From: an uncultured Lachnospiraceae bacterium
Lineage (GTDB): Bacteria > Bacillota > Clostridia > Lachnospirales > Lachnospiraceae
Length of the DNA stretch: 64,000 bases
Direction of reading: 5' to 3'
NCBI GenBank assembly: GCA_947631625.1
Contig: CANRMA010000001.1
Location: 175,942 to 239,941 of the forward strand
Shown: positions 1-64,000 of the stretch, piece by piece
Layout of the letters: every line of letters begins with the position of its first letter
Position numbering within the stretch: position 1 is the first letter of the stretch
Notes under the pieces: generated by a model
The model's input: the letters and a program-made list of their open reading frames with translations, nothing else
Told to the model about the DNA's origin: nothing
The model's database searches: none
Program-made: the position numbers and the translations under genes

Positions 1-360
1 GCAAAAAAGAGTCTCCGAAGTAGGTCTGACACACAGTCTTTCCTGCAGCGGCTGCTGACCGCCATGCGTCACCCATGCAACCTCCGGCGCAAAACCTTCT
101 ACATGATCTTTTTCTTTATTAAGTAAACTTTCCGGTATAAACATAGGAAGGTATACGTTCCGAACGTCAACCGCTTTAAACATTGCGTCAAGCTGCTGCT
201 GTATAAGCTCCCAGATCGCATAGCCGTCGGGCCGTATCACCATGCAGCCTTTTACGCTTGTATAATCGATAAGCTCAGCTTTTTTTACTACGTCCGTATA
301 CCATTGTGCAAAATCTTCTTCCATTGATGTAATAGCTTCCACTAACTTTTTGTCTGCCAT
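1..360 (-). CDS. proS: Prolyl-tRNA synthetase, N-terminal 120 codons (partial)
   Basis: The reading frame starts at an ATG at 360 and runs off the left edge, so only about 120 residues are visible. ProS charges tRNA-Pro with proline in the cytoplasm. The translation starts [20 protein letters not shown] and contains the class II motifs [26 protein letters not shown] and, at the edge, RPTSETLF, which fits the shorter archaeal/eukaryote-like ProS type common in Clostridia. A purine-rich GGGAAAGGAAA stretch lies about 8 bases upstream as ribosome binding site. The 141-base gap to the flagellin stop holds no T-box-like structure that I can see. The enzyme assignment is firm; the subtype is inferred from the N-terminus only. 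Confidence 0.92.
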
Positions 361-501
361 AACTTATTTCCTTTCCCTGATGTTTGATACCGACATATCC
401 TAAATGCAATCTTAGGCTTTTACCATACTATATAAACATAACCTGACATAACATTAGCATAATATTAGCATATATTGTAAAAAAAATAAAGTGCGCTGCC
501 A

Positions 502-3500
502 TCATTTCTCAAGTAAACTAAGTATATTCTCTTTATCGCGGTTAGCCTGCGTAAGCATGGCAGCTCCTACATTTTCCAAAATATTAGCTTTTGACATGCG
601 TAAGACCTCCGCTGATAAATCCGTATCCCTGATGGCCGATTCTGCGGCCTGCGTATTTTCTGATGTATTTTCATTAATGTTGATCGTATGCTCCAGGCGG
701 TTCTGCTTTACGCCAAAATCGCTTCTGACATTTGACACTTTGGTTATCGCAGCTTTTATACGGTTCAGCGCCTTATCGCCATATTTTTGTTTGGTCACGA
801 CTATAGAGTTAAGCCCAAGCGATACCGTATTCAAAACCGGTCTGTCTATAGTTATCCCGTCTCCGGATTCGCTGCCGACACGTATCCATATATCCTTTTC
901 TCCCTCGGTAGCTCCGTTTTCCTGCATGAACAGATAACGCTTGCCTTTCCCGGATATATTCGTAATATGGTGCTCCCCGTATTTTGTGTGATTAAGCCTT
1001 ATACTTCCGTTTGTAATATCGGCATGAAGCGGCGCTCCCGCGGCAGTAAACAATTCATTCAATTTTCTAAGGATACCATCCGCCGTATAATTTCCCTTCG
1101 GAATCGTAAGATCATAATGCACGCCGTCCACATCAAATGAAAAGTCGCTGTCTGTCGGTATCGATACTCCGTCTTTAACATATTTCGTTCCGGTAACATA
1201 TGCGATATTCATATCCCCATCAGTCTGGTAAAATACACTGAATGCCGCTTTACCGCCAATTCCGTCAATTTTATATTCTACGTCATCCGCAGGCAGTTTA
1301 ACGTGTTGCGCCAATTTAAACACCAACGCGTTGTTGTCATTGTTGCCGCTGACGCCGGTATTTATCCCGCCTACCTGCGCTTCTATAAGACCTGCGGGAA
1401 GCCCCAGTGCCGTAAGCTGTTCATTCAGCTTTTTCTGTATATGTTTTACAAGATCACTGCCGCTGTATACACCCGGATCAAGCGTCATTGACAGCTTAAC
1501 AACTTTATCGCCATATGTAAAATCCATGCTTAAAGTATCATTGACGTTTTTGGTGATTTCCGTTTTTTTATTTCTTATATCTTTTCTTCCTACAGCATAT
1601 ACAGCCGATTCATATCCGCCGTCCCTTACCGTTGTTTTTGTATCTGTCCTTTTTTCACGCGTTTTACGCAGCACATTATAATAAAATCCGCCCGACAGAC
1701 CGCCTTCCGGAAAATAATTATTTTTTCCTGCCTGTCCTGCTATTATATTCACTCCATCTTTTGTTACTTCGACTTTTATCATGCCGGGCGTTCCCGTCGC
1801 GGCGTCCAACTTCTCCTGCAGCGCTTTCTTAAGCTCATCATAGGTATACTCTTTGTCGTCCAAAGTTATATCTATATATTTAACGGTAGAGCCCATAATA
1901 TATCTCAGACTCAGATCATGATTCCACCTGTTGATCAAAACTGTCGATTCATCCAACGACGCGCCGTTTATCATGGAACATTTATCGGAATGATAACCTT
2001 CATACGACGTACCCGGTACAGTTACGGGATTGCTCTTTATAGCTTTCTGGAATATACTGCCATAAGTAGAGTATACGGTTACTCCGCTTGAAGTCACGGT
2101 ACTGCCGTCTTCACCTTTTGCGGTAAGCACAAGTTTATTGTTACTGTTAAAAGAAGCCTCCAGTCCCGGTTTTTTCTGCGTAGTCTTACCGAAAATCTTT
2201 GTCATGGAGCTGCCTCCCTTATCATAAGACATACTTAATGATGCGGAAGTTCCGGTTTCAACTGTTGTAAATACAAGTCTGGTGCCTGAAGGATTAAGTT
2301 TAACATTGACCCCTGCCCCCGCGGCGTTTAACTTCTTATTCAGTTCCTCTGCAAAACTCTGCCTTGTATAAGTTTTGGAATCCAACGTAACCGTATAATT
2401 ATGATTGTTTACATTTATCGTAAATGTATTGCTGTCCTTATCAATTTCGATCGAGCTTTGAATATCCTTATCCAACGTGATCTCAGCGGGCTGTTTATTT
2501 AAACCTGAGAACATGGAATTAGCTATGGTTCCGCCGTTTGCAGAATCATAATGAAGTTCATAACCGGCTCCCCTTGTGGTCGCTGTCAGCTTAAGGACCG
2601 AACCTGACAGTTCCGCCTTAACGCCGATATTCTGTTCTTTCAATTTATTATTGATCTCATCGACCAACTGACTTCTTGAATAAGTTCCTGCTTTCAGCTT
2701 CAGACTGACTTTTTTTGAGACTCCGCTTTCCACATATGTGAACTCAAAGGTGTCATTTACATTGCTCTGTACCGTAACGGAAGAATTCACAATGTATGAA
2801 GATGTGATGGAGGCCGCTTCTTTTCTTGTATTCATTTCCTTTAAAAAGCTGGAAGTATTCGTATCACACCTTATATTGGTCCCGCTTCCGTCCTGCTCTA
2901 CGCCTTTATCATACAGCCTTGCAGTCAATGTAAGCATATTTGAAGAATAAGTAACATTGGCGCCCCCAAAGCCATCCCCAAAACCGGTATTGGGATCATC
3001 CAGACAGGTCTGGAGCATCTGGGCCAGATCGCTGATACTGTTATATGTCCCGTTTTTTAAAGTTATTGTTTTAACTTTATTATTAATCTCGATCTGAAGC
3101 TTATTGTTGGTATCATTGATTTCATACGGAGCGGTCGCAGTCAGATTTATCTTTATCTGCGCCGCCACATTATTATTGAAATCTCCTACCTGCCCCTGAT
3201 TAAGATCGCTGCTTCCCCTGCTCTCATATGTCACAGTCTTAGTAGGTCCTACAGTAGTTCCCACACCGTCTTTTTTAAAATCACCTCCGCTGCCTGCGCG
3301 GGTTACATCAGTAAATTTTATATCTATTTCTATGTTTTCCGCCTTCGGCAGCTGCCTGTTAATCTCATCCAGAATATCCTGATAACTGTTATAAGTTCCC
3401 TCCGTAAGATATACCGAATATACCTGACCGTCAAGATATACATCCAGTCTCCTGTTAGCAGACGAGATATTGGCAGGAATATCTACTTCCGTATTGGTAG

Positions 3501-5436
3501 TAGCGCTTCCCATACCGGAGGCCGGTGTGTTGGTGTATGTTACGCTTGTTGTAAACAGATCCGAAAAACCGTCATTGACTTTGCCCTTTTCCGTATATGA
3601 CTCTGCGCTCACCCGCTTCGCGCCCGCGCTGTCAATAAGCATTATGCGGTTACCGCTGGAGCTTGCCCTTATCCCCTTTAACGCAGCCTGTTTGACCGTG
3701 TCGGTCAACGCGCCGGCAGCTCTGTTTATCGCGGCATTGATGGCGTCGGTGATCTCATCTACGGTATTATAATTGCCCCTTGCAAGCGTGATAAGATACG
3801 ACTCACCGTCTACATTTATTTTAAATTTATCATTTACACCGGTCTCCACGGTAAAAGGCATACCTGAAGAACTGAAGGTTTTACCTCCAATATAGTAGGC
3901 GTCCACATCCGACCTGCTGTCCCTTTCAAAAACCGCGGGTTCCTCATGATTATTATATGCGCGTGTCACAAACAGCGTATTGTAGGCGCTGCTCTTTGGA
4001 TCTATGCCGACCTTGCTTTCCAGGCCTTTGACGGTGGATGTTATGATCAATCCGCTATATCCGTCTTTATCGGTGTATACATCGGCTTTCAGCCCAAGAT
4101 TATTATCGCCAAAAAGTCTGTTCAATTCATTCTTCATACTGTCGGCGTCATAATAACCTTCAGGGATCTCCAACTTAGTTACGGCAGAACTTCCGTTTGG
4201 CTGTACATATAAAACATTGTTAGTAGAAGTAATATTAAAAAGACTGTGCTCTTTATCTCTGTAATCGGAAGTTAAAACTCCGCCTCCCGTCAGGCTTGCA
4301 GGATAAACTGTTGCCGTGCCGTAACCTATATTATCATAGAAAACGGACGTAGAAACTATTTCCCCTTTCTCCGGGTCGTCCACCTTAAACATATTTCCCT
4401 TCAGACCTGTTATAATACTGTCATCGCTTGCCAGCTTAATGCCATGACCATATTCCACGGCTTTGACGGAGGTATCCTTGAGATTATCGTTCAGCCATGT
4501 AATAAGTTCTGACCTTGTATAACTGCCTTCAGGTATGGTCAGATCCACGTGCTCGGTAGTTCCGTCAAGACTTTCCACATCAAACTCTATATGATCGTTT
4601 ATACCGTTACGGATAGGCAGTCTCGCGGTTTCTGACAGAAACTCTGTCGTTCCTATGAGCGCTCCCGCGCTGCCGCCCGTATAAACATCGTACAAAAGAT
4701 ATGCCAGACCGCCCGTAGCCTCATCTATATGAACGCCGCCGTCCAGATTTAAGTTACAGGTTCCCTGCTGCGTATACTCAAACGAAAAGCCTATGTCTTT
4801 AAGCCCCGCATTTTCAAGCGCAGTATCTATTTCGTCCATTAACTCTTTGGTAGTATACTGCCCCGGAGGCACACTTATAGAAGCCGTCTGCGGCGGCATG
4901 CCTTCAGTCAGTCTGTAAGTTACAGTCAATGTATTCGTATCTTCCGTGATATAGTGCTTCTGGTTCGGAAGCCATTTAAGATTGCCTTCAAATTGATAAT
5001 AAGGGATATCATGTTCGGCAAAAATATGTTTCTCATTAAAAGTTGCCTCATCCGTAAGCCTGTCGATCTCTGACTTTAAATGCTCGATCTCTACCTGTAT
5101 GATCTCCTTATCCGTATCGGACATGGTTCCATTAAGCGCTTTAACGGTCAGTTCATTCATTCTGTGCAAGATGGCATGAGCTTCCTCTAAAGCGCCGTCG
5201 CCGGTCTTAACCCATGAAATACCGTCCTGAGCATTCTCGCTTCCCTGATTTAATCCGCGGATCATTCTTCGCATCTTTTCCGATATGGCTAATCCCGCAG
5301 CGTCGTCACTGCCGCGGTTTACCTTATATCCTGAAGAAAGCTTCTCCATGGACTTGGCCTTGTCGCCGGAACTGACTCCAAGCATTCTTTGGGTATTCAT
5401 GGCAGATAAATTATGTTTTACGATATTAATACTCAA
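502..5436 (-). CDS. Giant flagellin, 1644 aa, with about eleven internal FlgIN-like repeats
   Basis: Filament protein exported through the flagellar type III apparatus. Residues 1-140 are a classical flagellin N domain (HNLSAMNTQRML, KLSSGYKVNRGSDDAAGLAI, NAQDGISWVKTGDGALEE) and the last 90 a flagellin C domain (QNRLEHTININ, DTDLSAEVLRMSKANIL, AAMLTQANRDKENILSLL). Ordinary flagellins have 270-550 residues; the extra 1100 or so are a chain of about eleven degenerate modules of roughly 80-130 residues. Each holds a hydrophobic strand, then a motif like xLxxGxYtxxeLxxxiNxxL, resembling the flagellin hook IN motif (PF07196). No HExxH protease signature is present, so it is not a flagellinolysin. 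The start codon is TTG (5436-5434) behind GGAGGGATCATA; no nearby ATG would keep the conserved N-terminus. The start lies inside the last codons of the upstream Wzy_C gene (11-base overlap), which implies translational coupling. Confidence 0.93.
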   Translation of the reverse strand: MSINIVKHNLSAMNTQRMLGVSSGDKAKSMEKLSSGYKVNRGSDDAAGLAISEKMRRMIRGLNQGSENAQDGISWVKTGDGALEEAHAILHRMNELTVKALNGTMSDTDKEIIQVEIEHLKSEIDRLTDEATFNEKHIFAEHDIPYYQFEGNLKWLPNQKHYITEDTNTLTVTYRLTEGMPPQTASISVPPGQYTTKELMDEIDTALENAGLKDIGFSFEYTQQGTCNLNLDGGVHIDEATGGLAYLLYDVYTGGSAGALIGTTEFLSETARLPIRNGINDHIEFDVESLDGTTEHVDLTIPEGSYTRSELITWLNDNLKDTSVKAVEYGHGIKLASDDSIITGLKGNMFKVDDPEKGEIVSTSVFYDNIGYGTATVYPASLTGGGVLTSDYRDKEHSLFNITSTNNVLYVQPNGSSAVTKLEIPEGYYDADSMKNELNRLFGDNNLGLKADVYTDKDGYSGLIITSTVKGLESKVGIDPKSSAYNTLFVTRAYNNHEEPAVFERDSRSDVDAYYIGGKTFSSSGMPFTVETGVNDKFKINVDGESYLITLARGNYNTVDEITDAINAAINRAAGALTDTVKQAALKGIRASSSGNRIMLIDSAGAKRVSAESYTEKGKVNDGFSDLFTTSVTYTNTPASGMGSATTNTEVDIPANISSANRRLDVYLDGQVYSVYLTEGTYNSYQDILDEINRQLPKAENIEIDIKFTDVTRAGSGGDFKKDGVGTTVGPTKTVTYESRGSSDLNQGQVGDFNNNVAAQIKINLTATAPYEINDTNNKLQIEINNKVKTITLKNGTYNSISDLAQMLQTCLDDPNTGFGDGFGGANVTYSSNMLTLTARLYDKGVEQDGSGTNIRCDTNTSSFLKEMNTRKEAASITSSYIVNSSVTVQSNVNDTFEFTYVESGVSKKVSLKLKAGTYSRSQLVDEINNKLKEQNIGVKAELSGSVLKLTATTRGAGYELHYDSANGGTIANSMFSGLNKQPAEITLDKDIQSSIEIDKDSNTFTINVNNHNYTVTLDSKTYTRQSFAEELNKKLNAAGAGVNVKLNPSGTRLVFTTVETGTSASLSMSYDKGGSSMTKIFGKTTQKKPGLEASFNSNNKLVLTAKGEDGSTVTSSGVTVYSTYGSIFQKAIKSNPVTVPGTSYEGYHSDKCSMINGASLDESTVLINRWNHDLSLRYIMGSTVKYIDITLDDKEYTYDELKKALQEKLDAATGTPGMIKVEVTKDGVNIIAGQAGKNNYFPEGGLSGGFYYNVLRKTREKRTDTKTTVRDGGYESAVYAVGRKDIRNKKTEITKNVNDTLSMDFTYGDKVVKLSMTLDPGVYSGSDLVKHIQKKLNEQLTALGLPAGLIEAQVGGINTGVSGNNDNNALVFKLAQHVKLPADDVEYKIDGIGGKAAFSVFYQTDGDMNIAYVTGTKYVKDGVSIPTDSDFSFDVDGVHYDLTIPKGNYTADGILRKLNELFTAAGAPLHADITNGSIRLNHTKYGEHHITNISGKGKRYLFMQENGATEGEKDIWIRVGSESGDGITIDRPVLNTVSLGLNSIVVTKQKYGDKALNRIKAAITKVSNVRSDFGVKQNRLEHTININENTSENTQAAESAIRDTDLSAEVLRMSKANILENVGAAMLTQANRDKENILSLLEK

Positions 5437-7024
5437 TATGATCCCTCCGTATCCCCTCGCCTATTCCCAGAAGCATAAAAGCAAAAGGCGCGTTCAATAC
5501 CTGTTGAAAACTTACGATATTATGTATTGTATAAAGTAAAATACACGCCGCAAAAAGGTATAAATCAGGTTTTCTGACAGCTTTTTTCATAAAACCGATA
5601 AATGCGGAAATAAAAATCCCGGCATAACTTATAAGACCTGCAAGCCCATTATTTACCAACACTGTAAGCCATTCATTGTGCGCATTGGTAAGCATGGAAT
5701 TCCCAAACCTTGCATATGCGCGCGCTGCCAGATCCGGCTGTGAATAAATATAAGGAGCAAAACAATCCGGACCTGCGCCTATTAATTTATATGGCAAAGG
5801 CATACTAATATATGCGCCTGCGCCGATACTCCATGTAGCGCCCCTGCAACTTGCCCATTCGTCGTTAAAAGTCAATGCGCTGACGCCGGCAAGCCCCGGT
5901 ATGCCACCGTCAATACTGCTGTTCAAAATTAAAAGAATGGCATATACTGCGATTATTACCGGCACAACGCCTATAACGATATTGCGTATATTTTTACTCT
6001 TTGAAACATCGAAACCTTTCTGCCTGTCTCCATAATAAAATAAAGCATACAATAAAACTACAACGACAGCTATGTATATGGAAGCATTTGACTTTGTCAG
6101 AAAAGTTGACAGCGGATTTTCATAATTCATGCTAAAGTTCGGAATATACCGCATGGCCCTTGCAATCTGACACGCCGACAGAAAAAGCAAACACAACTGC
6201 AAAAACCTGTACATAGAGCGATTTTCATCAAATGAAATACCAAACAGATAAACAAACATTCCTGCAAAGACAAGATACGCGCTGCTGCTGCCTTGTACAA
6301 TTCCGATAATGATCCCCGTCACAACATAAATACCGGCAATTGCCTGCTGCGCTCCGGCTTTGCTCTTCCAATAAAACACGATTCCAAGAGGGCATAAAAC
6401 AGCCCAATAACCACAAAACCAATTTATATTTCCAAGAGTTGAAATAAACCCGGGCGCATAACCGCTCATCCGTATCGGATAAACCGAATACCTGTTTAAA
6501 ATCCCAAGCAAAAACACTATTTCCGATGACATTAATATAGCATACAGCCATTTATCCTTCCACATAAAATATCTGGAAAAGATCAGATAAATACCCACAA
6601 GCAAAAACTGGCTCACAAAACCCATATACCAACCTTCAGCGCCCCAAAACGCTTCTCTGTGGTAAGGGGTAAAAATATATGAGAGCAGAACGGACGCCAT
6701 ATAGCAATATACAAAACCATCAGTAAGCGATAAATCTTTATAAAAAGCCCTTATGGGAAAATAATTCTTTTGCTGACGCCGCCGCAATGATACGGCAGCT
6801 ATTACCGACAAGATAAATACAATTCCCGCGCTGCGGAAAAAAATATATTTTACTTCACCGATCCTGTAGTAACCGTTACGTATAAAAAACGGATATATAA
6901 ACATCATTATCAGAAAATACAGCACCGCTAATGCATTTTCAGCTTTTGGAACAGATTCTTTCGAACTTTCAATGAGATCGCTGCCAATATTATCTGATTT
7001 ATTCTTTTTGGACCTTTTTGACAT
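5426..7024 (-). CDS. O-antigen ligase/polymerase family (Wzy_C) membrane protein
   Basis: A 532-residue polytopic membrane protein with about 12 hydrophobic segments after a basic, lysine-rich N-terminus. Near residues 440-475 it has the family signature AHNEWLTVLVNNGLAGL, typical of Wzy_C (PF04932) proteins: O-antigen ligases, polysaccharide polymerases and PglL-type O-oligosaccharyltransferases. Such enzymes use lipid-linked glycans at the outer face of the membrane. It is the first gene after a strong promoter (7078-7107) and its end overlaps the start of the giant flagellin. The substrate cannot be read from sequence: a cell-surface polysaccharide is the default, glycan transfer linked to motility is a speculative alternative suggested by context. 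The family call is firm, the function is not. Confidence 0.82.
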   Translation of the reverse strand: MSKRSKKNKSDNIGSDLIESSKESVPKAENALAVLYFLIMMFIYPFFIRNGYYRIGEVKYIFFRSAGIVFILSVIAAVSLRRRQQKNYFPIRAFYKDLSLTDGFVYCYMASVLLSYIFTPYHREAFWGAEGWYMGFVSQFLLVGIYLIFSRYFMWKDKWLYAILMSSEIVFLLGILNRYSVYPIRMSGYAPGFISTLGNINWFCGYWAVLCPLGIVFYWKSKAGAQQAIAGIYVVTGIIIGIVQGSSSAYLVFAGMFVYLFGISFDENRSMYRFLQLCLLFLSACQIARAMRYIPNFSMNYENPLSTFLTKSNASIYIAVVVVLLYALFYYGDRQKGFDVSKSKNIRNIVIGVVPVIIAVYAILLILNSSIDGGIPGLAGVSALTFNDEWASCRGATWSIGAGAYISMPLPYKLIGAGPDCFAPYIYSQPDLAARAYARFGNSMLTNAHNEWLTVLVNNGLAGLISYAGIFISAFIGFMKKAVRKPDLYLFAACILLYTIHNIVSFQQVLNAPFAFMLLGIGEGIRRDHIEY

Positions 7025-7077
7025 AACCTTACCCGGTATTTCAATATATTTTAGAACTGTGTGGATAAATCAATTCT

Positions 7078-7107
7078 ATAATAAAACCCTATATCTTATT
7101 TTGTCAA
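7078..7107 (-). promoter_or_regulatory. Sigma-A-type promoter of the Wzy_C-flagellin operon
   Basis: On the minus strand TTGACA (7107-7102) is followed after 18 bases by TATTAT (7083-7078). It sits about 55 bases upstream of the Wzy_C start. This is a housekeeping-type promoter, not a sigma-D (TAAA/GCCGATAA) flagellar promoter, which is unusual for a flagellin operon. Confidence 0.65.
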
Positions 7108-7152
7108 GGTTATGCGGTTATTCATCGTCCGTCCTGACGTCTGTCATATTTA

Positions 7153-8214
7153 TTAACCGTAAGGCTTTTCATCTTTCATCAGTTCACAGATAACAATCAG
7201 CGCCAAAGGTCCTTCTACAATACCCGCCACGCCAAATAGTTTTATACCCGCATATATGCCAAGCAGCATTAAAACCGGAGCGATCCCAAGCTGTTCGCCG
7301 ATCAGTTTAGGCTCCAAAAATTCCCGTATACATATGCAGCCTATATAAAGCAGCAGACAGACGATCATGGAGATATAATAACCGTTTAAAAGCTGCCATA
7401 ACGCCGTCGGCACCAACACTATGCCGGTGCCTATAAACGGAAGTACGTCCATAAAACCTGCAAGTATCCCGAGAAATAAACTTCCGTCAACTCCCGCCGC
7501 CCACAGGACCGCACAACAAACAGCGCTTATTATGAGAAAAAGTATACCCTGCGCTTTTAAAAACGTAAGTATATAACTTAAAACTCCTTCAAAAGTCTTA
7601 CGGATAAAAGACATGTCTTTTGAAGCTTTGAGCCAATCCATAAAAACCGAATAGTCTTTTTCAAGCAAGACCGCGGAAATAAGCGTGATAAAAATGAATG
7701 CCGCAAATGCAAACACCGCTTTGAAACAGCTGCATGATGACGACAATACTCTTGGCATGACCTGTACCTGTACGTTCTCCATCATAACAGTCATTTTTTC
7801 CACAATATATGTTTCTATTTCCTCTCCGTCCCATCCGAATTTTCCGTCCAGACTATAACAGCAGTTATGCAGAGTAAGCTTCAGTCTGTCATAGGTTTTC
7901 CGGAAAAAGTCCGTAACCTTATCCAGTTCAATGCTGCTGTTAAGCCCAAACAGCCATATGACCGCCGCAATAAATAACAGTGCCAAAAACATTACGCCAA
8001 CCGCAATAAACTTCTTTTTCATCGGTATAATCTTCTGTATGCGCTGCAATAACGGATAAAACATGGTAATAAGAAGAAATGCAAGAAAAAATGGAGCTAT
8101 TAAAGTAAAGATATAACGGAAAAAAAGATAAACAAACAAGGTTGTGACCACAAACCTTACCAGTCTGTTCCTCTTAAATATTAAGCTGTATATCTCATTT
8201 CCCCAATCCCTCAT
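7153..8214 (-). CDS. AI-2E family permease, YtvI-like sporulation membrane protein
   Basis: A 353-residue integral membrane protein of the AI-2E family transporter superfamily (PF01594), closest in feel to sporulation protein YtvI. It has two N-terminal hydrophobic helices (about 20-90), a soluble segment with conserved cysteines around 115-165, and further C-terminal helices with FLGILAGFMDVLPFIGTGIV and LEPKLIGEQLGIAPVLMLLG, both typical of the family. Start ATG at 8214 in RDWGNEIYSLI context. It follows the RluA gene across a 146-base gap holding an inverted repeat. Transport substrate is unknown for most members; the sporulation link is from family naming, not from the sequence. Confidence 0.82.
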   Translation of the reverse strand: MRDWGNEIYSLIFKRNRLVRFVVTTLFVYLFFRYIFTLIAPFFLAFLLITMFYPLLQRIQKIIPMKKKFIAVGVMFLALLFIAAVIWLFGLNSSIELDKVTDFFRKTYDRLKLTLHNCCYSLDGKFGWDGEEIETYIVEKMTVMMENVQVQVMPRVLSSSCSCFKAVFAFAAFIFITLISAVLLEKDYSVFMDWLKASKDMSFIRKTFEGVLSYILTFLKAQGILFLIISAVCCAVLWAAGVDGSLFLGILAGFMDVLPFIGTGIVLVPTALWQLLNGYYISMIVCLLLYIGCICIREFLEPKLIGEQLGIAPVLMLLGIYAGIKLFGVAGIVEGPLALIVICELMKDEKPYG

Positions 8215-8260
8215 AATAATATTGATCCGATCTCTCTTTCCGTTACCTGACTTTGGCAGC

Positions 8261-8328
8261 GGCGCTATGCCATTATGCCTATATCTTCCTTACAGCATTT
8301 TTACGTCCCGGCATAACGGCATATTGCC
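8261..8328. repeat. Large imperfect inverted repeat between rluA-like gene and ytvI
   Basis: Left arm 8261-8279 (GGCGCTATGCCATTATGCC) and right arm 8310-8328 (GGCATAACGGCATATTGCC) pair over 19 positions with about three mismatches, leaving a 30-base loop. No T run follows on either strand, so it is not a plain terminator. It could be a REP-like element, an mRNA processing site or a weak transcription attenuator. Confidence 0.55.
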
Positions 8329-8360
8329 GCCATAATTTATTATGAAGGATTTATGAAAAT

Positions 8361-9188
8361 TTATAATGAAAAGTTCTGGAAAGATAATTTACTGAAAATA
8401 CCGTTTTCGGGCTGCCTGCAAAAAGATAATTTTGCCCCGGAGCGCGGGTGATAAAATATAAGCCCGTAAGCGCACAAAGCTATCTGTTTAATCCCTATCA
8501 TTTCAGAGATTTCTTTAGTTTTCTCATCTGCATATTTATAATCTCCCAAAAGGCTCATACCGGCATGGCTCATCTGTACCCGTATTTGATGGTGTCTGCC
8601 TGTAATAAGCTTTATCCTTGCCAACGCAAGACAGGTCCTGTCCCCCAAATCAGCAGCGGTCACAGACGCAGGAATGACCTCTGCAAGCGGACGCTTATCC
8701 AATAATGTATATTGAAGTTTTGCTATCCTGGCGCCGCTTTTTTCCTTACAGACTACGTGGGAAATATTTGTTTTATTATCTTTAAACAGATAATTTGTCA
8801 ACGTTATTGCGTCTGTATCGTGTTCTTTTTCTTTTCCGTCTAAATCATACGGATCGCCCGGAATATCTATATTATATCGATTACTTATATTATCTTCTTT
8901 TTGGAAATTATCATTAATGCAGACTACCGCGCAGTAATATTTCTCCATGCGGTTGTCCGCAATCTGCCTGCTAAGTTCTGCTGCCGCTTTGCCTGTCTTC
9001 GCAAACACAAGTATACCCTCAACAGGCTGATCCAGACGATGGACCAACCTGATGGGGGCTTTTATATGATTACTTACTTCACTTACCATATCCTTCCGCC
9101 CGATCCCGGCAGTCTGTGTGGCTATCCCCGCCGGCTTATGGCAGACTATTATATCATTATCTTCATACAATATCTGTTCTTTATTCAT
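8361..9188 (-). CDS. RluA-family 23S-rRNA-type pseudouridine synthase
   Basis: A 275-residue member of the RluA family, which isomerises uridine to pseudouridine in rRNA or tRNA. The catalytic motif reads RLVHRLDQPVEGILVFAKT around residues 48-66: the catalytic Asp of HRLD is kept, but the usual Thr/Ser-Gly after it is replaced by VEG. The C-terminal motif GRHHQIRVQMSHAGMSLLGD is standard. There is no N-terminal S4 domain. An internal insert around residues 100-140 is rich in charged residues. It lies 44 bases after the response regulator and is probably co-transcribed with it. The RNA target cannot be told from sequence. Confidence 0.88.
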   Translation of the reverse strand: MNKEQILYEDNDIIVCHKPAGIATQTAGIGRKDMVSEVSNHIKAPIRLVHRLDQPVEGILVFAKTGKAAAELSRQIADNRMEKYYCAVVCINDNFQKEDNISNRYNIDIPGDPYDLDGKEKEHDTDAITLTNYLFKDNKTNISHVVCKEKSGARIAKLQYTLLDKRPLAEVIPASVTAADLGDRTCLALARIKLITGRHHQIRVQMSHAGMSLLGDYKYADEKTKEISEMIGIKQIALCAYGLIFYHPRSGAKLSFCRQPENGIFSKLSFQNFSL

Positions 9189-9232
9189 ATTTTAATCCCG
9201 ATTTACGGCTCAGATAACCGGACCTGAGCATA

Positions 9233-9922
9233 TTATATTTTAAAGCGATACCCTACGCCCCATATTGTTTCTATATACTGCGGTTTTGTTGTATCGAATT
9301 CTATCTTTTCACGAATCTTTTTGATATGGACCGTAACCGTCGCTATGTCTCCGATGGAATCCATATCCCATATCTCTCTAAAAAGTTCTTCCTTAGTATA
9401 TACATGATTAGGGTTTTCCGCAAGGAAAGTCAGAAGATCAAATTCCTTGGTCGTAAAATTCTTCTCTTCTCCGTCAATATATACACGCCTGGCCGTTTTA
9501 TCTATCTTAAGACCCCTTATCTCTATTATGTCATTGGTCTTCTGATTACTTCCCACAAGCCTGTCATATCGCGCCATATGAGCCTTAACTCTGGCAACAA
9601 GCTCTGACGGACTGAATGGTTTGGTCATATAATCATCCGCTCCAAGACCCAAACCTCTTATTTTATCAATATCGTCTTTTTTGGCAGATACCATAATGAT
9701 CGGTATGTCTTTTTCTTCACGGATATTTTTACATACGTCGAAACCATCCATACCCGGCAGCATCAGGTCCAGTATCAGAAGATCAAATTCCTCAGAAAGC
9801 GCTCTTTTTAACCCCGCATCACCCGTGTTTTCGATCACTACTTCAAAATCACTCAGCTCCAAATAGTCTTTCTCCAGATCAGCTATGGCTTCTTCATCTT
9901 CAATAATTAATATCCTGCTCAT
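9233..9922 (-). CDS. OmpR/PhoB-family response regulator
   Basis: A 229-residue two-domain regulator. The receiver domain (1-120) has the acidic pair IEDEEA, the phosphoacceptor Asp in LLILDLMLPGMDG (about residue 51), the Ser in MVSAK and the Lys in YMTKPF. The C-terminal winged helix (about 130-229) contains LTTKEF-like FTTKEFDLLTFLAENPNHVYT and ends VETIWGVGYRFKI-like (IETIWGVGYRFKI). Its ATG overlaps the kinase stop codon by 4 bases (ATGA), so the two are translated as a pair. The gene order is kinase first, regulator second, the reverse of the most common arrangement. The stimulus is unknown. Confidence 0.94.
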   Translation of the reverse strand: MSRILIIEDEEAIADLEKDYLELSDFEVVIENTGDAGLKRALSEEFDLLILDLMLPGMDGFDVCKNIREEKDIPIIMVSAKKDDIDKIRGLGLGADDYMTKPFSPSELVARVKAHMARYDRLVGSNQKTNDIIEIRGLKIDKTARRVYIDGEEKNFTTKEFDLLTFLAENPNHVYTKEELFREIWDMDSIGDIATVTVHIKKIREKIEFDTTKPQYIETIWGVGYRFKI

Positions 9923-11412
9923 ACATCTTTTACCTCCTCTTTTTCAGGCTCCTTATACTTTCTTATTACAAAATGCATACAGGTTCCTTCCTGCTCTTTG
10001 CTTGTCGCCCAGATATAACCGCCGTGGTCTTCTATTATCTTCTTCACTATGGAAAGTCCTATCCCGCTGCCGCCCTGCGACGAATTTCTTGAGGCGTCCG
10101 TTCTGTAAAAACGTTCAAAAATATTCGGCAGATCTTTTGCCGCTATCCCTTTTCCGTTGTCCTCTATCTCAACCCTTATCGAATCTACCTCATCCAATAT
10201 ACGGATATCTATCACTCCGTTCTCCTTATCCATATATTTAACGCTGTTCCCTATAATATTATCAATGACTCTCTTAAGCTGCTCCGGGTCAGCTATGATC
10301 TGCGTGTCCGGCGAAACCAGATCTTCATAATTAAGCTTAATATTCTTAGACTCCAGATCCAGTCCGACATCTTCAACACAGTCGCTGAAATATTCGGCTA
10401 CGTTAATACGATGAAAATTATACGGTATCCTGTTATTGTCAATTCTGGAATAAAGCGTAAGCTCATTGATGAGCCTATCCATATCATTAGCCTTATTATA
10501 GATAGTCTTGATATACTTATCCATTTTCTCAGGAGTATCGGCCACACCGTCCATAATTCCTTCGACATAACCTTTTACTGCAGTAATAGGGGTTTTTAAA
10601 TCATGCGAAATATTACTTATAAGCTCCCTGTTCTGCTTCTCATGCTCTATCTTTTCATCAATGGACTCTTTTAAGCGAAGCCTCATATCCTCATAATTTC
10701 TGTAAAGCTCTCCGATCTCACCCTTGCCGTCGCTTGAAAGACGATATTCAAAATTACCCTCCGCTATATTCTGCATAGCCTTGTTTAACTCGTCGATCGG
10801 TATAAAAACGCCTTTCTGTATCCACTGTGTAAGTATGATGCTTGTAATTATCAGTATCAAAATAACTGCCAACATCATATCCCAAAGCATCTTCTTGGAT
10901 ATAAGCGAACTTACTTTGGTAACTATGAAAAAACTGCCTTCCGACCCGTCAACAAAATTAAAATCAAGCTGCTTAACCAGTTTCTTCAGATCATTGTAAT
11001 AATAGCCCCGCTTGGAACCGGATACATCGCTTCTGTATTCCGGAAGCTGAGTAAATATCTTCTTCGCCGCTTCCGGATTTCCGGCATAGTAGATCTTATC
11101 ATTTTTTCTTATTATGATATAAGAAGAATTACCTGCCAGATTACTGTTTATCTCTTCCAGATAATCAGCATCCTCTATGATCGCCGGATTGATGCGAAGC
11201 TGCTCTTTTACTTCCGTAATGATATCTTCGGTAATCTCATTGTAAGTCTCCAACGTATAGGTAAAAGAAGCATAATCCTTGCCGGAAATCTCAAATTCCT
11301 GCTCCGAATTGACCATATAGATCCCTATTCCCATAAAAGTCGCGGCCATAAGCAGTAAAGGCACTATAATGATCATAATAGACGTAATAAGTAAACGTGT
11401 TCTAAATTTCAA
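9919..11412 (-). CDS. Membrane sensor histidine kinase (HAMP, HisKA, HATPase)
   Basis: A 497-residue kinase. Transmembrane helices at about 7-30 and 178-198 enclose an extracytoplasmic sensor domain of about 150 residues. A HAMP segment follows (about 199-250), then the dimerisation box SNISHDLKTPITAVKGYVEG with the phosphorylated His near 272, and the ATPase boxes IIGNSVKYMDK (N), VEIEDNGKGIAAKDLPNIFERFYR (G1/F, only partly quoted as DNGKGI) and GGSGIGLSIVKKI (G2). It phosphorylates the overlapping response regulator. Its start is 217 bases from the divergent perR gene. The sensor domain has no motif I recognise. Confidence 0.93.
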   Translation of the reverse strand: MKFRTRLLITSIMIIIVPLLLMAATFMGIGIYMVNSEQEFEISGKDYASFTYTLETYNEITEDIITEVKEQLRINPAIIEDADYLEEINSNLAGNSSYIIIRKNDKIYYAGNPEAAKKIFTQLPEYRSDVSGSKRGYYYNDLKKLVKQLDFNFVDGSEGSFFIVTKVSSLISKKMLWDMMLAVILILIITSIILTQWIQKGVFIPIDELNKAMQNIAEGNFEYRLSSDGKGEIGELYRNYEDMRLRLKESIDEKIEHEKQNRELISNISHDLKTPITAVKGYVEGIMDGVADTPEKMDKYIKTIYNKANDMDRLINELTLYSRIDNNRIPYNFHRINVAEYFSDCVEDVGLDLESKNIKLNYEDLVSPDTQIIADPEQLKRVIDNIIGNSVKYMDKENGVIDIRILDEVDSIRVEIEDNGKGIAAKDLPNIFERFYRTDASRNSSQGGSGIGLSIVKKIIEDHGGYIWATSKEQEGTCMHFVIRKYKEPEKEEVKDV

Positions 11413-11574
11413 AACTTCATCTCCCTGCCTGATATCCGCTCACCGCCGATATTCATCCTGACAGTTTTTAATGGTATCATAATTAATATACCACAAAATA
11501 GGAAAATAAAAATAAACCTATTCATATAATCTTATTAAAAATTTGTAAATTTTCTTTTTGAAGACCTTTAAATA

Positions 11575-11602
11575 TTGACAATTCTATTTATTCTGATATA
11601 CT
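11575..11602 (+). promoter_or_regulatory. Sigma-A promoter of perR-like gene
   Basis: TTGACA at 11575-11580, 16 bases, TATACT at 11597-11602. The perfect palindrome at 11604-11626 starts two bases after the -10 element, so it covers the transcription start. Confidence 0.75.
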
Positions 11603-11603
11603 A

Positions 11604-11626
11604 AAATCAGTAATCATTACTGATTT
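11604..11626. promoter_or_regulatory. Perfect 11-1-11 palindromic operator (Fur/PerR-box-like)
   Basis: AAATCAGTAAT-C-ATTACTGATTT is a perfect inverted repeat with a one-base centre. It overlaps the predicted +1 of the promoter at 11575-11602. Per and Fur boxes are AT-rich palindromes with a single central base, often containing ATAATNATTAT; the core TAATCATTA fits. It most likely lets the regulator repress its own operon, including the reverse rubrerythrin. Confidence 0.75.
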
Positions 11627-11638
11627 GGGGTGATCAAT

Positions 11639-12031
11639 GTGGCGATTAAATACAGCAGACAGCGACAGGAAATTAAAAATTTTTTAATGACAAGAAAAGA
11701 TCATCCTACCGCAGATGTCGTATATATGAATGTGAGGCAGCAATTCCCTAATATCAGCCTTGGCACAGTATACAGAAATCTGACGCTTCTGGCGGATATG
11801 GGTGAAATTACAAGACTGCGTCTTGGCGACGGCGTGGATCATTTTGATGCGGACACTTCCCCGCACTATCACTTCATCTGTTCAAAATGCGGTCAGGTAA
11901 TAGATCTGAAAATGAATAACATTGACAGTATAGTCGATATAGCAGGCATGGATTTCAATGGTGAGATCCAGGGCCATATCACTTATTTTTACGGTATATG
12001 CGGCGACTGCCGTGAAACCGTAACCCAATAA
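11639..12031 (+). CDS. perR: Fur-family peroxide-type repressor (PerR-like)
   Basis: A Fur superfamily repressor of 130 residues from the preferred GTG at 11639 (AIKYSRQRQEIKNFL). GTG at 11630 is in frame too, but the only good ribosome site, GGGGTGA, lies at 11627-11633, correctly spaced for 11639. The winged helix spans about 10-80 (DVVYMNVRQQFPNISLGTVYRNL); the dimer/metal domain has the His cluster around SPHYHF and two CxxC pairs (CSKC, CGDC) for structural zinc. PerR proteins sense peroxide by metal-catalysed oxidation of His side chains and derepress oxidative-stress genes. The next gene is a peroxide-scavenging reverse rubrerythrin, which supports PerR over Fur or Zur. Confidence 0.88.
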   Translation: MAIKYSRQRQEIKNFLMTRKDHPTADVVYMNVRQQFPNISLGTVYRNLTLLADMGEITRLRLGDGVDHFDADTSPHYHFICSKCGQVIDLKMNNIDSIVDIAGMDFNGEIQGHITYFYGICGDCRETVTQ

Positions 12032-12036
12032 TGAAC

Positions 12037-12074
12037 TTAAGATGTTACCCTATGCTTTACGCAAAACATCTTAA
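12037..12074. repeat. 10-bp perfect inverted repeat between perR and rubrerythrin
   Basis: TTAAGATGTT (12037-12046) and AACATCTTAA (12065-12074) with an 18-base loop. There is no T run, and the rubrerythrin ribosome site follows 17 bases later, so it could be an mRNA processing or stabilising hairpin, or a second operator, rather than a terminator. Confidence 0.5.
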
Positions 12075-12104
12075 AATATAACATAATTAAAGGAGAATTT
12101 AACT

Positions 12105-12644
12105 ATGAAGTATGTATGTCAGGTATGCGGTTATGTACATGAAGGAGATTCCGCTCCGGAGAAATGTCCGCAGTGTAACGCTCCGGCTTCCAAATTCACG
12201 GCTCAGAGCGAAGAAAGAACATGGGCTGCAGAACATGTAGTCGGCGTTGCCCAGGGCGTAAGCGAAGATATCCTTGCCGATTTAAGAGCAAACTTCACCG
12301 GCGAATGTACGGAAGTAGGCATGTACCTTGCAATGGCAAGAGTTGCCCACAGAGAAGGATACCCGGAAATCGGTTTATATTGGGAAAAGGCTGCATGGGA
12401 AGAGGCAGAACACGCTGCTAAATTTGCAGAACTTCTCGGAGAAGTTGTAACGGATTCCACCAAGAAAAATCTTGAGATGAGAGTAGAAGCTGAAAACGGC
12501 GCAACCGCAGGTAAATTCGACCTTGCAAAACGCGCTAAAGCCGCCAACCTTGACGCTATCCATGATACCGTTCATGAAATGGCGAGAGACGAGGCAAGAC
12601 ACGGCAAGGCGTTTGAGGGACTGCTCAAGAGATACTTTGGTTAA
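12105..12644 (+). CDS. Reverse rubrerythrin (NADH-dependent peroxidase type)
   Basis: A 179-residue diiron peroxidase with reversed domain order. Residues 1-35 form a rubredoxin-like FeS4 site ([10 protein letters not shown] and CPQCNAP, two CxxC pairs); residues 45-179 a ferritin-like four-helix domain with carboxylate/His ligands ([27 protein letters not shown]). Reverse rubrerythrins of clostridia reduce hydrogen peroxide using electrons from NADH via rubredoxin partners and are strongly PerR-repressed in Clostridium. A good site AAAGGAG lies 9 bases before the ATG. It sits 73 bases after perR and ends just before a shared terminator. Confidence 0.93.
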
Positions 12645-12654
12645 AAACCCTGCA

Positions 12655-12687
12655 GTCGCCGCCACCCGTAAAACGGATGGCGGCGAC
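12655..12687. terminator. Strong hairpin shared by convergent genes
   Basis: GTCGCCGCCACCCG (12655-12668) pairs with CGGATGGCGGCGAC (12674-12687) with one mismatch and a 5-base loop. It lies between the convergent rubrerythrin and surface-protein genes. On the minus strand GTTTTTAA follows after 7 bases; on the plus strand the tail is only moderately T-rich. Confidence 0.8.
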
Positions 12688-12698
12688 TTAGTTATAAA

Positions 12699-15600
12699 TT
12701 ACTTAACTTTAAGCCTTTTGGTAATTGTATTCTTTGCAGGTTTTGTGGAGGGATCTATATTCTTACCGTTTTCAACATAGGTAAAGGTTAATGTATAAGT
12801 ATCTTTCTTAACTATTTCATCAACATCTTCCCCATTGCTGTTCTTTACACTTAATGTGTAATCTGCATATTCATTATTATCTTGTTCTTTATATTCCTTT
12901 AATATGTTCTTTCCGATCTTTGCTGCAATCTTATTACTTGCTTTTAACTCTGCAAGCAAATCCGAACCGGTAGCTTTCACGGAAGACGGGCAGACGATTT
13001 TTACTTTATCAAAAGTTGTCTTAGTAATTTCAAATGTCTTTGGATCTTTGTTTACGTTAGCTGTATCAAGATTATAATTATTTCCTTTAATAGTAACTAA
13101 ATATGTTCCTGCTTCTTTAGGAAGGTCTTCTTTATAGTCTGATTCGGTTACTTCCTGACCATCTGCTGTTTTAACCTTCTTATACAACAAAACATAGTCG
13201 CTGCCTGCTTTTAATGTTTTCTTTCCTACTTTGACTTTAGTCTTAGGCTGCTGACCTGCGCCGTTATATTTAGCTGACGGCGTACAAGAAATGAACTGAA
13301 GCTCACCCTCCGGAGCAGCGATTTTGTTAATATTAAAAGTCTTTTCAACGGTTCCTGCAAAATTACCGGTACCGGTAATCTTGACCGTGGCAGTTCCTGC
13401 ATTCTTATTATTCACATAAGTAACTTTATATTTTACTTTTACGGCATTACCGGCGCTGGTTTTAGATACTTTAGGTTTGATCGCCTTTCCTGTATAAGAA
13501 TAACCGCCATCTTGTATATCACATGAGAACCAGTCTTCTTGTAAAGAATACTTTACATTTATCGTATAAGACGCGCTCTTTCCTCCGAACTTAACGGTAA
13601 TTTTACTCTTACCAATACTATACGGTAGTAATGAAAATTTAATAGTATTACCTTCCACTATGGGATCAGAGACAGCTACCACCGATGTTTTAGGCAATGT
13701 AATGGTAGGACTGACACCCGCATACTTCTGAAGCTCTTCCGCATTGATATCCGGATCACCTTGATTTACAGAGATCGTAATATCAAAGGAATTATAATTA
13801 ATTTTTTCGTCTTCCGTCAAATATTTATAATTATTATCAAGTTCTGCTTTCGTGTAATCTTTTGTCTCTGTATAAGATGTCTTCCCGTTTGAGAATACAA
13901 GTTTGCTGACCTTATAGTTACTTACGCGAACACTGATATTACAGGAAGAACCATTCCTTAACTTTGCCTTAATTGTGACATTTCCGGGATTCTTGCCTGC
14001 TGTCAACTGACCGTCTTTATCTACCGCAACTATGTTAGAATCGCTGCTACTCCATTCTGTTACCATCTTACTATAATAAGAATCTTTAACTGACATACTA
14101 TACTTCTGCTTAGGTTTTAAGATAATAGCCGAACCTTCCGGAATTGGATAATCGGTTGTGGAAAGTTTTTCGAACTTAAATTTCTTTCCCTCATTAAAAC
14201 GCTTCCCTGTAGCCATATGCATACCGTCATCACTTTTTAGCAGCCACATCTTATTTGATTTGTTTTCGGAATCGTTCCATGTAGAATCCAATAAATACCA
14301 CTTATTATCCGGCATCTGTACATAATTCCATGCATGACCACCAACTCCATCGCCTGTATCGGCATCTCCGACAACATACAGATTTTTTATACCAGCCCTA
14401 TCCAACAAACGCGTCATTGCCAGTGCATAACTTTCGCATACACCGTATCCTTTTAATAAAATACCATATGCGCTATGACAATAAAAGTACGTATCAGTGT
14501 CCATTTTGTTTGAGTCAGTTCCATCCCAGTTATATTCATTGTTTTCACATATCCAGTTATCGAAATATTCAATTATGCCATAAGTAGGATTAGCAGGATA
14601 ATTAGCTACTGCATAAGATACTGCCGCATCTACAAGTGATTGTACCTTCTGGTCTGCCTGTGTTTCCAAACCGGATTGATAATATGGAGATTTTGCCAAA
14701 TATGTTTCATATGTTCCATTACCGTTTTTATATTCCATATGTGCTTGAAGCGGTTGAGGATAACATCCTAAATCCATCCAGTTAAAACTGTTAGGATATG
14801 AATCTACCAATGCCGATATTGAATTGACCAACGCATTCTCCCACGCTGTTCCATAGATAAGCATCTTCGATGGAAATATATAACCCACATATTCATCTGT
14901 AGATGTATCTGCTGCCTTCTCGTCAACCCATATTTTTTCCCCGGCTTCATAAAATACTTGTTCTTTACTGCTTAACTGTTTCTTAAAATAATTTTGATTT
15001 GAGTGAAGAGTATCCAGTTCATTTAATGAAATTTCCCTTGCATCTGCCGCTGCAGTATATGACTCAGCCAACTCAACATTTTCCGAAACAAAACCATTCT
15101 CTTCAACTACTTCTTCAAATTTATCGGATACTTCCGTTTCTCCGAATCCCTCTGTATCTGAAACATCATCGGACTCTGCGCCCTTATCATCTGAATCAGC
15201 ATTATTGCCAGAAGCCGAAATAGCCCCCCCCTCTGTTTCTGAATCACTGTCTGCATCGTTCTTATTTCCCACTTCGACATCAGTATCGTTACTTTGTTTA
15301 TCTTCTTCATCGGAATCTGTTACAGTGCCCTCTTTGTCTCCTGTGTTGGCATCAGAATCAGTACCTTCTTTGTCCTCTGCATCAGCATCTGTTCCAATAC
15401 TTTCTTTATCCTCTGCATTAGTATCTGTTCCGATACTTTCTTTATTCCCGGTATTGGCATCATTTTCGATACCAACCTTGTTTTCTGTATCTGTTTCGTT
15501 CACATCTGAACCGTCTTTGATCTCAGAATCTTTTTCTGTCTCAGAAGTGTCTTCCTGTTCATCTGCTTCAACGGTTTCCTCTTTATCAATGCTTACTTCT

Positions 15601-16283
15601 GACTGTGTATCAGCTGTAAAAAGATTTTTAACAGGTATTGATATATCCATTCCCAACGCGCCGTTTTCATCAAGTGAAATGACTATATTGTGAACATCGT
15701 CACCATTTTCCTTCCACTCAATAACTGACTCACACATATCTTTGTATACATCTTTAGCATCATCCGGCAGGCTGTTATATGCCCTCATAGACAGATATGC
15801 TACATCATCATATTGAACTCCGTTTGAACCTACTACTTTAACGTCTGCGCTAAATGTGTCCGATAATTCCTGAGATTCTTCAACTGCTACAGCCGTTGTT
15901 TCTTCTTCCGTAATGGCTTCAACAGTAGTTTCTTCTGCTTCGGACTTTTCGGCTGCAGGCTCTTTAACTGCATTTTCTTCAAGATCGGTCTCTTCTGATT
16001 CGGATTTTTCAGCTGTATCCTCTTCCGAACCGACCTCTTCCGGCTCAGCCCCTTCATTTACATTACCATTTTCGGAGACAGCTTCATCAACATCTTTCCC
16101 CTCCGCTTCCGGTTCCAGAACTGACTGCTCCGAATCATTAAAATCAACTGGCGAAAATTCGTTTTCAACTGTCACTTCTTCATTTTCTGCCGCCGTAACC
16201 GGCACTGCCGGAAACGAAGTGACCGTCATAGCTGCAGCCAATAGTATCGGAAATACCCTTCTCTTCATTTTTTTAAACTTCAT
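12699..16283 (-). CDS. Secreted surface protein with acidic repeats, transglutaminase-like and Ig-like domains
   Basis: 1194 residues. A signal peptide (about 1-31, KMKRRVFPILLAAAMTV then a VPVTAAE cleavage region) is followed by a long Glu/Asp/Ser/Thr region with about seven 12-13-residue repeats of the type KESIGTDANAED (about 240-335). A transglutaminase-like core follows, with Cys in GYGVCESYA (about 614), His in GGHAWNYVQ (about 651) and Asp in LLDSTWND (about 666), then a Big_2-like Ig domain (about 700-770) and C-terminal all-beta modules with YKVTYVNNKNAGTATV. No LPxTG, so anchoring is unclear. Start ATG at 16283 with AGGAGA 8 bases upstream; a second ATG lies five codons in. A G9 run lies about 20 bases before the start, and a G8 run interrupts the repeat region. 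Catalytic role (cross-linking or protease-like) is not decided by sequence. Confidence 0.85.
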   Translation of the reverse strand: MKFKKMKRRVFPILLAAAMTVTSFPAVPVTAAENEEVTVENEFSPVDFNDSEQSVLEPEAEGKDVDEAVSENGNVNEGAEPEEVGSEEDTAEKSESEETDLEENAVKEPAAEKSEAEETTVEAITEEETTAVAVEESQELSDTFSADVKVVGSNGVQYDDVAYLSMRAYNSLPDDAKDVYKDMCESVIEWKENGDDVHNIVISLDENGALGMDISIPVKNLFTADTQSEVSIDKEETVEADEQEDTSETEKDSEIKDGSDVNETDTENKVGIENDANTGNKESIGTDTNAEDKESIGTDADAEDKEGTDSDANTGDKEGTVTDSDEEDKQSNDTDVEVGNKNDADSDSETEGGAISASGNNADSDDKGAESDDVSDTEGFGETEVSDKFEEVVEENGFVSENVELAESYTAAADAREISLNELDTLHSNQNYFKKQLSSKEQVFYEAGEKIWVDEKAADTSTDEYVGYIFPSKMLIYGTAWENALVNSISALVDSYPNSFNWMDLGCYPQPLQAHMEYKNGNGTYETYLAKSPYYQSGLETQADQKVQSLVDAAVSYAVANYPANPTYGIIEYFDNWICENNEYNWDGTDSNKMDTDTYFYCHSAYGILLKGYGVCESYALAMTRLLDRAGIKNLYVVGDADTGDGVGGHAWNYVQMPDNKWYLLDSTWNDSENKSNKMWLLKSDDGMHMATGKRFNEGKKFKFEKLSTTDYPIPEGSAIILKPKQKYSMSVKDSYYSKMVTEWSSSDSNIVAVDKDGQLTAGKNPGNVTIKAKLRNGSSCNISVRVSNYKVSKLVFSNGKTSYTETKDYTKAELDNNYKYLTEDEKINYNSFDITISVNQGDPDINAEELQKYAGVSPTITLPKTSVVAVSDPIVEGNTIKFSLLPYSIGKSKITVKFGGKSASYTINVKYSLQEDWFSCDIQDGGYSYTGKAIKPKVSKTSAGNAVKVKYKVTYVNNKNAGTATVKITGTGNFAGTVEKTFNINKIAAPEGELQFISCTPSAKYNGAGQQPKTKVKVGKKTLKAGSDYVLLYKKVKTADGQEVTESDYKEDLPKEAGTYLVTIKGNNYNLDTANVNKDPKTFEITKTTFDKVKIVCPSSVKATGSDLLAELKASNKIAAKIGKNILKEYKEQDNNEYADYTLSVKNSNGEDVDEIVKKDTYTLTFTYVENGKNIDPSTKPAKNTITKRLKVK
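15224..15231 (-). repeat. G8 homopolymer inside the surface-protein coding region
   Basis: Eight C on the plus strand (G8 in the coding strand), encoding the EGGA junction at about residue 353, upstream of the catalytic domain. The frame is open at the present length; gain or loss of one base would cut off the transglutaminase domain. Confidence 0.9.
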
Positions 16284-16302
16284 TTTTATCTCTCCTTTTC
16301 TA

Positions 16303-16311
16303 CCCCCCCCC
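16303..16311 (-). repeat. G9 homopolymer just upstream of the surface-protein ribosome site
   Basis: Nine C on the plus strand, 20 bases before the ATG at 16283 and about 8 before the AGGAGA ribosome site. Length changes here would alter leader or promoter spacing. Confidence 0.9.
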
Positions 16312-16537
16312 GGTAATATTCGCGATACATCGCTTTAGGGAAGCTAATTTTAATTCTATCAAAAATAATGGGATTGTAAATAGAATATTAAGAAAATAAA
16401 TAGATAAAAATTTAAAACTATTACGATATAACAGATATTGAATGGTCTTTTATAATATAGTATATTTAGTATATCATATATAATAAAGGTTTTACAAAAT
16501 AAAATATGGTCTAACAGACAAGGAGACGCATCAAAAT

Positions 16538-16954
16538 ATGAAAAAATTTTTATCAGTATTAATTTTATTTGTCCCTGTTTTACTTTGCGGCTGCGCCGGT
16601 TCAGACAATCCAAATGAAGACGGTATACATGAATCTTTTACAACTTCTATCAAACCTGCCAGCCCCATTACAACGCCCACCCATGAAGAAACGGCAGAAA
16701 ACGCGGCGTCGCTGCTAGGCTCCGCGCAGGACTCTTTTAACCGCATGAACGAAGCCGCGCACAATGAAAATGCCCCGGAAAAGGGCGTCAAAGCTGCGGA
16801 CGCAGTGGCCGAAAAATATAAAGACCGTCTTGAAGAACTTGCCGAAACGGATTTTTCAGCATGTTCGGACGAAGAACTTTCGGACATCATGCAGGAAATA
16901 AGCAATATTATTACCGCAATAAGAGAAGCCAGGGATTTAATCAATAACATATAA
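16538..16954 (+). CDS. Small lipoprotein of unknown function
   Basis: 138 residues. The N-terminus MKKFLSVLILFVPVLLCGC is a lipoprotein signal with lipobox LLCGC (Cys 19), so the mature protein should be anchored to the outer face of the membrane. The rest is hydrophilic and predicted mainly helical, rich in Glu, Ala and Asn (SLLGSAQDSFNRMNEAAH, EKYKDRLEELAETDFSACSD), with no domain I recognise. AAGGAGACGCATCAAA precedes the ATG. It is divergent from the surface protein gene with a 254-base AT-rich spacer between them. Probably a lineage-specific protein. Confidence 0.75.
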   Translation: MKKFLSVLILFVPVLLCGCAGSDNPNEDGIHESFTTSIKPASPITTPTHEETAENAASLLGSAQDSFNRMNEAAHNENAPEKGVKAADAVAEKYKDRLEELAETDFSACSDEELSDIMQEISNIITAIREARDLINNI

Positions 16955-17038
16955 TATGCTGTACGCAACTCAATGTTAATGTCAAGAATAAATGCCACAA
17001 TAGTATAGATATGGTAGATTGGTTGGACAAAGAGAAAT

Positions 17039-17857
17039 TTATCTTATATAACCATTTTTCCTTGCATAATCTCCAATGATAAAAGCGACTGCTATAATAA
17101 ACAGAATAAATACAGATAATATATCCCAAATATCAATTACAGGCTCTCCAATCATTTTTGACAATGTACTGTTTATCAAAAATGTAAATGGGATTGCAAA
17201 CAAGAATGTAATTCCTGTTGCCAATAGTTTTCGCTCTTTAAGTCGATAATACATAATATAAATTATCCACAAAAATACAAGTGAAATAATCGACATAATC
17301 GCACCAATGTGAAATACTTCATTGACTTTTATCAAAATACTTAATATGTACATAAATGGTACAATAAGAATACTAATAGCGATCATTGCTACCAACACAC
17401 CCTTCTTTCCCAACAATATAACCGGAAAAGATGCTATCCATGTAATCAAGACAGAGCTAAGCACAATAAGTGACCATGTCAGGGTTCCCGAAATAGCAAT
17501 ATCACATATACAACATACCATAATACCAATAACCATAGCGATTGTGTATATTGTTGATATTATGGCGTTCTTGTTCATATTATTCTCATCTTTTCTTTTT
17601 AATTCGATGAGGTTTTCATTTACTTTTTCTTCATAATTATTCATTTCTATCCTCTCCCCGGTTAATAGTTCGTTGACAGTAACATCTAAAATATTGCAAA
17701 GTTCCAACATAATAGATGAATCGGGCATACTTTTTCCCGTTTCCCATTTAGAAACAGCTCTGTCGGTAATGTTTAACTTTTCTGCTAATTGAGCTTGCGT
17801 CAATCCTTTTTCTTTTCTGCAACCAGCAATAAACTTTCCTGTGTCAATTTGATTCAT
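17039..17857 (-). CDS. Xre-family transcriptional regulator with membrane domain
   Basis: 272 residues. The N-terminal helix-turn-helix (about 5-65) reads GCRKEKGLTQAQLAEKLN, TDRAVSKWETGKSMPDSS, LLDVTVNELLTGE-like, as in Cro/CI-type regulators. After a charged linker (70-95) come about six hydrophobic helices to the C-terminus, so the DNA-binding domain is tethered to the membrane. Start ATG at 17857 behind AAAGGAGGCAT. Regulators of this build often sit beside transporters or stress genes; here neighbours are a lipoprotein and a DUF6483 remnant, so the target is unknown. Confidence 0.85.
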   Translation of the reverse strand: MNQIDTGKFIAGCRKEKGLTQAQLAEKLNITDRAVSKWETGKSMPDSSIMLELCNILDVTVNELLTGERIEMNNYEEKVNENLIELKRKDENNMNKNAIISTIYTIAMVIGIMVCCICDIAISGTLTWSLIVLSSVLITWIASFPVILLGKKGVLVAMIAISILIVPFMYILSILIKVNEVFHIGAIMSIISLVFLWIIYIMYYRLKERKLLATGITFLFAIPFTFLINSTLSKMIGEPVIDIWDILSVFILFIIAVAFIIGDYARKNGYIR

Positions 17858-17977
17858 TACAATATGCCTCCTTTCATGCTACACTTTACAATATTTATCT
17901 GTTTCTGTACACGAACTGTAAGTAGAATTATCAAACTCAACCATTGGTTGGGAAAGGATAAGTGTCCTTCAAATTAT

Positions 17978-18017
17978 AATTGTCTGGTCATCTTACTCGA
18001 CAAACGACCAGACAATT
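17978..18017 (-). terminator. Terminator after the DUF6483 remnant
   Basis: A perfect 12-bp inverted repeat, AATTGTCTGGTC (17978-17989) and GACCAGACAATT (18006-18017), lies just after the stop codon at 18021 on the minus strand and is followed by TATAATTT. Confidence 0.65.
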
Positions 18018-18020
18018 CAA

Positions 18021-18239
18021 TTAAAAATCTGTCAAAAACATTTTTGCAATACGGCTTAATCCAAAGCTATCAGAAACATTTTCAAGACCTAATTTGATTT
18101 CATCTCTGCTGAAGTCATTTTCTTCTTTGTTTTCCAATAATTCTACTGTCGGTGACTCCGTATCAATATGAAATAATAGCTTTAGAATAGCTCGCACCAT
18201 CTCTTTAATGAGCCTCATTACATAATCTTGCTCAAACAC
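18021..18239 (-). pseudogene. DUF6483-like N-terminal fragment, probably truncated
   Basis: 72 residues beginning MFEQDYVMRLIKEMVRAILK, which matches the conserved start of the DUF6483 family of Firmicutes; those proteins are usually clearly longer. Here the frame stops after KMFLTDF and a terminator follows. Start is GTG at 18239 with AAAGGAG at a good distance, so it may still be translated. Either a decayed copy or a short family member. Function of the family is not known to me. Confidence 0.6.
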
Positions 18240-18649
18240 AATATTTCTCCTTTAATTTCAAGGTTTCTATTCCCTATAAAATTAATTTATCAGGATTTAC
18301 CAAATCACCAAATCCCGATTTATTTCTTTGATATTATATCATACCACAAGCGATTCTACAATCAACTGGTAAAGGCGCATAAAACCGGGAAAGTTCAAAA
18401 TATGCCCCATAATTTGATGACATTGGTATGCAACTTTAGATTTTTTTCATTTTTTCTTAATATTTCCATAATTGACCGTCTGTTATAGATGTTGTATAAC
18501 AAGTATAGACAAAGGGAACGGAAATAAATCTTCTTATCCGGACATATACAAAGGACATTTTAAAAGTTACAATAATTTTTGTCTGAGATGAAAAATTTTA
18601 ACTGTTTCCGGTAATAATAAATAAACAATATTAAGAAGGAGTGATTTTT
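18240..18649. other. 410-base AT-rich intergenic region upstream of hsp20
   Basis: The left end holds the ribosome site of the divergent DUF6483 fragment. The middle has no long frame and no strong hairpin. The right part holds the hsp20 promoter (18472-18500). I see no CIRCE element (TTAGCACTC/GAGTGCTAA). Confidence 0.7.
18472..18500 (+). promoter_or_regulatory. Probable promoter of hsp20
   Basis: TTGACC (18472-18477), 17 bases, TATAAC (18495-18500), followed by a leader of about 140 bases to the ATG at 18650. Confidence 0.6.
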
Positions 18650-19102
18650 ATGTTAAGACCTGCAATTTTTGACAACCGTAATTATAAACCTATGTATTTT
18701 GATGATGCTTTTGATAAAATGTTTGATGATGCTTTCAAGAATTTCTGGGGCGATAATGAACTGGAACGTCATGACGCTTTCAGAACAGATGTTATTGAAA
18801 GGGATGACAGCTATCTTTTAGAGGCCGAACTTCCGGGCTTTAATAAGGAAGATATCAATATTGATCTGAAAAACGATCTGCTCACGATTTCCGCGTCTCA
18901 CAAGGAGGAAAACGAAGAAAAAGACAAGCATAAATATATACGCAAGGAACGGTATTACAGTTCCTACTCAAGAAGCTTCCGCGTAAATAACGTTGAAGCC
19001 AATGATATAGACGCTTCCTATAATAACGGTATTCTTGAGGTGGTCATTCCCAAGAAGGAGCCGGAGACCAGAGAGTCCGTACAGAGAATCGAAGTTAAAT
19101 AG
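18650..19102 (+). CDS. Hsp20/alpha-crystallin small heat-shock protein
   Basis: 150 residues, an ATP-independent holdase that binds unfolding proteins in the cytoplasm. N-terminal region with FDDAFDKMFDDAFKNFWGD, then an alpha-crystallin domain (about 45-140) with YLLEAELPGFNKEDINIDL and the closing motif ASYNNGILEVVIPK. ATG at 18650 has AAGGAG 9 bases upstream; an in-frame GTG at 18641 overlaps that site and is less likely. Monocistronic: own promoter upstream and a strong terminator downstream. Confidence 0.94.
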   Translation: MLRPAIFDNRNYKPMYFDDAFDKMFDDAFKNFWGDNELERHDAFRTDVIERDDSYLLEAELPGFNKEDINIDLKNDLLTISASHKEENEEKDKHKYIRKERYYSSYSRSFRVNNVEANDIDASYNNGILEVVIPKKEPETRESVQRIEVK

Positions 19103-19161
19103 TGTAGGCAGTCGGTTTGTCGATCCGACACTTACAACATTATAGTTAAATATAAATACAA

Positions 19162-19198
19162 CAAAAAAGCGTATGGAACAAAACCATACGCTTTTTTG
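19162..19198 (+). terminator. Rho-independent terminator after hsp20
   Basis: CAAAAAAGCGTATGG (19162-19176) and CCATACGCTTTTTTG (19184-19198) pair perfectly around a 7-base loop, with the T run built into the right arm. Confidence 0.92.
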
Positions 19199-19368
19199 TT
19201 ATATACATTTCCCACCGTTTTCGTCACAGATTTTTCATAAATTTTACACAAACCTTACAAATTTTTAATTTAGAATAAATCCCATGCTGATAGTGCAAAT
19301 AAAAATTCTACTTACTAATGGACGGATTTCTTCATCAAAATTAGGGATTGCTTAAAGGGGGTGAAAGT

Positions 19369-20097
19369 GTGGCAAATAAAGAACAAAACTGCAAAATCCA
19401 TTTTCGGCATGAATGGAAACACGAAATAAATATATCGGATATGATATGTCTGCGTCAGCGTCTATCGGCAGTTGCCTTTCCCGATCCTCATGCAATGGAC
19501 GGAAAATATGAGATAAGAAGCCTTTACTTCGATAATCTCTCAGACAAGGCTTTGCGCAAGAAGCTTGACGGAGTAAAAAACCGTGAAAAATTCCGTCTGC
19601 GTTATTATAACGGCGATACTTCAAGTATTTTTCTGGAAAAAAAATCCAAGATAAACAATCTTTCCAATAAGGAAACGGCTATGATAAGCGAAAAAACGGC
19701 TAAAGCGATACTTAGCGGCAATATGTCCACCGAAAATTTATTTAACGAAATTGACAATCCGCCGTCCGACGGTTCTTTACCGCTTATCGCAGAGCTTTAT
19801 GAAAAAATGAAATCGCAGGGCTTAAGGCCTAAAACGATAGTCGATTATACCAGAGAGCCATATGTATTTCCGGCCGGTAATGTAAGGATCACTATTGATT
19901 ACAACATCCGTACCGGTTTATTTTATACAAATTTTCTGGACTATGACTGTCCCACAATTCCGATTGCGGACTCTCCGATAATCCTTGAAGTGAAATGGGA
20001 TGAATGGCTGCCGGACATAATCCGCGATGCCGTTCGTTTATCGGGACGACGCAGCAGCGCATTTTCCAAATACGCCGCCTGCCGGATGTACGACTGA
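19369..20097 (+). CDS. VTC-domain polyphosphate polymerase-like protein
   Basis: 242 residues from the preferred GTG at 19369, which has AAAGGGGG 7 bases upstream; a TTG at 19348 is in frame but lacks a site. The whole protein is a VTC-like tunnel fold: FRHEWKHEINISD, YEIRSLYFDN, REKFRLRYYNG, IFLEKKSKINN, VDYTREPYVFP, RITIDYNIRTG, ILEVKWDEWLPDI. The alternating Lys/Arg and Glu residues are those lining the triphosphate tunnel in VTC4 and CYTH enzymes, which make inorganic polyphosphate from ATP. First gene of an apparent operon with DUF4956 and CotH; a repeat element starts right after its stop. Activity is inferred from the family. Confidence 0.88.
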   Translation: MANKEQNCKIHFRHEWKHEINISDMICLRQRLSAVAFPDPHAMDGKYEIRSLYFDNLSDKALRKKLDGVKNREKFRLRYYNGDTSSIFLEKKSKINNLSNKETAMISEKTAKAILSGNMSTENLFNEIDNPPSDGSLPLIAELYEKMKSQGLRPKTIVDYTREPYVFPAGNVRITIDYNIRTGLFYTNFLDYDCPTIPIADSPIILEVKWDEWLPDIIRDAVRLSGRRSSAFSKYAACRMYD

Positions 20098-20100
20098 CGC

Positions 20101-20217
20101 GCTTAGTGCCGCTACTGCGCTCAACGCAGCGAAAGCGGCTTGCAAGGGTTTTGTTAAATCTGCACAATTTCAAAAACATAAATCAGAGTTTCGCAATCGC
20201 TAAAAAAATATTATAGT
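20101..20217 (-). repeat. Dispersed intergenic repeat, copy 1 (inside the VTC operon)
   Basis: Read on the minus strand this segment (ATTGCGAAACTCTGATTTATG..., ...GATTTAACAAAACCC, CGCTTTCGCTGCGTTGAGC) aligns over about 115 bases with 53314-53430. It begins four bases after the VTC stop and ends near the ribosome site of the DUF4956 gene. Confidence 0.85.
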
Positions 20218-20235
20218 AGAAAAGGAGTTACATCA

Positions 20236-20907
20236 ATGACTTTTAATGACATTTTTAAATCCAATTTCCTCGAAAACATTTCAAGCGTAAGCATTTTTGA
20301 TATGCTGCTTGCTTTATTCCTCGCCTTCGGTATCGGGCTATTCATATTTTTTGTCTATAAAAAGACCTTTTCCGGAGTCATGTATTCCTCAAGCTTTGCG
20401 GTGTCGTTGGTGGCGATAACGATGATAACGACGTTAGTAATTCTTGCGGTAACTTCCAATGTAGTTCTTTCACTTGGTATGGTCGGCGCATTGTCTATCG
20501 TTCGTTTCCGTACCGCAATAAAAGAGCCTCTTGACATAGCTTTTCTGTTCTGGTCTATTGCAACCGGTATCGTACTTGCGGCCGGTATGATCGTGCTTGC
20601 GGTTATCGGCAGTGTTTTTATCGGTGTATTTCTTCTGCTGTTCGTCAACAGAAAAACTCACGCCAATCCATACATAATCGTACTTAGCTGCTCCGATCAC
20701 GAGAGTGAAACAAAAGCTATGGACTTTTTGAATAATGAAGTAAAACGTGTAACCGTAAAAAGCAAAACCGCCAGAAAAGGCGCCGTTGAACTCAATCTGG
20801 AAGTACGTATGAAAAACGATAACACTGATTTTATCAACGAGCTCTCCGCAATGGAAGGTATCAATAATGCGGTACTGGTCAGCTATAACGGAGATTACAT
20901 GGGATAA
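20236..20907 (+). CDS. DUF4956 membrane protein
   Basis: 223 residues. Four or five transmembrane helices between about 20 and 145 (SIFDMLLALFLAFGIGLFIF, VSLVAITMITTLVILAV, SLGMVGALSIVRFRTAIKEP, a run of glycine-rich helices), then a soluble C-terminal domain of about 75 residues (NPYIIVLSCSDHESETKAMD...). GALSIVRFRTAIKEPLDIAF is the conserved core of the family. The function is unknown; it commonly stands beside VTC and CotH genes, which suggests a channel or partner for the polymerase. AAAAGGAG precedes the ATG; the CotH gene follows after 12 bases. Confidence 0.88.
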   Translation: MTFNDIFKSNFLENISSVSIFDMLLALFLAFGIGLFIFFVYKKTFSGVMYSSSFAVSLVAITMITTLVILAVTSNVVLSLGMVGALSIVRFRTAIKEPLDIAFLFWSIATGIVLAAGMIVLAVIGSVFIGVFLLLFVNRKTHANPYIIVLSCSDHESETKAMDFLNNEVKRVTVKSKTARKGAVELNLEVRMKNDNTDFINELSAMEGINNAVLVSYNGDYMG

Positions 20908-20919
20908 AGGAGGTTTGTT

Positions 20920-22701
20920 ATGTCAACCAGTAAACGTATTGACCAAATCTGTATCGGAGTGCTTATTTTCGTATTAATACTTACCACTCTTTTTATCAAT
21001 GCGGAAAAACTCGGCGTTCAGGCTGTCAGCGCGCCCGTCGGTTATGCGTCGAGGCTTTTTGATACGGCCACAGTCCATACCATTGATATAGTTATGGACG
21101 ATTGGGATACTTTTATTGAAAACTGCACTGATGAGACCTACGAAACCTGTGCGGTGGTAATTGACGGTGAAGCGTACAAAAATGTCGCAATCCGCGCAAA
21201 GGGAAATACTTCACTTTCATCGGTTGAGTCCTATGGAAATAATCGATACAGTTTTAAGATAGAGTTTGACCATTATGACAATTCCAACTCTTATTACGGA
21301 CTTGATAAGCTATGCCTTAATAATATAATTCAGGACAATACTTATATGAAGGATTATCTCGCTTATCAGATGATGTCGGCCGCCGGAGCCGACGCGCCTT
21401 TATGCAGTTATGCATATATTACCGTAAACGGTGAGGACTGGGGTTTGTATCTTGCTGTTGAAGCTGTCGAAGATTCGTTTCTGCAGAGAAATTATGGCAG
21501 CGACTATGGTAAACTGTATAAACCCGACAGCTCCAATTTAGGCGGCGGCCGCGGCAACGGACGGCATTTTGAAATGCCGGAGGACTTAGATGCCGATAAT
21601 AATGCTGATAGTGCCAACAACGACGCTAATTCAGATTCCCCCAATAACAATATCGATAAGGAAACCACTGACAGCAGTAATCTGAACGGGAAACCGCCGG
21701 AAAACAGCCGCAACGGCATGCGTGGCAATATGAACGGCAATATGCGCGATAATATGGGCGGCGGCATGCACGATAATATGAACGGCGGCATGCGCGGAAG
21801 CGAAGATGTTTTGCTGAAATACAGTGATGACGAACCTGACAGCTACTCCAACATATTTGACAATGCCAAAACCGATATATCCGACAGTGACAAGGCCAGA
21901 CTCATCTCCTCGCTTAAACAGTTAAACGAAGGTAAAAGTCTTGAAGAAGTCGTAGATATTGACGAAGTTTTACATTATTTTGTTGTACACAATTTTGTAC
22001 TGAACTTTGACAGTTATACCGGCTCCATGATACACAATTATTATCTGTATGAAAAGGACGGACGCCTTTCAATGATACCTTGGGATTACAACCTGTCGTT
22101 CAGCGGTTTTACTTCCGGCGATGATGCATCGACGCTCATAAATTATCCAATCGATACTCCGGTTTCCGGCGGCAGTGTCGAAGACAGGCCCATGTTGGCA
22201 TGGATATTTAATAATGAAGAATATACAAACCTTTATCATCAATATTTTAAGGAATTTATCTCGGAATATTTCGACAGCGGATATTTTACGGAAATGGCAG
22301 ACTCCGTATCGGAAATGATTTCGCCTTATGTGGAAAAAGATCCGACTAAATTCTGCAGCTATGAAGAATTTGAGTTAGCGGTGACTAACCTCAAAAAGTT
22401 CTGTCTGCTGCGCGCCGAAAGCGTATCCGCACAGTTAGACGGCACAATAGCGTCTACTTCTGACGGACAGGCCGCCGATTCTTCTTCTTTTATAGATGCA
22501 GGCGATCTTAAAGTTTCCTCCATGGGTTCTATGGGAATGGGTAAAGGCGGAGCGCATGACAGGGGGCCGGCAGATTTCCAAAACTTCCAAAAGGACGGTT
22601 TAAGCCCTGAGGGTTTTGGTTCTGACAGCTTTGGCCCGCCTGTCTTAGATCCGGACGGCTCAGATCGTCCGGACTTCCCGACAGATCCCGTCGAGAATTA
22701 A
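20920..22701 (+). CDS. Secreted CotH-family protein kinase with Met/Asn/Gly-rich insert
   Basis: 593 residues. One N-terminal membrane helix (about 10-27) places the rest outside. CotH kinase segments: NVAIRAKGNTSLSS (about 88-101), YYGLDKLCLNNIIQDNTYMK (125-144), SYAYITVNGEDWGLYLAVEAV (163-183), GKLYKPD (197-203), and YYLYEKDGRLSMIPWDYNLS (374-393) with the likely metal-binding Asp in PWDYN. Between the lobes lies an insert of about 90 residues (206-296) made of Asn/Asp-rich sequence and a GNMNGNMRDNMGGGMHDN repeat. The C-terminus is again Met/Gly/Pro rich. CotH enzymes phosphorylate secreted proteins (spore coat CotB and CotG in Bacillus) with ATP. AAAGGAGG precedes the ATG. Its end overlaps the convergent tetR gene by 42 bases. 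Confidence 0.9.
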   Translation: MSTSKRIDQICIGVLIFVLILTTLFINAEKLGVQAVSAPVGYASRLFDTATVHTIDIVMDDWDTFIENCTDETYETCAVVIDGEAYKNVAIRAKGNTSLSSVESYGNNRYSFKIEFDHYDNSNSYYGLDKLCLNNIIQDNTYMKDYLAYQMMSAAGADAPLCSYAYITVNGEDWGLYLAVEAVEDSFLQRNYGSDYGKLYKPDSSNLGGGRGNGRHFEMPEDLDADNNADSANNDANSDSPNNNIDKETTDSSNLNGKPPENSRNGMRGNMNGNMRDNMGGGMHDNMNGGMRGSEDVLLKYSDDEPDSYSNIFDNAKTDISDSDKARLISSLKQLNEGKSLEEVVDIDEVLHYFVVHNFVLNFDSYTGSMIHNYYLYEKDGRLSMIPWDYNLSFSGFTSGDDASTLINYPIDTPVSGGSVEDRPMLAWIFNNEEYTNLYHQYFKEFISEYFDSGYFTEMADSVSEMISPYVEKDPTKFCSYEEFELAVTNLKKFCLLRAESVSAQLDGTIASTSDGQAADSSSFIDAGDLKVSSMGSMGMGKGGAHDRGPADFQNFQKDGLSPEGFGSDSFGPPVLDPDGSDRPDFPTDPVEN

Positions 22702-23271
22702 GGCGCGCATAGAGTTTCTGCGGGTTATATCTTCATACTTGCTTTCATTAAGCACCATGACCCAGCATATGATTTTTGAATAGATATCAAGAACCAGATA
22801 TTCCATTTCATCTTTGGAGGGTGTTTTTCCGTCGCGAAATTCATCCTCCAGAATATTTCTGACAAATTCCACGATACCTTCTTTGGCGCAGAACACTTCT
22901 TTAAAAAGCTCCTGCAACCGCCTGCTTATCTCGGTATTGTCAGACAGCATATTCATCAGCCGCAGCAGGCATTTGGCCTTCGGAACCTCCTGCTCTATCT
23001 TGCGCATCATATAATCGACTTTATCATGCAGGTTTTTCTCTTTGCAGACGCCTTTATAAAGCTGTCTGCAAAAACTTTCGCTGTTATAAAAAAGCGCCTT
23101 AGCTATCATTTCTTCTTTATTAGAAAAATATTCGTAGGCCGTACCCTTGCCTATACCTGCTTTTCCGGTTATCTCCGCTACGGTCAGATTGTTTAGATCC
23201 GCGCCTTCTTCGAGAAGCTCGATCACCGCTTCATAAATGGCTTTTTCTTTAGGTGAATATTCCTTACTCAT
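22660..23271 (-). CDS. TetR/AcrR-family regulator
   Basis: 203 residues from the ATG at 23271; an ATG at 23283 is in frame, both sit close to GAGGGGGAGGATGCAGGAGATA, so the choice is open. The N-terminal helix-turn-helix reads LTVAEITGKAGIGKGTAYEYFSNKE (about residues 32-56, quoted only in part: GIGKGTAYEYFSNKEEMI). The C-terminal ligand domain is unassigned. The start lies within the end of the RND pump gene, so it is the second gene of a pump-regulator operon. It most likely binds the GACC/GGTC operator at 27559-27574 and represses the pump until a ligand binds. Confidence 0.92.
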   Translation of the reverse strand: MSKEYSPKEKAIYEAVIELLEEGADLNNLTVAEITGKAGIGKGTAYEYFSNKEEMIAKALFYNSESFCRQLYKGVCKEKNLHDKVDYMMRKIEQEVPKAKCLLRLMNMLSDNTEISRRLQELFKEVFCAKEGIVEFVRNILEDEFRDGKTPSKDEMEYLVLDIYSKIICWVMVLNESKYEDITRRNSMRALILDGICREVRTI

Positions 23272-26200
23272 TATCTCCTGCATCCTCCCCCTCTGTAATG
23301 CCGGAATCCTCTTTTACTTTTGAAAATAATCTCTTGAACAGACCTTTTCTTTCTTTATTTTTATCCGAACGAATAAATATATCATATATGCACGGAATTA
23401 CGACAAGCGTAAGCAGTGTTCCGTAAATAAGTCCACCGATCGTAACTACCGACATAGGTTTCGACATATCCGCGCCCATATCGTCGCTGAATGCCATAGT
23501 GCTAAGTGCAAGTATAGTTGTAAGCGCGGTCATCATAACAGGTCTTATTCTGGTCCTGCCTGCAGTCATTATGGCTTCTTTTTTCTCCATACCGCTTTCT
23601 CTGAGCTGATTGATATAATCCACAAGCACGATACCGTTATTGACTATGATACCCGACAGCATAACGAAACCGATAAGTGCGATAACGCTCACTTCGCTTC
23701 CGCTTATGGCAAGCCCCATAAAACCGCCGGTAAACGCAAGCGGAATGGTAAACATTATGATAAACGGCGAAAGCAGCGACTGGAACTGTGCCACCATTAT
23801 CAGATACATAAATATGAGCGCAAGCGCAAGCATCAGATATACCTGCCCCATAGCTTCCGTTATCGTTTCGTTTTCACCGCTCATCTCATAACTGTAACCG
23901 TTTGGCATCTCATAATCTTCAAGGGCTTCCTTCACGTCCGCCGAAACGAAGCCGACATTATAACCGTCGGCAACGCCCGCGCTGACAGTAATATATCTGG
24001 TCTGATCTATACGGTTTACGGACTTAGGCGCTTTGGTACTCTCAAATTCCGCTATATCCGAAAGCTTTATCTTCTCTTTGGTTCCGTCCTGTTTGGTCCT
24101 GTCAAGTTCCAGATCTTTTATCAGATCTCTTGTAAGCTCCATGTCTTTGGCGTTCTTAACGTATACGTCATATTCTTGGATTTCCGTCTCCAAAGTAGTC
24201 GCGCTGGCTGCGTCGGCAAGTTTTGCCTGTAACTGCTGATATACCTGCGCAACCGTCAAACCATGCTCAATCGCTTTGTTTCTGTCGATAATTACTCTCA
24301 TTTCTCCTGTTGAATCTTCCAGACCGTCCGACACATCAACGGTTCCTTCGACCGTCTCCACTATGGCCGCTATATCCTGAGCGATTTCTTGAAGAGTATC
24401 AAGTTCACGTCCTTTTATCTGAACGGAAATCCCTGACCCGCCCAGCGCGCTCATATCCATAGTAGAAGTTTCTATTGCGGCTTCCGCATTATTTTGCTCC
24501 AGAATATCCGCAATACTTTCCTCTATCTCGTCCGCGATCACAGTATTATCCCGCGTTTTATCTTCGCTTAGCGATATATAGATAGAAGTTTCGTTCGTGC
24601 TCGAATTGCCGCCTCCTGATATCATACCGAGAGACGACGAGCTTGCCATAGCGCCCACATCCACTACTTCCTCTACTTCCATAAGTTTCTCAACGACTTC
24701 GTCCGTTACCTGCGCGGTATCTGCAAGCGGCGTATCCTTAGGCATCGTAAGCGTCATGCTTATCTGGGTACTGTCCATCTCAGGCATAAACGCTATACCT
24801 CTCGAAAAAGCCGCCGCCATACTTGCAACTAACAGTACAACTACCAGTATTAACACTACCGGTTTAAATCTTAAAGAAAAACCAAGCAGTTTTTCATATA
24901 CTTTCATCAGTCCTTTAAAGAATCTGCCTTCTTTCGCGGACTGCGTTCTTGACAACAGCCCCGCGCCCATAGCAGGAACCACGGTAAGCGCTATAAGCAG
25001 ACTCGCCAGAAGGGAATAAGCTATCGTAAGCCCCATATCCACAAAAAGCTGTCTCGTAATACCTTCAGTAAATACTATAGGTAAGAATACGCAGACCGTT
25101 GTGAGCGTAGATGCTAAAATAGCTCCCGCCACTTCGCCCGCGCCTTCAACCGCCGCTTCTTTCGCCGAATAACCTTCATTCCTTAGTCTGTATATATTTT
25201 CGATAACAACTATTGAGTTATCTACAAGCATACCTACGCCAAGCGCCAGACCGGAAAGCGAAATAACATTCAGCGTGATCCCGCTGAAATACATACATAC
25301 TATTGCGGTAATAAGACTTATAGGTATGGAGCAGGCTACTACCGCGGTAGGACGCCAGTCTTTTAGAAAGACTATCAATATTAATATTGCGAGGATCGCG
25401 CCAAAGACCACATTGTTCATAATGGAATCCATAACCAGATCTATATAGATTCCCTGATCCATCAATGTGATCAGGATCAGATCGCTGTTTTCTTTTTTGA
25501 GTTCTTCAAATTTATCCAGTATCTTATCGGACACATCACCCGTTGAATAACCGGTCTGCTTCTGCAGCGTGATCATAATACCGGCTTCGCCGTTTACGTT
25601 AGTATAAATGTCGGCGGAATTATCCGTCATAAACACATCCGCGACGTCTTCCAGAGTGATTATATCCACTCCGTCCATTTCCGGATTCATAATAGGCATT
25701 TTCTTAAGTTTCTCGATATCTTCGGGCTTGTCGCCGACTCTTACCAGATAGTCTATGCCGTCCTCGGTCACATAGCCTGCCGGCATTGAGAAGTTCTGGG
25801 CTGCCAAAAGCGATTTAACTGTATCAACGGTAAGAATGCCGTTCATATCGGCCTGATCATAGGCATCCTGCCTTGACTCCTCCAATTCCTCCTCTCCGTC
25901 GGCTATCTCCTGTAACGCATCTTTCATCTGCTGAACGGAATCGTTAAGCTGTTCTTCGGCATCCGTGATCTGTTCCCAACCGGAATCTATCTGCTCCTGC
26001 CCGCTCTCAAGCTGTTCTTCACCGGCTTCTAGCTGAGCTTCGCTGCTGTCGAGCTGCGTTTCTGCGGAAGTTATCTGCATCTCACCTATCGTTATGGCCG
26101 ATTGTGCATTGGCAAACTCGATCGCTGCGGTAAGATTGCCTTTATATAATTCCATAAGGGCTTTGTCTATCTTGGCAATGTTATTGTCTATTTCAGGAAG

Positions 26201-27505
26201 CTGTTCTTGCCCTTTCGCTATATTTTCTTCCATAAGTGCAATATTCTTATTAAGCTCATCTTTTTGCGCTTTGAGCGCTTCGATCCCTGCATCACCGCCC
26301 ATTGCCTCTATGGCCGACTGCATAGCCGTCTTCATAGCAGAAAGCTGCGTTCTTATCTGATCGTCGCTCATAGCGCTTACATCTGTCTGAAGTATCTGTG
26401 ACGCCATTGCTCTTGCTGCCGTATCCAGAGCGCCTTCCGCCGGTATTGCATCTATCGCGTTTATGACTGCAACCGCATCTTCATACTGTTTCAAGGCTTC
26501 ATCAAGCTTGGCCAGCCCTTCTTTAGCAGTATCTAACGCGGCTGGCATTGTTGCGATAATAGATGTTTTGAGCGCTTCCAGATCCGCCTTACCCTTAAGA
26601 AGCTGTTTTTCAAGCTTGTCAAGCTGGGCTGCGGTTTCGTCTTTTTTCCTATTAAGCTCGCTTTTACCGTTTTCCAGTTCGGATTTGCTGTTCTCTATCT
26701 CGGCTTTACCGTCGGCAAGCTTTTGTTTGTTTTCTTCAAATTCTTTTTTACTGTCGTCCAGCTCCTTCTGGCTGTCAACAAGTTTCTGCTTATTATCCTC
26801 GATCTCGGTTCTGGCTTCATCAATATCGTCCTGACCGTCATAAATTTCCTGTCTTGCGTCAGCAAGCTCCTGCTCGGCGTCCTTCATCTCATCATCTATA
26901 TATCCGAACACCTGTTCGTTAATCTTATCTATCTTTTCCTGTCTGATTATGACATTGACGCTTTCTTCAAGCAGTCCCGTCGCATTGGCGGAAGCGACGC
27001 CCTCTATGCTTTCAAGCTCCGGTATAATCGTATCCTGCGTCATATCGCTGACCTGCGCGTTAGTCATTCCGACTCCGCCGACAGCAGCTATCATGACCGG
27101 CAGCATATCCGGATTAAGCTTCATAATAATAGGATTTCCTATGGAATCGTCCCAGTAGCTTTTGATCTGATCCAGATTTTCCCTTATTTCAAGCGATACG
27201 GCGTTCATATCTGTTGACTGCGCAAATTCCATAATGACCACCGAATAATTTTCGCTGGAAACGGAGCTTATATTTTCAATATTGCTGACCGTCGCCATTG
27301 ATGACTCCACAGGCTTGGTAACTGCCATTTCCACAGTCTCCGGACTCGCTCCCGGATAAGTAGTCATTACAATCACATATGGCAGGCTTATGCTCGGCAG
27401 CAGATCCGTTGACATCTTAGTAAACGACACTATTCCAAGCACGATCACAAGGATCACTCCCACCAAAACAGTGTAGGGCTTTTTAACGCTGAATTTTCCT
27501 AACAT
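23264..27505 (-). CDS. RND efflux permease with long coiled-coil insert, 1413 aa
   Basis: A proton-driven resistance-nodulation-division exporter (AcrB/SwrC type). First helix at 10-30; further helix bundles follow the two large extracytoplasmic domains, with family motifs ALGVGMLVDNSIVVIENIYR, GFVMLSGIIVNNGIVLVDYI and TAGRTRIRPVMMTALTT. Usual length is about 1030-1060; the surplus is a coiled coil at about 200-555 inserted in the first external loop, with repeats such as ELENGKSELNRKKDE and EAQLEAGEEQLESGQEQI. Such coils also occur in YhgE/Pip-like and some Gram-positive RND proteins and may bridge the cell wall in place of a periplasmic adaptor; that role is inference. First gene of the operon with tetR. 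Substrate unknown. Confidence 0.92.
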   Translation of the reverse strand: MLGKFSVKKPYTVLVGVILVIVLGIVSFTKMSTDLLPSISLPYVIVMTTYPGASPETVEMAVTKPVESSMATVSNIENISSVSSENYSVVIMEFAQSTDMNAVSLEIRENLDQIKSYWDDSIGNPIIMKLNPDMLPVMIAAVGGVGMTNAQVSDMTQDTIIPELESIEGVASANATGLLEESVNVIIRQEKIDKINEQVFGYIDDEMKDAEQELADARQEIYDGQDDIDEARTEIEDNKQKLVDSQKELDDSKKEFEENKQKLADGKAEIENSKSELENGKSELNRKKDETAAQLDKLEKQLLKGKADLEALKTSIIATMPAALDTAKEGLAKLDEALKQYEDAVAVINAIDAIPAEGALDTAARAMASQILQTDVSAMSDDQIRTQLSAMKTAMQSAIEAMGGDAGIEALKAQKDELNKNIALMEENIAKGQEQLPEIDNNIAKIDKALMELYKGNLTAAIEFANAQSAITIGEMQITSAETQLDSSEAQLEAGEEQLESGQEQIDSGWEQITDAEEQLNDSVQQMKDALQEIADGEEELEESRQDAYDQADMNGILTVDTVKSLLAAQNFSMPAGYVTEDGIDYLVRVGDKPEDIEKLKKMPIMNPEMDGVDIITLEDVADVFMTDNSADIYTNVNGEAGIMITLQKQTGYSTGDVSDKILDKFEELKKENSDLILITLMDQGIYIDLVMDSIMNNVVFGAILAILILIVFLKDWRPTAVVACSIPISLITAIVCMYFSGITLNVISLSGLALGVGMLVDNSIVVIENIYRLRNEGYSAKEAAVEGAGEVAGAILASTLTTVCVFLPIVFTEGITRQLFVDMGLTIAYSLLASLLIALTVVPAMGAGLLSRTQSAKEGRFFKGLMKVYEKLLGFSLRFKPVVLILVVVLLVASMAAAFSRGIAFMPEMDSTQISMTLTMPKDTPLADTAQVTDEVVEKLMEVEEVVDVGAMASSSSLGMISGGGNSSTNETSIYISLSEDKTRDNTVIADEIEESIADILEQNNAEAAIETSTMDMSALGGSGISVQIKGRELDTLQEIAQDIAAIVETVEGTVDVSDGLEDSTGEMRVIIDRNKAIEHGLTVAQVYQQLQAKLADAASATTLETEIQEYDVYVKNAKDMELTRDLIKDLELDRTKQDGTKEKIKLSDIAEFESTKAPKSVNRIDQTRYITVSAGVADGYNVGFVSADVKEALEDYEMPNGYSYEMSGENETITEAMGQVYLMLALALIFMYLIMVAQFQSLLSPFIIMFTIPLAFTGGFMGLAISGSEVSVIALIGFVMLSGIIVNNGIVLVDYINQLRESGMEKKEAIMTAGRTRIRPVMMTALTTILALSTMAFSDDMGADMSKPMSVVTIGGLIYGTLLTLVVIPCIYDIFIRSDKNKERKGLFKRLFSKVKEDSGITEGEDAGDNE

Positions 27506-27558
27506 TTATGTACGCTCCTCTTTAAAAATTTAAGTCCTTTGCTTATTTCCGCTTCCGT

Positions 27559-27574
27559 CCGACCAGTCGGTCGG
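27559..27574. promoter_or_regulatory. Candidate TetR-family operator upstream of the RND pump
   Basis: CCGACCAGTCGGTCGG, 54 bases before the pump start, contains CCGAC-CA-GTCGG and overlapping GACC...GGTC half sites, the typical GC-rich TetR/AcrR operator pattern. It stands out in an AT-rich spacer. Confidence 0.68.
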
Positions 27575-27650
27575 CGCAGTTTAAAAAAATATATACAACC
27601 GCAAATATTCAAGTGCAAAATAACCCCTAATAATATCAGAGGTTATCAAA

Positions 27651-27736
27651 TGCCGCAGACCGGGGTCGAACCGGTACGGGTATCGCTACCCACGGGATTT
27701 TAAGTCCCGGGCGTCTGCCAATTCCGCCACTGCGGC
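27651..27736 (-). tRNA. tRNA-Leu (anticodon TAA)
   Basis: 86 bases. Acceptor GCCGCAG/CTGCGGC with discriminator A, D-loop AATTGGCAGAC, anticodon loop CTTAAAA, long variable arm (GTGGGTAGCGATACCCG) typical of type II tRNAs, and T arm CCGGTTCGACCCCGG. CCA is not encoded. Confidence 0.95.
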
Positions 27737-27786
27737 TGATGGTAGCCATGTTCATAAAGCTCACAACTACCATTTATATCATAATA

Positions 27787-29949
27787 TTAACTGAATTGCA
27801 AGAAATTTTTAACGGGAGCCGCCTCATCCCTTCCGGATGCAGGGCTCTCTTTATCGCTGCGATACTGTAATACGATTGCGGACTTTGGCGGCAGCGTAAT
27901 GTGTAATTTACCGGATATCACAGGATACTCCTTTAACTTCGTTGTATATCCTTCAAAAGTTGTGAATATCAACTGTTTAAGCATACATTGTTTGGGTATG
28001 CCAAGATGCCATACCGTCAGATCCTTTGTAACCTCATAATCATTATTATTTACAAGTATCACCGACTGATGTTCCTTTGTAAAACGTCCATATCCTATAA
28101 AATTGTAGTCTGCATCAATATACTTCAGAGAACCGGTTAAAAATTCCTTATTCTGCTTGTGCATCCTGATTATATCTCTGTGGAATTCTATCAATTCCTT
28201 ATCTTCATGCCCCCACGGATATGTCCGGCGGTTATCCGGATCGGTAAACCCGCATACCCCTGCTTCGTCGCCGTAATAAATCGTAGGCGCCCCGATCCAT
28301 GTCATCTGAACTACTACTGCTTCCCTCAAGACAGCCTTATTAATTCCGGTTTCGGCCGCTTCAGGTCCGAGAGTATTGGTACGTCCGACTTTATAATTAG
28401 TTCTTGTCAAAAATCTCGAATGGTCATGATTTGACAATTCGTTCATGGCAGTCAAAAGAGACGGCGCGGTAAAACTCGCGCTGTGATGTTTCATCGCCTC
28501 CCAGAAACTGTCCGCATTCCCTTTTAAATCCTCACGATAATCGTCACTGTGTTTTTCCATTCCGGTTAAAAACCAGGTGAGTGGTTCCATGAAAGCATCA
28601 TAGTTCATGACCGTATCCCATTCATCGCCCTGAAGCCAGTCCCTGGGACTTCCGTAATGCTCAGCCAATATTATGGCATCCGGATTAGCGCTCTTAACCG
28701 CTTTACGGAAATCTTTCCAGAAACGATGGTTAAATTCGGCGCCGTGCCCCAGATCAGCCGCCACGTCAAGACGCCAACCGTCAGCATTATAAGGTGGAGA
28801 AACCCATTTTTTACCTATTTCAAGTATATAGTTTACAAGCTCCACAGACTGCTCATAATTCAGCTTAGGCAGCGTGTCATTTCCCCACCAGCCGTCATAC
28901 GCCGCATTATAAGGCCATCTGTTATCATTAAACTGAAAATAATTCCGATAAGGACTGTCCTGTGAAATAAATGCGCCTTTTTCATATCCCGGAGCATTTT
29001 CATAAATCTTCTCACGATCCATCCACTTATTAAAAGAGCCGCAGTGATTAAACACTCCGTCCAGAATAACTTTCATGCCGCGCCTGTGGGCTTCTTTCAC
29101 CACCTCGGCAAACAGTTTATTACTGGCCTCAAGATTTAATTTATTTGAAACACGATCGATATATTTGGTTGCATACCGGTTTTCCTGCTGCCACGGCTGC
29201 AGCGCTTCACCCTCATCACTGATTATCTTTCCAAAATGCGGATCTATATAATCATAATCCTGTATATCGTATTTATGATTGGACGGCGACACAAAAAGCG
29301 GATTAAAATATATCACGTCCACTCCTAAATCCTGCAGATAATCCATCTTATCCAAAACGCCCTGCAGATCTCCGCCGTAAAATTCCCTTACGCCCATTGA
29401 CGCCGGATATTTGTTCCAATCGTCTACCTTAACGGTTCCCTCACCTATATAACGATATTCATTCGTAAGAACATCATTGGACGGATCGCCATTGTAAAAT
29501 CTGTCCACGAATATCTGATAAAATACCGCGCCTTTCGCCCAATCGGGAGTTTTAAATCCCGGTATCACCTGAAAATGATAATATGCGTTTATATCTTTGA
29601 CAACCCCGCGAGTATCATAGTAACAGAAGATCTTTCCGGCGTATATCTCAAAATAATAACTTAACTTTTCATTGTCAAGCTGTTCCGTATGCGTATAATA
29701 ATCGAAATAATCGTCCGTCTCGCTTTTAAACATCAGATACTTTTCGCCTTTGCTGACGAAAAATACTTTATCTATATTATTTCTTGCCGTACGGAATTTA
29801 ATCGTTATCTCACTATATGCGTTAGGCTCCGCAGGGGAAATAAAGTTTTCAGTGGTATCCGTGAACAATGCTCTTTTATTAAAAACCGGCCTCATGGACG
29901 CTATATACTGATAACTCTGTTCCGCCTTCCAATAATGGTTTATATCCAT
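27787..29949 (-). CDS. GH13 alpha-amylase family enzyme (neopullulanase/cyclomaltodextrinase type)
   Basis: 720 residues, no signal peptide, so intracellular. An N-terminal CBM34-like beta domain (about 1-125) precedes the catalytic barrel: AVFYQIFVDRFYNGDPSND, DVIYFNPLFVSPSNHKYD, VILDGVFNHCG, GWRLDVAADLGHG (nucleophile Asp), IILAEHYGSP (acid/base Glu), LSNHDHSRFLTR (third Asp). CBM34 plus these motifs points to subfamily GH13_20, which hydrolyses imported maltodextrins, cyclodextrins or pullulan fragments. Start: ATG at 29949 has GGGGGA 5 bases upstream; an ATG four codons earlier contains that site and has none of its own. Monocistronic by appearance. Confidence 0.93.
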   Translation of the reverse strand: MDINHYWKAEQSYQYIASMRPVFNKRALFTDTTENFISPAEPNAYSEITIKFRTARNNIDKVFFVSKGEKYLMFKSETDDYFDYYTHTEQLDNEKLSYYFEIYAGKIFCYYDTRGVVKDINAYYHFQVIPGFKTPDWAKGAVFYQIFVDRFYNGDPSNDVLTNEYRYIGEGTVKVDDWNKYPASMGVREFYGGDLQGVLDKMDYLQDLGVDVIYFNPLFVSPSNHKYDIQDYDYIDPHFGKIISDEGEALQPWQQENRYATKYIDRVSNKLNLEASNKLFAEVVKEAHRRGMKVILDGVFNHCGSFNKWMDREKIYENAPGYEKGAFISQDSPYRNYFQFNDNRWPYNAAYDGWWGNDTLPKLNYEQSVELVNYILEIGKKWVSPPYNADGWRLDVAADLGHGAEFNHRFWKDFRKAVKSANPDAIILAEHYGSPRDWLQGDEWDTVMNYDAFMEPLTWFLTGMEKHSDDYREDLKGNADSFWEAMKHHSASFTAPSLLTAMNELSNHDHSRFLTRTNYKVGRTNTLGPEAAETGINKAVLREAVVVQMTWIGAPTIYYGDEAGVCGFTDPDNRRTYPWGHEDKELIEFHRDIIRMHKQNKEFLTGSLKYIDADYNFIGYGRFTKEHQSVILVNNNDYEVTKDLTVWHLGIPKQCMLKQLIFTTFEGYTTKLKEYPVISGKLHITLPPKSAIVLQYRSDKESPASGRDEAAPVKNFLQFS

Positions 29950-30064
29950 ATGATCCCCCATTCTTTATCTGACTGATATAATACATTTTATACTATATGT
30001 TGTAGGTATTCAAGTAATTCCGTACAAGAATAAAATAAGCCCCGGCGAAATCTGCCATATAACG

Positions 30065-30097
30065 TAAAAAAGACAGCTTTTAATGGCTGTCCTTTTT
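30065..30097 (-). terminator. Terminator after ftsH
   Basis: On the minus strand AAAAAGGACAGCC and GCTGTCTTTTTT form a hairpin of about 11 pairs with one bulge, ending in T6. It lies about 157 bases after the ftsH stop. The rest of the 304-base gap (29950-30253) has no gene; near 29980-30010 TTGAAT and TATAAA elements may be the amylase promoter. Confidence 0.75.
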
Positions 30098-30253
30098 AGA
30101 GAAGGTATTTCTTCTTATGGGGTATAGCAAAAAACTATATAATGTATTGGGGGTTACAAGTGTATAATAGCACAGCCTTATAAACTCTACAATACCAAGT
30201 TTTCACAAATATTACAAAATCAAATTCAAAAAACTATGCAAATTGCACAAATA

Positions 30254-32068
30254 TCATTCTCCGTCAAACAAAGCTTCGAATTCCGCTCTGTTGATCCTTT
30301 CTTTTTCAAGCAGCAATTCCGCGCATTTATGGAGGATATTTTCATATTTTAAAATGATCTCTTTAGCCTCTTTATAGCACTCGTCTATTATTGATTTAAC
30401 CTCTTTATCAATCTCACCTGAAATGATCTCGCTGTGGTTCTTGGCATGCGCAAGGTCGCGGCCGATAAACACTTCGTCATCGTCGTCATCATAATTGATA
30501 ACGCCTATATTATCAGACATTCCGTATCTTGTGACCATTCTTCGGGCCGCTTTAGTAGCCTTCTTAATATCGCTGAAGGCGCCTGTAGTCACATCATCAA
30601 AAATGATCTCTTCAGCGATACGTCCGCCTAAAGATACCATTATGTCTTCTTTCATCTTGCCTTTAGTAATAAACATTTCATCTTTTTCCGGCAGCGGCAT
30701 GGTATATCCTGCGGCGCCTATTCCTGTGGGAATAATGGACACCGTATATACCGGGCCCACATCCGGAAGCACATGGAACAAAATGGCATGACCGGCTTCA
30801 TGGTATGCCGTGATACGTTTCTCCTTGTCAGATATGACACGGCTCTTTTTCTCGGAACCTATACCGACTTTGATAAATGCTTTCTTTATATCTTCCTGCT
30901 TTATAAAAACGCGTTGATCCATAGCCGCATTTATCGCCGCTTCATTCAGGAGATTTTCCAGGTCCGCTCCCGTAAAGCCGGCCGTAGTCTGCGCGATCTG
31001 TTCAAGATCCACATCATCCGCCAACGGCTTATTCTGCGCGTGAACTTTTAAGATATCCTGCCTGCCTCTTACATCCGGAGCGGATACGCTTATCTTTCTG
31101 TCAAACCGTCCCGGTCTCAGGATAGCGGGATCGAGAATATCCACCCGGTTAGTTGCGGCTAACACTATTATTCCTTCGTTTACTCCAAAACCGTCCATTT
31201 CTACCAACAGCTGATTCAGCGTCTGCTCTCTTTCATCATGACCGCCGCCCATACCGGTCCCTCTTCGTCTTGCTACCGCATCTATCTCATCTATAAAGAT
31301 TATACACGGCGCATGACGCTTAGCTTCCGCAAACATATCGCGCACGCGTGAAGCTCCGACGCCGACAAACATCTCCACAAAATCCGAACCGGATATACTG
31401 AAAAACGGTACGTTTGCTTCACCCGCTATAGCCTTGGCAAGAAGCGTCTTTCCGGTGCCGGGCGCGCCTTCAAGCAGGACGCCTTTGGGTATTCTCGCGC
31501 CTACCCTCGTAAACTTGGCCGGCTCCTTTAAAAACTCCACTATCTCTTCAAGTTCTTCTTTTTCTTCTTTTAAACCGGCGACGCCGTCCAATGTCACTTT
31601 ATTATCACCTATGGACAGTCTCGCTCTGCTTTTTCCGAAATTCATCATCTTGCCGCCGTTTCCGCCGGACGCATTCTGTGAATTAAACATTACAAAGAAA
31701 AAGACGCATATTATTGTAACAAGCAATATCGGAAATACACTGTTTAAAAACCAGTTTTCCTCAGGCACCGCCTCTACCGTAGGATCAAGTCCGTAACTTC
31801 TGATAAAACTTTCTATCTCTCTTACGTCAGTTACATAAAACCTTCTCTCTTCCCCGCTCTTTAATGTAACTCTTACAGAGCCGGTAGGAGTTTCTTTGTC
31901 AGGGCTTATCGTAACCATCGCCACGTTGTTCTCTTTTAACTGACTCTCAAACTCTCCTCTGGTATAGTTATTGCCCTGAACTCTGAATGTTCCAAGCCAT
32001 ACTGTAACAAACAGCAGACCTGCGATAATTATAAAATATAAATAAAAACTTTTGTTATTCTTACTCAA
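30254..32068 (-). CDS. ftsH: ATP-dependent zinc metalloprotease FtsH
   Basis: 604 residues. Membrane helices at about 8-27 and 107-126 flank a small outer domain. The AAA+ module has Walker [10 protein letters not shown], Walker [11 protein letters not shown], and the second region of homology [20 protein letters not shown]. The protease domain has the zinc motif HEAGH. FtsH degrades misfolded or regulatory membrane proteins. Last gene of the tilS-hpt-ftsH cluster, an arrangement widely kept in Firmicutes. It lacks the long C-terminal tail of some orthologues but is otherwise complete. Confidence 0.97.
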
Positions 32069-32163
32069 AGTAAACCTCTTTCTCCATAATCACTTAGTAT
32101 GTTATGTATACTTACTTTTATTATCTTGGCCGTTGCATATATTCTGTCCGCATCGTTTTCTGT

Positions 32164-32688
32164 TTAATCAAACTTCACCGCGCCTATATACGGCAGATTT
32201 CTGTAACGCTGATCATAATCAAGGCCGTAACCCACAACAAATTCATCGGGGATCTTAAAACCTATGTAATCCGCCTCTACATCTACCACTCTGCGGTCAG
32301 GCTTATCCAACAGCGCACACAATTTGACGTCGGCAGCTCCTCTGTCTTTTAAAAGCTCTTTAAGATATTTTAAAGTCCTTCCGGTATCCACTATATCTTC
32401 TACCACGATCACATGCCGCCCGTCCAAAGGTTCTTCAATATCTTTTTTGATACTGACCACTCCTGCAGATTCCGTGCTGCTTCCGTAACTTGAAAGCGAC
32501 ATAAAATCAATCGACACAGGCACCGTTATTCTCTTGGCAAGCTCACACATGAAAAAACTGGCGCCTTTTAAAATACATATTAAATGTACGCTCTTCCCTT
32601 CATAATCTTTGCTTATACGTTCTCCTATCTTACGGATTCTCTGACCGATCTCGTCCTCAGACAGCATAACCTCTACATGTTCAGCCAT
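32164..32688 (-). CDS. hpt: Hypoxanthine(-guanine) phosphoribosyltransferase
   Basis: 174 residues. It salvages hypoxanthine and guanine using PRPP. PRPP loop VIVVEDIVDTGRTLKYL, flexible-loop region MSLSSYGSSTESAG and C-terminal VGYGLDYDQRYRNLPYIG are typical. The ATG at 32688 (MAEHVEVMLSE) is chosen because GGAGG lies 9 bases upstream; upstream in-frame codons belong to tilS. It overlaps the tilS stop by 8 bases, so the two are coupled. Confidence 0.95.
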   Translation of the reverse strand: MAEHVEVMLSEDEIGQRIRKIGERISKDYEGKSVHLICILKGASFFMCELAKRITVPVSIDFMSLSSYGSSTESAGVVSIKKDIEEPLDGRHVIVVEDIVDTGRTLKYLKELLKDRGAADVKLCALLDKPDRRVVDVEADYIGFKIPDEFVVGYGLDYDQRYRNLPYIGAVKFD

Positions 32689-34135
32689 TTTCATCTTCCT
32701 CCAGACATACCTGCAAGATATGTTTCGTATTTTCATCGACCTTATAGTATTGGCTTATCCTATATCCCGGAACCCACAAAATATGCATTCCGTCCGCCAA
32801 CAGATAAAGATTTTCCCTCTTAGACACGGGAATTTTTTCATTTATCATATATTCTTTAATGCTTTTCTTCCTAAATCCGCTGTCTATCGTAAGAAAATCT
32901 CCCGTTTTACGCGTCCTCAAGACTAAAGCCCTAGTTATTTTATCACAATCAAACCATTTAGTATATGTTTTTTCCGGAATAATTTGACCTTTTTTATAAA
33001 AAAATTCCTCTCTGTCCATATATCTAAAACTAAATATCCCCATATCGCCCGCCCTGACTCTGCATGGCGCGGATATCTGTATCTGCGGATATTCTTCATG
33101 TTCCGGGGATCTTTTATCATTCTCCTTTCGGGGTTTAAATATGACAAGTGTGTCATATTCTTTGCGCGCCGCAAGCCCGTATGGAAGGGAAAGCTCTTTG
33201 CTTCCTTCTTTAAAACTGATATTATGCAAAGCCGTTATATGCTCCTTTGTTATATCCTTTCTGTATGGAGTAAGCGCTTCCATACAGTGAAGCAGTATAA
33301 GCTTCTGCAGAAATTCTTCTTCTTTTCGAAAAACTTTAAGGTCTATCTCAAGTCTTTTATCCTGCCCTGAACCTTTTACACAACGCCCATAGGCCAGATC
33401 GGCCTGCTTTTGTACAAAAACCTGCGTCTGCGCAAGCACATCGGCCGCGTCCGAAATATGTACGGTCGCATTTTGGCAGATTTGCTCATTGGCATAAGCC
33501 AATATGTGGTGACGTATCTTATTTCTCGTATAAGTATCATCATCATTGGTTTTATCTATGCAAAATCCGGTTTTTTCCTGTTCAAGATAAGCTTCTATCT
33601 CTGAACGTTCCAGACAAAGCAACGGCCTTATGATATTATCCCTGACCGGCCTTATGCTTCCCAGTCCTTTTAACCCGCTGCCGCGGAAAAGATTGAATAG
33701 AAATGTTTCAGCCTTATCGTTGCAGTTGTGCGCGACTGCTATTTTATATTTATCCTCATTTTGCTTATCAAGCGCTTCCTCAAAAGCGCGGTATCTCAGC
33801 TTCCTTCCCGCCTCTTCCAATGAAAGCCCGTTTTCTTTGGCGTAGCCGGGCATGTCCACTTTTTTCAGAAAAAAAGCGACCCCCAGTTTTTTACAAAGTT
33901 CTTCGACATAGGCCGCGTCTTTATCCGCGTCCTCTCTCATTCCGTGGTGCACATGAACCACCTTAAGGTCAAAACCAATTTCCCCGGACAATTTAGCTAA
34001 TATAAGCAGCAGACATACCGAATCCGCCCCTCCGGACACTCCCGCCAAAACAACATCATCTTTGGCGATCATATCATATTTCTTTATAAAAGTTCTGACT
34101 TTATTATAAATATCGTCTGTTATTTTATTTCCCAT
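32681..34135 (-). CDS. tilS: tRNA(Ile)-lysidine synthase
   Basis: 484 residues. It converts C34 of the CAU isoleucine tRNA to lysidine with ATP and lysine, so that AUA is read correctly. PP-loop ATPase motif AGVSGGADSVCLLLILAKL near residue 30, followed by HVHHGMREDADKDAAYVE and AHNCNDKAETFLFNLFRGSG. The C-terminal substrate-binding part ends with WVPGYRISQYYKV. Located between the SpoIIE-like phosphatase and hpt. Confidence 0.95.
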   Translation of the reverse strand: MGNKITDDIYNKVRTFIKKYDMIAKDDVVLAGVSGGADSVCLLLILAKLSGEIGFDLKVVHVHHGMREDADKDAAYVEELCKKLGVAFFLKKVDMPGYAKENGLSLEEAGRKLRYRAFEEALDKQNEDKYKIAVAHNCNDKAETFLFNLFRGSGLKGLGSIRPVRDNIIRPLLCLERSEIEAYLEQEKTGFCIDKTNDDDTYTRNKIRHHILAYANEQICQNATVHISDAADVLAQTQVFVQKQADLAYGRCVKGSGQDKRLEIDLKVFRKEEEFLQKLILLHCMEALTPYRKDITKEHITALHNISFKEGSKELSLPYGLAARKEYDTLVIFKPRKENDKRSPEHEEYPQIQISAPCRVRAGDMGIFSFRYMDREEFFYKKGQIIPEKTYTKWFDCDKITRALVLRTRKTGDFLTIDSGFRKKSIKEYMINEKIPVSKRENLYLLADGMHILWVPGYRISQYYKVDENTKHILQVCLEEDENG

Positions 34136-34181
34136 CTTTACGCTTCCTGAAGTTTTACGATTTATCCGGCAAACCCTTTAT

Positions 34182-35372
34182 CTATTGCCATATTCCTATT
34201 ACCAACACTGTCATATCGTCCGGGATCTTACCTTTACTGTACCGGAGGCAGCTCCCCAGGATCTGATTGGCTATCTCCGTAGGATTGGTATGATATATCC
34301 TTGCTATTATTTCCGGTAAAAGCTCTTCCTGCCCTTCTTTTGCAAGCGCATCGGAAATACCGTCGGAAAGCATTATAACATAATCTCCGTCCTGCAGTTT
34401 TCTATGCATTACTTCCGGTTCTATATGCTGAAAGATCCCAAGCGGCAGATTTCCGACCGACAGCCTGTCCACCATAAGATCGCGCTTTATGTATGTAGCC
34501 GCCGCGCCTGCTTTAACAAAATCACAGTCTCCGGTATAAAGATTCAGTTCGCATATATCCATTGTGGACATATTCTTTTCCTGTTCTCCTGCTGCCAACG
34601 CGCCGTTTATGATACGGACCGCCGCCTCTTTTTTAAAACCTGCGCCCAAAAGCATTTCCATCATTTCAATAACCCGCTCTGATTCTTCGCAGGCCGATTC
34701 ACCTGAACCCATGCCGTCGGATATGATCGCTGCAAGCCGTCCCGACTCTATTTCACATACGGAATAATTATCTCCCGAAATTTTTTCCGTCTCCTTAACA
34801 GCTTTTGCAAAGCCCGTAAGAATGTGGAACTTCGGCTCCTCTATAAAGTGATATGCCGTCCATTCTTTAGCCATAAACAACGGTTGGCTTACGGACGGCT
34901 GCAGACGCAGATTCATAGCAACGGAAAGCAGATTTGCAATGTCTTCCGTTAAGAGCCCTTCTTTGCCGTGAGCTTTCATTGTAAGATTGAGCTCGATATG
35001 TCCGTCATTATTTTCAAGTATCAGGAAATTTTTAAGAAGGATACCGGACTCCTTCAGATATCTTGATATCTGCCTGTATTTCCGCTCACCCACCGGATGA
35101 TATCTGTATGACTCAAGCGCAACCTCCGACATAATACCTGATATTTCTTTAAGATGTTCCGCTAAAAGTTCTTTACTTTCATACAGCTTTTTATTCCAGA
35201 AATATTCCTGACGGCTGCTTTCTTTTTCAGAATACTCATCAGGCTCATTTTTCTGCTCAAAAAGACCTGCAAGCTCCTTAAAAGACTCTGCATAGCCTAA
35301 AAGTTTCTGCTTTCCGTATTCCGGCAGCACGGATACAACATTTTCTTCTTTTAACCCTGACAGCCTTCTCAT
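34182..35372 (-). CDS. SpoIIE-like PP2C phosphatase without the membrane domain
   Basis: 396 residues. The C-terminal half is a PP2C-type SpoIIE phosphatase domain: DNYSVCEIESGRLAAIISDGMGSG (quoted part: IISDGMGSGESA), STMDICELNLYTGDCDFVKAGAA, DYVIMLSDGISDALAK and PDDMTVLVIGIW, with the metal-binding Asp residues present. The N-terminal 190 residues match the central SpoIIE region. Bona fide SpoIIE of about 750-830 residues carries ten N-terminal membrane helices; these are missing, and an in-frame TGA lies two codons upstream of the ATG. The ribosome site is weak. Position before tilS-hpt-ftsH is the classical spoIIE locus. Either a truncated spoIIE or a soluble variant. Confidence 0.85.
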   Translation of the reverse strand: MRRLSGLKEENVVSVLPEYGKQKLLGYAESFKELAGLFEQKNEPDEYSEKESSRQEYFWNKKLYESKELLAEHLKEISGIMSEVALESYRYHPVGERKYRQISRYLKESGILLKNFLILENNDGHIELNLTMKAHGKEGLLTEDIANLLSVAMNLRLQPSVSQPLFMAKEWTAYHFIEEPKFHILTGFAKAVKETEKISGDNYSVCEIESGRLAAIISDGMGSGESACEESERVIEMMEMLLGAGFKKEAAVRIINGALAAGEQEKNMSTMDICELNLYTGDCDFVKAGAAATYIKRDLMVDRLSVGNLPLGIFQHIEPEVMHRKLQDGDYVIMLSDGISDALAKEGQEELLPEIIARIYHTNPTEIANQILGSCLRYSKGKIPDDMTVLVIGIWQ

Positions 35373-35586
35373 ATATCATTCACCATGCCTTTCACCCCGC
35401 GTCATCATACATATTATTCATAAGAGCAATATATCCTGTATATGACAATACGCGCGTGGAAAATTATTTAACTATCTATTAAATCAATATATGTGAAGGT
35501 TGTCCATATTATTCTAATAAGTTTTAAGCCGCAATATTCCATTAACGATAAATAAGCGCGTTGATCCGGTCTGTTTGGACAAAAAA

Positions 35587-35618
35587 CAGATTTCGGATAC
35601 CCGGCTATCCAAAATCTG
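35587..35618 (-). terminator. Terminator after divIC
   Basis: On the minus strand CAGATTTTGGATA, loop GCCGGG, TATCCGAAATCTG, then TTTTTTG. It directly follows the divIC stop and separates it from the SpoIIE-like gene. The rest of 35373-35586 shows no gene. Confidence 0.88.
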
Positions 35619-35619
35619 C

Positions 35620-35925
35620 TTAATTTTCATCTTTAAAAATAATCTCGCCTTCATACACAAGGCCCAGTTTTTCTTTGGCTACTTCTTCCACGTACTTCTT
35701 GGTCTGCGTATATTTTCCATACTCTTCTATCTCTTCGGCGCGCTCTTTCTCCGCAGCTATCTCCTGCTGTAACTGAGCAACTTTTACATCATAAGACTCT
35801 TTTTTATTCCGAAGCTCTACGCTTTTAACCGCTACCACAATCAGCATCATCAATACTACTGTTGTGACAAGCATCATCGCCAGCCTGTTTTGTCGTCGTT
35901 TGCGAAATGCAGCTTTCCTTGCCAT
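35620..35925 (-). CDS. divIC: Septum formation initiator family protein (DivIC/FtsB-like)
   Basis: 101 residues with a basic N-terminus, one membrane helix (about 15-36, RLAMMLVTTVVLMMLIVVAV) and an extracytoplasmic leucine-zipper-like coil (about 37-72) ending in VAKEKLGLVYEGEIIF, the conserved tail of the family. It joins the divisome with FtsL and DivIB. Position after yabP-yabQ is the classical one for divIC in Bacilli and Clostridia. Confidence 0.9.
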   Translation of the reverse strand: MARKAAFRKRRQNRLAMMLVTTVVLMMLIVVAVKSVELRNKKESYDVKVAQLQQEIAAEKERAEEIEEYGKYTQTKKYVEEVAKEKLGLVYEGEIIFKDEN

Positions 35926-35966
35926 TGTATTTCTCCACTACATAAATTTCAGTTTACAATAACTGA

Positions 35967-36455
35967 TTACTGTTTACATAAAATAATTCTAAACATTTTT
36001 ATGCAAACCGTCAACTTATTTTTGATGAAATTTCGCAATTTTTTTAATTTCTTTTTAATAAAATCCGCAAGCTTCTTTAGCTTTAAAAACAGCCATTTGA
36101 GCGGTTTTACTACAATTTGTATGAATTTAAAAATTAACCACATTATCTTGTATATGCAGGTTGACATAATATGTACAAACTTGCCGCCTATCAAAATTTT
36201 ATAACACAGCATGCCAATGACCGCGCCTATCACCGTAAACCATCTCAGCACTCCGTTATTTTCTCTGTACAGCATATAGAACACGCCTATACCGCATGCA
36301 AACCAGAAGACCATATCCTCTAAGGATATCCATAACATATTGTGCTTTATAAGTTTACGTATGATCAGGAACCAGTCGTATACAAAAGTGATCACTATCC
36401 CCATTATCATGGAATGCGAAAAAAAGGAAACTTCCTGTATTATATCCCGGCTCAT
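35967..36455 (-). CDS. yabQ: Spore cortex biosynthesis protein YabQ
   Basis: 162 residues. Starts with EVSFFSHSMIMGIVITFVYDW, the family signature, followed by four membrane helices (to about residue 75, plus one around 80-120) and a very basic tail with KKLADFIKKKLKKLRNFIKN. In Bacillus YabQ is a forespore-engulfing membrane protein needed for cortex formation. It follows yabP after 7 bases. Confidence 0.9.
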   Translation of the reverse strand: MSRDIIQEVSFFSHSMIMGIVITFVYDWFLIIRKLIKHNMLWISLEDMVFWFACGIGVFYMLYRENNGVLRWFTVIGAVIGMLCYKILIGGKFVHIMSTCIYKIMWLIFKFIQIVVKPLKWLFLKLKKLADFIKKKLKKLRNFIKNKLTVCIKMFRIILCKQ

Positions 36456-36462
36456 ATATCAC

Positions 36463-36753
36463 CTACTTAAAGAGTCTGGACAGCAGAGACTCTCCTTTTG
36501 ATCCATAACCGGCATTCTCTGAATAAGTGAGGCTGTCGATCCTTCCGTCTATGTCCACTTCCCCTTTATCCAAAGATAATCTGCTTACATGCAGTTCGTT
36601 CCCTTTTATCATTAACATCCCCTGTTCCGTCTCCAACAGAATTTCATTAACGTCGAACGACAGCACGTCGTTTACGCCGCTTATAGTACATGTCCTTCTA
36701 TTGGTAAGCATTAACTTATGGGGCCTTTTATTAATATTGTTTAAATCCTCCAT
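36463..36753 (-). CDS. yabP: Sporulation protein YabP
   Basis: 96 residues from the ATG at 36753 (MEDLNNINKRPHKLMLTNRR), which has GGGAGG 5 bases upstream. KRPHKLMLTNRRTCTISGV and SFDVNEILLETEQGMLMIKG are conserved in YabP, a mother-cell protein of unclear role made during sporulation. Next to yabQ and rqcP, as in most spore formers. Confidence 0.92.
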   Translation of the reverse strand: MEDLNNINKRPHKLMLTNRRTCTISGVNDVLSFDVNEILLETEQGMLMIKGNELHVSRLSLDKGEVDIDGRIDSLTYSENAGYGSKGESLLSRLFK

Positions 36754-36816
36754 ACATACCTCCCTTAAAACTCTTCCAGTTAAGTGTATGCATGGTATTT
36801 GGCATTTATCACACAT

Positions 36817-37059
36817 TTATGATAAATAACGGAACAATTCCTTAGCTTCTTCCTTTCGAACAGTTTCCTGCACATCCAATACTTCTACTTTTACTTCTTT
36901 ATTTCCAAACTGAATGGTAATAACGTCTCCTTCTTTTACATTTGCGGAAGCTTTAGCCGGTTTGTCATTAATAAATACCCTGCCCGCATCACAAGCCTCG
37001 TTTGCGACAGTACGCCGTTTAATAAGGCGTGAAACTTTTAAATATTTATCCAATCTCAT
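36817..37059 (-). CDS. rqcP: S4-domain RNA-binding protein RqcP (YabO/HslR)
   Basis: 80 residues from the ATG at 37059 (MRLDKYLKVSRLIKRR), where family members start; upstream in-frame Met codons are possible. Nearly the whole protein is an S4 domain (VANEACDAGRVFINDKPAKA). RqcP stabilises tRNA on obstructed large ribosomal subunits and works with RqcH in C-terminal alanine tailing during ribosome quality control. The older name is YabO. It lies between hup and yabP. Confidence 0.92.
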   Translation of the reverse strand: MRLDKYLKVSRLIKRRTVANEACDAGRVFINDKPAKASANVKEGDVITIQFGNKEVKVEVLDVQETVRKEEAKELFRYLS

Positions 37060-37144
37060 GATCATTACCATCTCTTTCTTTTTTTCGCAATTACCTGTTA
37101 AAACAACGGCCGACACGCTTATGCGGGCCGCCCTTACGTTAATG

Positions 37145-37179
37145 AAAAAGACCTGTATATGCATATGCATGTACAGGTC
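37145..37179 (-). terminator. Terminator/attenuator after hup
   Basis: On the minus strand GACCTGTACATGCAT and ATGCATATACAGGTC form a nearly perfect hairpin followed by TTTTTC, 30 bases after the hup stop and upstream of rqcP. Confidence 0.8.
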
Positions 37180-37208
37180 AATGTTTTCCAGCCGTTTAAA
37201 ACCGCAAA

Positions 37209-37481
37209 TTAGTTAAGGGAATCCTTTAAAGCTTTACCTGCTTTGAATTTAGGAGCCTTAGATGCAGGAATCTTCATAACTGCGCCGCTCTGAGGATTTC
37301 TTCCTTCTCTTGCTGCTCTCTGAGAAACTTCAAAAGTACCGAAACCTACTAACTGTACTTTCTCACCCTTCTTAAGTTCTTCAGCAACAACATCCGTAAA
37401 TGCTTTTAATGCTTTCTCTGCGTCTTTTTTTGATAAGCCTGCCTGATCAGCCATAGCTGCAACTAATTCTGCCTTATTCAT
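37209..37481 (-). CDS. hup: HU family DNA-binding protein
   Basis: 90 residues, full-length histone-like HU: MNKAELVAAMADQAGLSKKD at the start, VQLVGFGTFEVSQRAAREGR-type arm region (residues 41-62) and a PKFKAGKALKDSLN end. It bends and compacts DNA. AGGAGGAG precedes the ATG. A strong promoter and a terminator suggest it is mostly transcribed on its own. Confidence 0.97.
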   Translation of the reverse strand: MNKAELVAAMADQAGLSKKDAEKALKAFTDVVAEELKKGEKVQLVGFGTFEVSQRAAREGRNPQSGAVMKIPASKAPKFKAGKALKDSLN

Positions 37482-37547
37482 TTTACTCCTCCTCTTGATA
37501 TGAGTTTACAATTTTTAGAAGTTTCTCTTTTGAAACAACTATATATA

Positions 37548-37576
37548 GTTATAAGGTTTTTTTCACTGCTTGTCAA
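37548..37576 (-). promoter_or_regulatory. Strong promoter of hup
   Basis: On the minus strand TTGACA (37576-37571), 17 bases, TATAAC (37553-37548). A 14-base palindrome AACTATATATAGTT (37537-37550) overlaps the -10 element and the start region. Confidence 0.8.
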
Positions 37577-37658
37577 GGTAAAAATGCCCATTTTATCTAA
37601 ATTGAGAACATTTTTTTACAGAAATAATACTATTTTACGTTTATGTAAACTAAATGGC

Positions 37659-39164
37659 CTATTTCTTTCTCACCCTGATATTTTCAATACTGCTGTTTTC
37701 GCTTACCGTACTATGAGAAGAACCTGTTTTGGATGAGTCATTCGAAGAGTACCCTTTCGTTCCGCTGCTGCCTTCACTCTTTGAACGGGTGCTTTTTGAC
37801 GAGGTCGTTTTATTCGTACTGCCGGACTTTTCTTTTTCCAGATCCGCAAACGAATAAGTGATATCTTCACCATCGTCATATAAGTAGATTGTGTAACTCT
37901 TGGACTGATATCCGGATTTTCTTAAAGCGATCGTATGGCTTCCGATAGTTTTGGCAAAATTTACCGGAGAAATACCCATATAATTTCCGTCCATATATAC
38001 TTCAACTCCGGCAGGCGCATCGATATAAACCTGATTTTCGGTCGTTACGTTCTGGACATCTTCGTCTTCAGCGTCGTCATCTTTACTTTGTTCATTGTCT
38101 TCTTCGGTATCTTCCGTCTGTTCATCACTGCTTTTTTCCATAGTAAAGCTTATGCTTGCATATTCTGAACCCACCTGAATATATTTAGCCATGCTTTCAT
38201 ACCCTTCCGCTTCCAACTCAACACGATGAATTCCGTATGAAAGTTCCACCTCTTCGCTTATATCCGTCTCTTCCCCGTCAATGCGCACTACTGCGTCCGC
38301 CGGTTCTACAGAAAATATTACTTTTCCGACCTTGTCCTGCACTATATCAAGTTCCCCTACATTAAGGACCACTTCTTTGTCTCTTTCGATCAGAACATCC
38401 TTTACGGTATTCGCATCTCCCAGGGAAATCATGACCTGATAACTGCCTTCCGGTACCGTAAGCATCATATTTTCCGTAATCTGAGTTACCACGGCATTTC
38501 CGACTTCGATCCAACCGCCCGCCAAAGCCTGACTGTTGGCAAGCCGCAGATAACCATGACCTTTTTCAACCTTAATGCTGCAGATCTTATGATCTATTCC
38601 CCTTATCGTAAGCATGTCCTTATTTACTACGTCCATGACCTCCGTGCGTTCTCCGTTGGATATTACGACAACATCATCCGGCAGAGAATATGTATTGGAA
38701 CCTATTGTTGCGGTTTTATTGGCACCGCCCAGATCATAATTTTCTACGTTATCATATTCCCATGACTTGGGGGATATCTGCATACTTGCAAGTTTTTTCT
38801 TACTCTTTAAAAAAGTAATATCAACTATATCCCCCGCCTCTATCTGGGACATGGACATTGTGCCGTCATATTTATCTTTTACATATGTAGTTCCGTCATA
38901 AGATAACGTATATTGTTTTCCCGTGGCAATGTTCATAAATGTCACATAACCGATGTCTTCCGCCACGGAAAGCACCACGGCCGTGTCGGCGGAATCATAG
39001 CTGCCTACTTCGGCAACCACAAAATCCGAACCTACGGTTTTATTTTCTTCCTCCTTGGCCATACCAATATTGCTTGCCTGGGAAGTACAACCCGTAATAA
39101 GCAGCGTTAATATCATAACAAGTGTTATGGTTGATGCTGATCTCTTGTACATTTTAATAACCAT
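37659..39164 (-). CDS. PEGA-domain lipoprotein
   Basis: 501 residues. Lipoprotein signal TLVMILTLLITGC with lipobox Cys near 26. The middle region (40-270) is all-beta without a named family. Two PEGA domains follow: FSVEPADAVVRIDGEETDIS with GYESMAKYI (about 285-350), and IDAPAGVEVYMDGNYMGISP with SGYQSKSYTI (about 395-455), separated by an acidic linker. The tail is Ser/Thr/Lys rich. PEGA domains are found in surface proteins of many bacteria and may bind cell-wall or protein ligands. Start is ATG at 39164 or four codons later; neither has an ideal site. Eight bases after the CotS-like gene, so probably co-transcribed. Confidence 0.85.
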   Translation of the reverse strand: MVIKMYKRSASTITLVMILTLLITGCTSQASNIGMAKEEENKTVGSDFVVAEVGSYDSADTAVVLSVAEDIGYVTFMNIATGKQYTLSYDGTTYVKDKYDGTMSMSQIEAGDIVDITFLKSKKKLASMQISPKSWEYDNVENYDLGGANKTATIGSNTYSLPDDVVVISNGERTEVMDVVNKDMLTIRGIDHKICSIKVEKGHGYLRLANSQALAGGWIEVGNAVVTQITENMMLTVPEGSYQVMISLGDANTVKDVLIERDKEVVLNVGELDIVQDKVGKVIFSVEPADAVVRIDGEETDISEEVELSYGIHRVELEAEGYESMAKYIQVGSEYASISFTMEKSSDEQTEDTEEDNEQSKDDDAEDEDVQNVTTENQVYIDAPAGVEVYMDGNYMGISPVNFAKTIGSHTIALRKSGYQSKSYTIYLYDDGEDITYSFADLEKEKSGSTNKTTSSKSTRSKSEGSSGTKGYSSNDSSKTGSSHSTVSENSSIENIRVRKK

Positions 39165-39172
39165 ACCTTTCT

Positions 39173-40159
39173 CTATTTATGAAAAACCGTTTCCAGAAAT
39201 TCAGCTTTTTCTTTTTCCTGTGCAAGAAGCTTCTCAAGTTTCTCCATATTGCGGCCCGGTATCCATGCTTTTCCGGAATTATAATAAAAATTGACTATCT
39301 TCCAGAACTTCTCCGGATATGCAAACCGATAATACAGCATTATGTAGTCATTTTCAGTCAGAGTCCTCTCTTTAGAATATTCGTTTAAAAGATCGTCTCC
39401 CATTTTCTGCGACCAGTTATTTTTCTCAAGCAGCTTACGCATAAACAGGTACAGATCCCTGACCGTATCATCTCTTACACATTTTTCAAAATTGACGATC
39501 GCCATTCCTTCTGAGGTCTGTATAATATTATGATACTGGTAATCGCCGTGACATACAATAGGAAATTCATTCCGATTTATATTTTTTTCATTATCTATAT
39601 AATAACGCATTTCTTCCGTAATCTGCAAAGCGATATCAAAAAAATAATCAAAATTTTTGGTAAGATAGATCTCAAACGGTGTTTTCTGGCTCTTTGTACG
39701 AAGGAAACGCCTTACCTTTTTAAGCTCCCTGTTATGCTTTTCATATTCTTTCTCAATATGAAATACCGGTTGGGACGCAAAGCTTTCCCATCCTGACAGA
39801 TCGGAGCAGTTATGCAGCTTTGCGAGCAGGCTGACCGCCCGGGCACATTCCGCAGGCTCTTTGTTATTACATTCCCTTCCATCGAAATAACTTTTTAATA
39901 TATAAGGAACTTTATCCTGATCATATACGATAAGTTCGCTGTCCCTGGTTCTTAAAATATTTTCCGATAGGGGAAAACCCGCCTCTTTAATATGCTTTAA
40001 CAATGCATCTTGAAAATAGACCTTATTTAAAGGTCCGCTATATTCTTTTAATATTAACAAGCCCTTATCCGACTCACAAAGAATAGCCCCCCTGCCTTTC
40101 CAGGTACGGCTGACTTCTATATCATAATTGTCAAATAAACCGACAGCCCTGTCATTCAC
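39173..40159 (-). CDS. CotS-like spore-coat kinase/phosphotransferase fold protein
   Basis: 328 residues from GTG at 40159 (NDRAVGLFDNYDIEVSRTWK), which has GGGAGG 7 bases upstream; an ATG five codons earlier contains that site. A choline-kinase-like fold: N lobe with GAILCESDKGLLILKEY, and catalytic loop IVCHGDYQYHNII (HGDxxxxN). The usual DFD/DFE metal motif appears as VNFEKC, with Asn in place of the first Asp, so activity is uncertain. CotS/YutH-type proteins are coat components of spores. Upstream neighbour cca, downstream the PEGA lipoprotein. Confidence 0.85.
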   Translation of the reverse strand: MNDRAVGLFDNYDIEVSRTWKGRGAILCESDKGLLILKEYSGPLNKVYFQDALLKHIKEAGFPLSENILRTRDSELIVYDQDKVPYILKSYFDGRECNNKEPAECARAVSLLAKLHNCSDLSGWESFASQPVFHIEKEYEKHNRELKKVRRFLRTKSQKTPFEIYLTKNFDYFFDIALQITEEMRYYIDNEKNINRNEFPIVCHGDYQYHNIIQTSEGMAIVNFEKCVRDDTVRDLYLFMRKLLEKNNWSQKMGDDLLNEYSKERTLTENDYIMLYYRFAYPEKFWKIVNFYYNSGKAWIPGRNMEKLEKLLAQEKEKAEFLETVFHK

Positions 40160-40230
40160 GAAAATACCTCCCATAAGCCCATCTATCCTATATTATGATA
40201 GGCCATGGAAAAGTATGATTTTTTTGTCGG

Positions 40231-41559
40231 TCAATCTTTAAACGGCAGTCCTGAAAGCAGATAATCTTTATTATTAAATTCAGGATGCGCCAAAACAATA
40301 TCCAACAGTTTTGAAAGAGTTTCACCTATTTCCCTGCCGGATTTCATTCCCATTTCTATAAGGTCATTGCCTGTCACGGCAAGGTCCTTCAGGGAATAAC
40401 ACTCTTTTCTTTCAAGTATTTTTTTATATGCCGCTTTAAATTCTTCCAGTCTGTTAAGTTTCTCTTCTCTTTTAAAACTGCTCTGTGCCATTATATCGGC
40501 ATATTGAACGCAAAACAACAGGGGCATCAGTTCCCCGCCCATCTGATTCATCAGCCTTTTTACGCTCTCGGCGTCGGTTTTGCCTTTTCTGTCATGATAT
40601 TTTACCAAAGTCTTAACTTTATAAATAGTATCATTATCAAACTTAAGTCTTTTTAATACCCTGCCGGTAATTTCTTCACCCACCCGCGCATGTCCGTAAT
40701 TATGGGTGATCCCGTCTTCATCTGTTGAAAGTGTCTGCGGCTTGCCTATATCATGAAAAAGCATGGTAAGACGAAGCACTTTATCAGATCTTATATGATT
40801 AAGGCTATGTAATATATGCTCGCCCACGTTATAATCATGGTGCGGGTTATTCTGCCCGGTCTGCATACACTCGTCAAACTCCGGAATAAAATATGCGGTA
40901 AGCCCCGTTTCATATGCAATACGGAGATAATCAGGATGATCTGACATAAGCAGTTTAACCAGTTCAGTCTGTATACGCTCCACACTGATATTTTTTATTG
41001 CAGGTGCAAGCTCTTTTATAGCGTCCCCGGTTTTTTCTTCCATAACATAACCAAGCTGCGCGCAAAAACGGACGGCCCTCATCATTCTGAGCGCATCCTC
41101 GTTAAAACGTTCCTTTGCGTCTCCCACACAACGGATCACGCCTTTGTGAATATCTTCCATACCGCCAAACAAATCGATCAGCCCGGCCTTCTCATTATAA
41201 GCCATAGCATTAACGGTAAAATCCCTGCGCCGCAGATCTTCCGCCAAATCTGACACAAATGTCACATTTTCGGGGTGACGGCCGTCGGTATATTCACCGT
41301 CAATGCGATAGGTTGTAACCTCAAATCCTTCTTTTTCAAGCATTACCGTAACTGTTCCATGCTTTATGCCCGTGTCGATGGTTTTGTCAAAAAGTTCTTT
41401 TATCACTTCGGGCTCGGCGGATGTAGTAATGTCCCAGTCATCCGGTTTTTTTAAAAGAACACAATCCCTGATACAGCCGCCCACCGCATATGCTTCATAG
41501 CCTGCTGCCTGAATCGTCTCTATGATATAACATACTTTATGCGGTAACTGTATCTGCAT
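40231..41559 (-). CDS. cca: CCA-adding tRNA nucleotidyltransferase
   Basis: 442 residues. It builds or repairs the 3'-CCA end of tRNAs, none of which is encoded in the three tRNA genes here. Head domain GGCIRDCVL and WDITTSAEPE, motif RRDFTVNAMAYNE, neck FNEDALRMMRAVRF, and a C-terminal HD domain (LTMLFHDIGKPQT). AAAGGTAAAG precedes the ATG. Followed by the CotS-like gene. Confidence 0.94.
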   Translation of the reverse strand: MQIQLPHKVCYIIETIQAAGYEAYAVGGCIRDCVLLKKPDDWDITTSAEPEVIKELFDKTIDTGIKHGTVTVMLEKEGFEVTTYRIDGEYTDGRHPENVTFVSDLAEDLRRRDFTVNAMAYNEKAGLIDLFGGMEDIHKGVIRCVGDAKERFNEDALRMMRAVRFCAQLGYVMEEKTGDAIKELAPAIKNISVERIQTELVKLLMSDHPDYLRIAYETGLTAYFIPEFDECMQTGQNNPHHDYNVGEHILHSLNHIRSDKVLRLTMLFHDIGKPQTLSTDEDGITHNYGHARVGEEITGRVLKRLKFDNDTIYKVKTLVKYHDRKGKTDAESVKRLMNQMGGELMPLLFCVQYADIMAQSSFKREEKLNRLEEFKAAYKKILERKECYSLKDLAVTGNDLIEMGMKSGREIGETLSKLLDIVLAHPEFNNKDYLLSGLPFKD

Positions 41560-41565
41560 ATAACT

Positions 41566-41763
41566 TTACCTTTCTTTGGGAGTCTCATCCTCTTCAATGA
41601 TCGCGGCGCTCATACGCTCAATCTCATCTTTGGACAGAACGCTTCGGTTTCTCTCCAGGTATTCCTTTTTCTCATCATCGGTCATATTGTAGAACCTGTC
41701 CTCTTTCATCTGGTTTTCCAGACCTAAAACCCCAATACTTAAGGGCAGCTCATTGTAATCCAT
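41566..41763 (-). CDS. Short conserved-looking hypothetical protein, 65 aa
   Basis: Starts at ATG 41763 (MDYNELPLSIGVLGLENQMK) with AAAGGG 9 bases upstream. Very acidic and helical, with RFYNMTDDEKKEYLERNRSV and KDEIERMSAAIIEEDETP. It resembles small regulatory or adaptor proteins of clostridia of unknown function. Six bases upstream of cca, so probably the first gene of that operon. Confidence 0.72.
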   Translation of the reverse strand: MDYNELPLSIGVLGLENQMKEDRFYNMTDDEKKEYLERNRSVLSKDEIERMSAAIIEEDETPKER

Positions 41764-41906
41764 ATCATTCATCCCTTTCCATATATTTAATTGCCGCTTA
41801 TGGCAATTTATATGGTATACAAAAGGGTTATGATTTATACAAAACAGGTTCATGAACAGTATATTTTATACTTTGCAAAATATTATATCCGCAAAAATAT
41901 ATAAAT

Positions 41907-42677
41907 TCAATCTTTATGTCGCCTTTTCATTGATTTTATGTACAATTTTTCATCGTCGGACACACAATGCGACTCTACGATCTTCTGAAGAGACTTATTA
42001 TATGTAAAATCATCGAGTATTGAAGGCTCTTCATACATATCCTCAAGATACTCTCTGCCTTTATCCCGATATTGCACATAAAAAACGGAGATTGCCCAGG
42101 CCAGGCCCATTTTAACATAATAGACGTCCAAATCCTCATGGGATCTATCGGCCCAACGTCTTCCTACATTGTTAAAAATATGACAAACTTCATCGATATG
42201 ATCATCATTTATATAATAATTAAGCAGCATTACCAAACCGAAACGAACGTCAAACGCTCTATCAGACTCAAAATACGGCTTTATAAACTCCCACATAAGC
42301 GCCGGCTCGTTCTTTGCTATCTTCAAACCCGCGCAGAAGCTGTCGCATACGGACCAGTTATTTATTCCGGGAATATAATCTCTGATATAACTTTTAATAT
42401 CGTCTGTAGAAACGCCATCTTCTACTTTAAGGTTTCCTATTATCATTCCCTGAAGCAAGGTCTCTTCCATGTATTCATTATAAGCCTGAATATCCAGATA
42501 CTTAGTCCCGTAGATTTTTTTAATTTCCTTTGCATATTTACGCAGTTTCGGAAGCCTCACACCCAGAATATTGTCTGTATTTGGCAGCAGTTTTGCGCAA
42601 AAGCGCTGATACTCCGGCTCTGACATTGAAATAAGGGCATCCCGGACAATATCACGGATATTCCCATCCTCAGCCAT
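41907..42677 (-). CDS. DNA alkylation repair protein (AlkD-like HEAT-repeat)
   Basis: 256 residues from ATG at 42677 (MAEDGNIRDIVRDALISMSE), with AGG 9 bases upstream. AlkD-type glycosylases remove N3/N7-alkylated purines without base flipping. Helical HEAT repeats; LGVRLPKLRKYAKEI, FIKPYFESDRAFDVRFGLVM and YYVKMGLAWAISVFYVQY match the family. YYVKMGLAWAIS carries the Trp and Tyr typical of the active cleft. Monocistronic, AT-rich spacers on both sides. Confidence 0.88.
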   Translation of the reverse strand: MAEDGNIRDIVRDALISMSEPEYQRFCAKLLPNTDNILGVRLPKLRKYAKEIKKIYGTKYLDIQAYNEYMEETLLQGMIIGNLKVEDGVSTDDIKSYIRDYIPGINNWSVCDSFCAGLKIAKNEPALMWEFIKPYFESDRAFDVRFGLVMLLNYYINDDHIDEVCHIFNNVGRRWADRSHEDLDVYYVKMGLAWAISVFYVQYRDKGREYLEDMYEEPSILDDFTYNKSLQKIVESHCVSDDEKLYIKSMKRRHKD

Positions 42678-42769
42678 ATAAACGATCCTGCCTTTCCCTG
42701 TCAATGACTTTCAAAAATTTTATAATGTGCTAATTATATCATTTTACATCATAAAAGGAGGCTTGGCAA

Positions 42770-42814
42770 ATGCCTGTGCCTTCATTCTCATATCAATTCA
42801 AAAATATAAATTAA
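42770..42814 (+). CDS. Micro-ORF, 14 codons, with a very strong ribosome site
   Basis: MPVPSFSYQFKNIN, start ATG 42770, stop TAA 42812-42814. AAAAGGAGG lies 7 bases before the ATG, closer to ideal than for most genes here. It stands alone in the 230-base gap between the AlkD-like gene and tRNA-Pro. No promoter is obvious upstream. Could be a leader peptide, a toxin-like micro-protein, or the remnant start of a lost gene. Confidence 0.35.
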   Translation: MPVPSFSYQFKNIN

Positions 42815-42856
42815 AAAAGACTATAAAAATAATAAAAAATATTATTATTATAATCA

Positions 42857-42886
42857 TTGACAAACTGCCATATTATATTGTATTAT
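42857..42886 (+). promoter_or_regulatory. Promoter of tRNA-Pro
   Basis: TTGACA (42857-42862), 18 bases, TATTAT (42881-42886), 21 bases before the mature tRNA 5' end. Confidence 0.75.
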
Positions 42887-42906
42887 CTTATTTGTCCTTA
42901 TGATAT

Positions 42907-42980
<74 letters not shown>

Positions 42981-43028
42981 TTTATCTGTGAACGCGGTTT
43001 TATTTCGGATAAAAACCGGAAACATAAT

Positions 43029-43056
43029 AAAAGGGAGCATTATTGTACTCCCTTTT
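43029..43056 (+). terminator. Terminator after tRNA-Pro
   Basis: AAAAGGGAG (43029-43037) and CTCCCTTTT (43048-43056) pair perfectly around a 10-base loop, 49 bases after the tRNA. Confidence 0.82.
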
Positions 43057-43060
43057 AATA

Positions 43061-43158
43061 GTTTTAGGAAAGACCGAATTAATTCTGCCACAGTATATTG
43101 TAATACTTTTTCTTAAATACATGTCTTTGAAACAGACAAATATTTTCTTTCCTAAAAC
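43061..43158. repeat. 98-bp structured element with 13-bp perfect terminal inverted repeats
   Basis: GTTTTAGGAAAGA (43061-43073) and TCTTTCCTAAAAC (43146-43158) are perfect inverted copies. Between them lie the palindrome GAATTAATTC (43076-43085), hairpin AGTAT/ATACT (43092-43107) and hairpin TGTCT/AGACA (43122-43138), giving a closed multi-branch fold. It lies between the tRNA-Pro terminator and the antiporter promoter, so it is outside both transcripts. Could be a small non-coding RNA or a MITE-like relic. Confidence 0.6.
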
Positions 43159-43276
43159 ATTCCCCTTTTACGAACTCTATTTTACAACATCAAACGCCAC
43201 CGAAGTGTTACTTTTGAAGTAAATTTTGCAGAATTTTAAATAAAATTAACATATTTTATAATTTTTTTTATAAAAG

Positions 43277-43305
43277 TTGACATTTGACGCGACTGAACGT
43301 ATAAC
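43277..43305 (+). promoter_or_regulatory. Sigma-A promoter of the antiporter gene
   Basis: TTGACA (43277-43282), 17 bases, TATAAC (43300-43305); predicted start about 30 bases before the ATG at 43344. Confidence 0.8.
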
Positions 43306-43343
43306 TATATTGGATTAGTTATTTAATGGAGGTCTGAGTCATC

Positions 43344-44537
43344 ATGGAAGTATACGGTATTTTAAAAGATCTTGCAATAATCATATTTTTTGCAAAAATG
43401 TTTGCTATCGCCGCGCGTCATTTTAAAGCGCCTCAGGTAGTCGGAGAGATCATCGCAGGTCTGGTTCTGGGTCCCTGCATGTTGGGCATTTTAGAGCAGA
43501 CGGACTTTATAGCCCAGATGGCTGAAATAGGCGTCATCCTGCTTATGTTCGCGGCAGGTCTTGATACGGATCTGAAAGAACTGATAAAAACCGGTCCGGT
43601 TGCATTTTTAATAGCCGCCTTTGGGGTTTTTGTCCCGTTGATACTTGGAAGCATCTTACATATGTTATTTTACGGTTTTGCTCCGTGGGGCAGCGAAGAA
43701 TTCTATCAATCCGTATTTACCGGAACTATCATGACTGCCACCAGTGTGAGCATAACTGTTGCTTCGCTGCAGGAAATGGGTAAGATCAAAACCAAAGTCG
43801 GCACAACGATCGTAAGCGCGGCGATAATAGACGATGTCATAGGTATTATAGTTCTCACCTTCGTCATAGGCTTTAAAGATCCTTCATCACGCCCTGTTCT
43901 GGTTCTATGGAAAACAATTGTGTTCTTTGCAGTCGCTTTGGTCGGCGGATATATTGTATACAAACTCTTCTCCATGTTGGATAAACGATATCCGCATACA
44001 AGACGTATACCGATAGCCAGCCTTGCTTTTTGTTTTCTTTTATCTTATGTTGCGGAAGAATATTTCGGAATAGCGGATATAACCGGAGCCTATGTTGCCG
44101 GGATCGTACTTTGTAACTTAAGCGACAATGAATATATAGAAAGAAAGATGGACGTTAGTTCTTATATGATCTTCGGACCGATCTTCTTTGTAAGCATAGG
44201 ACTTAAAACATCGTTTAACGCCATGACCGGACAATTCCTTATATTCTGCATATGTTTCGTTATAGTAGCGCTGCTTGCCAAGATCATCGGCTGCGGACTC
44301 GCCGGGAAACTTTGCAAGTATAACCTGACAGATTCATTAAAGATCGGCGTGGGCATGATGACGAGGGGAGAGGTCGCGCTGATCGTATCCCAAAAAGGAC
44401 TGTCGGCGGGACTTATAACCCCTGACTATTTTACAGCTGTCATTCTGCTTATTTTGGTTTCTTCAATATCAACTCCGATCCTGCTTAAGTTTATCTATTC
44501 AAGAGACGATAAAAAACAGCAGGCTCCCGCTGCATGA
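43344..44537 (+). CDS. Kef/NapA-type cation:proton antiporter
   Basis: 397 residues, about 12 membrane helices, monovalent cation:proton antiporter-2 family (CPA2). Signature stretches: FKAPQVVGEIIAGLVLGPCM, AEIGVILLMFAAGLDTDLKE (conserved Asp), TATSVSITVASLQEMGK, VSAAIIDDVIGIIVL (paired Asp in the ion site), MMTRGEVALIVSQKG. There is no C-terminal TrkA-N domain, so it is not a full KefB/C. It exchanges Na+ or K+ for protons for pH or osmotic balance. GGAGG precedes the ATG; own promoter upstream. Confidence 0.92.
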   Translation: MEVYGILKDLAIIIFFAKMFAIAARHFKAPQVVGEIIAGLVLGPCMLGILEQTDFIAQMAEIGVILLMFAAGLDTDLKELIKTGPVAFLIAAFGVFVPLILGSILHMLFYGFAPWGSEEFYQSVFTGTIMTATSVSITVASLQEMGKIKTKVGTTIVSAAIIDDVIGIIVLTFVIGFKDPSSRPVLVLWKTIVFFAVALVGGYIVYKLFSMLDKRYPHTRRIPIASLAFCFLLSYVAEEYFGIADITGAYVAGIVLCNLSDNEYIERKMDVSSYMIFGPIFFVSIGLKTSFNAMTGQFLIFCICFVIVALLAKIIGCGLAGKLCKYNLTDSLKIGVGMMTRGEVALIVSQKGLSAGLITPDYFTAVILLILVSSISTPILLKFIYSRDDKKQQAPAA

Positions 44538-44570
44538 TTTCTGAATGATCTAAGCTTTTATATTCACTGC

Positions 44571-44612
44571 AATAAATAAAGCGCCGGTATTACGCCAGTG
44601 CTTTATTTATTT
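44571..44612. terminator. Bidirectional hairpin between antiporter gene and trxA
   Basis: AATAAATAAAGC (44571-44582) and GCTTTATTTATT (44601-44612) pair perfectly. The right arm is the end of the trxA coding region, so the antiporter terminator and trxA share bases. Confidence 0.72.
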
Positions 44613-44910
44613 TATCTTCAAGCTCGCTTTCAGATAATGCGCCTATTATTTTTTCCTTAATTTCTCCGCCCGCAAAGATCATCATTGTCGGTATCGACAT
44701 AATCTTATATCTTGCCGCAAGCCCGTTCTCTTCATCAATGTTACACTTTCCTACTTTAAGTTTTCCATCATATTTCTTCGCAAGCGCTTCAACTATCGGA
44801 GCCATCATTTTACAGGGACCGCACCAGTCCGCGTAAAAATCTACGAATACCGGAATTTCGGAAGAAAGCACTTCCTCTTCAAAATTTGTTGTTGTGATCT
44901 TATGTTCCAT
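44590..44910 (-). CDS. trxA: Thioredoxin
   Basis: 106 residues, a single thioredoxin fold. Active site YADWCGPCKMMAPIVEAL with the CGPC dithiol near residues 30-33 and the cis-Pro in SIPTMMIF. It reduces protein disulfides in the cytoplasm. GGAGGGC precedes the ATG. Between the antiporter and trmB genes; no reductase gene is adjacent. Confidence 0.96.
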   Translation of the reverse strand: MEHKITTTNFEEEVLSSEIPVFVDFYADWCGPCKMMAPIVEALAKKYDGKLKVGKCNIDEENGLAARYKIMSIPTMMIFAGGEIKEKIIGALSESELEDKINKALA

Positions 44911-44950
44911 TATAAAGCCCTCCTTTTATGATATTTTGTCTGTAATAATT

Positions 44951-45589
44951 TTATCTGCTTATAATATACTTAAAGATCGGATTTCCCATAGACGAAAACC
45001 TCTCTTCATATTCCGTCATAACATTACCCTCCATCATGGCAGCATCGTTGTGAAGGTCATAAGTAACCTTGTCCAAATGCCATCCCGCAGGATCTATCTG
45101 TTCAAGCGCAAATGTGAAAAGTTCTTTATTGTCGGTTTTAAATTCTATATTTCCTTTTTTATTTAGTATTACATTATATCTGTTTAAAAATTCATGGGAA
45201 GGAAGTCTTCTTTTCGCATGTCTTTCCTTTGGCCATGGATCGGAAAAGTTTAAATATATCTTCCCAACCTCTTCCTGTCCGAACACATCGGTAATCTCTT
45301 CGGCGTCCATTCTTATAAAATACAGATTGGGAAGTTCCTGCGTCTCCATCTTTTGAACGCCTCTTATCAGGACACTTGAAAATTTTTCAATGCCGATATA
45401 ATTAATATCCGGATTAAACATTGCCATATCCATTATAAAACGGCCTTTACCCATACCGATCTCTATATGTATAGGATTGGAATTTCCAAAAAGTTCATTC
45501 CAACGGTTTTTATATTCTTTCGGATTTTGAACTACAAAGCGGCTTTCGCTTATCGCTTCTTTTGAACCCGCAACATTGCGCAGTCTCAT
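44951..45589 (-). CDS. trmB: tRNA (guanine-N7-)-methyltransferase TrmB
   Basis: 212 residues from ATG at 45589 (MRLRNVAGSKEAI), where orthologues begin; an ATG seven codons upstream is also in frame. It methylates G46 of tRNAs with S-adenosylmethionine. Motifs: NPIHIEIGMGKGRFIMDMA (SAM loop), NYIGIEKFSSVL, RMDAEEITDVF, and NFSDPWPKERHAKRRLPSH, the catalytic and tRNA-binding segment. C-terminal TEYEERFSSMGNPIFKY is typical. Confidence 0.95.
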   Translation of the reverse strand: MRLRNVAGSKEAISESRFVVQNPKEYKNRWNELFGNSNPIHIEIGMGKGRFIMDMAMFNPDINYIGIEKFSSVLIRGVQKMETQELPNLYFIRMDAEEITDVFGQEEVGKIYLNFSDPWPKERHAKRRLPSHEFLNRYNVILNKKGNIEFKTDNKELFTFALEQIDPAGWHLDKVTYDLHNDAAMMEGNVMTEYEERFSSMGNPIFKYIISR

Positions 45590-45851
45590 ATCTGATCCCG
45601 TCTTTCTCATAATTTTCCAACTTATTTTACACTATTTTGTAATTAATTAAAAGCAGATATTAAATATATTTGATTATTTCCTATAAGATTTTCTGAAAGA
45701 TATAACTTAAGTCATATTATCTTTAAATCGATCAGATAATTAAAAGATATGTAAAATTAAAGATTTATTAAAGATTTATAAATGTATTCCGTTTTTTTTA
45801 AATTTAGTGTATTATAGGTTATAAGTTATTAATAGAAAGGTTATGTACAAT

Positions 45852-47354
45852 ATGTTGTACTTTTTATATAAAAATAATTCTTATAAAATAAGAACTGCCG
45901 TTTTATGTTTGATCATGTCAGTTCTTACTTTTGTTCTTTTTAATATTAATGCCATAACCGCATATGCCGCATCTTATGACGACCTGGCCATGCAGGCTGA
46001 GGCAAGAAAACAACTCCCCATACAGTCCAACGAAATAGAGAACTGGCCGGTAGGCCCTGAAATAAGCGCGGAATCGGCAATTTTAATGGACGCCGAAACC
46101 GGCGTAATTTTGTATGCCAAAAATATACATGAAAAAGTATATCCCGCCAGCATAACGAAAATCCTGACCTGTCTTCTTGCCATTAACAACGGCAATCTGG
46201 ACGATATGGTCACTTTTTCTCATGAAGCGGTTTTCAGTGTGCCTCCTGACGGTTCAACAATGGGTATGGATGAAGGCGAATCCATTACTCTGGAGGAATG
46301 TCTCTATGGCATTTTGGTAGCGTCGGCTAATGAAGTTGCCAATGCGGTTGCCGAATACGCGGGCGGCACCATTGATAATTTTATCGATATGATGAATGAT
46401 TATGCCAAAGAAATAGGCTGCGAGGATTCTCATTTTGCTAATACCAACGGGCTTTTTGACGAGAACCATTATACTTCAGCTTATGACCTTGCAACTATCG
46501 CAAGAAAATTTTTCCAGAATGAGATGTTGTGCAAGATAGGTAATACGGCAAGGTATCACTTTGAACCTTCAGCCGGGCAGCCGGACGATTTTTATGAAAA
46601 AAACAAGCACAAACTTATAACCGGGGAAATTCCCTATGATGGGATCATAGGCGGAAAAACAGGGTATACGGGTGAATCAAGACAGACTTTGGTAACCTGC
46701 GCAGAACAAAACGGAATGAAACTTATCTGTGTAGTTTTTAAAGAAGAATCCCCTGCGCAGTTTACCGATACGGTAGAATTGTTTGACTATGGTTTTCAGA
46801 ATTTTCAGGTACTGAATATTTCCGAAAACGAAGAAAAATTCAATATAGATAACGTAAATTTCTTTAAGGCTGACAATGACATCTTTGGCAGCTCCAAACC
46901 CATTTTATCAATTGATACGGACAGCTATGTGATAGTGCCGAATATGGCGGATTTTTCAGATCTGGATTCAACAATAAATTATGATGTCGCAGAAGAAAAT
47001 CATGTTGCGCAGATAAGTTACAGCTATAATGATACTTTCGTAGGAAGCACTTATGTAAACCTGGCTGAGATTGCCGATCCGGCCGATACTTTTAATTCCG
47101 ACACACAGACCGTAACAGACATCAGCGTTGAACGCGACAATGAAACCGAACCGACAAAAGAAAATATAATTTTTATAAATGTTAAAAAAGTGCTCATTGG
47201 TATTTTAATCTTTGCAATAGTTGTTATCTGTATATTCGTGTTAAGAGCATTTATAAATAATAATAACAGTTCCATGCATCGTAAAAACAGGTTAAAAAGA
47301 AGAAAGCGCCGCAGGGAACGTCTCAGATCTTCTTTCGATGATTTTGACTTTTAG
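45852..47354 (+). CDS. D-alanyl-D-alanine carboxypeptidase (PBP5/DacF-like)
   Basis: 500 residues from ATG at 45852; an ATG three codons earlier overlaps the AAAGG site. A signal peptide (to about residue 40, TAYAASYDD) is followed by the penicillin-binding domain: SITK with the catalytic Ser (about 100), SAN (about 158) and KTG (about 269). It trims the terminal D-Ala of peptidoglycan stems. A C-terminal membrane helix (about 443-462) and a strongly basic tail (RKNRLKRRKRRRERLR) end in SSFDDFDF, so the tail lies in the cytoplasm. The last 32 bases overlap the convergent exonuclease gene. Confidence 0.93.
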   Translation: MLYFLYKNNSYKIRTAVLCLIMSVLTFVLFNINAITAYAASYDDLAMQAEARKQLPIQSNEIENWPVGPEISAESAILMDAETGVILYAKNIHEKVYPASITKILTCLLAINNGNLDDMVTFSHEAVFSVPPDGSTMGMDEGESITLEECLYGILVASANEVANAVAEYAGGTIDNFIDMMNDYAKEIGCEDSHFANTNGLFDENHYTSAYDLATIARKFFQNEMLCKIGNTARYHFEPSAGQPDDFYEKNKHKLITGEIPYDGIIGGKTGYTGESRQTLVTCAEQNGMKLICVVFKEESPAQFTDTVELFDYGFQNFQVLNISENEEKFNIDNVNFFKADNDIFGSSKPILSIDTDSYVIVPNMADFSDLDSTINYDVAEENHVAQISYSYNDTFVGSTYVNLAEIADPADTFNSDTQTVTDISVERDNETEPTKENIIFINVKKVLIGILIFAIVVICIFVLRAFINNNNSSMHRKNRLKRRKRRRERLRSSFDDFDF

Positions 47355-48309
47355 CCGCTCTCTTTTCTTTGCGGTGCTTCTTTGAATATTCCTGCTTCTC
47401 CTGAATATTTTTTACATCATCTTCGGATATGAACTTTTCCGTCTTAACTACATATGTAAGACCTTCTTCCGATTTACGGATACGTATCTTAGCTTTCATA
47501 TAACCGTGTTTATCGCAGTATGATACGCTATAATAATGCTTGTTATTCGGCGAAAACCATTTTATCTTTTTCCTAAGGTTTTTATTACACAAAAAACAGT
47601 TGGTAGCAGTTACGGTCTTATCACACATTGCTTTAATCTTATCATCAAAACCCCTCGAAATATATTTAAAATAAGGATCCTGATAACAAGTATCGAAAAT
47701 TACCCCGATCTCATCTTTTTTGCTTGCAGGAATATGAAAAACATCAAAAGAATAATTCTGAAGAACCTGTTTATCCAATCTCTGCAGTATCTTTGCCGTA
47801 TAATATGCATCACTTAAAGCTCTGTGAAAAGGAATGTCTTTCTCTATATTCATAAAATCTATGGCATATTCCAAAGATTTCCGGGATTTTTTATCTTCAC
47901 ACGCTATACTAAAAAGCTTTTGAACATCCAGAAACTTAAACGGCGCAATATCAATAGGCTCAAGTCCGTAATATCTTATATTTCTCTGAAGTTCTACCAG
48001 ATCCAAAGGCCCCCATGTACAGAAAATGTAATCCTCGCCCCACCATTTTCTGAAATTTTCCATCACTTCAATGAATGGTTTACCGCCTTCTAATTGCTCC
48101 ATCCGTATATGTATAAGCTTTCTCGTGATATTATGCAGTTCATGATATACCTGTGGCTTTATCAACTCGTTAAATTCATCGGTTTTTTCACGAAGGTCAT
48201 TTAACTTTATAGCGCCTATTTCTATAATTTCAAAAGGAAGTACTTTACATACCTCTTCTTCTCCCGTGCTGCTCTGATTCCATTCCAAATCCAAAATTAT
48301 ATAATCCAT
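47323..48309 (-). CDS. DEDDh 3'-5' exonuclease domain protein (KapD-like)
   Basis: 328 residues. N-terminal exonuclease fold with Asp/Glu in YIILDLEWNQ (about 3-12), FCTWGPLDLVEL (second Asp) and HRALSDAYYTAKIL (His and third Asp), the DEDDh pattern of RNase T and KapD. The C-terminal 130 residues contain a possible metal site, CFLCNKN and YCDKHGY, and a Lys-rich tail. Substrate (RNA or DNA) cannot be told. The 3' end overlaps the carboxypeptidase gene on the opposite strand. Confidence 0.88.
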   Translation of the reverse strand: MDYIILDLEWNQSSTGEEEVCKVLPFEIIEIGAIKLNDLREKTDEFNELIKPQVYHELHNITRKLIHIRMEQLEGGKPFIEVMENFRKWWGEDYIFCTWGPLDLVELQRNIRYYGLEPIDIAPFKFLDVQKLFSIACEDKKSRKSLEYAIDFMNIEKDIPFHRALSDAYYTAKILQRLDKQVLQNYSFDVFHIPASKKDEIGVIFDTCYQDPYFKYISRGFDDKIKAMCDKTVTATNCFLCNKNLRKKIKWFSPNNKHYYSVSYCDKHGYMKAKIRIRKSEEGLTYVVKTEKFISEDDVKNIQEKQEYSKKHRKEKRAAKSQNHRKKI

Positions 48310-48374
48310 ATAGTATTTCCTGATCTTATAAACCGTTAAAGTGTATCAATGCCTTTACCCGGGCCTTTTATAAC

Positions 48375-48410
48375 GAAAAGCATTGAAAATCTAAATTTTC
48401 AATGCTTTTC
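48375..48410 (-). terminator. Terminator after tRNA-Arg
   Basis: GAAAAGCATTGAAAAT (48375-48390) and ATTTTCAATGCTTTTC (48395-48410) form a perfect 16-bp hairpin with a 4-base loop just after the tRNA on the minus strand. Confidence 0.88.
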
Positions 48411-48414
48411 AATA

Positions 48415-48488
48415 CGTTCCCGAGAGGATTTGAACCTCCGACCCCTCGCTTAGGAGGCGAGTGCTCTATCCAACTGAGCTACGAGAAC
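48415..48488 (-). tRNA. tRNA-Arg (anticodon CCT)
   Basis: 74 bases. Acceptor GTTCTCG/CGGGAAC (one G-U pair), D arm AGCTCAGTTGGATAGAGC, anticodon stem CTCGC/GCGAG around CTCCTAA, T arm GGAGGTTCAAATCCTC. CCA is not encoded. It reads AGG, a codon of intermediate use in such genomes. Confidence 0.95.
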
Positions 48489-48531
48489 ATTTATGTGAAG
48501 CCTGAAATAAACAGACATCCCACCTGTTTTA

Positions 48532-49422
48532 TCACATAGGGTAATTAATATAACCCTGCATCCAGATTATTCCCTTGAACCGGCGTCCCACCTGAGGTTC
48601 TCCGTACAGATCCAGAGCGTTTATGCAGACATCAAATTGTAAATCATTACAACTTAATTTCATAACATAAATTTGCTCTCCTGTCAACCTATTATTTATC
48701 ATTGAAAAATCTAAAATCTCACCAAGTATGGAATATTGGTCACATTCTACCCCATATGGCATAAAATAAGTATCTACAAGACTGAAAACATCTTCCTTTA
48801 AAATTTTTTTGGAGATCGTAGTATAAATATCCATATCTTCCAAAGTCAGACTTTCGTAAGCATCTTCGTCACCCTGCCTTGCCGCGGCAATGAGCTTGTT
48901 CCTGTTAATAGACGCTTTCTTTACTCTCTGAACTTCTTTTTCATTTTTAACAATAGGAAGTATGATATTTCCCTTAATTGACAAACCTGATAAAGTAAGT
49001 GTGGTTCCCCTTATGGGAAGCATTCCGGTATTCTGCGCTTTCACATATGGGATAATATTCTGCAGATAAAAAATAAGGCTCACTCCCACTTTTATATCGT
49101 CACAGATCCCGGCGTATGATTCTTTTTCTGCATGACGTTCCACAGAAACATCCTCGCAGGAACTTATGCCTCTTCCTCTTAAATAAGGATAAAAATAGTC
49201 ATATGTGAATTTATCTTCCGCATCAAATTCGCCACAGACGGCAATCCCTATATTTTCAGCAAAATCTTCACAAAATTCTGCAAGTATTGTATCATCACCG
49301 TTAGACGTATACGAACGATGCGTCGAATGCAAAATTATATCAGTAATAAGTTTTTGCTGTTCAATCCTGTCTGTCAGTTCACTAAAACCAATAGCCCGCA
49401 TATACTTATGCAAAGATTCCAC
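48532..49422 (-). CDS. DUF3881 family protein
   Basis: 296 residues, soluble, no signal peptide. The start MESLHKYMRAIGFSELTDRI and the segments AGICDDIKVGVSLIFYLQN, GTTLTLSGLSIKGNIILPI and AARQGDEDAYESLTLEDMDI are those of DUF3881 (PF12997), a family I know mainly from Lachnospiraceae and relatives. Function unknown. It follows the serS gene after a 52-base gap and may be co-transcribed with it. Confidence 0.85.
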   Translation of the reverse strand: MESLHKYMRAIGFSELTDRIEQQKLITDIILHSTHRSYTSNGDDTILAEFCEDFAENIGIAVCGEFDAEDKFTYDYFYPYLRGRGISSCEDVSVERHAEKESYAGICDDIKVGVSLIFYLQNIIPYVKAQNTGMLPIRGTTLTLSGLSIKGNIILPIVKNEKEVQRVKKASINRNKLIAAARQGDEDAYESLTLEDMDIYTTISKKILKEDVFSLVDTYFMPYGVECDQYSILGEILDFSMINNRLTGEQIYVMKLSCNDLQFDVCINALDLYGEPQVGRRFKGIIWMQGYINYPM

Positions 49423-49474
49423 CCCCTGCCTTTTTATTGTATGTTATGACATTTATTTTGTCAGGTTTTACATA

Positions 49475-50752
49475 TTATCTTATCTCAGTCATTCCGCCCA
49501 TATATGGACGAAGCACTTCAGGTATACGTACCGATCCGTCTGCCTGTAAATTATTTTCCAAAAATGCGATGAGCATTCTCGGAGGAGCCACAACCGTATT
49601 ATTTAATGTGTGCGCAAAATATTTTCCGTCCTTGCCGTTTACACGGATCCTGAGTCTTCTTGCCTGAGCGTCGCCAAGATTGGAACAGCTTCCGACCTCA
49701 AAATATTTCTTCTGTCTGGGAGACCACGCTTCAACATCATAAGATTTTACTTTCAGATCCGCCAGATCGCCCGAACAACATTCTATCGTTCTTACCGGAA
49801 TATCCATGGAACGGAATAAATCAACAGTGTTCTGCCACAATTTATCAAACCACATCGGTGAATCTTCAGGCTTGCATACTACTATCATTTCCTGTTTTTC
49901 GAATTGATGGATACGGTAAACGCCGCGTTCCTCAATACCATGAGCTCCTTTTTCCTTTCTGAAACATGGAGAATAGCTTGTCAGCGTCTGCGGGAGTTTT
50001 TCCTCGGGAATAATGGTATCAATAAACTTTCCGATCATGGAATGTTCAGATGTTCCGATAAGATACAGGTCTTCACCTTCAATCTTATACATCATCGCAT
50101 CCATTTCCGCAAAACTCATAACCCCGTCAACTACTGCACTTCTGATCATAAACGGAGGCACACAGTAAGTAAAACCTCTGTCAATCATAAAATCTCTGGC
50201 ATAGGCTATAACTGCGGAATGCAGTCTCGCGATATCACCCATCAGGTAATAAAAACCGTTACCCGCAACTCTGCCTGCAGCATCCATATCTATTCCGTTG
50301 AACTTTTCCATTATTTCGGTATGATAAGGAATTTCAAAATCCGGAACAATCGGTTCGCCATACTTTTTGACCTCGACATTCTCCGTATCATCTTTTCCTA
50401 TAGGAACGGAAGGATCGATAATATTTGGAATTGTCATCATATCCTTTTTTATTTTTTCGCGAAGCTCATTTTCCTTTTCTTCCAATTCAGTAAGACGGGC
50501 TGCGTTTGCGGCAACTTCAGCTTTCTTATTTTCTGCTTCTGCTTTTTTGCCCTGAGCCATTAATGCCCCGATCTCTTTGGATATCCTATTACGGCTTGCT
50601 CTGATATCATCTGCTTCCTGCTGTATTTTTCTTACATTGGCGTCAAGTTCCATAACTTCATCAACCAGAGGTAATTTGGAGTCCTGAAATTTTTTTCTTA
50701 TATTTTCTTTTACAGCTTCGGGATTTTCTCTTAAAAATTTAATGTCGATCAT
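49475..50752 (-). CDS. serS: Seryl-tRNA synthetase
   Basis: 425 residues. The N-terminal long antiparallel coiled coil (about 30-100) that grips the tRNA-Ser variable arm is visible as KEIGALMAQGKKAEAENKKA. Class II catalytic motifs follow: TSEHSMIGKF, CFRKEKGAHGIEERGVYRIH (motif 2) and NGKDGKYFAHTLNNTVVAPP with the motif 3 arginine in PPRMLIAFLEN. No T-box leader precedes it; the HD-GYP gene lies 22 bases upstream on the same strand. Confidence 0.97.
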   Translation of the reverse strand: MIDIKFLRENPEAVKENIRKKFQDSKLPLVDEVMELDANVRKIQQEADDIRASRNRISKEIGALMAQGKKAEAENKKAEVAANAARLTELEEKENELREKIKKDMMTIPNIIDPSVPIGKDDTENVEVKKYGEPIVPDFEIPYHTEIMEKFNGIDMDAAGRVAGNGFYYLMGDIARLHSAVIAYARDFMIDRGFTYCVPPFMIRSAVVDGVMSFAEMDAMMYKIEGEDLYLIGTSEHSMIGKFIDTIIPEEKLPQTLTSYSPCFRKEKGAHGIEERGVYRIHQFEKQEMIVVCKPEDSPMWFDKLWQNTVDLFRSMDIPVRTIECCSGDLADLKVKSYDVEAWSPRQKKYFEVGSCSNLGDAQARRLRIRVNGKDGKYFAHTLNNTVVAPPRMLIAFLENNLQADGSVRIPEVLRPYMGGMTEIR

Positions 50753-50774
50753 TTTTCGTAACCATGCCTTTCTT

Positions 50775-51821
50775 TTAGCCTATGACTTCTTTTATATAAA
50801 TATTGTTTATATCAAGCAGATCCTTAGTGATATTTACCGGTCTTCCGTTTTTATCCTGTGTTATAAGGATCACAGGTCTTCCTGGAAACTGTTTATTCTG
50901 TCGAAGAACCACTCCTATCTCGCCTTCATTTGTTTTAACATATGTGCCGGCCGGATATACTGCAGTAAACTCTAAAAATATATCGACAATCTTGGCATCA
51001 AATTTTACTTTTCTGTAAGCTTTAAGGTACTCCACGGCTTCATATACTTTAGCTTTTTCACAGCCTATACCGCATATCATTTCATCAAAAGCATCACAAA
51101 CCTGAATTATACGGCATTCTAACGGAATGTCCGTTGCTTTAAGAGGATATCCCGAACCGTCTATCCTTTCATGATGATATAATATCATATTCTTGCTCAC
51201 ATTGGAAATCCAATTTTCTCCTTGTAAGGCAGAATATCCATATACGGTATGTTTCTTATATTCGGCGCATTCTTTTTCCGGAAGCTTTTCTATATCCACA
51301 TTACTGTAATCCATGGTCAGATAAAGCATACCAAGATCATGAAGCAGACAGCCTACACATATATCGTGAATTAAATTCTGCGGCAATCCCATACGCAGAG
51401 CCACAACAGCAGCCAGACTGCATATACTTATGGAATGGTCGTAAATATCCGAGCTTCTTTCCCTTATGTCAAATACTTTATTTACTACTTCTTCTTCATT
51501 CAAAATATTTGTTATAATATTATCTGCCGTCTGATTTAATTCTATTAATTCTTCATTATGGTAGTAGGTATGTTTTTCCAATACGCTTTTTACTTCGGCT
51601 TTAAAAGTTTCTTCCAGTTCTTCTTTTAAAATAGCTACCGATTCCGTACCGTCTTCCCATATACAGACTTCCGTAATATTAAGTTTTTTTAATTTTTCAA
51701 TATATTCCTGTCTTAAGACCGTTCCTGAAGAAAGCAATATATTATAATCTTCGGCTACTATACTTTTTGCAAGCCTTTCTTTACCTGTCAGATCACTGAC
51801 ATTATATATTTTCTTAGTCAT
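50775..51821 (-). CDS. HD-GYP domain phosphodiesterase
   Basis: 348 residues from ATG at 51821 (MTKKIYNVSDLTGKERLAKS), just after the DUF4446 stop; longer in-frame starts would lie inside that gene. HD-GYP signature: CLLHDLGMLYLTMD, KKHTVYGYSAL, HHERIDGSGYPL. Such enzymes hydrolyse cyclic di-GMP; the GYP triplet appears as SGYP, so activity is likely. The C-terminal part (GEIGVVLRQNKQFPGRPVIL) is a small beta domain seen in clostridial HD-GYP proteins. It probably helps control motility or surface growth, in line with the flagellin genes elsewhere. Confidence 0.9.
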   Translation of the reverse strand: MTKKIYNVSDLTGKERLAKSIVAEDYNILLSSGTVLRQEYIEKLKKLNITEVCIWEDGTESVAILKEELEETFKAEVKSVLEKHTYYHNEELIELNQTADNIITNILNEEEVVNKVFDIRERSSDIYDHSISICSLAAVVALRMGLPQNLIHDICVGCLLHDLGMLYLTMDYSNVDIEKLPEKECAEYKKHTVYGYSALQGENWISNVSKNMILYHHERIDGSGYPLKATDIPLECRIIQVCDAFDEMICGIGCEKAKVYEAVEYLKAYRKVKFDAKIVDIFLEFTAVYPAGTYVKTNEGEIGVVLRQNKQFPGRPVILITQDKNGRPVNITKDLLDINNIYIKEVIG

Positions 51822-51843
51822 ATAATAAATACCAGCCGTTATT

Positions 51844-52365
51844 TTATATATTATTACCCATTGCGATATCCAGAGCTTTTTTCTCCTCATCACCAAGAGA
51901 TATATCACATTCGCCATTCTTTATTTCTTTGGTATAAGAATAACATCCGTCCGTACTGTGAACGGAATTTAATATAAATCCGTTATCATTTTCATCAAGC
52001 ATGGTAAGACAAAAACTTAACTGGCCGCCCATCTGATTGAAAGCATCATATTTTACAATACCTGCTTTCTGATATGCGCCTTCAAGCTTTTTATATAAAG
52101 TATGAATATCTTTATTGTTTTTTTCAAGAGAAATTTTAATAAATTTGTTGTCTTCAAACAAACCCATGATATCAGACTCTAAATCTTTTGCATCTTTTCC
52201 TGACATAAATTTACTGTATTTTTTATTCAATTTTCCCATTCTTACCATTTGAACAATAACTAACGTTATTAAAATAAGAATAAGGGCGGCCATTACAATA
52301 AAAATATATGTAATGTCAATATTTCCAAGGCCCATACTCTTTAGTAGATCATAATTCATCCCCAT
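51844..52365 (-). CDS. DUF4446 family membrane protein
   Basis: 173 residues. One N-terminal membrane helix (about 17-42, DITYIFIVMAALILILITLV), then a charged coiled stretch and a C-terminal domain with QKAGIVKYDAFNQMGGQLSF and NSVHSTDGCYSYTKEI, the core of DUF4446. Function unknown; it regularly follows parB in Clostridia, suggesting a role in chromosome or cell-division processes. 23 bases after parB. Confidence 0.88.
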   Translation of the reverse strand: MGMNYDLLKSMGLGNIDITYIFIVMAALILILITLVIVQMVRMGKLNKKYSKFMSGKDAKDLESDIMGLFEDNKFIKISLEKNNKDIHTLYKKLEGAYQKAGIVKYDAFNQMGGQLSFCLTMLDENDNGFILNSVHSTDGCYSYTKEIKNGECDISLGDEEKKALDIAMGNNI

Positions 52366-52388
52366 TATCCATCCTTACTTAACTAATC

Positions 52389-53285
52389 TTATGCTTTAGA
52401 CAACAGATCCGTAATTCTGTCCAAATCATCATGAGTATAAAACTCTATTTCTATTTTACCGGCGCCGTTACCTTTAGAATCAATAGATACCTTAGTACCA
52501 AGCGCGCGCTTCAATTTTTCCGCTACATCCTGATAGATAACATTCAGACCTTCATCGCCGACAGGCGCTTTTTTAGTTTTCTCAGGCTTATTCAGATTTT
52601 TAACTAATTTCTCGACTTCACGTACACTCAGCTTGTCATTGTAAATCTTCTGCGCGACTTCATACTGCTGCTCCGGATCTTCTATAGAAATAAGAGCCCT
52701 GGCATGTCCCGTGGAAATTTTATCTTCCACGATCATCTGCTGAACCTCATCACATAATTTCAATAGACGCATGGAATTAGTCACGGCAGTTCTGCTTTTT
52801 GAAACTTTCTCCGCCACTTCTTCCTGTTTTAAATTAAATTCTTCCAAAAGTTTCTTGTAAGCCAGAGCTTCTTCAATGGGATTCAGGTCTTCTCTCTGAA
52901 TATTTTCAATCAAAGAAATTTCAACGATTTCCTGTTCGGTATATTTGCGTATTATAACCGGAACTTCTTTTAAACCGGCAAGTTTTGCTGCGCGCCAACG
53001 ACGCTCCCCGGCAATGATTTCATAATAGGTTTCCCTATCCTGTACAAGAATGGGCTGCAGCAATCCGAACTGTTTAATTGAATCAGCCAGTTCCTGCAGA
53101 GCCTCTTCATCAAAATTTTTTCTCGGCTGTTCGCGGTTTGGTTCTATTTTTGTAATTTTAACTATAGTTTCCTGATCTTTTTCCGCTGAACTTTCAGCAG
53201 AATTATCATTGGTTTTACTATCACCGGTTTCATTCGGAGGAATAAGTGCATTTAAACCTTTTCCCAATCCTCTTTTTGGTGCCAT
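52389..53285 (-). CDS. parB: Chromosome partitioning protein ParB (Spo0J)
   Basis: 298 residues. GLGKGLNALIPP at the start, the CTPase/arginine patch GERRWRAAKLAGLKEVPVI, then the helix-turn-helix NLKQEEVAEKVSKSRTAVTN (about 140-165) that binds parS, and a C-terminal dimer domain. It spreads along DNA around the parS sites at 54762 and 54812 and loads SMC. Separated from parA by 389 bases that hold a palindromic repeat, whereas the two genes usually abut. Confidence 0.96.
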   Translation of the reverse strand: MAPKRGLGKGLNALIPPNETGDSKTNDNSAESSAEKDQETIVKITKIEPNREQPRKNFDEEALQELADSIKQFGLLQPILVQDRETYYEIIAGERRWRAAKLAGLKEVPVIIRKYTEQEIVEISLIENIQREDLNPIEEALAYKKLLEEFNLKQEEVAEKVSKSRTAVTNSMRLLKLCDEVQQMIVEDKISTGHARALISIEDPEQQYEVAQKIYNDKLSVREVEKLVKNLNKPEKTKKAPVGDEGLNVIYQDVAEKLKRALGTKVSIDSKGNGAGKIEIEFYTHDDLDRITDLLSKA

Positions 53286-53313
53286 AAATTTAACATCCTT
53301 TCATATAATAATT

Positions 53314-53540
53314 TATTATAGATAATTGCGAAACTATGATTTACGTTATCGGGATTGTACAAATTTAACAAAACCTTGCAGGCACGCTTTCGCTGCATTG
53401 AGCCTTACAGCGGTACTAAGGCTGCAAAATACGCAGCCTAAGGACCGGTAGGCTCAGAGCGCCTGCATGGTGTTTGTTAAATCTGTACAATCAATATATG
53501 TTTAAAGAAAGTTTCACAATTGTCTAAATAATTTATAATA
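53314..53540. repeat. Dispersed intergenic repeat, copy 2: 227-bp imperfect palindrome between parA and parB
   Basis: Left arm from TATTATAGATAATTGCGAAA to GCTTTCGCTGCATTGAGCC (53314-53403), apex hairpin AGGCTGC/GCAGCCT (53419-53439), right arm from GCCTGCATGGTGTTTGTTAA to CAATTGTCTAAATAATTTAT and ending at 53540. The right arm is an inverted, diverged copy of the left. Just downstream GCGATTGCGAAAC recurs at 53542. The rest of 53286-53674 has no gene. Confidence 0.85.
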
Positions 53541-53674
53541 GGCGATTGCGAAACGTCTCCACAATGTACATTAATTGTACAGAAACAATTGAAACGCCGA
53601 TGGCAATTAAGTAAAAAATAGGCAAAGCTTTATACTAATCCCATAATTTTGAAAAAGGACTAAAATTATAGGTG

Positions 53675-54445
53675 TTATTTATAATTTTTATTATTTATTA
53701 CCTCATCGGCAAGCAGCATATATGCTTCCGCTCCGGCTGACTTTGGATCATATATATTGATCGGCATACCGTAACTTGGAGCTTCGGCCAATCTTATATT
53801 TCTTGGTATTAATGTACTGTATACGTTTTGCTTTAAATGGCTTTTTACGTTTTCAACTACCTGCATGGATAGATTTGTCCTGGAATCGTACATTGTAAAA
53901 ACTACGCCTTCCATATCCAGATTCGGGTTTAATCTTTCCTTTACAAGATTTACAGTATGGATCAGTTGACTTAAACCTTCAAGAGCATAATATTCACACT
54001 GAATTGGCACAAGCACCGTATCAGCCGTCGTCATAGAATTGATAGTAAGCATACTCAGTGAAGGAGGACAGTCAATTATTATAAAATCATATCTGTCTTT
54101 TACCCAGTCCACTTCATTCTTTAATATGTATTCTTTCTTATCAACTCCTATAAGTTCGATCTCCGCAGCTGCAAGATTTACATTTGAAGGTATGATCGAT
54201 ACTTCGGGTATAACATTTTTTAAAATACATTCTTCTATGGAACATTCTCCAAGTATTAATTCATAAATTGTATTATCCAGATCATTTTTTTCAACTCCAA
54301 AACCGCTTGTTGTATTTCCCTGCGGATCGGTATCTATAACCAGAACCTGTTTACCTTTTGCTGCAAGAGAGGCAGCAAGATTAATGGATGTCGTAGTTTT
54401 ACCGACCCCACCCTTCTGATTTGCTATCGCAATAGTTCTTCCCAT
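53675..54445 (-). CDS. parA: Chromosome partitioning ATPase ParA (Soj)
   Basis: 256 residues, a deviant Walker A ATPase: NQKGGVGKTTTSINLAASLA with the signature lysine, VIDTDPQGNTTSGFG and DFIIIDCPPSLSMLTINSM. It drives origin segregation with ParB and, in Bacillus, regulates DnaA. GGAG precedes the ATG. Upstream is the parS region. Confidence 0.97.
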   Translation of the reverse strand: MGRTIAIANQKGGVGKTTTSINLAASLAAKGKQVLVIDTDPQGNTTSGFGVEKNDLDNTIYELILGECSIEECILKNVIPEVSIIPSNVNLAAAEIELIGVDKKEYILKNEVDWVKDRYDFIIIDCPPSLSMLTINSMTTADTVLVPIQCEYYALEGLSQLIHTVNLVKERLNPNLDMEGVVFTMYDSRTNLSMQVVENVKSHLKQNVYSTLIPRNIRLAEAPSYGMPINIYDPKSAGAEAYMLLADEVINNKNYK

Positions 54446-54761
54446 ATTCTTATCTCCAATTCTTTCCCGATTCTTTCGCTTGTAAACGATTATAACACTA
54501 ATTAAAATTATAATCTATATAAAATTGTCCAAATTATATAAATTTATATAAAATTATATAAAACTAATTTTTAAAATGATTATATACTCATGCTTTTTTG
54601 TAGTTTGATCTTTTTTATTAGATATTTTTAAGCCGAATTTTGTATTTAATAAATTTTTATCCGCTAAATCTTAATAATAACCTTAAAAAATGTTTCACGG
54701 ATATATTTCTAGTGTTATTTTAAATGTTTCACAGATTTTTTTACAATATCTTGGGCAAAAT

Positions 54762-54777
54762 TGTTTCACGTGAAACA
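54762..54777. promoter_or_regulatory. parS site (perfect)
   Basis: TGTTTCACGTGAAACA, the exact Bacillus-type ParB binding sequence, 317 bases upstream of parA. Confidence 0.97.
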
Positions 54778-54811
54778 TTATCTTGTAGATGCAAAATAAT
54801 TACAATGTTAA

Positions 54812-54827
54812 TGTTTCACGTGAAACA
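54812..54827. promoter_or_regulatory. parS site (perfect), second copy
   Basis: TGTTTCACGTGAAACA again, 50 bases (centre to centre) from the first site. Confidence 0.97.
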
Positions 54828-54829
54828 TG

Positions 54830-54895
54830 ATATTATTAGATAATTGTAAAACTATGTATCAACATATATAAATTATTTGAATTTAACAAATTTCA
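54830..54895 (+). repeat. Dispersed intergenic repeat, copy 3 (degenerate, beside parS)
   Basis: ATTAGATAATTGTAAAACTATG ... TTTGAATTTAACAAATTTC aligns with the left arm of copy 2 (ATTATAGATAATTGCGAAAC ... TACAAATTTAACAAAACC) over about 65 bases. A shorter candidate copy lies at 55862-55915. Confidence 0.6.
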
Positions 54896-55023
54896 GTATT
54901 TTTTTAAAAAACATTTAAAGTGTTCTGAGCGTGTAATGCAAAGAATTTATGATTATACTCTAGAAAAGTATTTTCAAATAGACAAAAGACAAAATCCATA
55001 TTTATTAGATAAAATATCAGCAG

Positions 55024-55833
55024 TCAAATATATACAAGATGATTTTTTATTGCATATATAGCTGCCTGAGTTCTATCAGATACTTTTATTTTCTTAAAAA
55101 TACTGGAAATGTGATTTTTAACAGTTCGTTCACTTACGTTTAAAGCTATAGCAATTTCTTTATTTGACATTCCGTCTGCAATTTTTAATAATACTTCATT
55201 TTCACGTCTTGTTAAGTAATTTTTTTCTGACTTGATTGTCTTCTCTATATCCGGCTTAATCTTAGGCATTACATACAAAAATTTATCGTTAAGATCAACA
55301 CCAATACAATTTTTACTATTAATATTATTACTATTATCAGTATTATTAATGCTATTTATATTATTAAAACCATTAATATTATTGATACTATTAATATCAT
55401 TAAAACCATTAATATTATTAATACCATTATACTTATTAATATTATTAATATTATTAATATCATTAATAAGTATAAAAATTACTTCAAGCAATTCCGAAAT
55501 ATCACAGTTTTTCGACACAATACTATCAACAGAAGAGGATATCACATTAAAAGAAGGTTGAATTAAATTGTTATCTGATAATAGCAAGATTTTTATATTC
55601 GGATATTTATTCTTTATATTATCCAAGTCTTCAACAATTTTTTTTCCTCTAAATACATCAATATCCATAATTAATATATGGGGTGTTACTATTTTTAATT
55701 TTTCCAGACATTCATTAATATCAGCTGCTTCACTTATAATTTTTACATTTTCATTATACTCCAATAATACCTTAATTCCCTGACGCAGTAATACAAAATC
55801 TGATACAAGCGTGACTTTAATATAATCAAACAT
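55024..55833 (-). CDS. LuxR/NarL-type response regulator with Asn-rich linker
   Basis: 269 residues from ATG at 55833; GTG four codons earlier is also possible and neither has a good site. A receiver-like domain (about 1-122) has IMDIDVF with a likely phosphoacceptor Asp and a Lys at SKN, but only one of the two acidic N-terminal residues (VTLVSDF), so phosphorylation is doubtful. Residues about 124-174 are a low-complexity linker of 12-residue units like INNINGFNDINS. The GerE helix-turn-helix (about 205-265) reads LTRRENEVLLKIADGMSNKE and ALNVSERTVKNHISSIFKKI. No partner kinase is adjacent. AT-rich islet next to the origin. Confidence 0.85.
   Translation of the reverse strand: MFDYIKVTLVSDFVLLRQGIKVLLEYNENVKIISEAADINECLEKLKIVTPHILIMDIDVFRGKKIVEDLDNIKNKYPNIKILLLSDNNLIQPSFNVISSSVDSIVSKNCDISELLEVIFILINDINNINNINKYNGINNINGFNDINSINNINGFNNINSINNTDNSNNINSKNCIGVDLNDKFLYVMPKIKPDIEKTIKSEKNYLTRRENEVLLKIADGMSNKEIAIALNVSERTVKNHISSIFKKIKVSDRTQAAIYAIKNHLVYI
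55312..55464 (-). repeat. Low-complexity Asn/Ile array coding the LuxR linker
   Basis: Tandem ATTATTAATAC-type repeats with a 36-bp higher-order unit (12 residues), two clear copies INNINGFNDINS and INNINGFNNINS plus degenerate ones. Confidence 0.85.
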
Positions 55834-56107
55834 TTTTATTCTCACTATTATTATTTAATCAAAGCAATTGCAAAACGCTATCTAAAACTTCCGAATTTAG
55901 CAATTACCTGCAAGTTTTAAATTAATCTTCTATTTGTAATCATTTCCATTATAAAGTATAATAAACATAATAATAAAAAATATAATAACGACAGGTTTTA
56001 AATATACAAAATAATATATAAATTAATATATAAAATAATATATAAAATAATTCAAATTAAAGTTAAATAGTTGCAGATGAAATGTCAATCATTTACCAAA
56101 ACCATTA

Positions 56108-57073
56108 ATGACTGGAGACAATAAAATAATGAAGAAAAAAATTCTTACTATTACCGCTTTATCTACATCATCAATAATTTCAATTCATATATTAAACAGA
56201 ATTAATACATTTTTACATACATCTAAAGATCTATTATCCTATTCCGAAAACCATTATTTTCAATGGAGGTTCGGAAAAATAAAATATAATAAAAAAGGCA
56301 GCGGTTCACCCTTGCTTTTTGTACACGATCTCACACCGGGAAGTTCAAGTTATGAATTTCACCGTATTATAAATGATCTCACAGATAAACATGAAGTCTA
56401 TACGTTGGATCTGTTAGGACACGGTCTGTCGGATAAACCGGAAATAACTTATACCAATAATATGTACGAACAACTGATAACAGATTTTATCAAAAATATA
56501 ATAGGTAAAAAAACAAGCGTTATTGCAACAGGTTATTCTGTACCTTTCATTATTATGGCCTGCCATAACAATCCCAATTTTTTTGATAAAATGATTTTCA
56601 TTAATCCTCAAAGTCTGTATATGCAGAATGAAATTCCTTCTAAGCAATTGAAATTTTTAAAATTATTGATTGAAATACCGATTTTAGGAACTTTTATTTA
56701 TAATATCTTAAATACAAAGCGTGATTTTGAAAAAGATTTTAAAAAAGAATATTTTTATGATAAAAACAAGATACATGAAAAATATATACTCAGCTATCTC
56801 GAAGCTTCACGAAAACACGGATATTCTGCAAAATTTGCTTTTGCCAGTTTTATTTCAAAATATATGAATACCAACATAATATATGCATTGAAAGAAATAA
56901 ATAACAGTATTCTTATGATAGGCGGAAGTAAAGAAGACGACATAGAAACAAATCTCGAAAATTATGCATATTATAATAATTCCATAGAGATTGAATACAT
57001 TCCGGAAACAAAACACCTGCCCCAGTTAGAAGCGCCGGAGAAATTACTGGAACTTATCAGATTATTTATTTAG
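56108..57073 (+). CDS. Alpha/beta hydrolase fold protein
   Basis: 321 residues. Starts at ATG 56108, or at 56129 where GGAG lies 11 bases upstream. N-terminal hydrophobic segment (about 8-30) suggests membrane attachment or a signal. The fold is clear: LLFVHDLTPGSSSYEF (oxyanion HD/HG loop), VYTLDLLGHGLSDKPE, and PETKHLPQLEAPEKLLELI with the His. The nucleophile elbow reads TGYSVPF: Ser is kept but the second Gly of GxSxG is Pro, so activity may be altered. Codon use is very AT-rich, as in the neighbouring LuxR gene. Substrate unknown. Confidence 0.85.
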   Translation: MTGDNKIMKKKILTITALSTSSIISIHILNRINTFLHTSKDLLSYSENHYFQWRFGKIKYNKKGSGSPLLFVHDLTPGSSSYEFHRIINDLTDKHEVYTLDLLGHGLSDKPEITYTNNMYEQLITDFIKNIIGKKTSVIATGYSVPFIIMACHNNPNFFDKMIFINPQSLYMQNEIPSKQLKFLKLLIEIPILGTFIYNILNTKRDFEKDFKKEYFYDKNKIHEKYILSYLEASRKHGYSAKFAFASFISKYMNTNIIYALKEINNSILMIGGSKEDDIETNLENYAYYNNSIEIEYIPETKHLPQLEAPEKLLELIRLFI

Positions 57074-57157
57074 TCATATCAGCTTTTTAGAATATAACAT
57101 GGCTAAAAAACATTTCTAAATAAAAATATAAATGAATAAATATATACAGATATAAAC

Positions 57158-57283
57158 GAAAATATAAATATAAACGAAAATACAAATATAAATGAAAATA
57201 TAAATATAAGCGAAAATATAAATATAAGCGAAAATGCAAATATAAACGAAAATATAAATATAAACGAAAATATAAATACATAT
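57158..57283. repeat. 18-bp tandem array, about 7 copies, downstream of rsmG
   Basis: Unit GAAAATATAAATATAAAC with single-base variants (TAAGC, TACAAA, TGCAAA). It fills most of the gap between the convergent hydrolase and rsmG genes. On the minus strand it would read (YLYFRL)n, on the plus strand (ENININ)n; neither has a credible start. Confidence 0.92.
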
Positions 57284-57304
57284 TAAAATTTAAACAGATA
57301 TATA

Positions 57305-58045
57305 TTATACAATCGGACTTTTTGCAGGAACACCTGCTTTTCTTGGATATTTATCCGGAGTCTTCTTAATTTTATTTATAACCGCAAGACTCCGATAAAT
57401 ATCAGAACCCGGTATCATAAATTCCACCGTTTCTTTGATTTCGCCGCCAAGAATTGATATTGCCGTACCGGCTTCTTTAATTTCTTCATTGATTTTACCT
57501 GATTTATAAGAAACAAAACAGCCGCCTACTTTTACATAGGGAAGACAATATTCGGAAAGTATTGAAAGATTAGCCACAGCTCTTGATACGCAAACATCAA
57601 AATTTTCCCTTAAATTTTTATCTCTGGAAAAATCTTCTGCTCTTCCATGAATAGCTTCTATATCCTCAAGTCCTAATTCAATTATAACAGTATTTAAAAA
57701 ATTTATCCTTTTATTTAAAGAATCGATCATTGTAACTTTTAATCCGGGAAAAGCAATTTTTAACGGAATAGCCGGAAATCCTGCGCCAGTTCCGATATCG
57801 ACGAGTGACTTATCGGAAAAATCATTGTATGCTTTTACCAAAGAAAGACTGTCTGTAAAATGCTTTTTCAAAACTTCATTAAAATCCGTGATTGCCGTAA
57901 GATTTACACGTTCATTCCATTCGATTAAAAGTTCATAGTATCTCATGAATTGGCACAGTTGGTCTTCACTCAACACTATGCCAAATTCTTTAAGATCACT
58001 TTTAAATGAAGAAAGTTCATAATCATTCAGATTTATATTAATCAT
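57305..58045 (-). CDS. rsmG: 16S rRNA (guanine527-N7)-methyltransferase RsmG
   Basis: 246 residues from ATG at 58045, since GGAG lies 7 bases upstream; a TTG four codons earlier contains that site. It methylates G527 of 16S rRNA using S-adenosylmethionine. SVDIGTGAGFPAIPLKIAFP is close to the SAM motif (as LVDIGTGAGFPAIPLKI), then VTMIDSLNKRINFL and VCVSRAVANLSILSEYCLPY. Last of the mnmE-mnmG-rsmG run. Confidence 0.95.
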   Translation of the reverse strand: MININLNDYELSSFKSDLKEFGIVLSEDQLCQFMRYYELLIEWNERVNLTAITDFNEVLKKHFTDSLSLVKAYNDFSDKSLVDIGTGAGFPAIPLKIAFPGLKVTMIDSLNKRINFLNTVIIELGLEDIEAIHGRAEDFSRDKNLRENFDVCVSRAVANLSILSEYCLPYVKVGGCFVSYKSGKINEEIKEAGTAISILGGEIKETVEFMIPGSDIYRSLAVINKIKKTPDKYPRKAGVPAKSPIV

Positions 58046-58061
58046 ATTTTGCTCCAATAAT

Positions 58062-58216
58062 TAACGATCAGTTAATAAACCATAATTAATAATTAGAAAT
58101 TAATAATTAATACTCCATAATTAATAATCCACAATTAATGATTCATAATTAATAATTCACAATTAATGATTCATAATTAATATCCAATAATTAATATCAG
58201 TAATTAATATCAATAA
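58062..58216. repeat. AATTAAT array between mnmG and rsmG
   Basis: About a dozen copies of TAATTAAT spaced by 4-9 bases (CATAATTAATAATTCAC and variants) fill nearly the whole gap. The core ATTAAT is self-complementary, so many alternative hairpins are possible. Confidence 0.88.
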
Positions 58217-60322
58217 TTAATTATCACTATTTTTAATTCTGTTATAATGCTCCAGATATACAAGCAGCACCGAAATATCAGCAGGAGAAACACCGGAAAT
58301 CCGTGAAGCCTGTCCTACGGAAACAGGCTTATAATCAATAAGCTTCTGTCTTGCTTCAAGACGCAGGCTTCCTATATCATTATAATCAATTTCCGGAGGG
58401 ATTAATTTTTTCTCCATTTTTTTATATTGTTCTACCTGTCTTAGCTGTCTTTCAATATATCCCTCATATTTAATCTCAATCTCGACCTGCTCGATCACAT
58501 CATTAGGAAGAGGTTTTCTCTCCGAATCGATATCGGATAAAATATCATAGTTAAGCTCAGGTCTGCACATTAATTCTGCAAGATTAGTTCCTGTCTTAAG
58601 TAAAGAACTTCCATGTGACTCAAGAAATTTCTGATTATCCTTAGAGGCGCCAACAGACGTATTTTTTAATCTTTCTATCTCTTCATCGATCAATTTTTTC
58701 TTTGTTAAAATTTTATCAAACTCTTCTTTTGATACAAGTCCCACTTCATATCCTATCTTACGAAGTCTTAAATCGGCATTGTCCTGTCTTAAAAGCAAAC
58801 GATATTCCGCCCTTGAAGTCATCATACGATAAGGTTCGAAATTTTCTTTTGTAACAAGATCGTCAATCAAAACTCCTATATATGCCTGCGACCGGTCAAG
58901 TATGACGGGTTCTTTTCCAAGAATAGTAAGCGCGGCATTTATTCCGGCTATCAGACCTTGGGCCGCAGCTTCTTCATAACCGCTGCTTCCGTTAAATTGC
59001 CCGCCGCTGAAAAGTCCTTTAACATTTTTAAACTCAAGAGTCGGATATAATTGCTTAGGATTTATGCAATCATATTCTATTGCGTAAGCATTTCTGACTA
59101 TTCTGCAATTTTCCAACCCTTTAACTGTTCTGTACATGGCAAGCTGCACATCTTCAGGCAAAGAAGAAGACATTCCACCGACATACATTTCATTTGTATG
59201 TAAACCTTCCGGCTCAATAAAAACCTGATGTCTGTCTTTATCCGCAAATTTTACGACTTTATCTTCTATGGAAGGACAGTATCTCGGACCTGTGCCTTCA
59301 ATAACTCCCGCATAGATTGGAGAACGATCAAGATTATTTCTGATAATTTCATGGGTTTTTTCATTAGTATAAGTAAGCCAACATGAAACCTGCTCTTTTT
59401 GTATATCGTCAGGATTAGTTGAAAAAGAAAAAGGAACTATCTTTTCATCGCCAAACTGTTCTTCCATTTTATCAAAATCTATCGAACGTTTATCCATCCT
59501 TGCCGGGGTCCCTGTTTTAAATCTACGCATTTCGATACCAATCTTTTTTAAAGAATCAGTAAGATAATTGGCAGGTTGGAGGCCATTCGGACCGGTGTAT
59601 GTAATGGCTTCACCGCATAAACATCTTGCTCTTAAATAAGTTCCGGTACACAAAATCACAGCCTTACACTCATATATTGTACCTGTATATGTTTTTACAC
59701 CAATTATATGTTTAATATTACTTTCTTTATTATTTTCTTTAATATTATTTTCTATAGTATCATTTTCTTTAGTATCATTTTCTATAGTATCATTTTCTAT
59801 AGTACCATTTCCTTTAGTATCATTTTCTATAGTACCATTTCCTTTAAAATTATTTTCTTTAATACCATTTTCTTTAACATAATTTTCTTTAATATTATTT
59901 TTTTTATCATCTTCACAGTAGATATCTTCAGTCAATAATTCGCAGACTTCTGCCTGTTTAATTATCAGATTGTCCTGATTTTCCAGAACTTTACGCATAG
60001 CTCTTGAATATTCTGCTTTATCAGCCTGAGCTCTTAAAGAATGTACCGCAGGGCCTTTAGATCTGTTAAGCATTTTTGACTGAATAAAAGTTTTGTCAAT
60101 ATTTTTGCCCATTTCACCGCCAAGCGCGTCGATCTCTCTTACAAGATGGCCTTTTGAAGTTCCGCCAACGTTCGGATTACATGGCATCATTGCAATACTG
60201 TCAATGCTTACGGTAAAAATAATTGTCTTTAAACCAAGTCTTGCGCACGCCAACGCAGCTTCACATCCGGCATGTCCGGCCCCTACTACACACACATCTG
60301 CCTGCTGTTTTATTTCAAGCAT
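58217..60322 (-). CDS. mnmG: tRNA uridine-5-carboxymethylaminomethyl modification enzyme MnmG, with insert
   Basis: 701 residues; orthologues have about 630. With MnmE it makes the cmnm5U34 modification of tRNA wobble uridines, using FAD. FAD motif [20 protein letters not shown], then [32 protein letters not shown], and the C-terminal tRNA-binding domain [19 protein letters not shown]. The surplus is a low-complexity insert at about 132-204 ([20 protein letters not shown]-like). GGAGG precedes the ATG. Confidence 0.95.
59711..59929 (-). repeat. Low-complexity in-frame insert in mnmG
   Basis: Coding-strand repeats of about 15-30 bases (ACTATAGAAAATGATAC-type units) encode Asn/Glu/Thr/Lys-rich sequence of about 70 residues, with the frame kept open throughout. 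Confidence 0.88.
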
Positions 60323-60356
60323 ATTAATCCTCCATTATCACTAAATCTTCGAGCAA

Positions 60357-61793
60357 CTATTTACCCATACAAAACTTGGAAAATATTTCATTGATCAGAT
60401 CTTCTTCAACTTCCTCACCGATTATTTTACCAAGAGCCGCATATGCACTCATAAGATCTATTGAATAAAAATCTTCCGGCATATTATTTTCAAGGCTTTT
60501 CCGGACATTTGTCATACTTTTATATGCTTCGTCTATTAATTCTTTATGTCTTATATTAGTAATAAAAATTTCATCATTATAAGACAACTGTCCTTTAAAA
60601 AACATATCTTTAAGCGACTCTGTAAGATCATCTATGCCACTGTTCTCTTTAGTAGAAGTTTTAATTATCTTAACAAAATTTTGAAAAAATTTTTCTTTAT
60701 CTTTACTTAAAATATCATCCGTTATTAAATTTGACATAACTTTTTTAAAATCATCTTCATTTACGCATGAGGGCAGATCAGACTTATTTAAAATAACAAT
60801 CGTTTTTTTATTTAAAACAGCTTTAATAATTTCACTGTCATTTTCATCAAAAGGAATGGAAGAATCAATCATATAAATAATAAGATCCGCATCTTCTATA
60901 GCTTTTTTAACTTTTTCAACTCCGATTTTTTCAACTACATCTTCAGTATTCCTGATACCTGCCGTATCCATAATATTTAAAGTAATGCCGTCAAGGTTTA
61001 TTGTCTCTTCCAATATATCTCTGGTCGTACCGGCAATTTCAGTTACTATGGCTTTATCTTCACCTACCAGAATATTTAATAAAGAAGATTTTCCTACGTT
61101 CGGCTTTCCTACTATTACCGTGTTTATTCCTTCTTTTAAGATTTTTCCGTTATCCGCGCTTTCAGACATTTTTTTAAGTTTCGCAAGAATTTCTTCAGTT
61201 TTAGCGGACAATTTTTCAGTATAACCGTCCAAACTTATATGTTCCGGATCATCAAGCGCCGACTCAATAAAAGCTATCTCATATATGATTTCTTTTCTCA
61301 ATTCTATGATAATATCAGACAATGAACCTTTAAGCTGCTTCATTGAAGCTTTTAGAGCAAATTCATTTTTGGAATTGATCATATCCATTACGGCTTCCGC
61401 CTCAGACAGATCTATCCTTCCGTTTAAAAAAGCTCTTTTAGTAAACTCTCCGGCCTGCGCCGCCCTTACTCCCATATTTAAAATAACACTCATTATTTTA
61501 TTAATAATAAATATTCCGCCGTGACAGTTAATTTCAACCGTATCTTCCGTTGTATAACTGTGAGGCGCTTTCATAACTGAAACCATAACTTCATCAATAA
61601 TATTATCTTCTTCATCTACTATAAATCCATAATGGATAGTATGAGAAGCATAAGATGACAGACATTTCCGGTTTTTTTTATTTATAAAAATATTATTTAT
61701 CGACGAAACAGCTTCATCTCCGCTCACACGTATTATTCCTATCCCTGAATCTGACATGGCAGTTGCTATGCCTGCTATAGTATCGGTTTTCAT
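60357..61793 (-). CDS. mnmE: tRNA modification GTPase MnmE
   Basis: 478 residues. N-terminal folate-binding domain (AGEFTKRAFLNGRIDLSEAE), central G domain with GKPNVGKSSLLN (P loop), EIAGTTRDILEE, DTAGIR (G3) and NKSD (G4), and the C-terminal active-site Cys in KFCMGK as the last residues. Partner of MnmG. Full length and regular; AAGGGG precedes the ATG. A hairpin at 61859-61899 separates it from jag. Confidence 0.97.
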   Translation of the reverse strand: MKTDTIAGIATAMSDSGIGIIRVSGDEAVSSINNIFINKKNRKCLSSYASHTIHYGFIVDEEDNIIDEVMVSVMKAPHSYTTEDTVEINCHGGIFIINKIMSVILNMGVRAAQAGEFTKRAFLNGRIDLSEAEAVMDMINSKNEFALKASMKQLKGSLSDIIIELRKEIIYEIAFIESALDDPEHISLDGYTEKLSAKTEEILAKLKKMSESADNGKILKEGINTVIVGKPNVGKSSLLNILVGEDKAIVTEIAGTTRDILEETINLDGITLNIMDTAGIRNTEDVVEKIGVEKVKKAIEDADLIIYMIDSSIPFDENDSEIIKAVLNKKTIVILNKSDLPSCVNEDDFKKVMSNLITDDILSKDKEKFFQNFVKIIKTSTKENSGIDDLTESLKDMFFKGQLSYNDEIFITNIRHKELIDEAYKSMTNVRKSLENNMPEDFYSIDLMSAYAALGKIIGEEVEEDLINEIFSKFCMGK

Positions 61794-61858
61794 TTTAATA
61801 AGATCCCCTTAAAAGAATTTACTATAATTAAATATATCCTATAAAAATAATAATGTAA

Positions 61859-61899
61859 ATTGGGAATGTAATTAATTTGCATTAATTTACATTCCCAAT
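61859..61899 (-). terminator. Hairpin between jag and mnmE
   Basis: On the minus strand ATTGGGAATGTAAATTAAT and ATTAATTACATTCCCAAT pair over about 17 bases with one bulge, followed by a T-rich stretch. Likely an attenuator or terminator. Confidence 0.68.
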
Positions 61900-61949
61900 A
61901 ATCAAGTTAGCATATATAATATTAAATAACAATTGATATTAATATAAAA

Positions 61950-62585
61950 TCAAGCCTTATTATATTTCTTTAATACTACAACAACATGTCTGTAAGGTTC
62001 ATCACCTTCACTGTGAGTCGTAACATATTTATCATTCTGAAGCGCTGAATGAATGATCCTTCTTTCATAAGGATTCATTGGCTCTAAAGATACAGGCTTC
62101 TTTGTTCTTTTAACTTTGTAAGCAATATTTTTAGCAAGATTTTCAAGAGTATCTTTTCTTCTTTGCCTATAGTTTTCCGTGTCAACTTTTACATGAATAT
62201 AATTTTCAGCATCTTTATTAACTACAAGAGATACGAGATACTGGAGAGAATCAAGGGTTTGTCCTCTTTTACCTATTAAAATACCCATCTCGTCTCCGCT
62301 TAAATCTATATTCATGGAATTGTTTTCTTCATCAAACTTAATATCAACCACAACCGTAAGATTCATGGCAGCAAAAACAGAATTTAAAAAATCTTTTGCA
62401 GTATCTTCCACGGAAGATTTTATTCTTGCTTTTATTTTTGCAGGCTTCGAACCTATTCCAAGAAAACCTGAAGAACCTTCTTCAACTACCAAATAATCCA
62501 ATTTATCACTTGTTATAAGAAACTTCTGACAAGCTTCAGTAATCGCATCATTTACAGTTTTAGCCGAAAATTCAGTAAATTCCAT
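61950..62585 (-). CDS. khpB: RNA-binding protein Jag/KhpB (SpoIIIJ-associated)
   Basis: 211 residues from ATG at 62585 (MEFTEFSAKTVNDAITEA), with CAGGAGG 10 bases upstream. Jag_N domain (about 1-50, GSSGFLGIGSKPAKIK), KH domain (MGILIGKRGQTLDSLQYLVS) and R3H domain (ERRIIHSALQNDKYVTTHSE). KhpB binds RNA with KhpA and affects cell elongation and spore formation. Directly after yidC, as usual. Confidence 0.95.
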   Translation of the reverse strand: MEFTEFSAKTVNDAITEACQKFLITSDKLDYLVVEEGSSGFLGIGSKPAKIKARIKSSVEDTAKDFLNSVFAAMNLTVVVDIKFDEENNSMNIDLSGDEMGILIGKRGQTLDSLQYLVSLVVNKDAENYIHVKVDTENYRQRRKDTLENLAKNIAYKVKRTKKPVSLEPMNPYERRIIHSALQNDKYVTTHSEGDEPYRHVVVVLKKYNKA

Positions 62586-62624
62586 TATTTTATACCTCCT
62601 GTTTAACAAATTAAATATTAACTG

Positions 62625-63920
62625 TTATTTATTATTTTTTTCGTTGTACTGTTTCACCATATTAGCTTTAGAAGCCAAACTTCCGGGTTTTGCATTTTTA
62701 CTGTAATATTCTGTTGATCTTTTGACTGCCTCTTCTTTTTCTTCCGCGCTCATGGAAGGTTTTGAAGAAACTTTGACATTTTTTGTATTCATGTTGGCAT
62801 AAGCATTTATCTTTTCAGCTCTTTCGCCGACTTTTTCCATTTTTTTCTTAGCTTTGGCTTCATTTTTCTTAATAAGTTCATCAAGATCGATCTTATCAAT
62901 ATGCTTATTGATAACAACCTGCTGAATACTTCTTACGACCGAACCTGCTACCCAGTAAAGTCCAAGACCTGCAGGAAGTGTGTAACAGAATATCGCGGAC
63001 ATTATAGGCATCGTCATATTCATCATTTTCATTGACTGCATCATTGTATCCTGCTGCTCATTTCCGCTTTCGCTTGTCTGCTGCTGAGGCATAAGTTTTA
63101 CATTTATCCATTGTGTCACCGCGGAAAGAACAGGTATTGCCAATGCTGCAACAACCATTCCGTAAGCTCCGACGCTTAAAGCTTCCTTTAATATATAGGA
63201 AGGTGAATTTCCTATATTGAGCCCCATAAAGTTGTTATATCTTTCAAGTAATGTAAGAGTATTATTAACGTCTGCGGATAAATTAGGAAACTTCTCAATT
63301 ATGCTATGCCATTCAGTGGTAGACGCCTTATTCAAAACATCTATAAATGTATTCTGAATATAGGTAACTACGCCGCTTGTATATGATTCATTGGTAAACT
63401 GCCTGGAATACATGGCAGCATTTTTGAAAGTCTGAATAAATTCAGCGCTGCCTTCCTGCGCGATGAGTTTGTCAACAAGCGGAAAAAATGCGTTTTTAAT
63501 ACTGCTTACGTATGCGGGCATATTATAAATTACTCTATACAAAGCCCACATAATAGGAAGCTGAATAAGCAGCTGAACACAGCTTCCGGAAGGAGAAACT
63601 CCATATTTTGCATAAACGGCTTGAGTTTCGGTATTCATGGCCATCATTGACTCGTTATCTTTTTTATTCTTGTATTTAGCCTGAATAGCCTGAAGTTCAG
63701 GATTCATCTTAGCAGATAATTTTGCATATTTCTGCTGTTTGATCGTAAGAGGCATCAAAAGCAGATATATAACAATAGTAAATAAAATAATAGCAAGTCC
63801 AATATTAGGGATTCCTATTTTATCAAGCATAAAAAAAATAGCTTCCATTATATAACCTAGCAATTTAGCGATAGGTCCTATAATTTTTCCGGAATCCTGA
63901 GTTAATAAAACACCTGTCAC
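62625..63920 (-). CDS. yidC: Membrane protein insertase YidC (Oxa1/SpoIIIJ)
   Basis: 431 residues, start GTG at 63920 with GGGAGG 8 bases upstream. Membrane helices at about 15-35, 40-60, 110-135 and 235-330. Conserved QQKYAKLSAKMNPELQAIQA, KYGVSPSGSCVQLLIQLPIM and the catalytic positive groove. It inserts proteins into the membrane, alone or with Sec. C-terminal tail Lys-rich (EAKAKKKMEKVGERAEK), typical for ribosome contact. The loop at about 150-225 is long, as in clostridial homologues. Confidence 0.95.
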   Translation of the reverse strand: MTGVLLTQDSGKIIGPIAKLLGYIMEAIFFMLDKIGIPNIGLAIILFTIVIYLLLMPLTIKQQKYAKLSAKMNPELQAIQAKYKNKKDNESMMAMNTETQAVYAKYGVSPSGSCVQLLIQLPIMWALYRVIYNMPAYVSSIKNAFFPLVDKLIAQEGSAEFIQTFKNAAMYSRQFTNESYTSGVVTYIQNTFIDVLNKASTTEWHSIIEKFPNLSADVNNTLTLLERYNNFMGLNIGNSPSYILKEALSVGAYGMVVAALAIPVLSAVTQWINVKLMPQQQTSESGNEQQDTMMQSMKMMNMTMPIMSAIFCYTLPAGLGLYWVAGSVVRSIQQVVINKHIDKIDLDELIKKNEAKAKKKMEKVGERAEKINAYANMNTKNVKVSSKPSMSAEEKEEAVKRSTEYYSKNAKPGSLASKANMVKQYNEKNNK

Positions 63921-63933
63921 TCTTATTTCCTCC

Positions 63934-64000
63934 CTATTCAGTCAAGTCTTTTTTCCTTTTTTTCAAGGAATTTTTCAATTCATATCTCAGATAAATGAGC
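63934..64000 (-). CDS. C-terminus of an upstream gene, probably rnpA (partial)
   Basis: The frame enters from the right edge and ends at TAG 63934-63936, 14 bases before the yidC start. The 21 visible residues include LIYLRYELKNSLKKRK. Synteny expects rnpA or yidD here; the basic, helical tail fits RnpA (protein part of RNase P) better than the YidD end. Little more can be said. Confidence 0.4.
   Translation of the reverse strand, partial: LIYLRYELKNSLKKRKKDLTE

Follow-up and report, generated by a model that had tools for sequence, protein, structure and literature searches.

The parA and parB genes of this uncultured Lachnospiraceae bacterium are separated by a 208-bp palindromic MITE, which belongs to a multi-copy family here called M. 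The analysis started from a stretch of 64,000 nucleotides (the window) and was extended to the whole genome and to related genomes. A joint reading of the results, to which a probability of about 0.85 is assigned, is that the element is a non-autonomous MITE with an IS1182-like helper, whose interior hairpin is capped by a structured core of a wider family.

The element between parA and parB

The inverted ends of the 208-bp element read TAGAYAATTGYGAAAC and are bordered by a target duplication of 12 bp (Table 1). The segment 53304-53540 aligns as a whole with its own reverse complement (E 1e-21); inside the palindrome an inverted-repeat search identified a 54-nt imperfect inverted repeat, and folding of the element gave z values of -14.0 as RNA and -10.3 as DNA. 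The first-pass annotation had described a 227-bp palindrome at 53314-53540; its palindromic nature stands, but the limits have to be corrected, part of the target duplication having been included on either side. Its description as non-coding also holds, no listed ORF of the window running across the element.

In the direction of transcription the order is parA, a fragment of the same family, the 208-bp element and parB, and the parB ribosome-binding region lies just past the left target duplication AATAATTTATTA. The distance from the parA stop to the parB start is 389 bp here versus 10-27 bp in eight congeners, where the gap is unoccupied; the earlier suggestion that an insertion splits a normally tight gene pair is thus borne out, and empty sites do exist in relatives. 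In the ninth congener, G011, the gap holds another insertion, a gene of about 800 bp (L329 1658-2480) that, at a guess from its sequence, may encode a nucleotidyltransferase.

Other features were noted in the same region. Two perfect parS-type sites, TGTTTCACGTGAAACA, are found upstream of parA at 54762-54777 and 54812-54827, near a decayed MITE copy; further along, a low-complexity run of ATTATTAATATTATT-like repeats (55300-55480) lies within an ORF on the minus strand (55024-55845) whose product looks like a LuxR-type regulator.

Table 1. Features of the parA-parB region and copies of the M and S families (window position = contig C1 coordinate minus 175941; C2 to C10 are other contigs of the same genome, G000)
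Feature	Position	Strand	Basis or remark
Palindromic MITE, M family, 208 bp	53319..53526	.	self reverse-complement alignment, terminal repeats, target duplication
Left terminal inverted repeat TAGATAATTGCGAAAC	53319..53334	+	
Right terminal inverted repeat TAGACAATTGTGAAAC (as the minus strand reads)	53511..53526	-	
Left target-site duplication AATAATTTATTA	53307..53318	.	1 mismatch vs right copy
Right target-site duplication AATAATTTATAA	53527..53538	.	
Conserved structured core (model R1), palindrome tip	53374..53480	-	G000:C1:229315-229421, 96.8 bits, E 4.9e-22
parB	52389..53285	-	ORF; congener neighbours of parA 75-84% identical
parA	53675..54445	-	ORF; proteins in nine congeners 86-91% identical
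Second, older M-family fragment, one end only	53539..53583	+	83% over 46 bases vs M2 copy, E 5.7e-6
M-family half copy, VTC-DUF4956 intergenic region	20098..20203	-	86% over 104 bases vs M2 copy, E 1e-27
Decayed M copy upstream of parA	54832..54890	+	77% over 60 bases, E 2e-6
Short deletion derivative of sister palindromic family S	55862..55909	-	92.5% over 40 bases vs S copy, E 1.4e-11
S copies, own genome	C2:94506-94649; C3:108585-108724; C3:157978-158121		
S copies, own genome, further	C7:94077-94214; C10:17477-17620; C10:33621-33760		

Copies in the window and in the genome

Three other stretches of the window had been matched to the palindrome on the first pass. The one at 20101-20217 (79% over 118 bases, E 5e-21) proved to be a copy with one half missing, and the weaker one at 54830-54895 a decayed M copy; the third, at 55862-55915, had to be reassigned to a sister family, S, which has the ends in common with M and differs in the interior. 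The older fragment next to the 208-bp element had escaped the earlier description; it directly abuts the right target duplication, indicating that two elements landed side by side.

In the stretches examined of the 2.67-Mb genome, clustering gave at least 69 copies or fragments of the M family and at least 14 of the S family; an element search of the genome found at least 41 near full-length copies among the best 40 of 123 candidate stretches, and full M copies measure about 197-228 bp. The 16-base end, allowing one mismatch at most, occurs 137 times in the genome versus 0 for the reversed pattern, and 58 copies have it at each of their two ends. Of these 58, 28 are flanked by target duplications of 9-14 bp (mode 11), compared with 0.4% of mismatched flank pairs, while 27 lack any duplication by the rule applied, being either old copies or copies with wrong boundaries. 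Two more empty orthologous sites were found in relatives for copies of the genome G021. These counts agree with the mobile family, and the further genomic copies, anticipated on the first pass. The M elements therefore combine terminal inverted repeats, target duplications, a short length without a transposase gene, a high number of copies and ends common with an autonomous element; they are MITEs, because their ends and 9-14-bp duplications match those of an IS1182-like IS. No match was obtained in the plasmid and phage collections searched.

S elements are palindromic MITEs of about 144 bp that have the IS1182-like ends of the M family but a different hairpin core (GGGGTGACTCTGCG..CGCAATGGAACCCC); in this genome the S copies often adjoin an M copy directly. 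Mini-elements of 46-52 bp, in which both ends are kept and the core is lost, are also present (C10:29654-29699 and C14:25706-25757), and are either minimal elements or deletion products.

The probable IS1182-like helper

In congeners, contigs end exactly at the same end sequence, which is the appearance of a multi-copy IS in short-read assemblies; one such contig contains nearly the entire IS, with a transposase of 485 residues. In public Lachnospiraceae genomes complete copies of about 1757 bp (1.76 kb) are found, with the same ends as the MITE; exact duplications of 9-13 bp, again with a mode of 11, flank 13 of 16 copies. The 485-residue transposase scores 45.8 for DUF772, above the Pfam cut-off of 23.1, and 19.6 for DDE_Tnp_1, slightly under the cut-off of 23; against the NCBIfam model for IS1182 (NF033551) it reaches 68 bits (E 7e-19), below the curated cut-off of 270 bits, and for this reason the naming is limited to "IS1182-like".

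An intact transposase was not found in the 81%-complete assembly of this genome. A truncated IS is present on contig C20 (L303 1346-1800), where an end identical at 16 of 16 positions precedes a remnant of the transposase gene encoding its final 99 residues, at 72% identity. A transposase with matching termini, proposed on the first pass as a check, was thus identified in related genomes and, truncated, in this one. The interior of the MITE is unlike that of the IS and the likeness is confined to the 16-bp ends, so that the MITE is not a simple deletion of the 1757-bp element. Among 60 congeneric genomes the IS occurs in 18, the ends in 45 and the core in 58, and an IS1182-like end could not be recognised in some of the palindromes that bear the core.

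On this strong circumstantial evidence from sequence, the M elements were very probably moved by an IS1182-like transposase. In the proposed mechanism, a DDE enzyme of this type would recognise the 16-bp ends TAGRYRATTGCGAAAC and insert the M element, duplicating about 11 bp of the target; the full-length source IS would have been lost, or would lie within the 19% missing from the assembly. The interior would form a long hairpin whose tip is the structured core of about 85 nt of the wider Lachnospiraceae family, with core and arms behaving as separate modules exchanged between elements. A transcript reading through parA-parB would carry the hairpin, since the element sits between two co-directional genes.

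Fold and distribution of the core

Matches in other species are mostly limited to the middle of the palindrome. An alignment of 28 such cores, each of about 85 nt, gave 27 base pairs, 20 of which show changes on both sides, with 138 double-change cells versus 43.5 in shuffles. The corresponding values are 300 and 81.6 for 39 distinct cores taken from other Lachnospiraceae genera; this alignment was made by fitting to the model and is biased in its favour, but slid controls gave only 37-71. On one strand the core carries an invariant mini-hairpin, closed by the loops GAAA, GCAA, GAGA or similar GNRA sequences, which in the parA-parB copy reads AGCGAAAGCG. The fold of the core is conserved, and the conservation of both the pairing and the GNRA loop suggests that it works as a folded molecule, either RNA or single-stranded DNA. 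Rfam models detected only tRNAs in the window, with no match to the element; at permissive thresholds, six core-bearing loci returned plant miRNA models only, far under the cut-off and spurious.

This genome contains at least 66 core matches, and several congeners have 66 copies or more. In a sample of the order, the core was found in 22 of 246 genomes, every one from Lachnospiraceae and belonging to 11 genera; a sample of the phylum gave 4 of 349, again all Lachnospiraceae, and none of the 345 sampled Bacillota genomes outside this family contained it. Shorter hairpins at four loci (L036, L038, L048 and L051) resemble the core only in the GGCTGC..GCAGCC tip; such tip-sharing hairpins carry flanking arms of the GACATGAAGTTGT type and lie near gene ends in congeners.

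Arms and core as modules

A set of 122 copies comprises 39 groups of arm sequences; within a copy the arms pair over a median of 26 bp at 87%, and in 117 of the 122 copies the own arms pair better than in every cross-group control. Cores 96-97.5% identical are found in one genome on unrelated, well-paired arms (L430, L431 and L449 in G293; L434 in G100). In the same two genomes inverted pairs of cores lie 80-500 bp apart, with arms differing between the members (L430-L433 and L434-L435), an arrangement reminiscent of REPINs. Slow compensated divergence would hardly replace 20-30 bp while the core changes by 4%, which implies that arms were either exchanged or newly formed. Since many arms recur in several copies, core and arms also travel as a unit. 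A derivation of the left arm of a copy on contig C14 from an inverted coding sequence, the 3' end of a gene, was rejected, as the gene stops earlier.

The two orthologous sites that lack the element show no arm left over without a core, a comparison limited by intergenic divergence, and no core-less hairpin was found among those sought with the beta arms, one of the arm types; both results favour the arrival of the arms together with the core at the two sites. The simplest reading is therefore an exchange of cores among palindromic elements, by recombination or template switching. It is tentatively proposed, at less than even odds, that the core is a module which can be exchanged or can move on its own, on which arms may be replaced wholesale and yet remain complementary, and which may turn transposon ends into palindromic MITEs.

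Alternative explanations

An alternative in which the core itself is mobile, inserting at hairpin tips or creating inverted arms, with the IS1182-like MITE as merely one of its carriers, is regarded as doubtful. Near-identical cores on unrelated paired arms, the number of arm groups and the wider occurrence of the core than of the ends or the IS among congeners would all agree with it; against it weigh the two empty sites, within the limits of their divergence, the negative search for core-less beta hairpins, the joint movement of arms and core implied by copies that have the same arms, and the lack of any enzyme linked to the core. That the core is retained for a role as RNA in transcripts, for example in stabilising 3' ends, in attenuation or in processing, as with the Bacillus cereus bcr elements, is unlikely. 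Strong compensatory change and the invariant GNRA loop speak for such a role, as does the orientation of the GNRA strand between co-directional genes, antisense in 40 cases and sense in 12; this bias, based on crude gene calls and including some related loci, is taken as a lead only. However, because the GNRA strand is antisense in the favoured orientation, it is the complement that the transcribed strand carries, and palindrome correction during replication could likewise keep the arms paired. The parA-parB copy has the rarer orientation. Matches resembling promoters do not exceed the chance level, and three terminator-like matches were obtained versus a shuffle mean of 0.3, with poor tails, as expected within a long hairpin.

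Two further accounts concern the family as a whole. A REP/BIME-type repeat mobilised by a Y1 transposase of the RAYT kind would fit the high copy number, the intergenic position, the palindromic structure and the inverted core pairs of G293 and G100, but is very improbable, target duplications and long terminal repeats being unexpected for HUH/Y1 transposition and the M element having a length of about 200 bp. Chance or AT-rich similarity without any mobility can practically be dismissed, as it is contradicted by the copy number, the target duplications and the empty sites, and chance is excluded by the count of the 16-base end against its reversed pattern.

Significance and comparison with known systems

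Palindromic MITEs are common and their origin is poorly explained; one conserved fold on 39 arm sequences makes the birth of palindromic elements testable in a culturable family. The fold is missing from the Rfam copy searched, with at least 66 copies per genome in gut bacteria, and it matters for intergenic annotation, RNA-seq and the interpretation of assembly breaks in Lachnospiraceae. A search of open-licence papers found no relevant work on MITEs in Lachnospiraceae or on IS1182-type MITEs. The type of MITE is already known, whereas a family-wide core with interchangeable palindromic arms looks new, being undescribed as far as the searches reach.

With IS and MITEs of the IS1182 family the M elements and their putative helper have in common the 16-bp ends, the target duplication of about 11 bp and a transposase that contains DUF772 and matches DDE_Tnp_1 weakly; they differ in the low score of the transposase (68 bits versus the cut-off of 270) and in a MITE interior that is unrelated save for the ends. 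In the Bacillus cereus group, bcr1-bcr3 are MITE-like and bcr10 and bcr18 have conserved secondary structure (PMC3446304). The bcr1-bcr18 repeats resemble the family described here in being intergenic, multi-copy, structured and MITE-like; the text of that work does not mention a core being exchanged between arms of unrelated sequence, the comparison being made by description and not by sequence. REP, BIME and REPIN sequences are likewise palindromic, extragenic, of high copy number and sometimes arranged as inverted pairs. However, REPs measure 20-40 bp (PMC3733652), and the hallmark of the REP/RAYT system is a hairpin of this size tagged by GTAG or CGTC with no target duplication, whereas M elements are about 200 bp long and possess both terminal repeats and target duplications.
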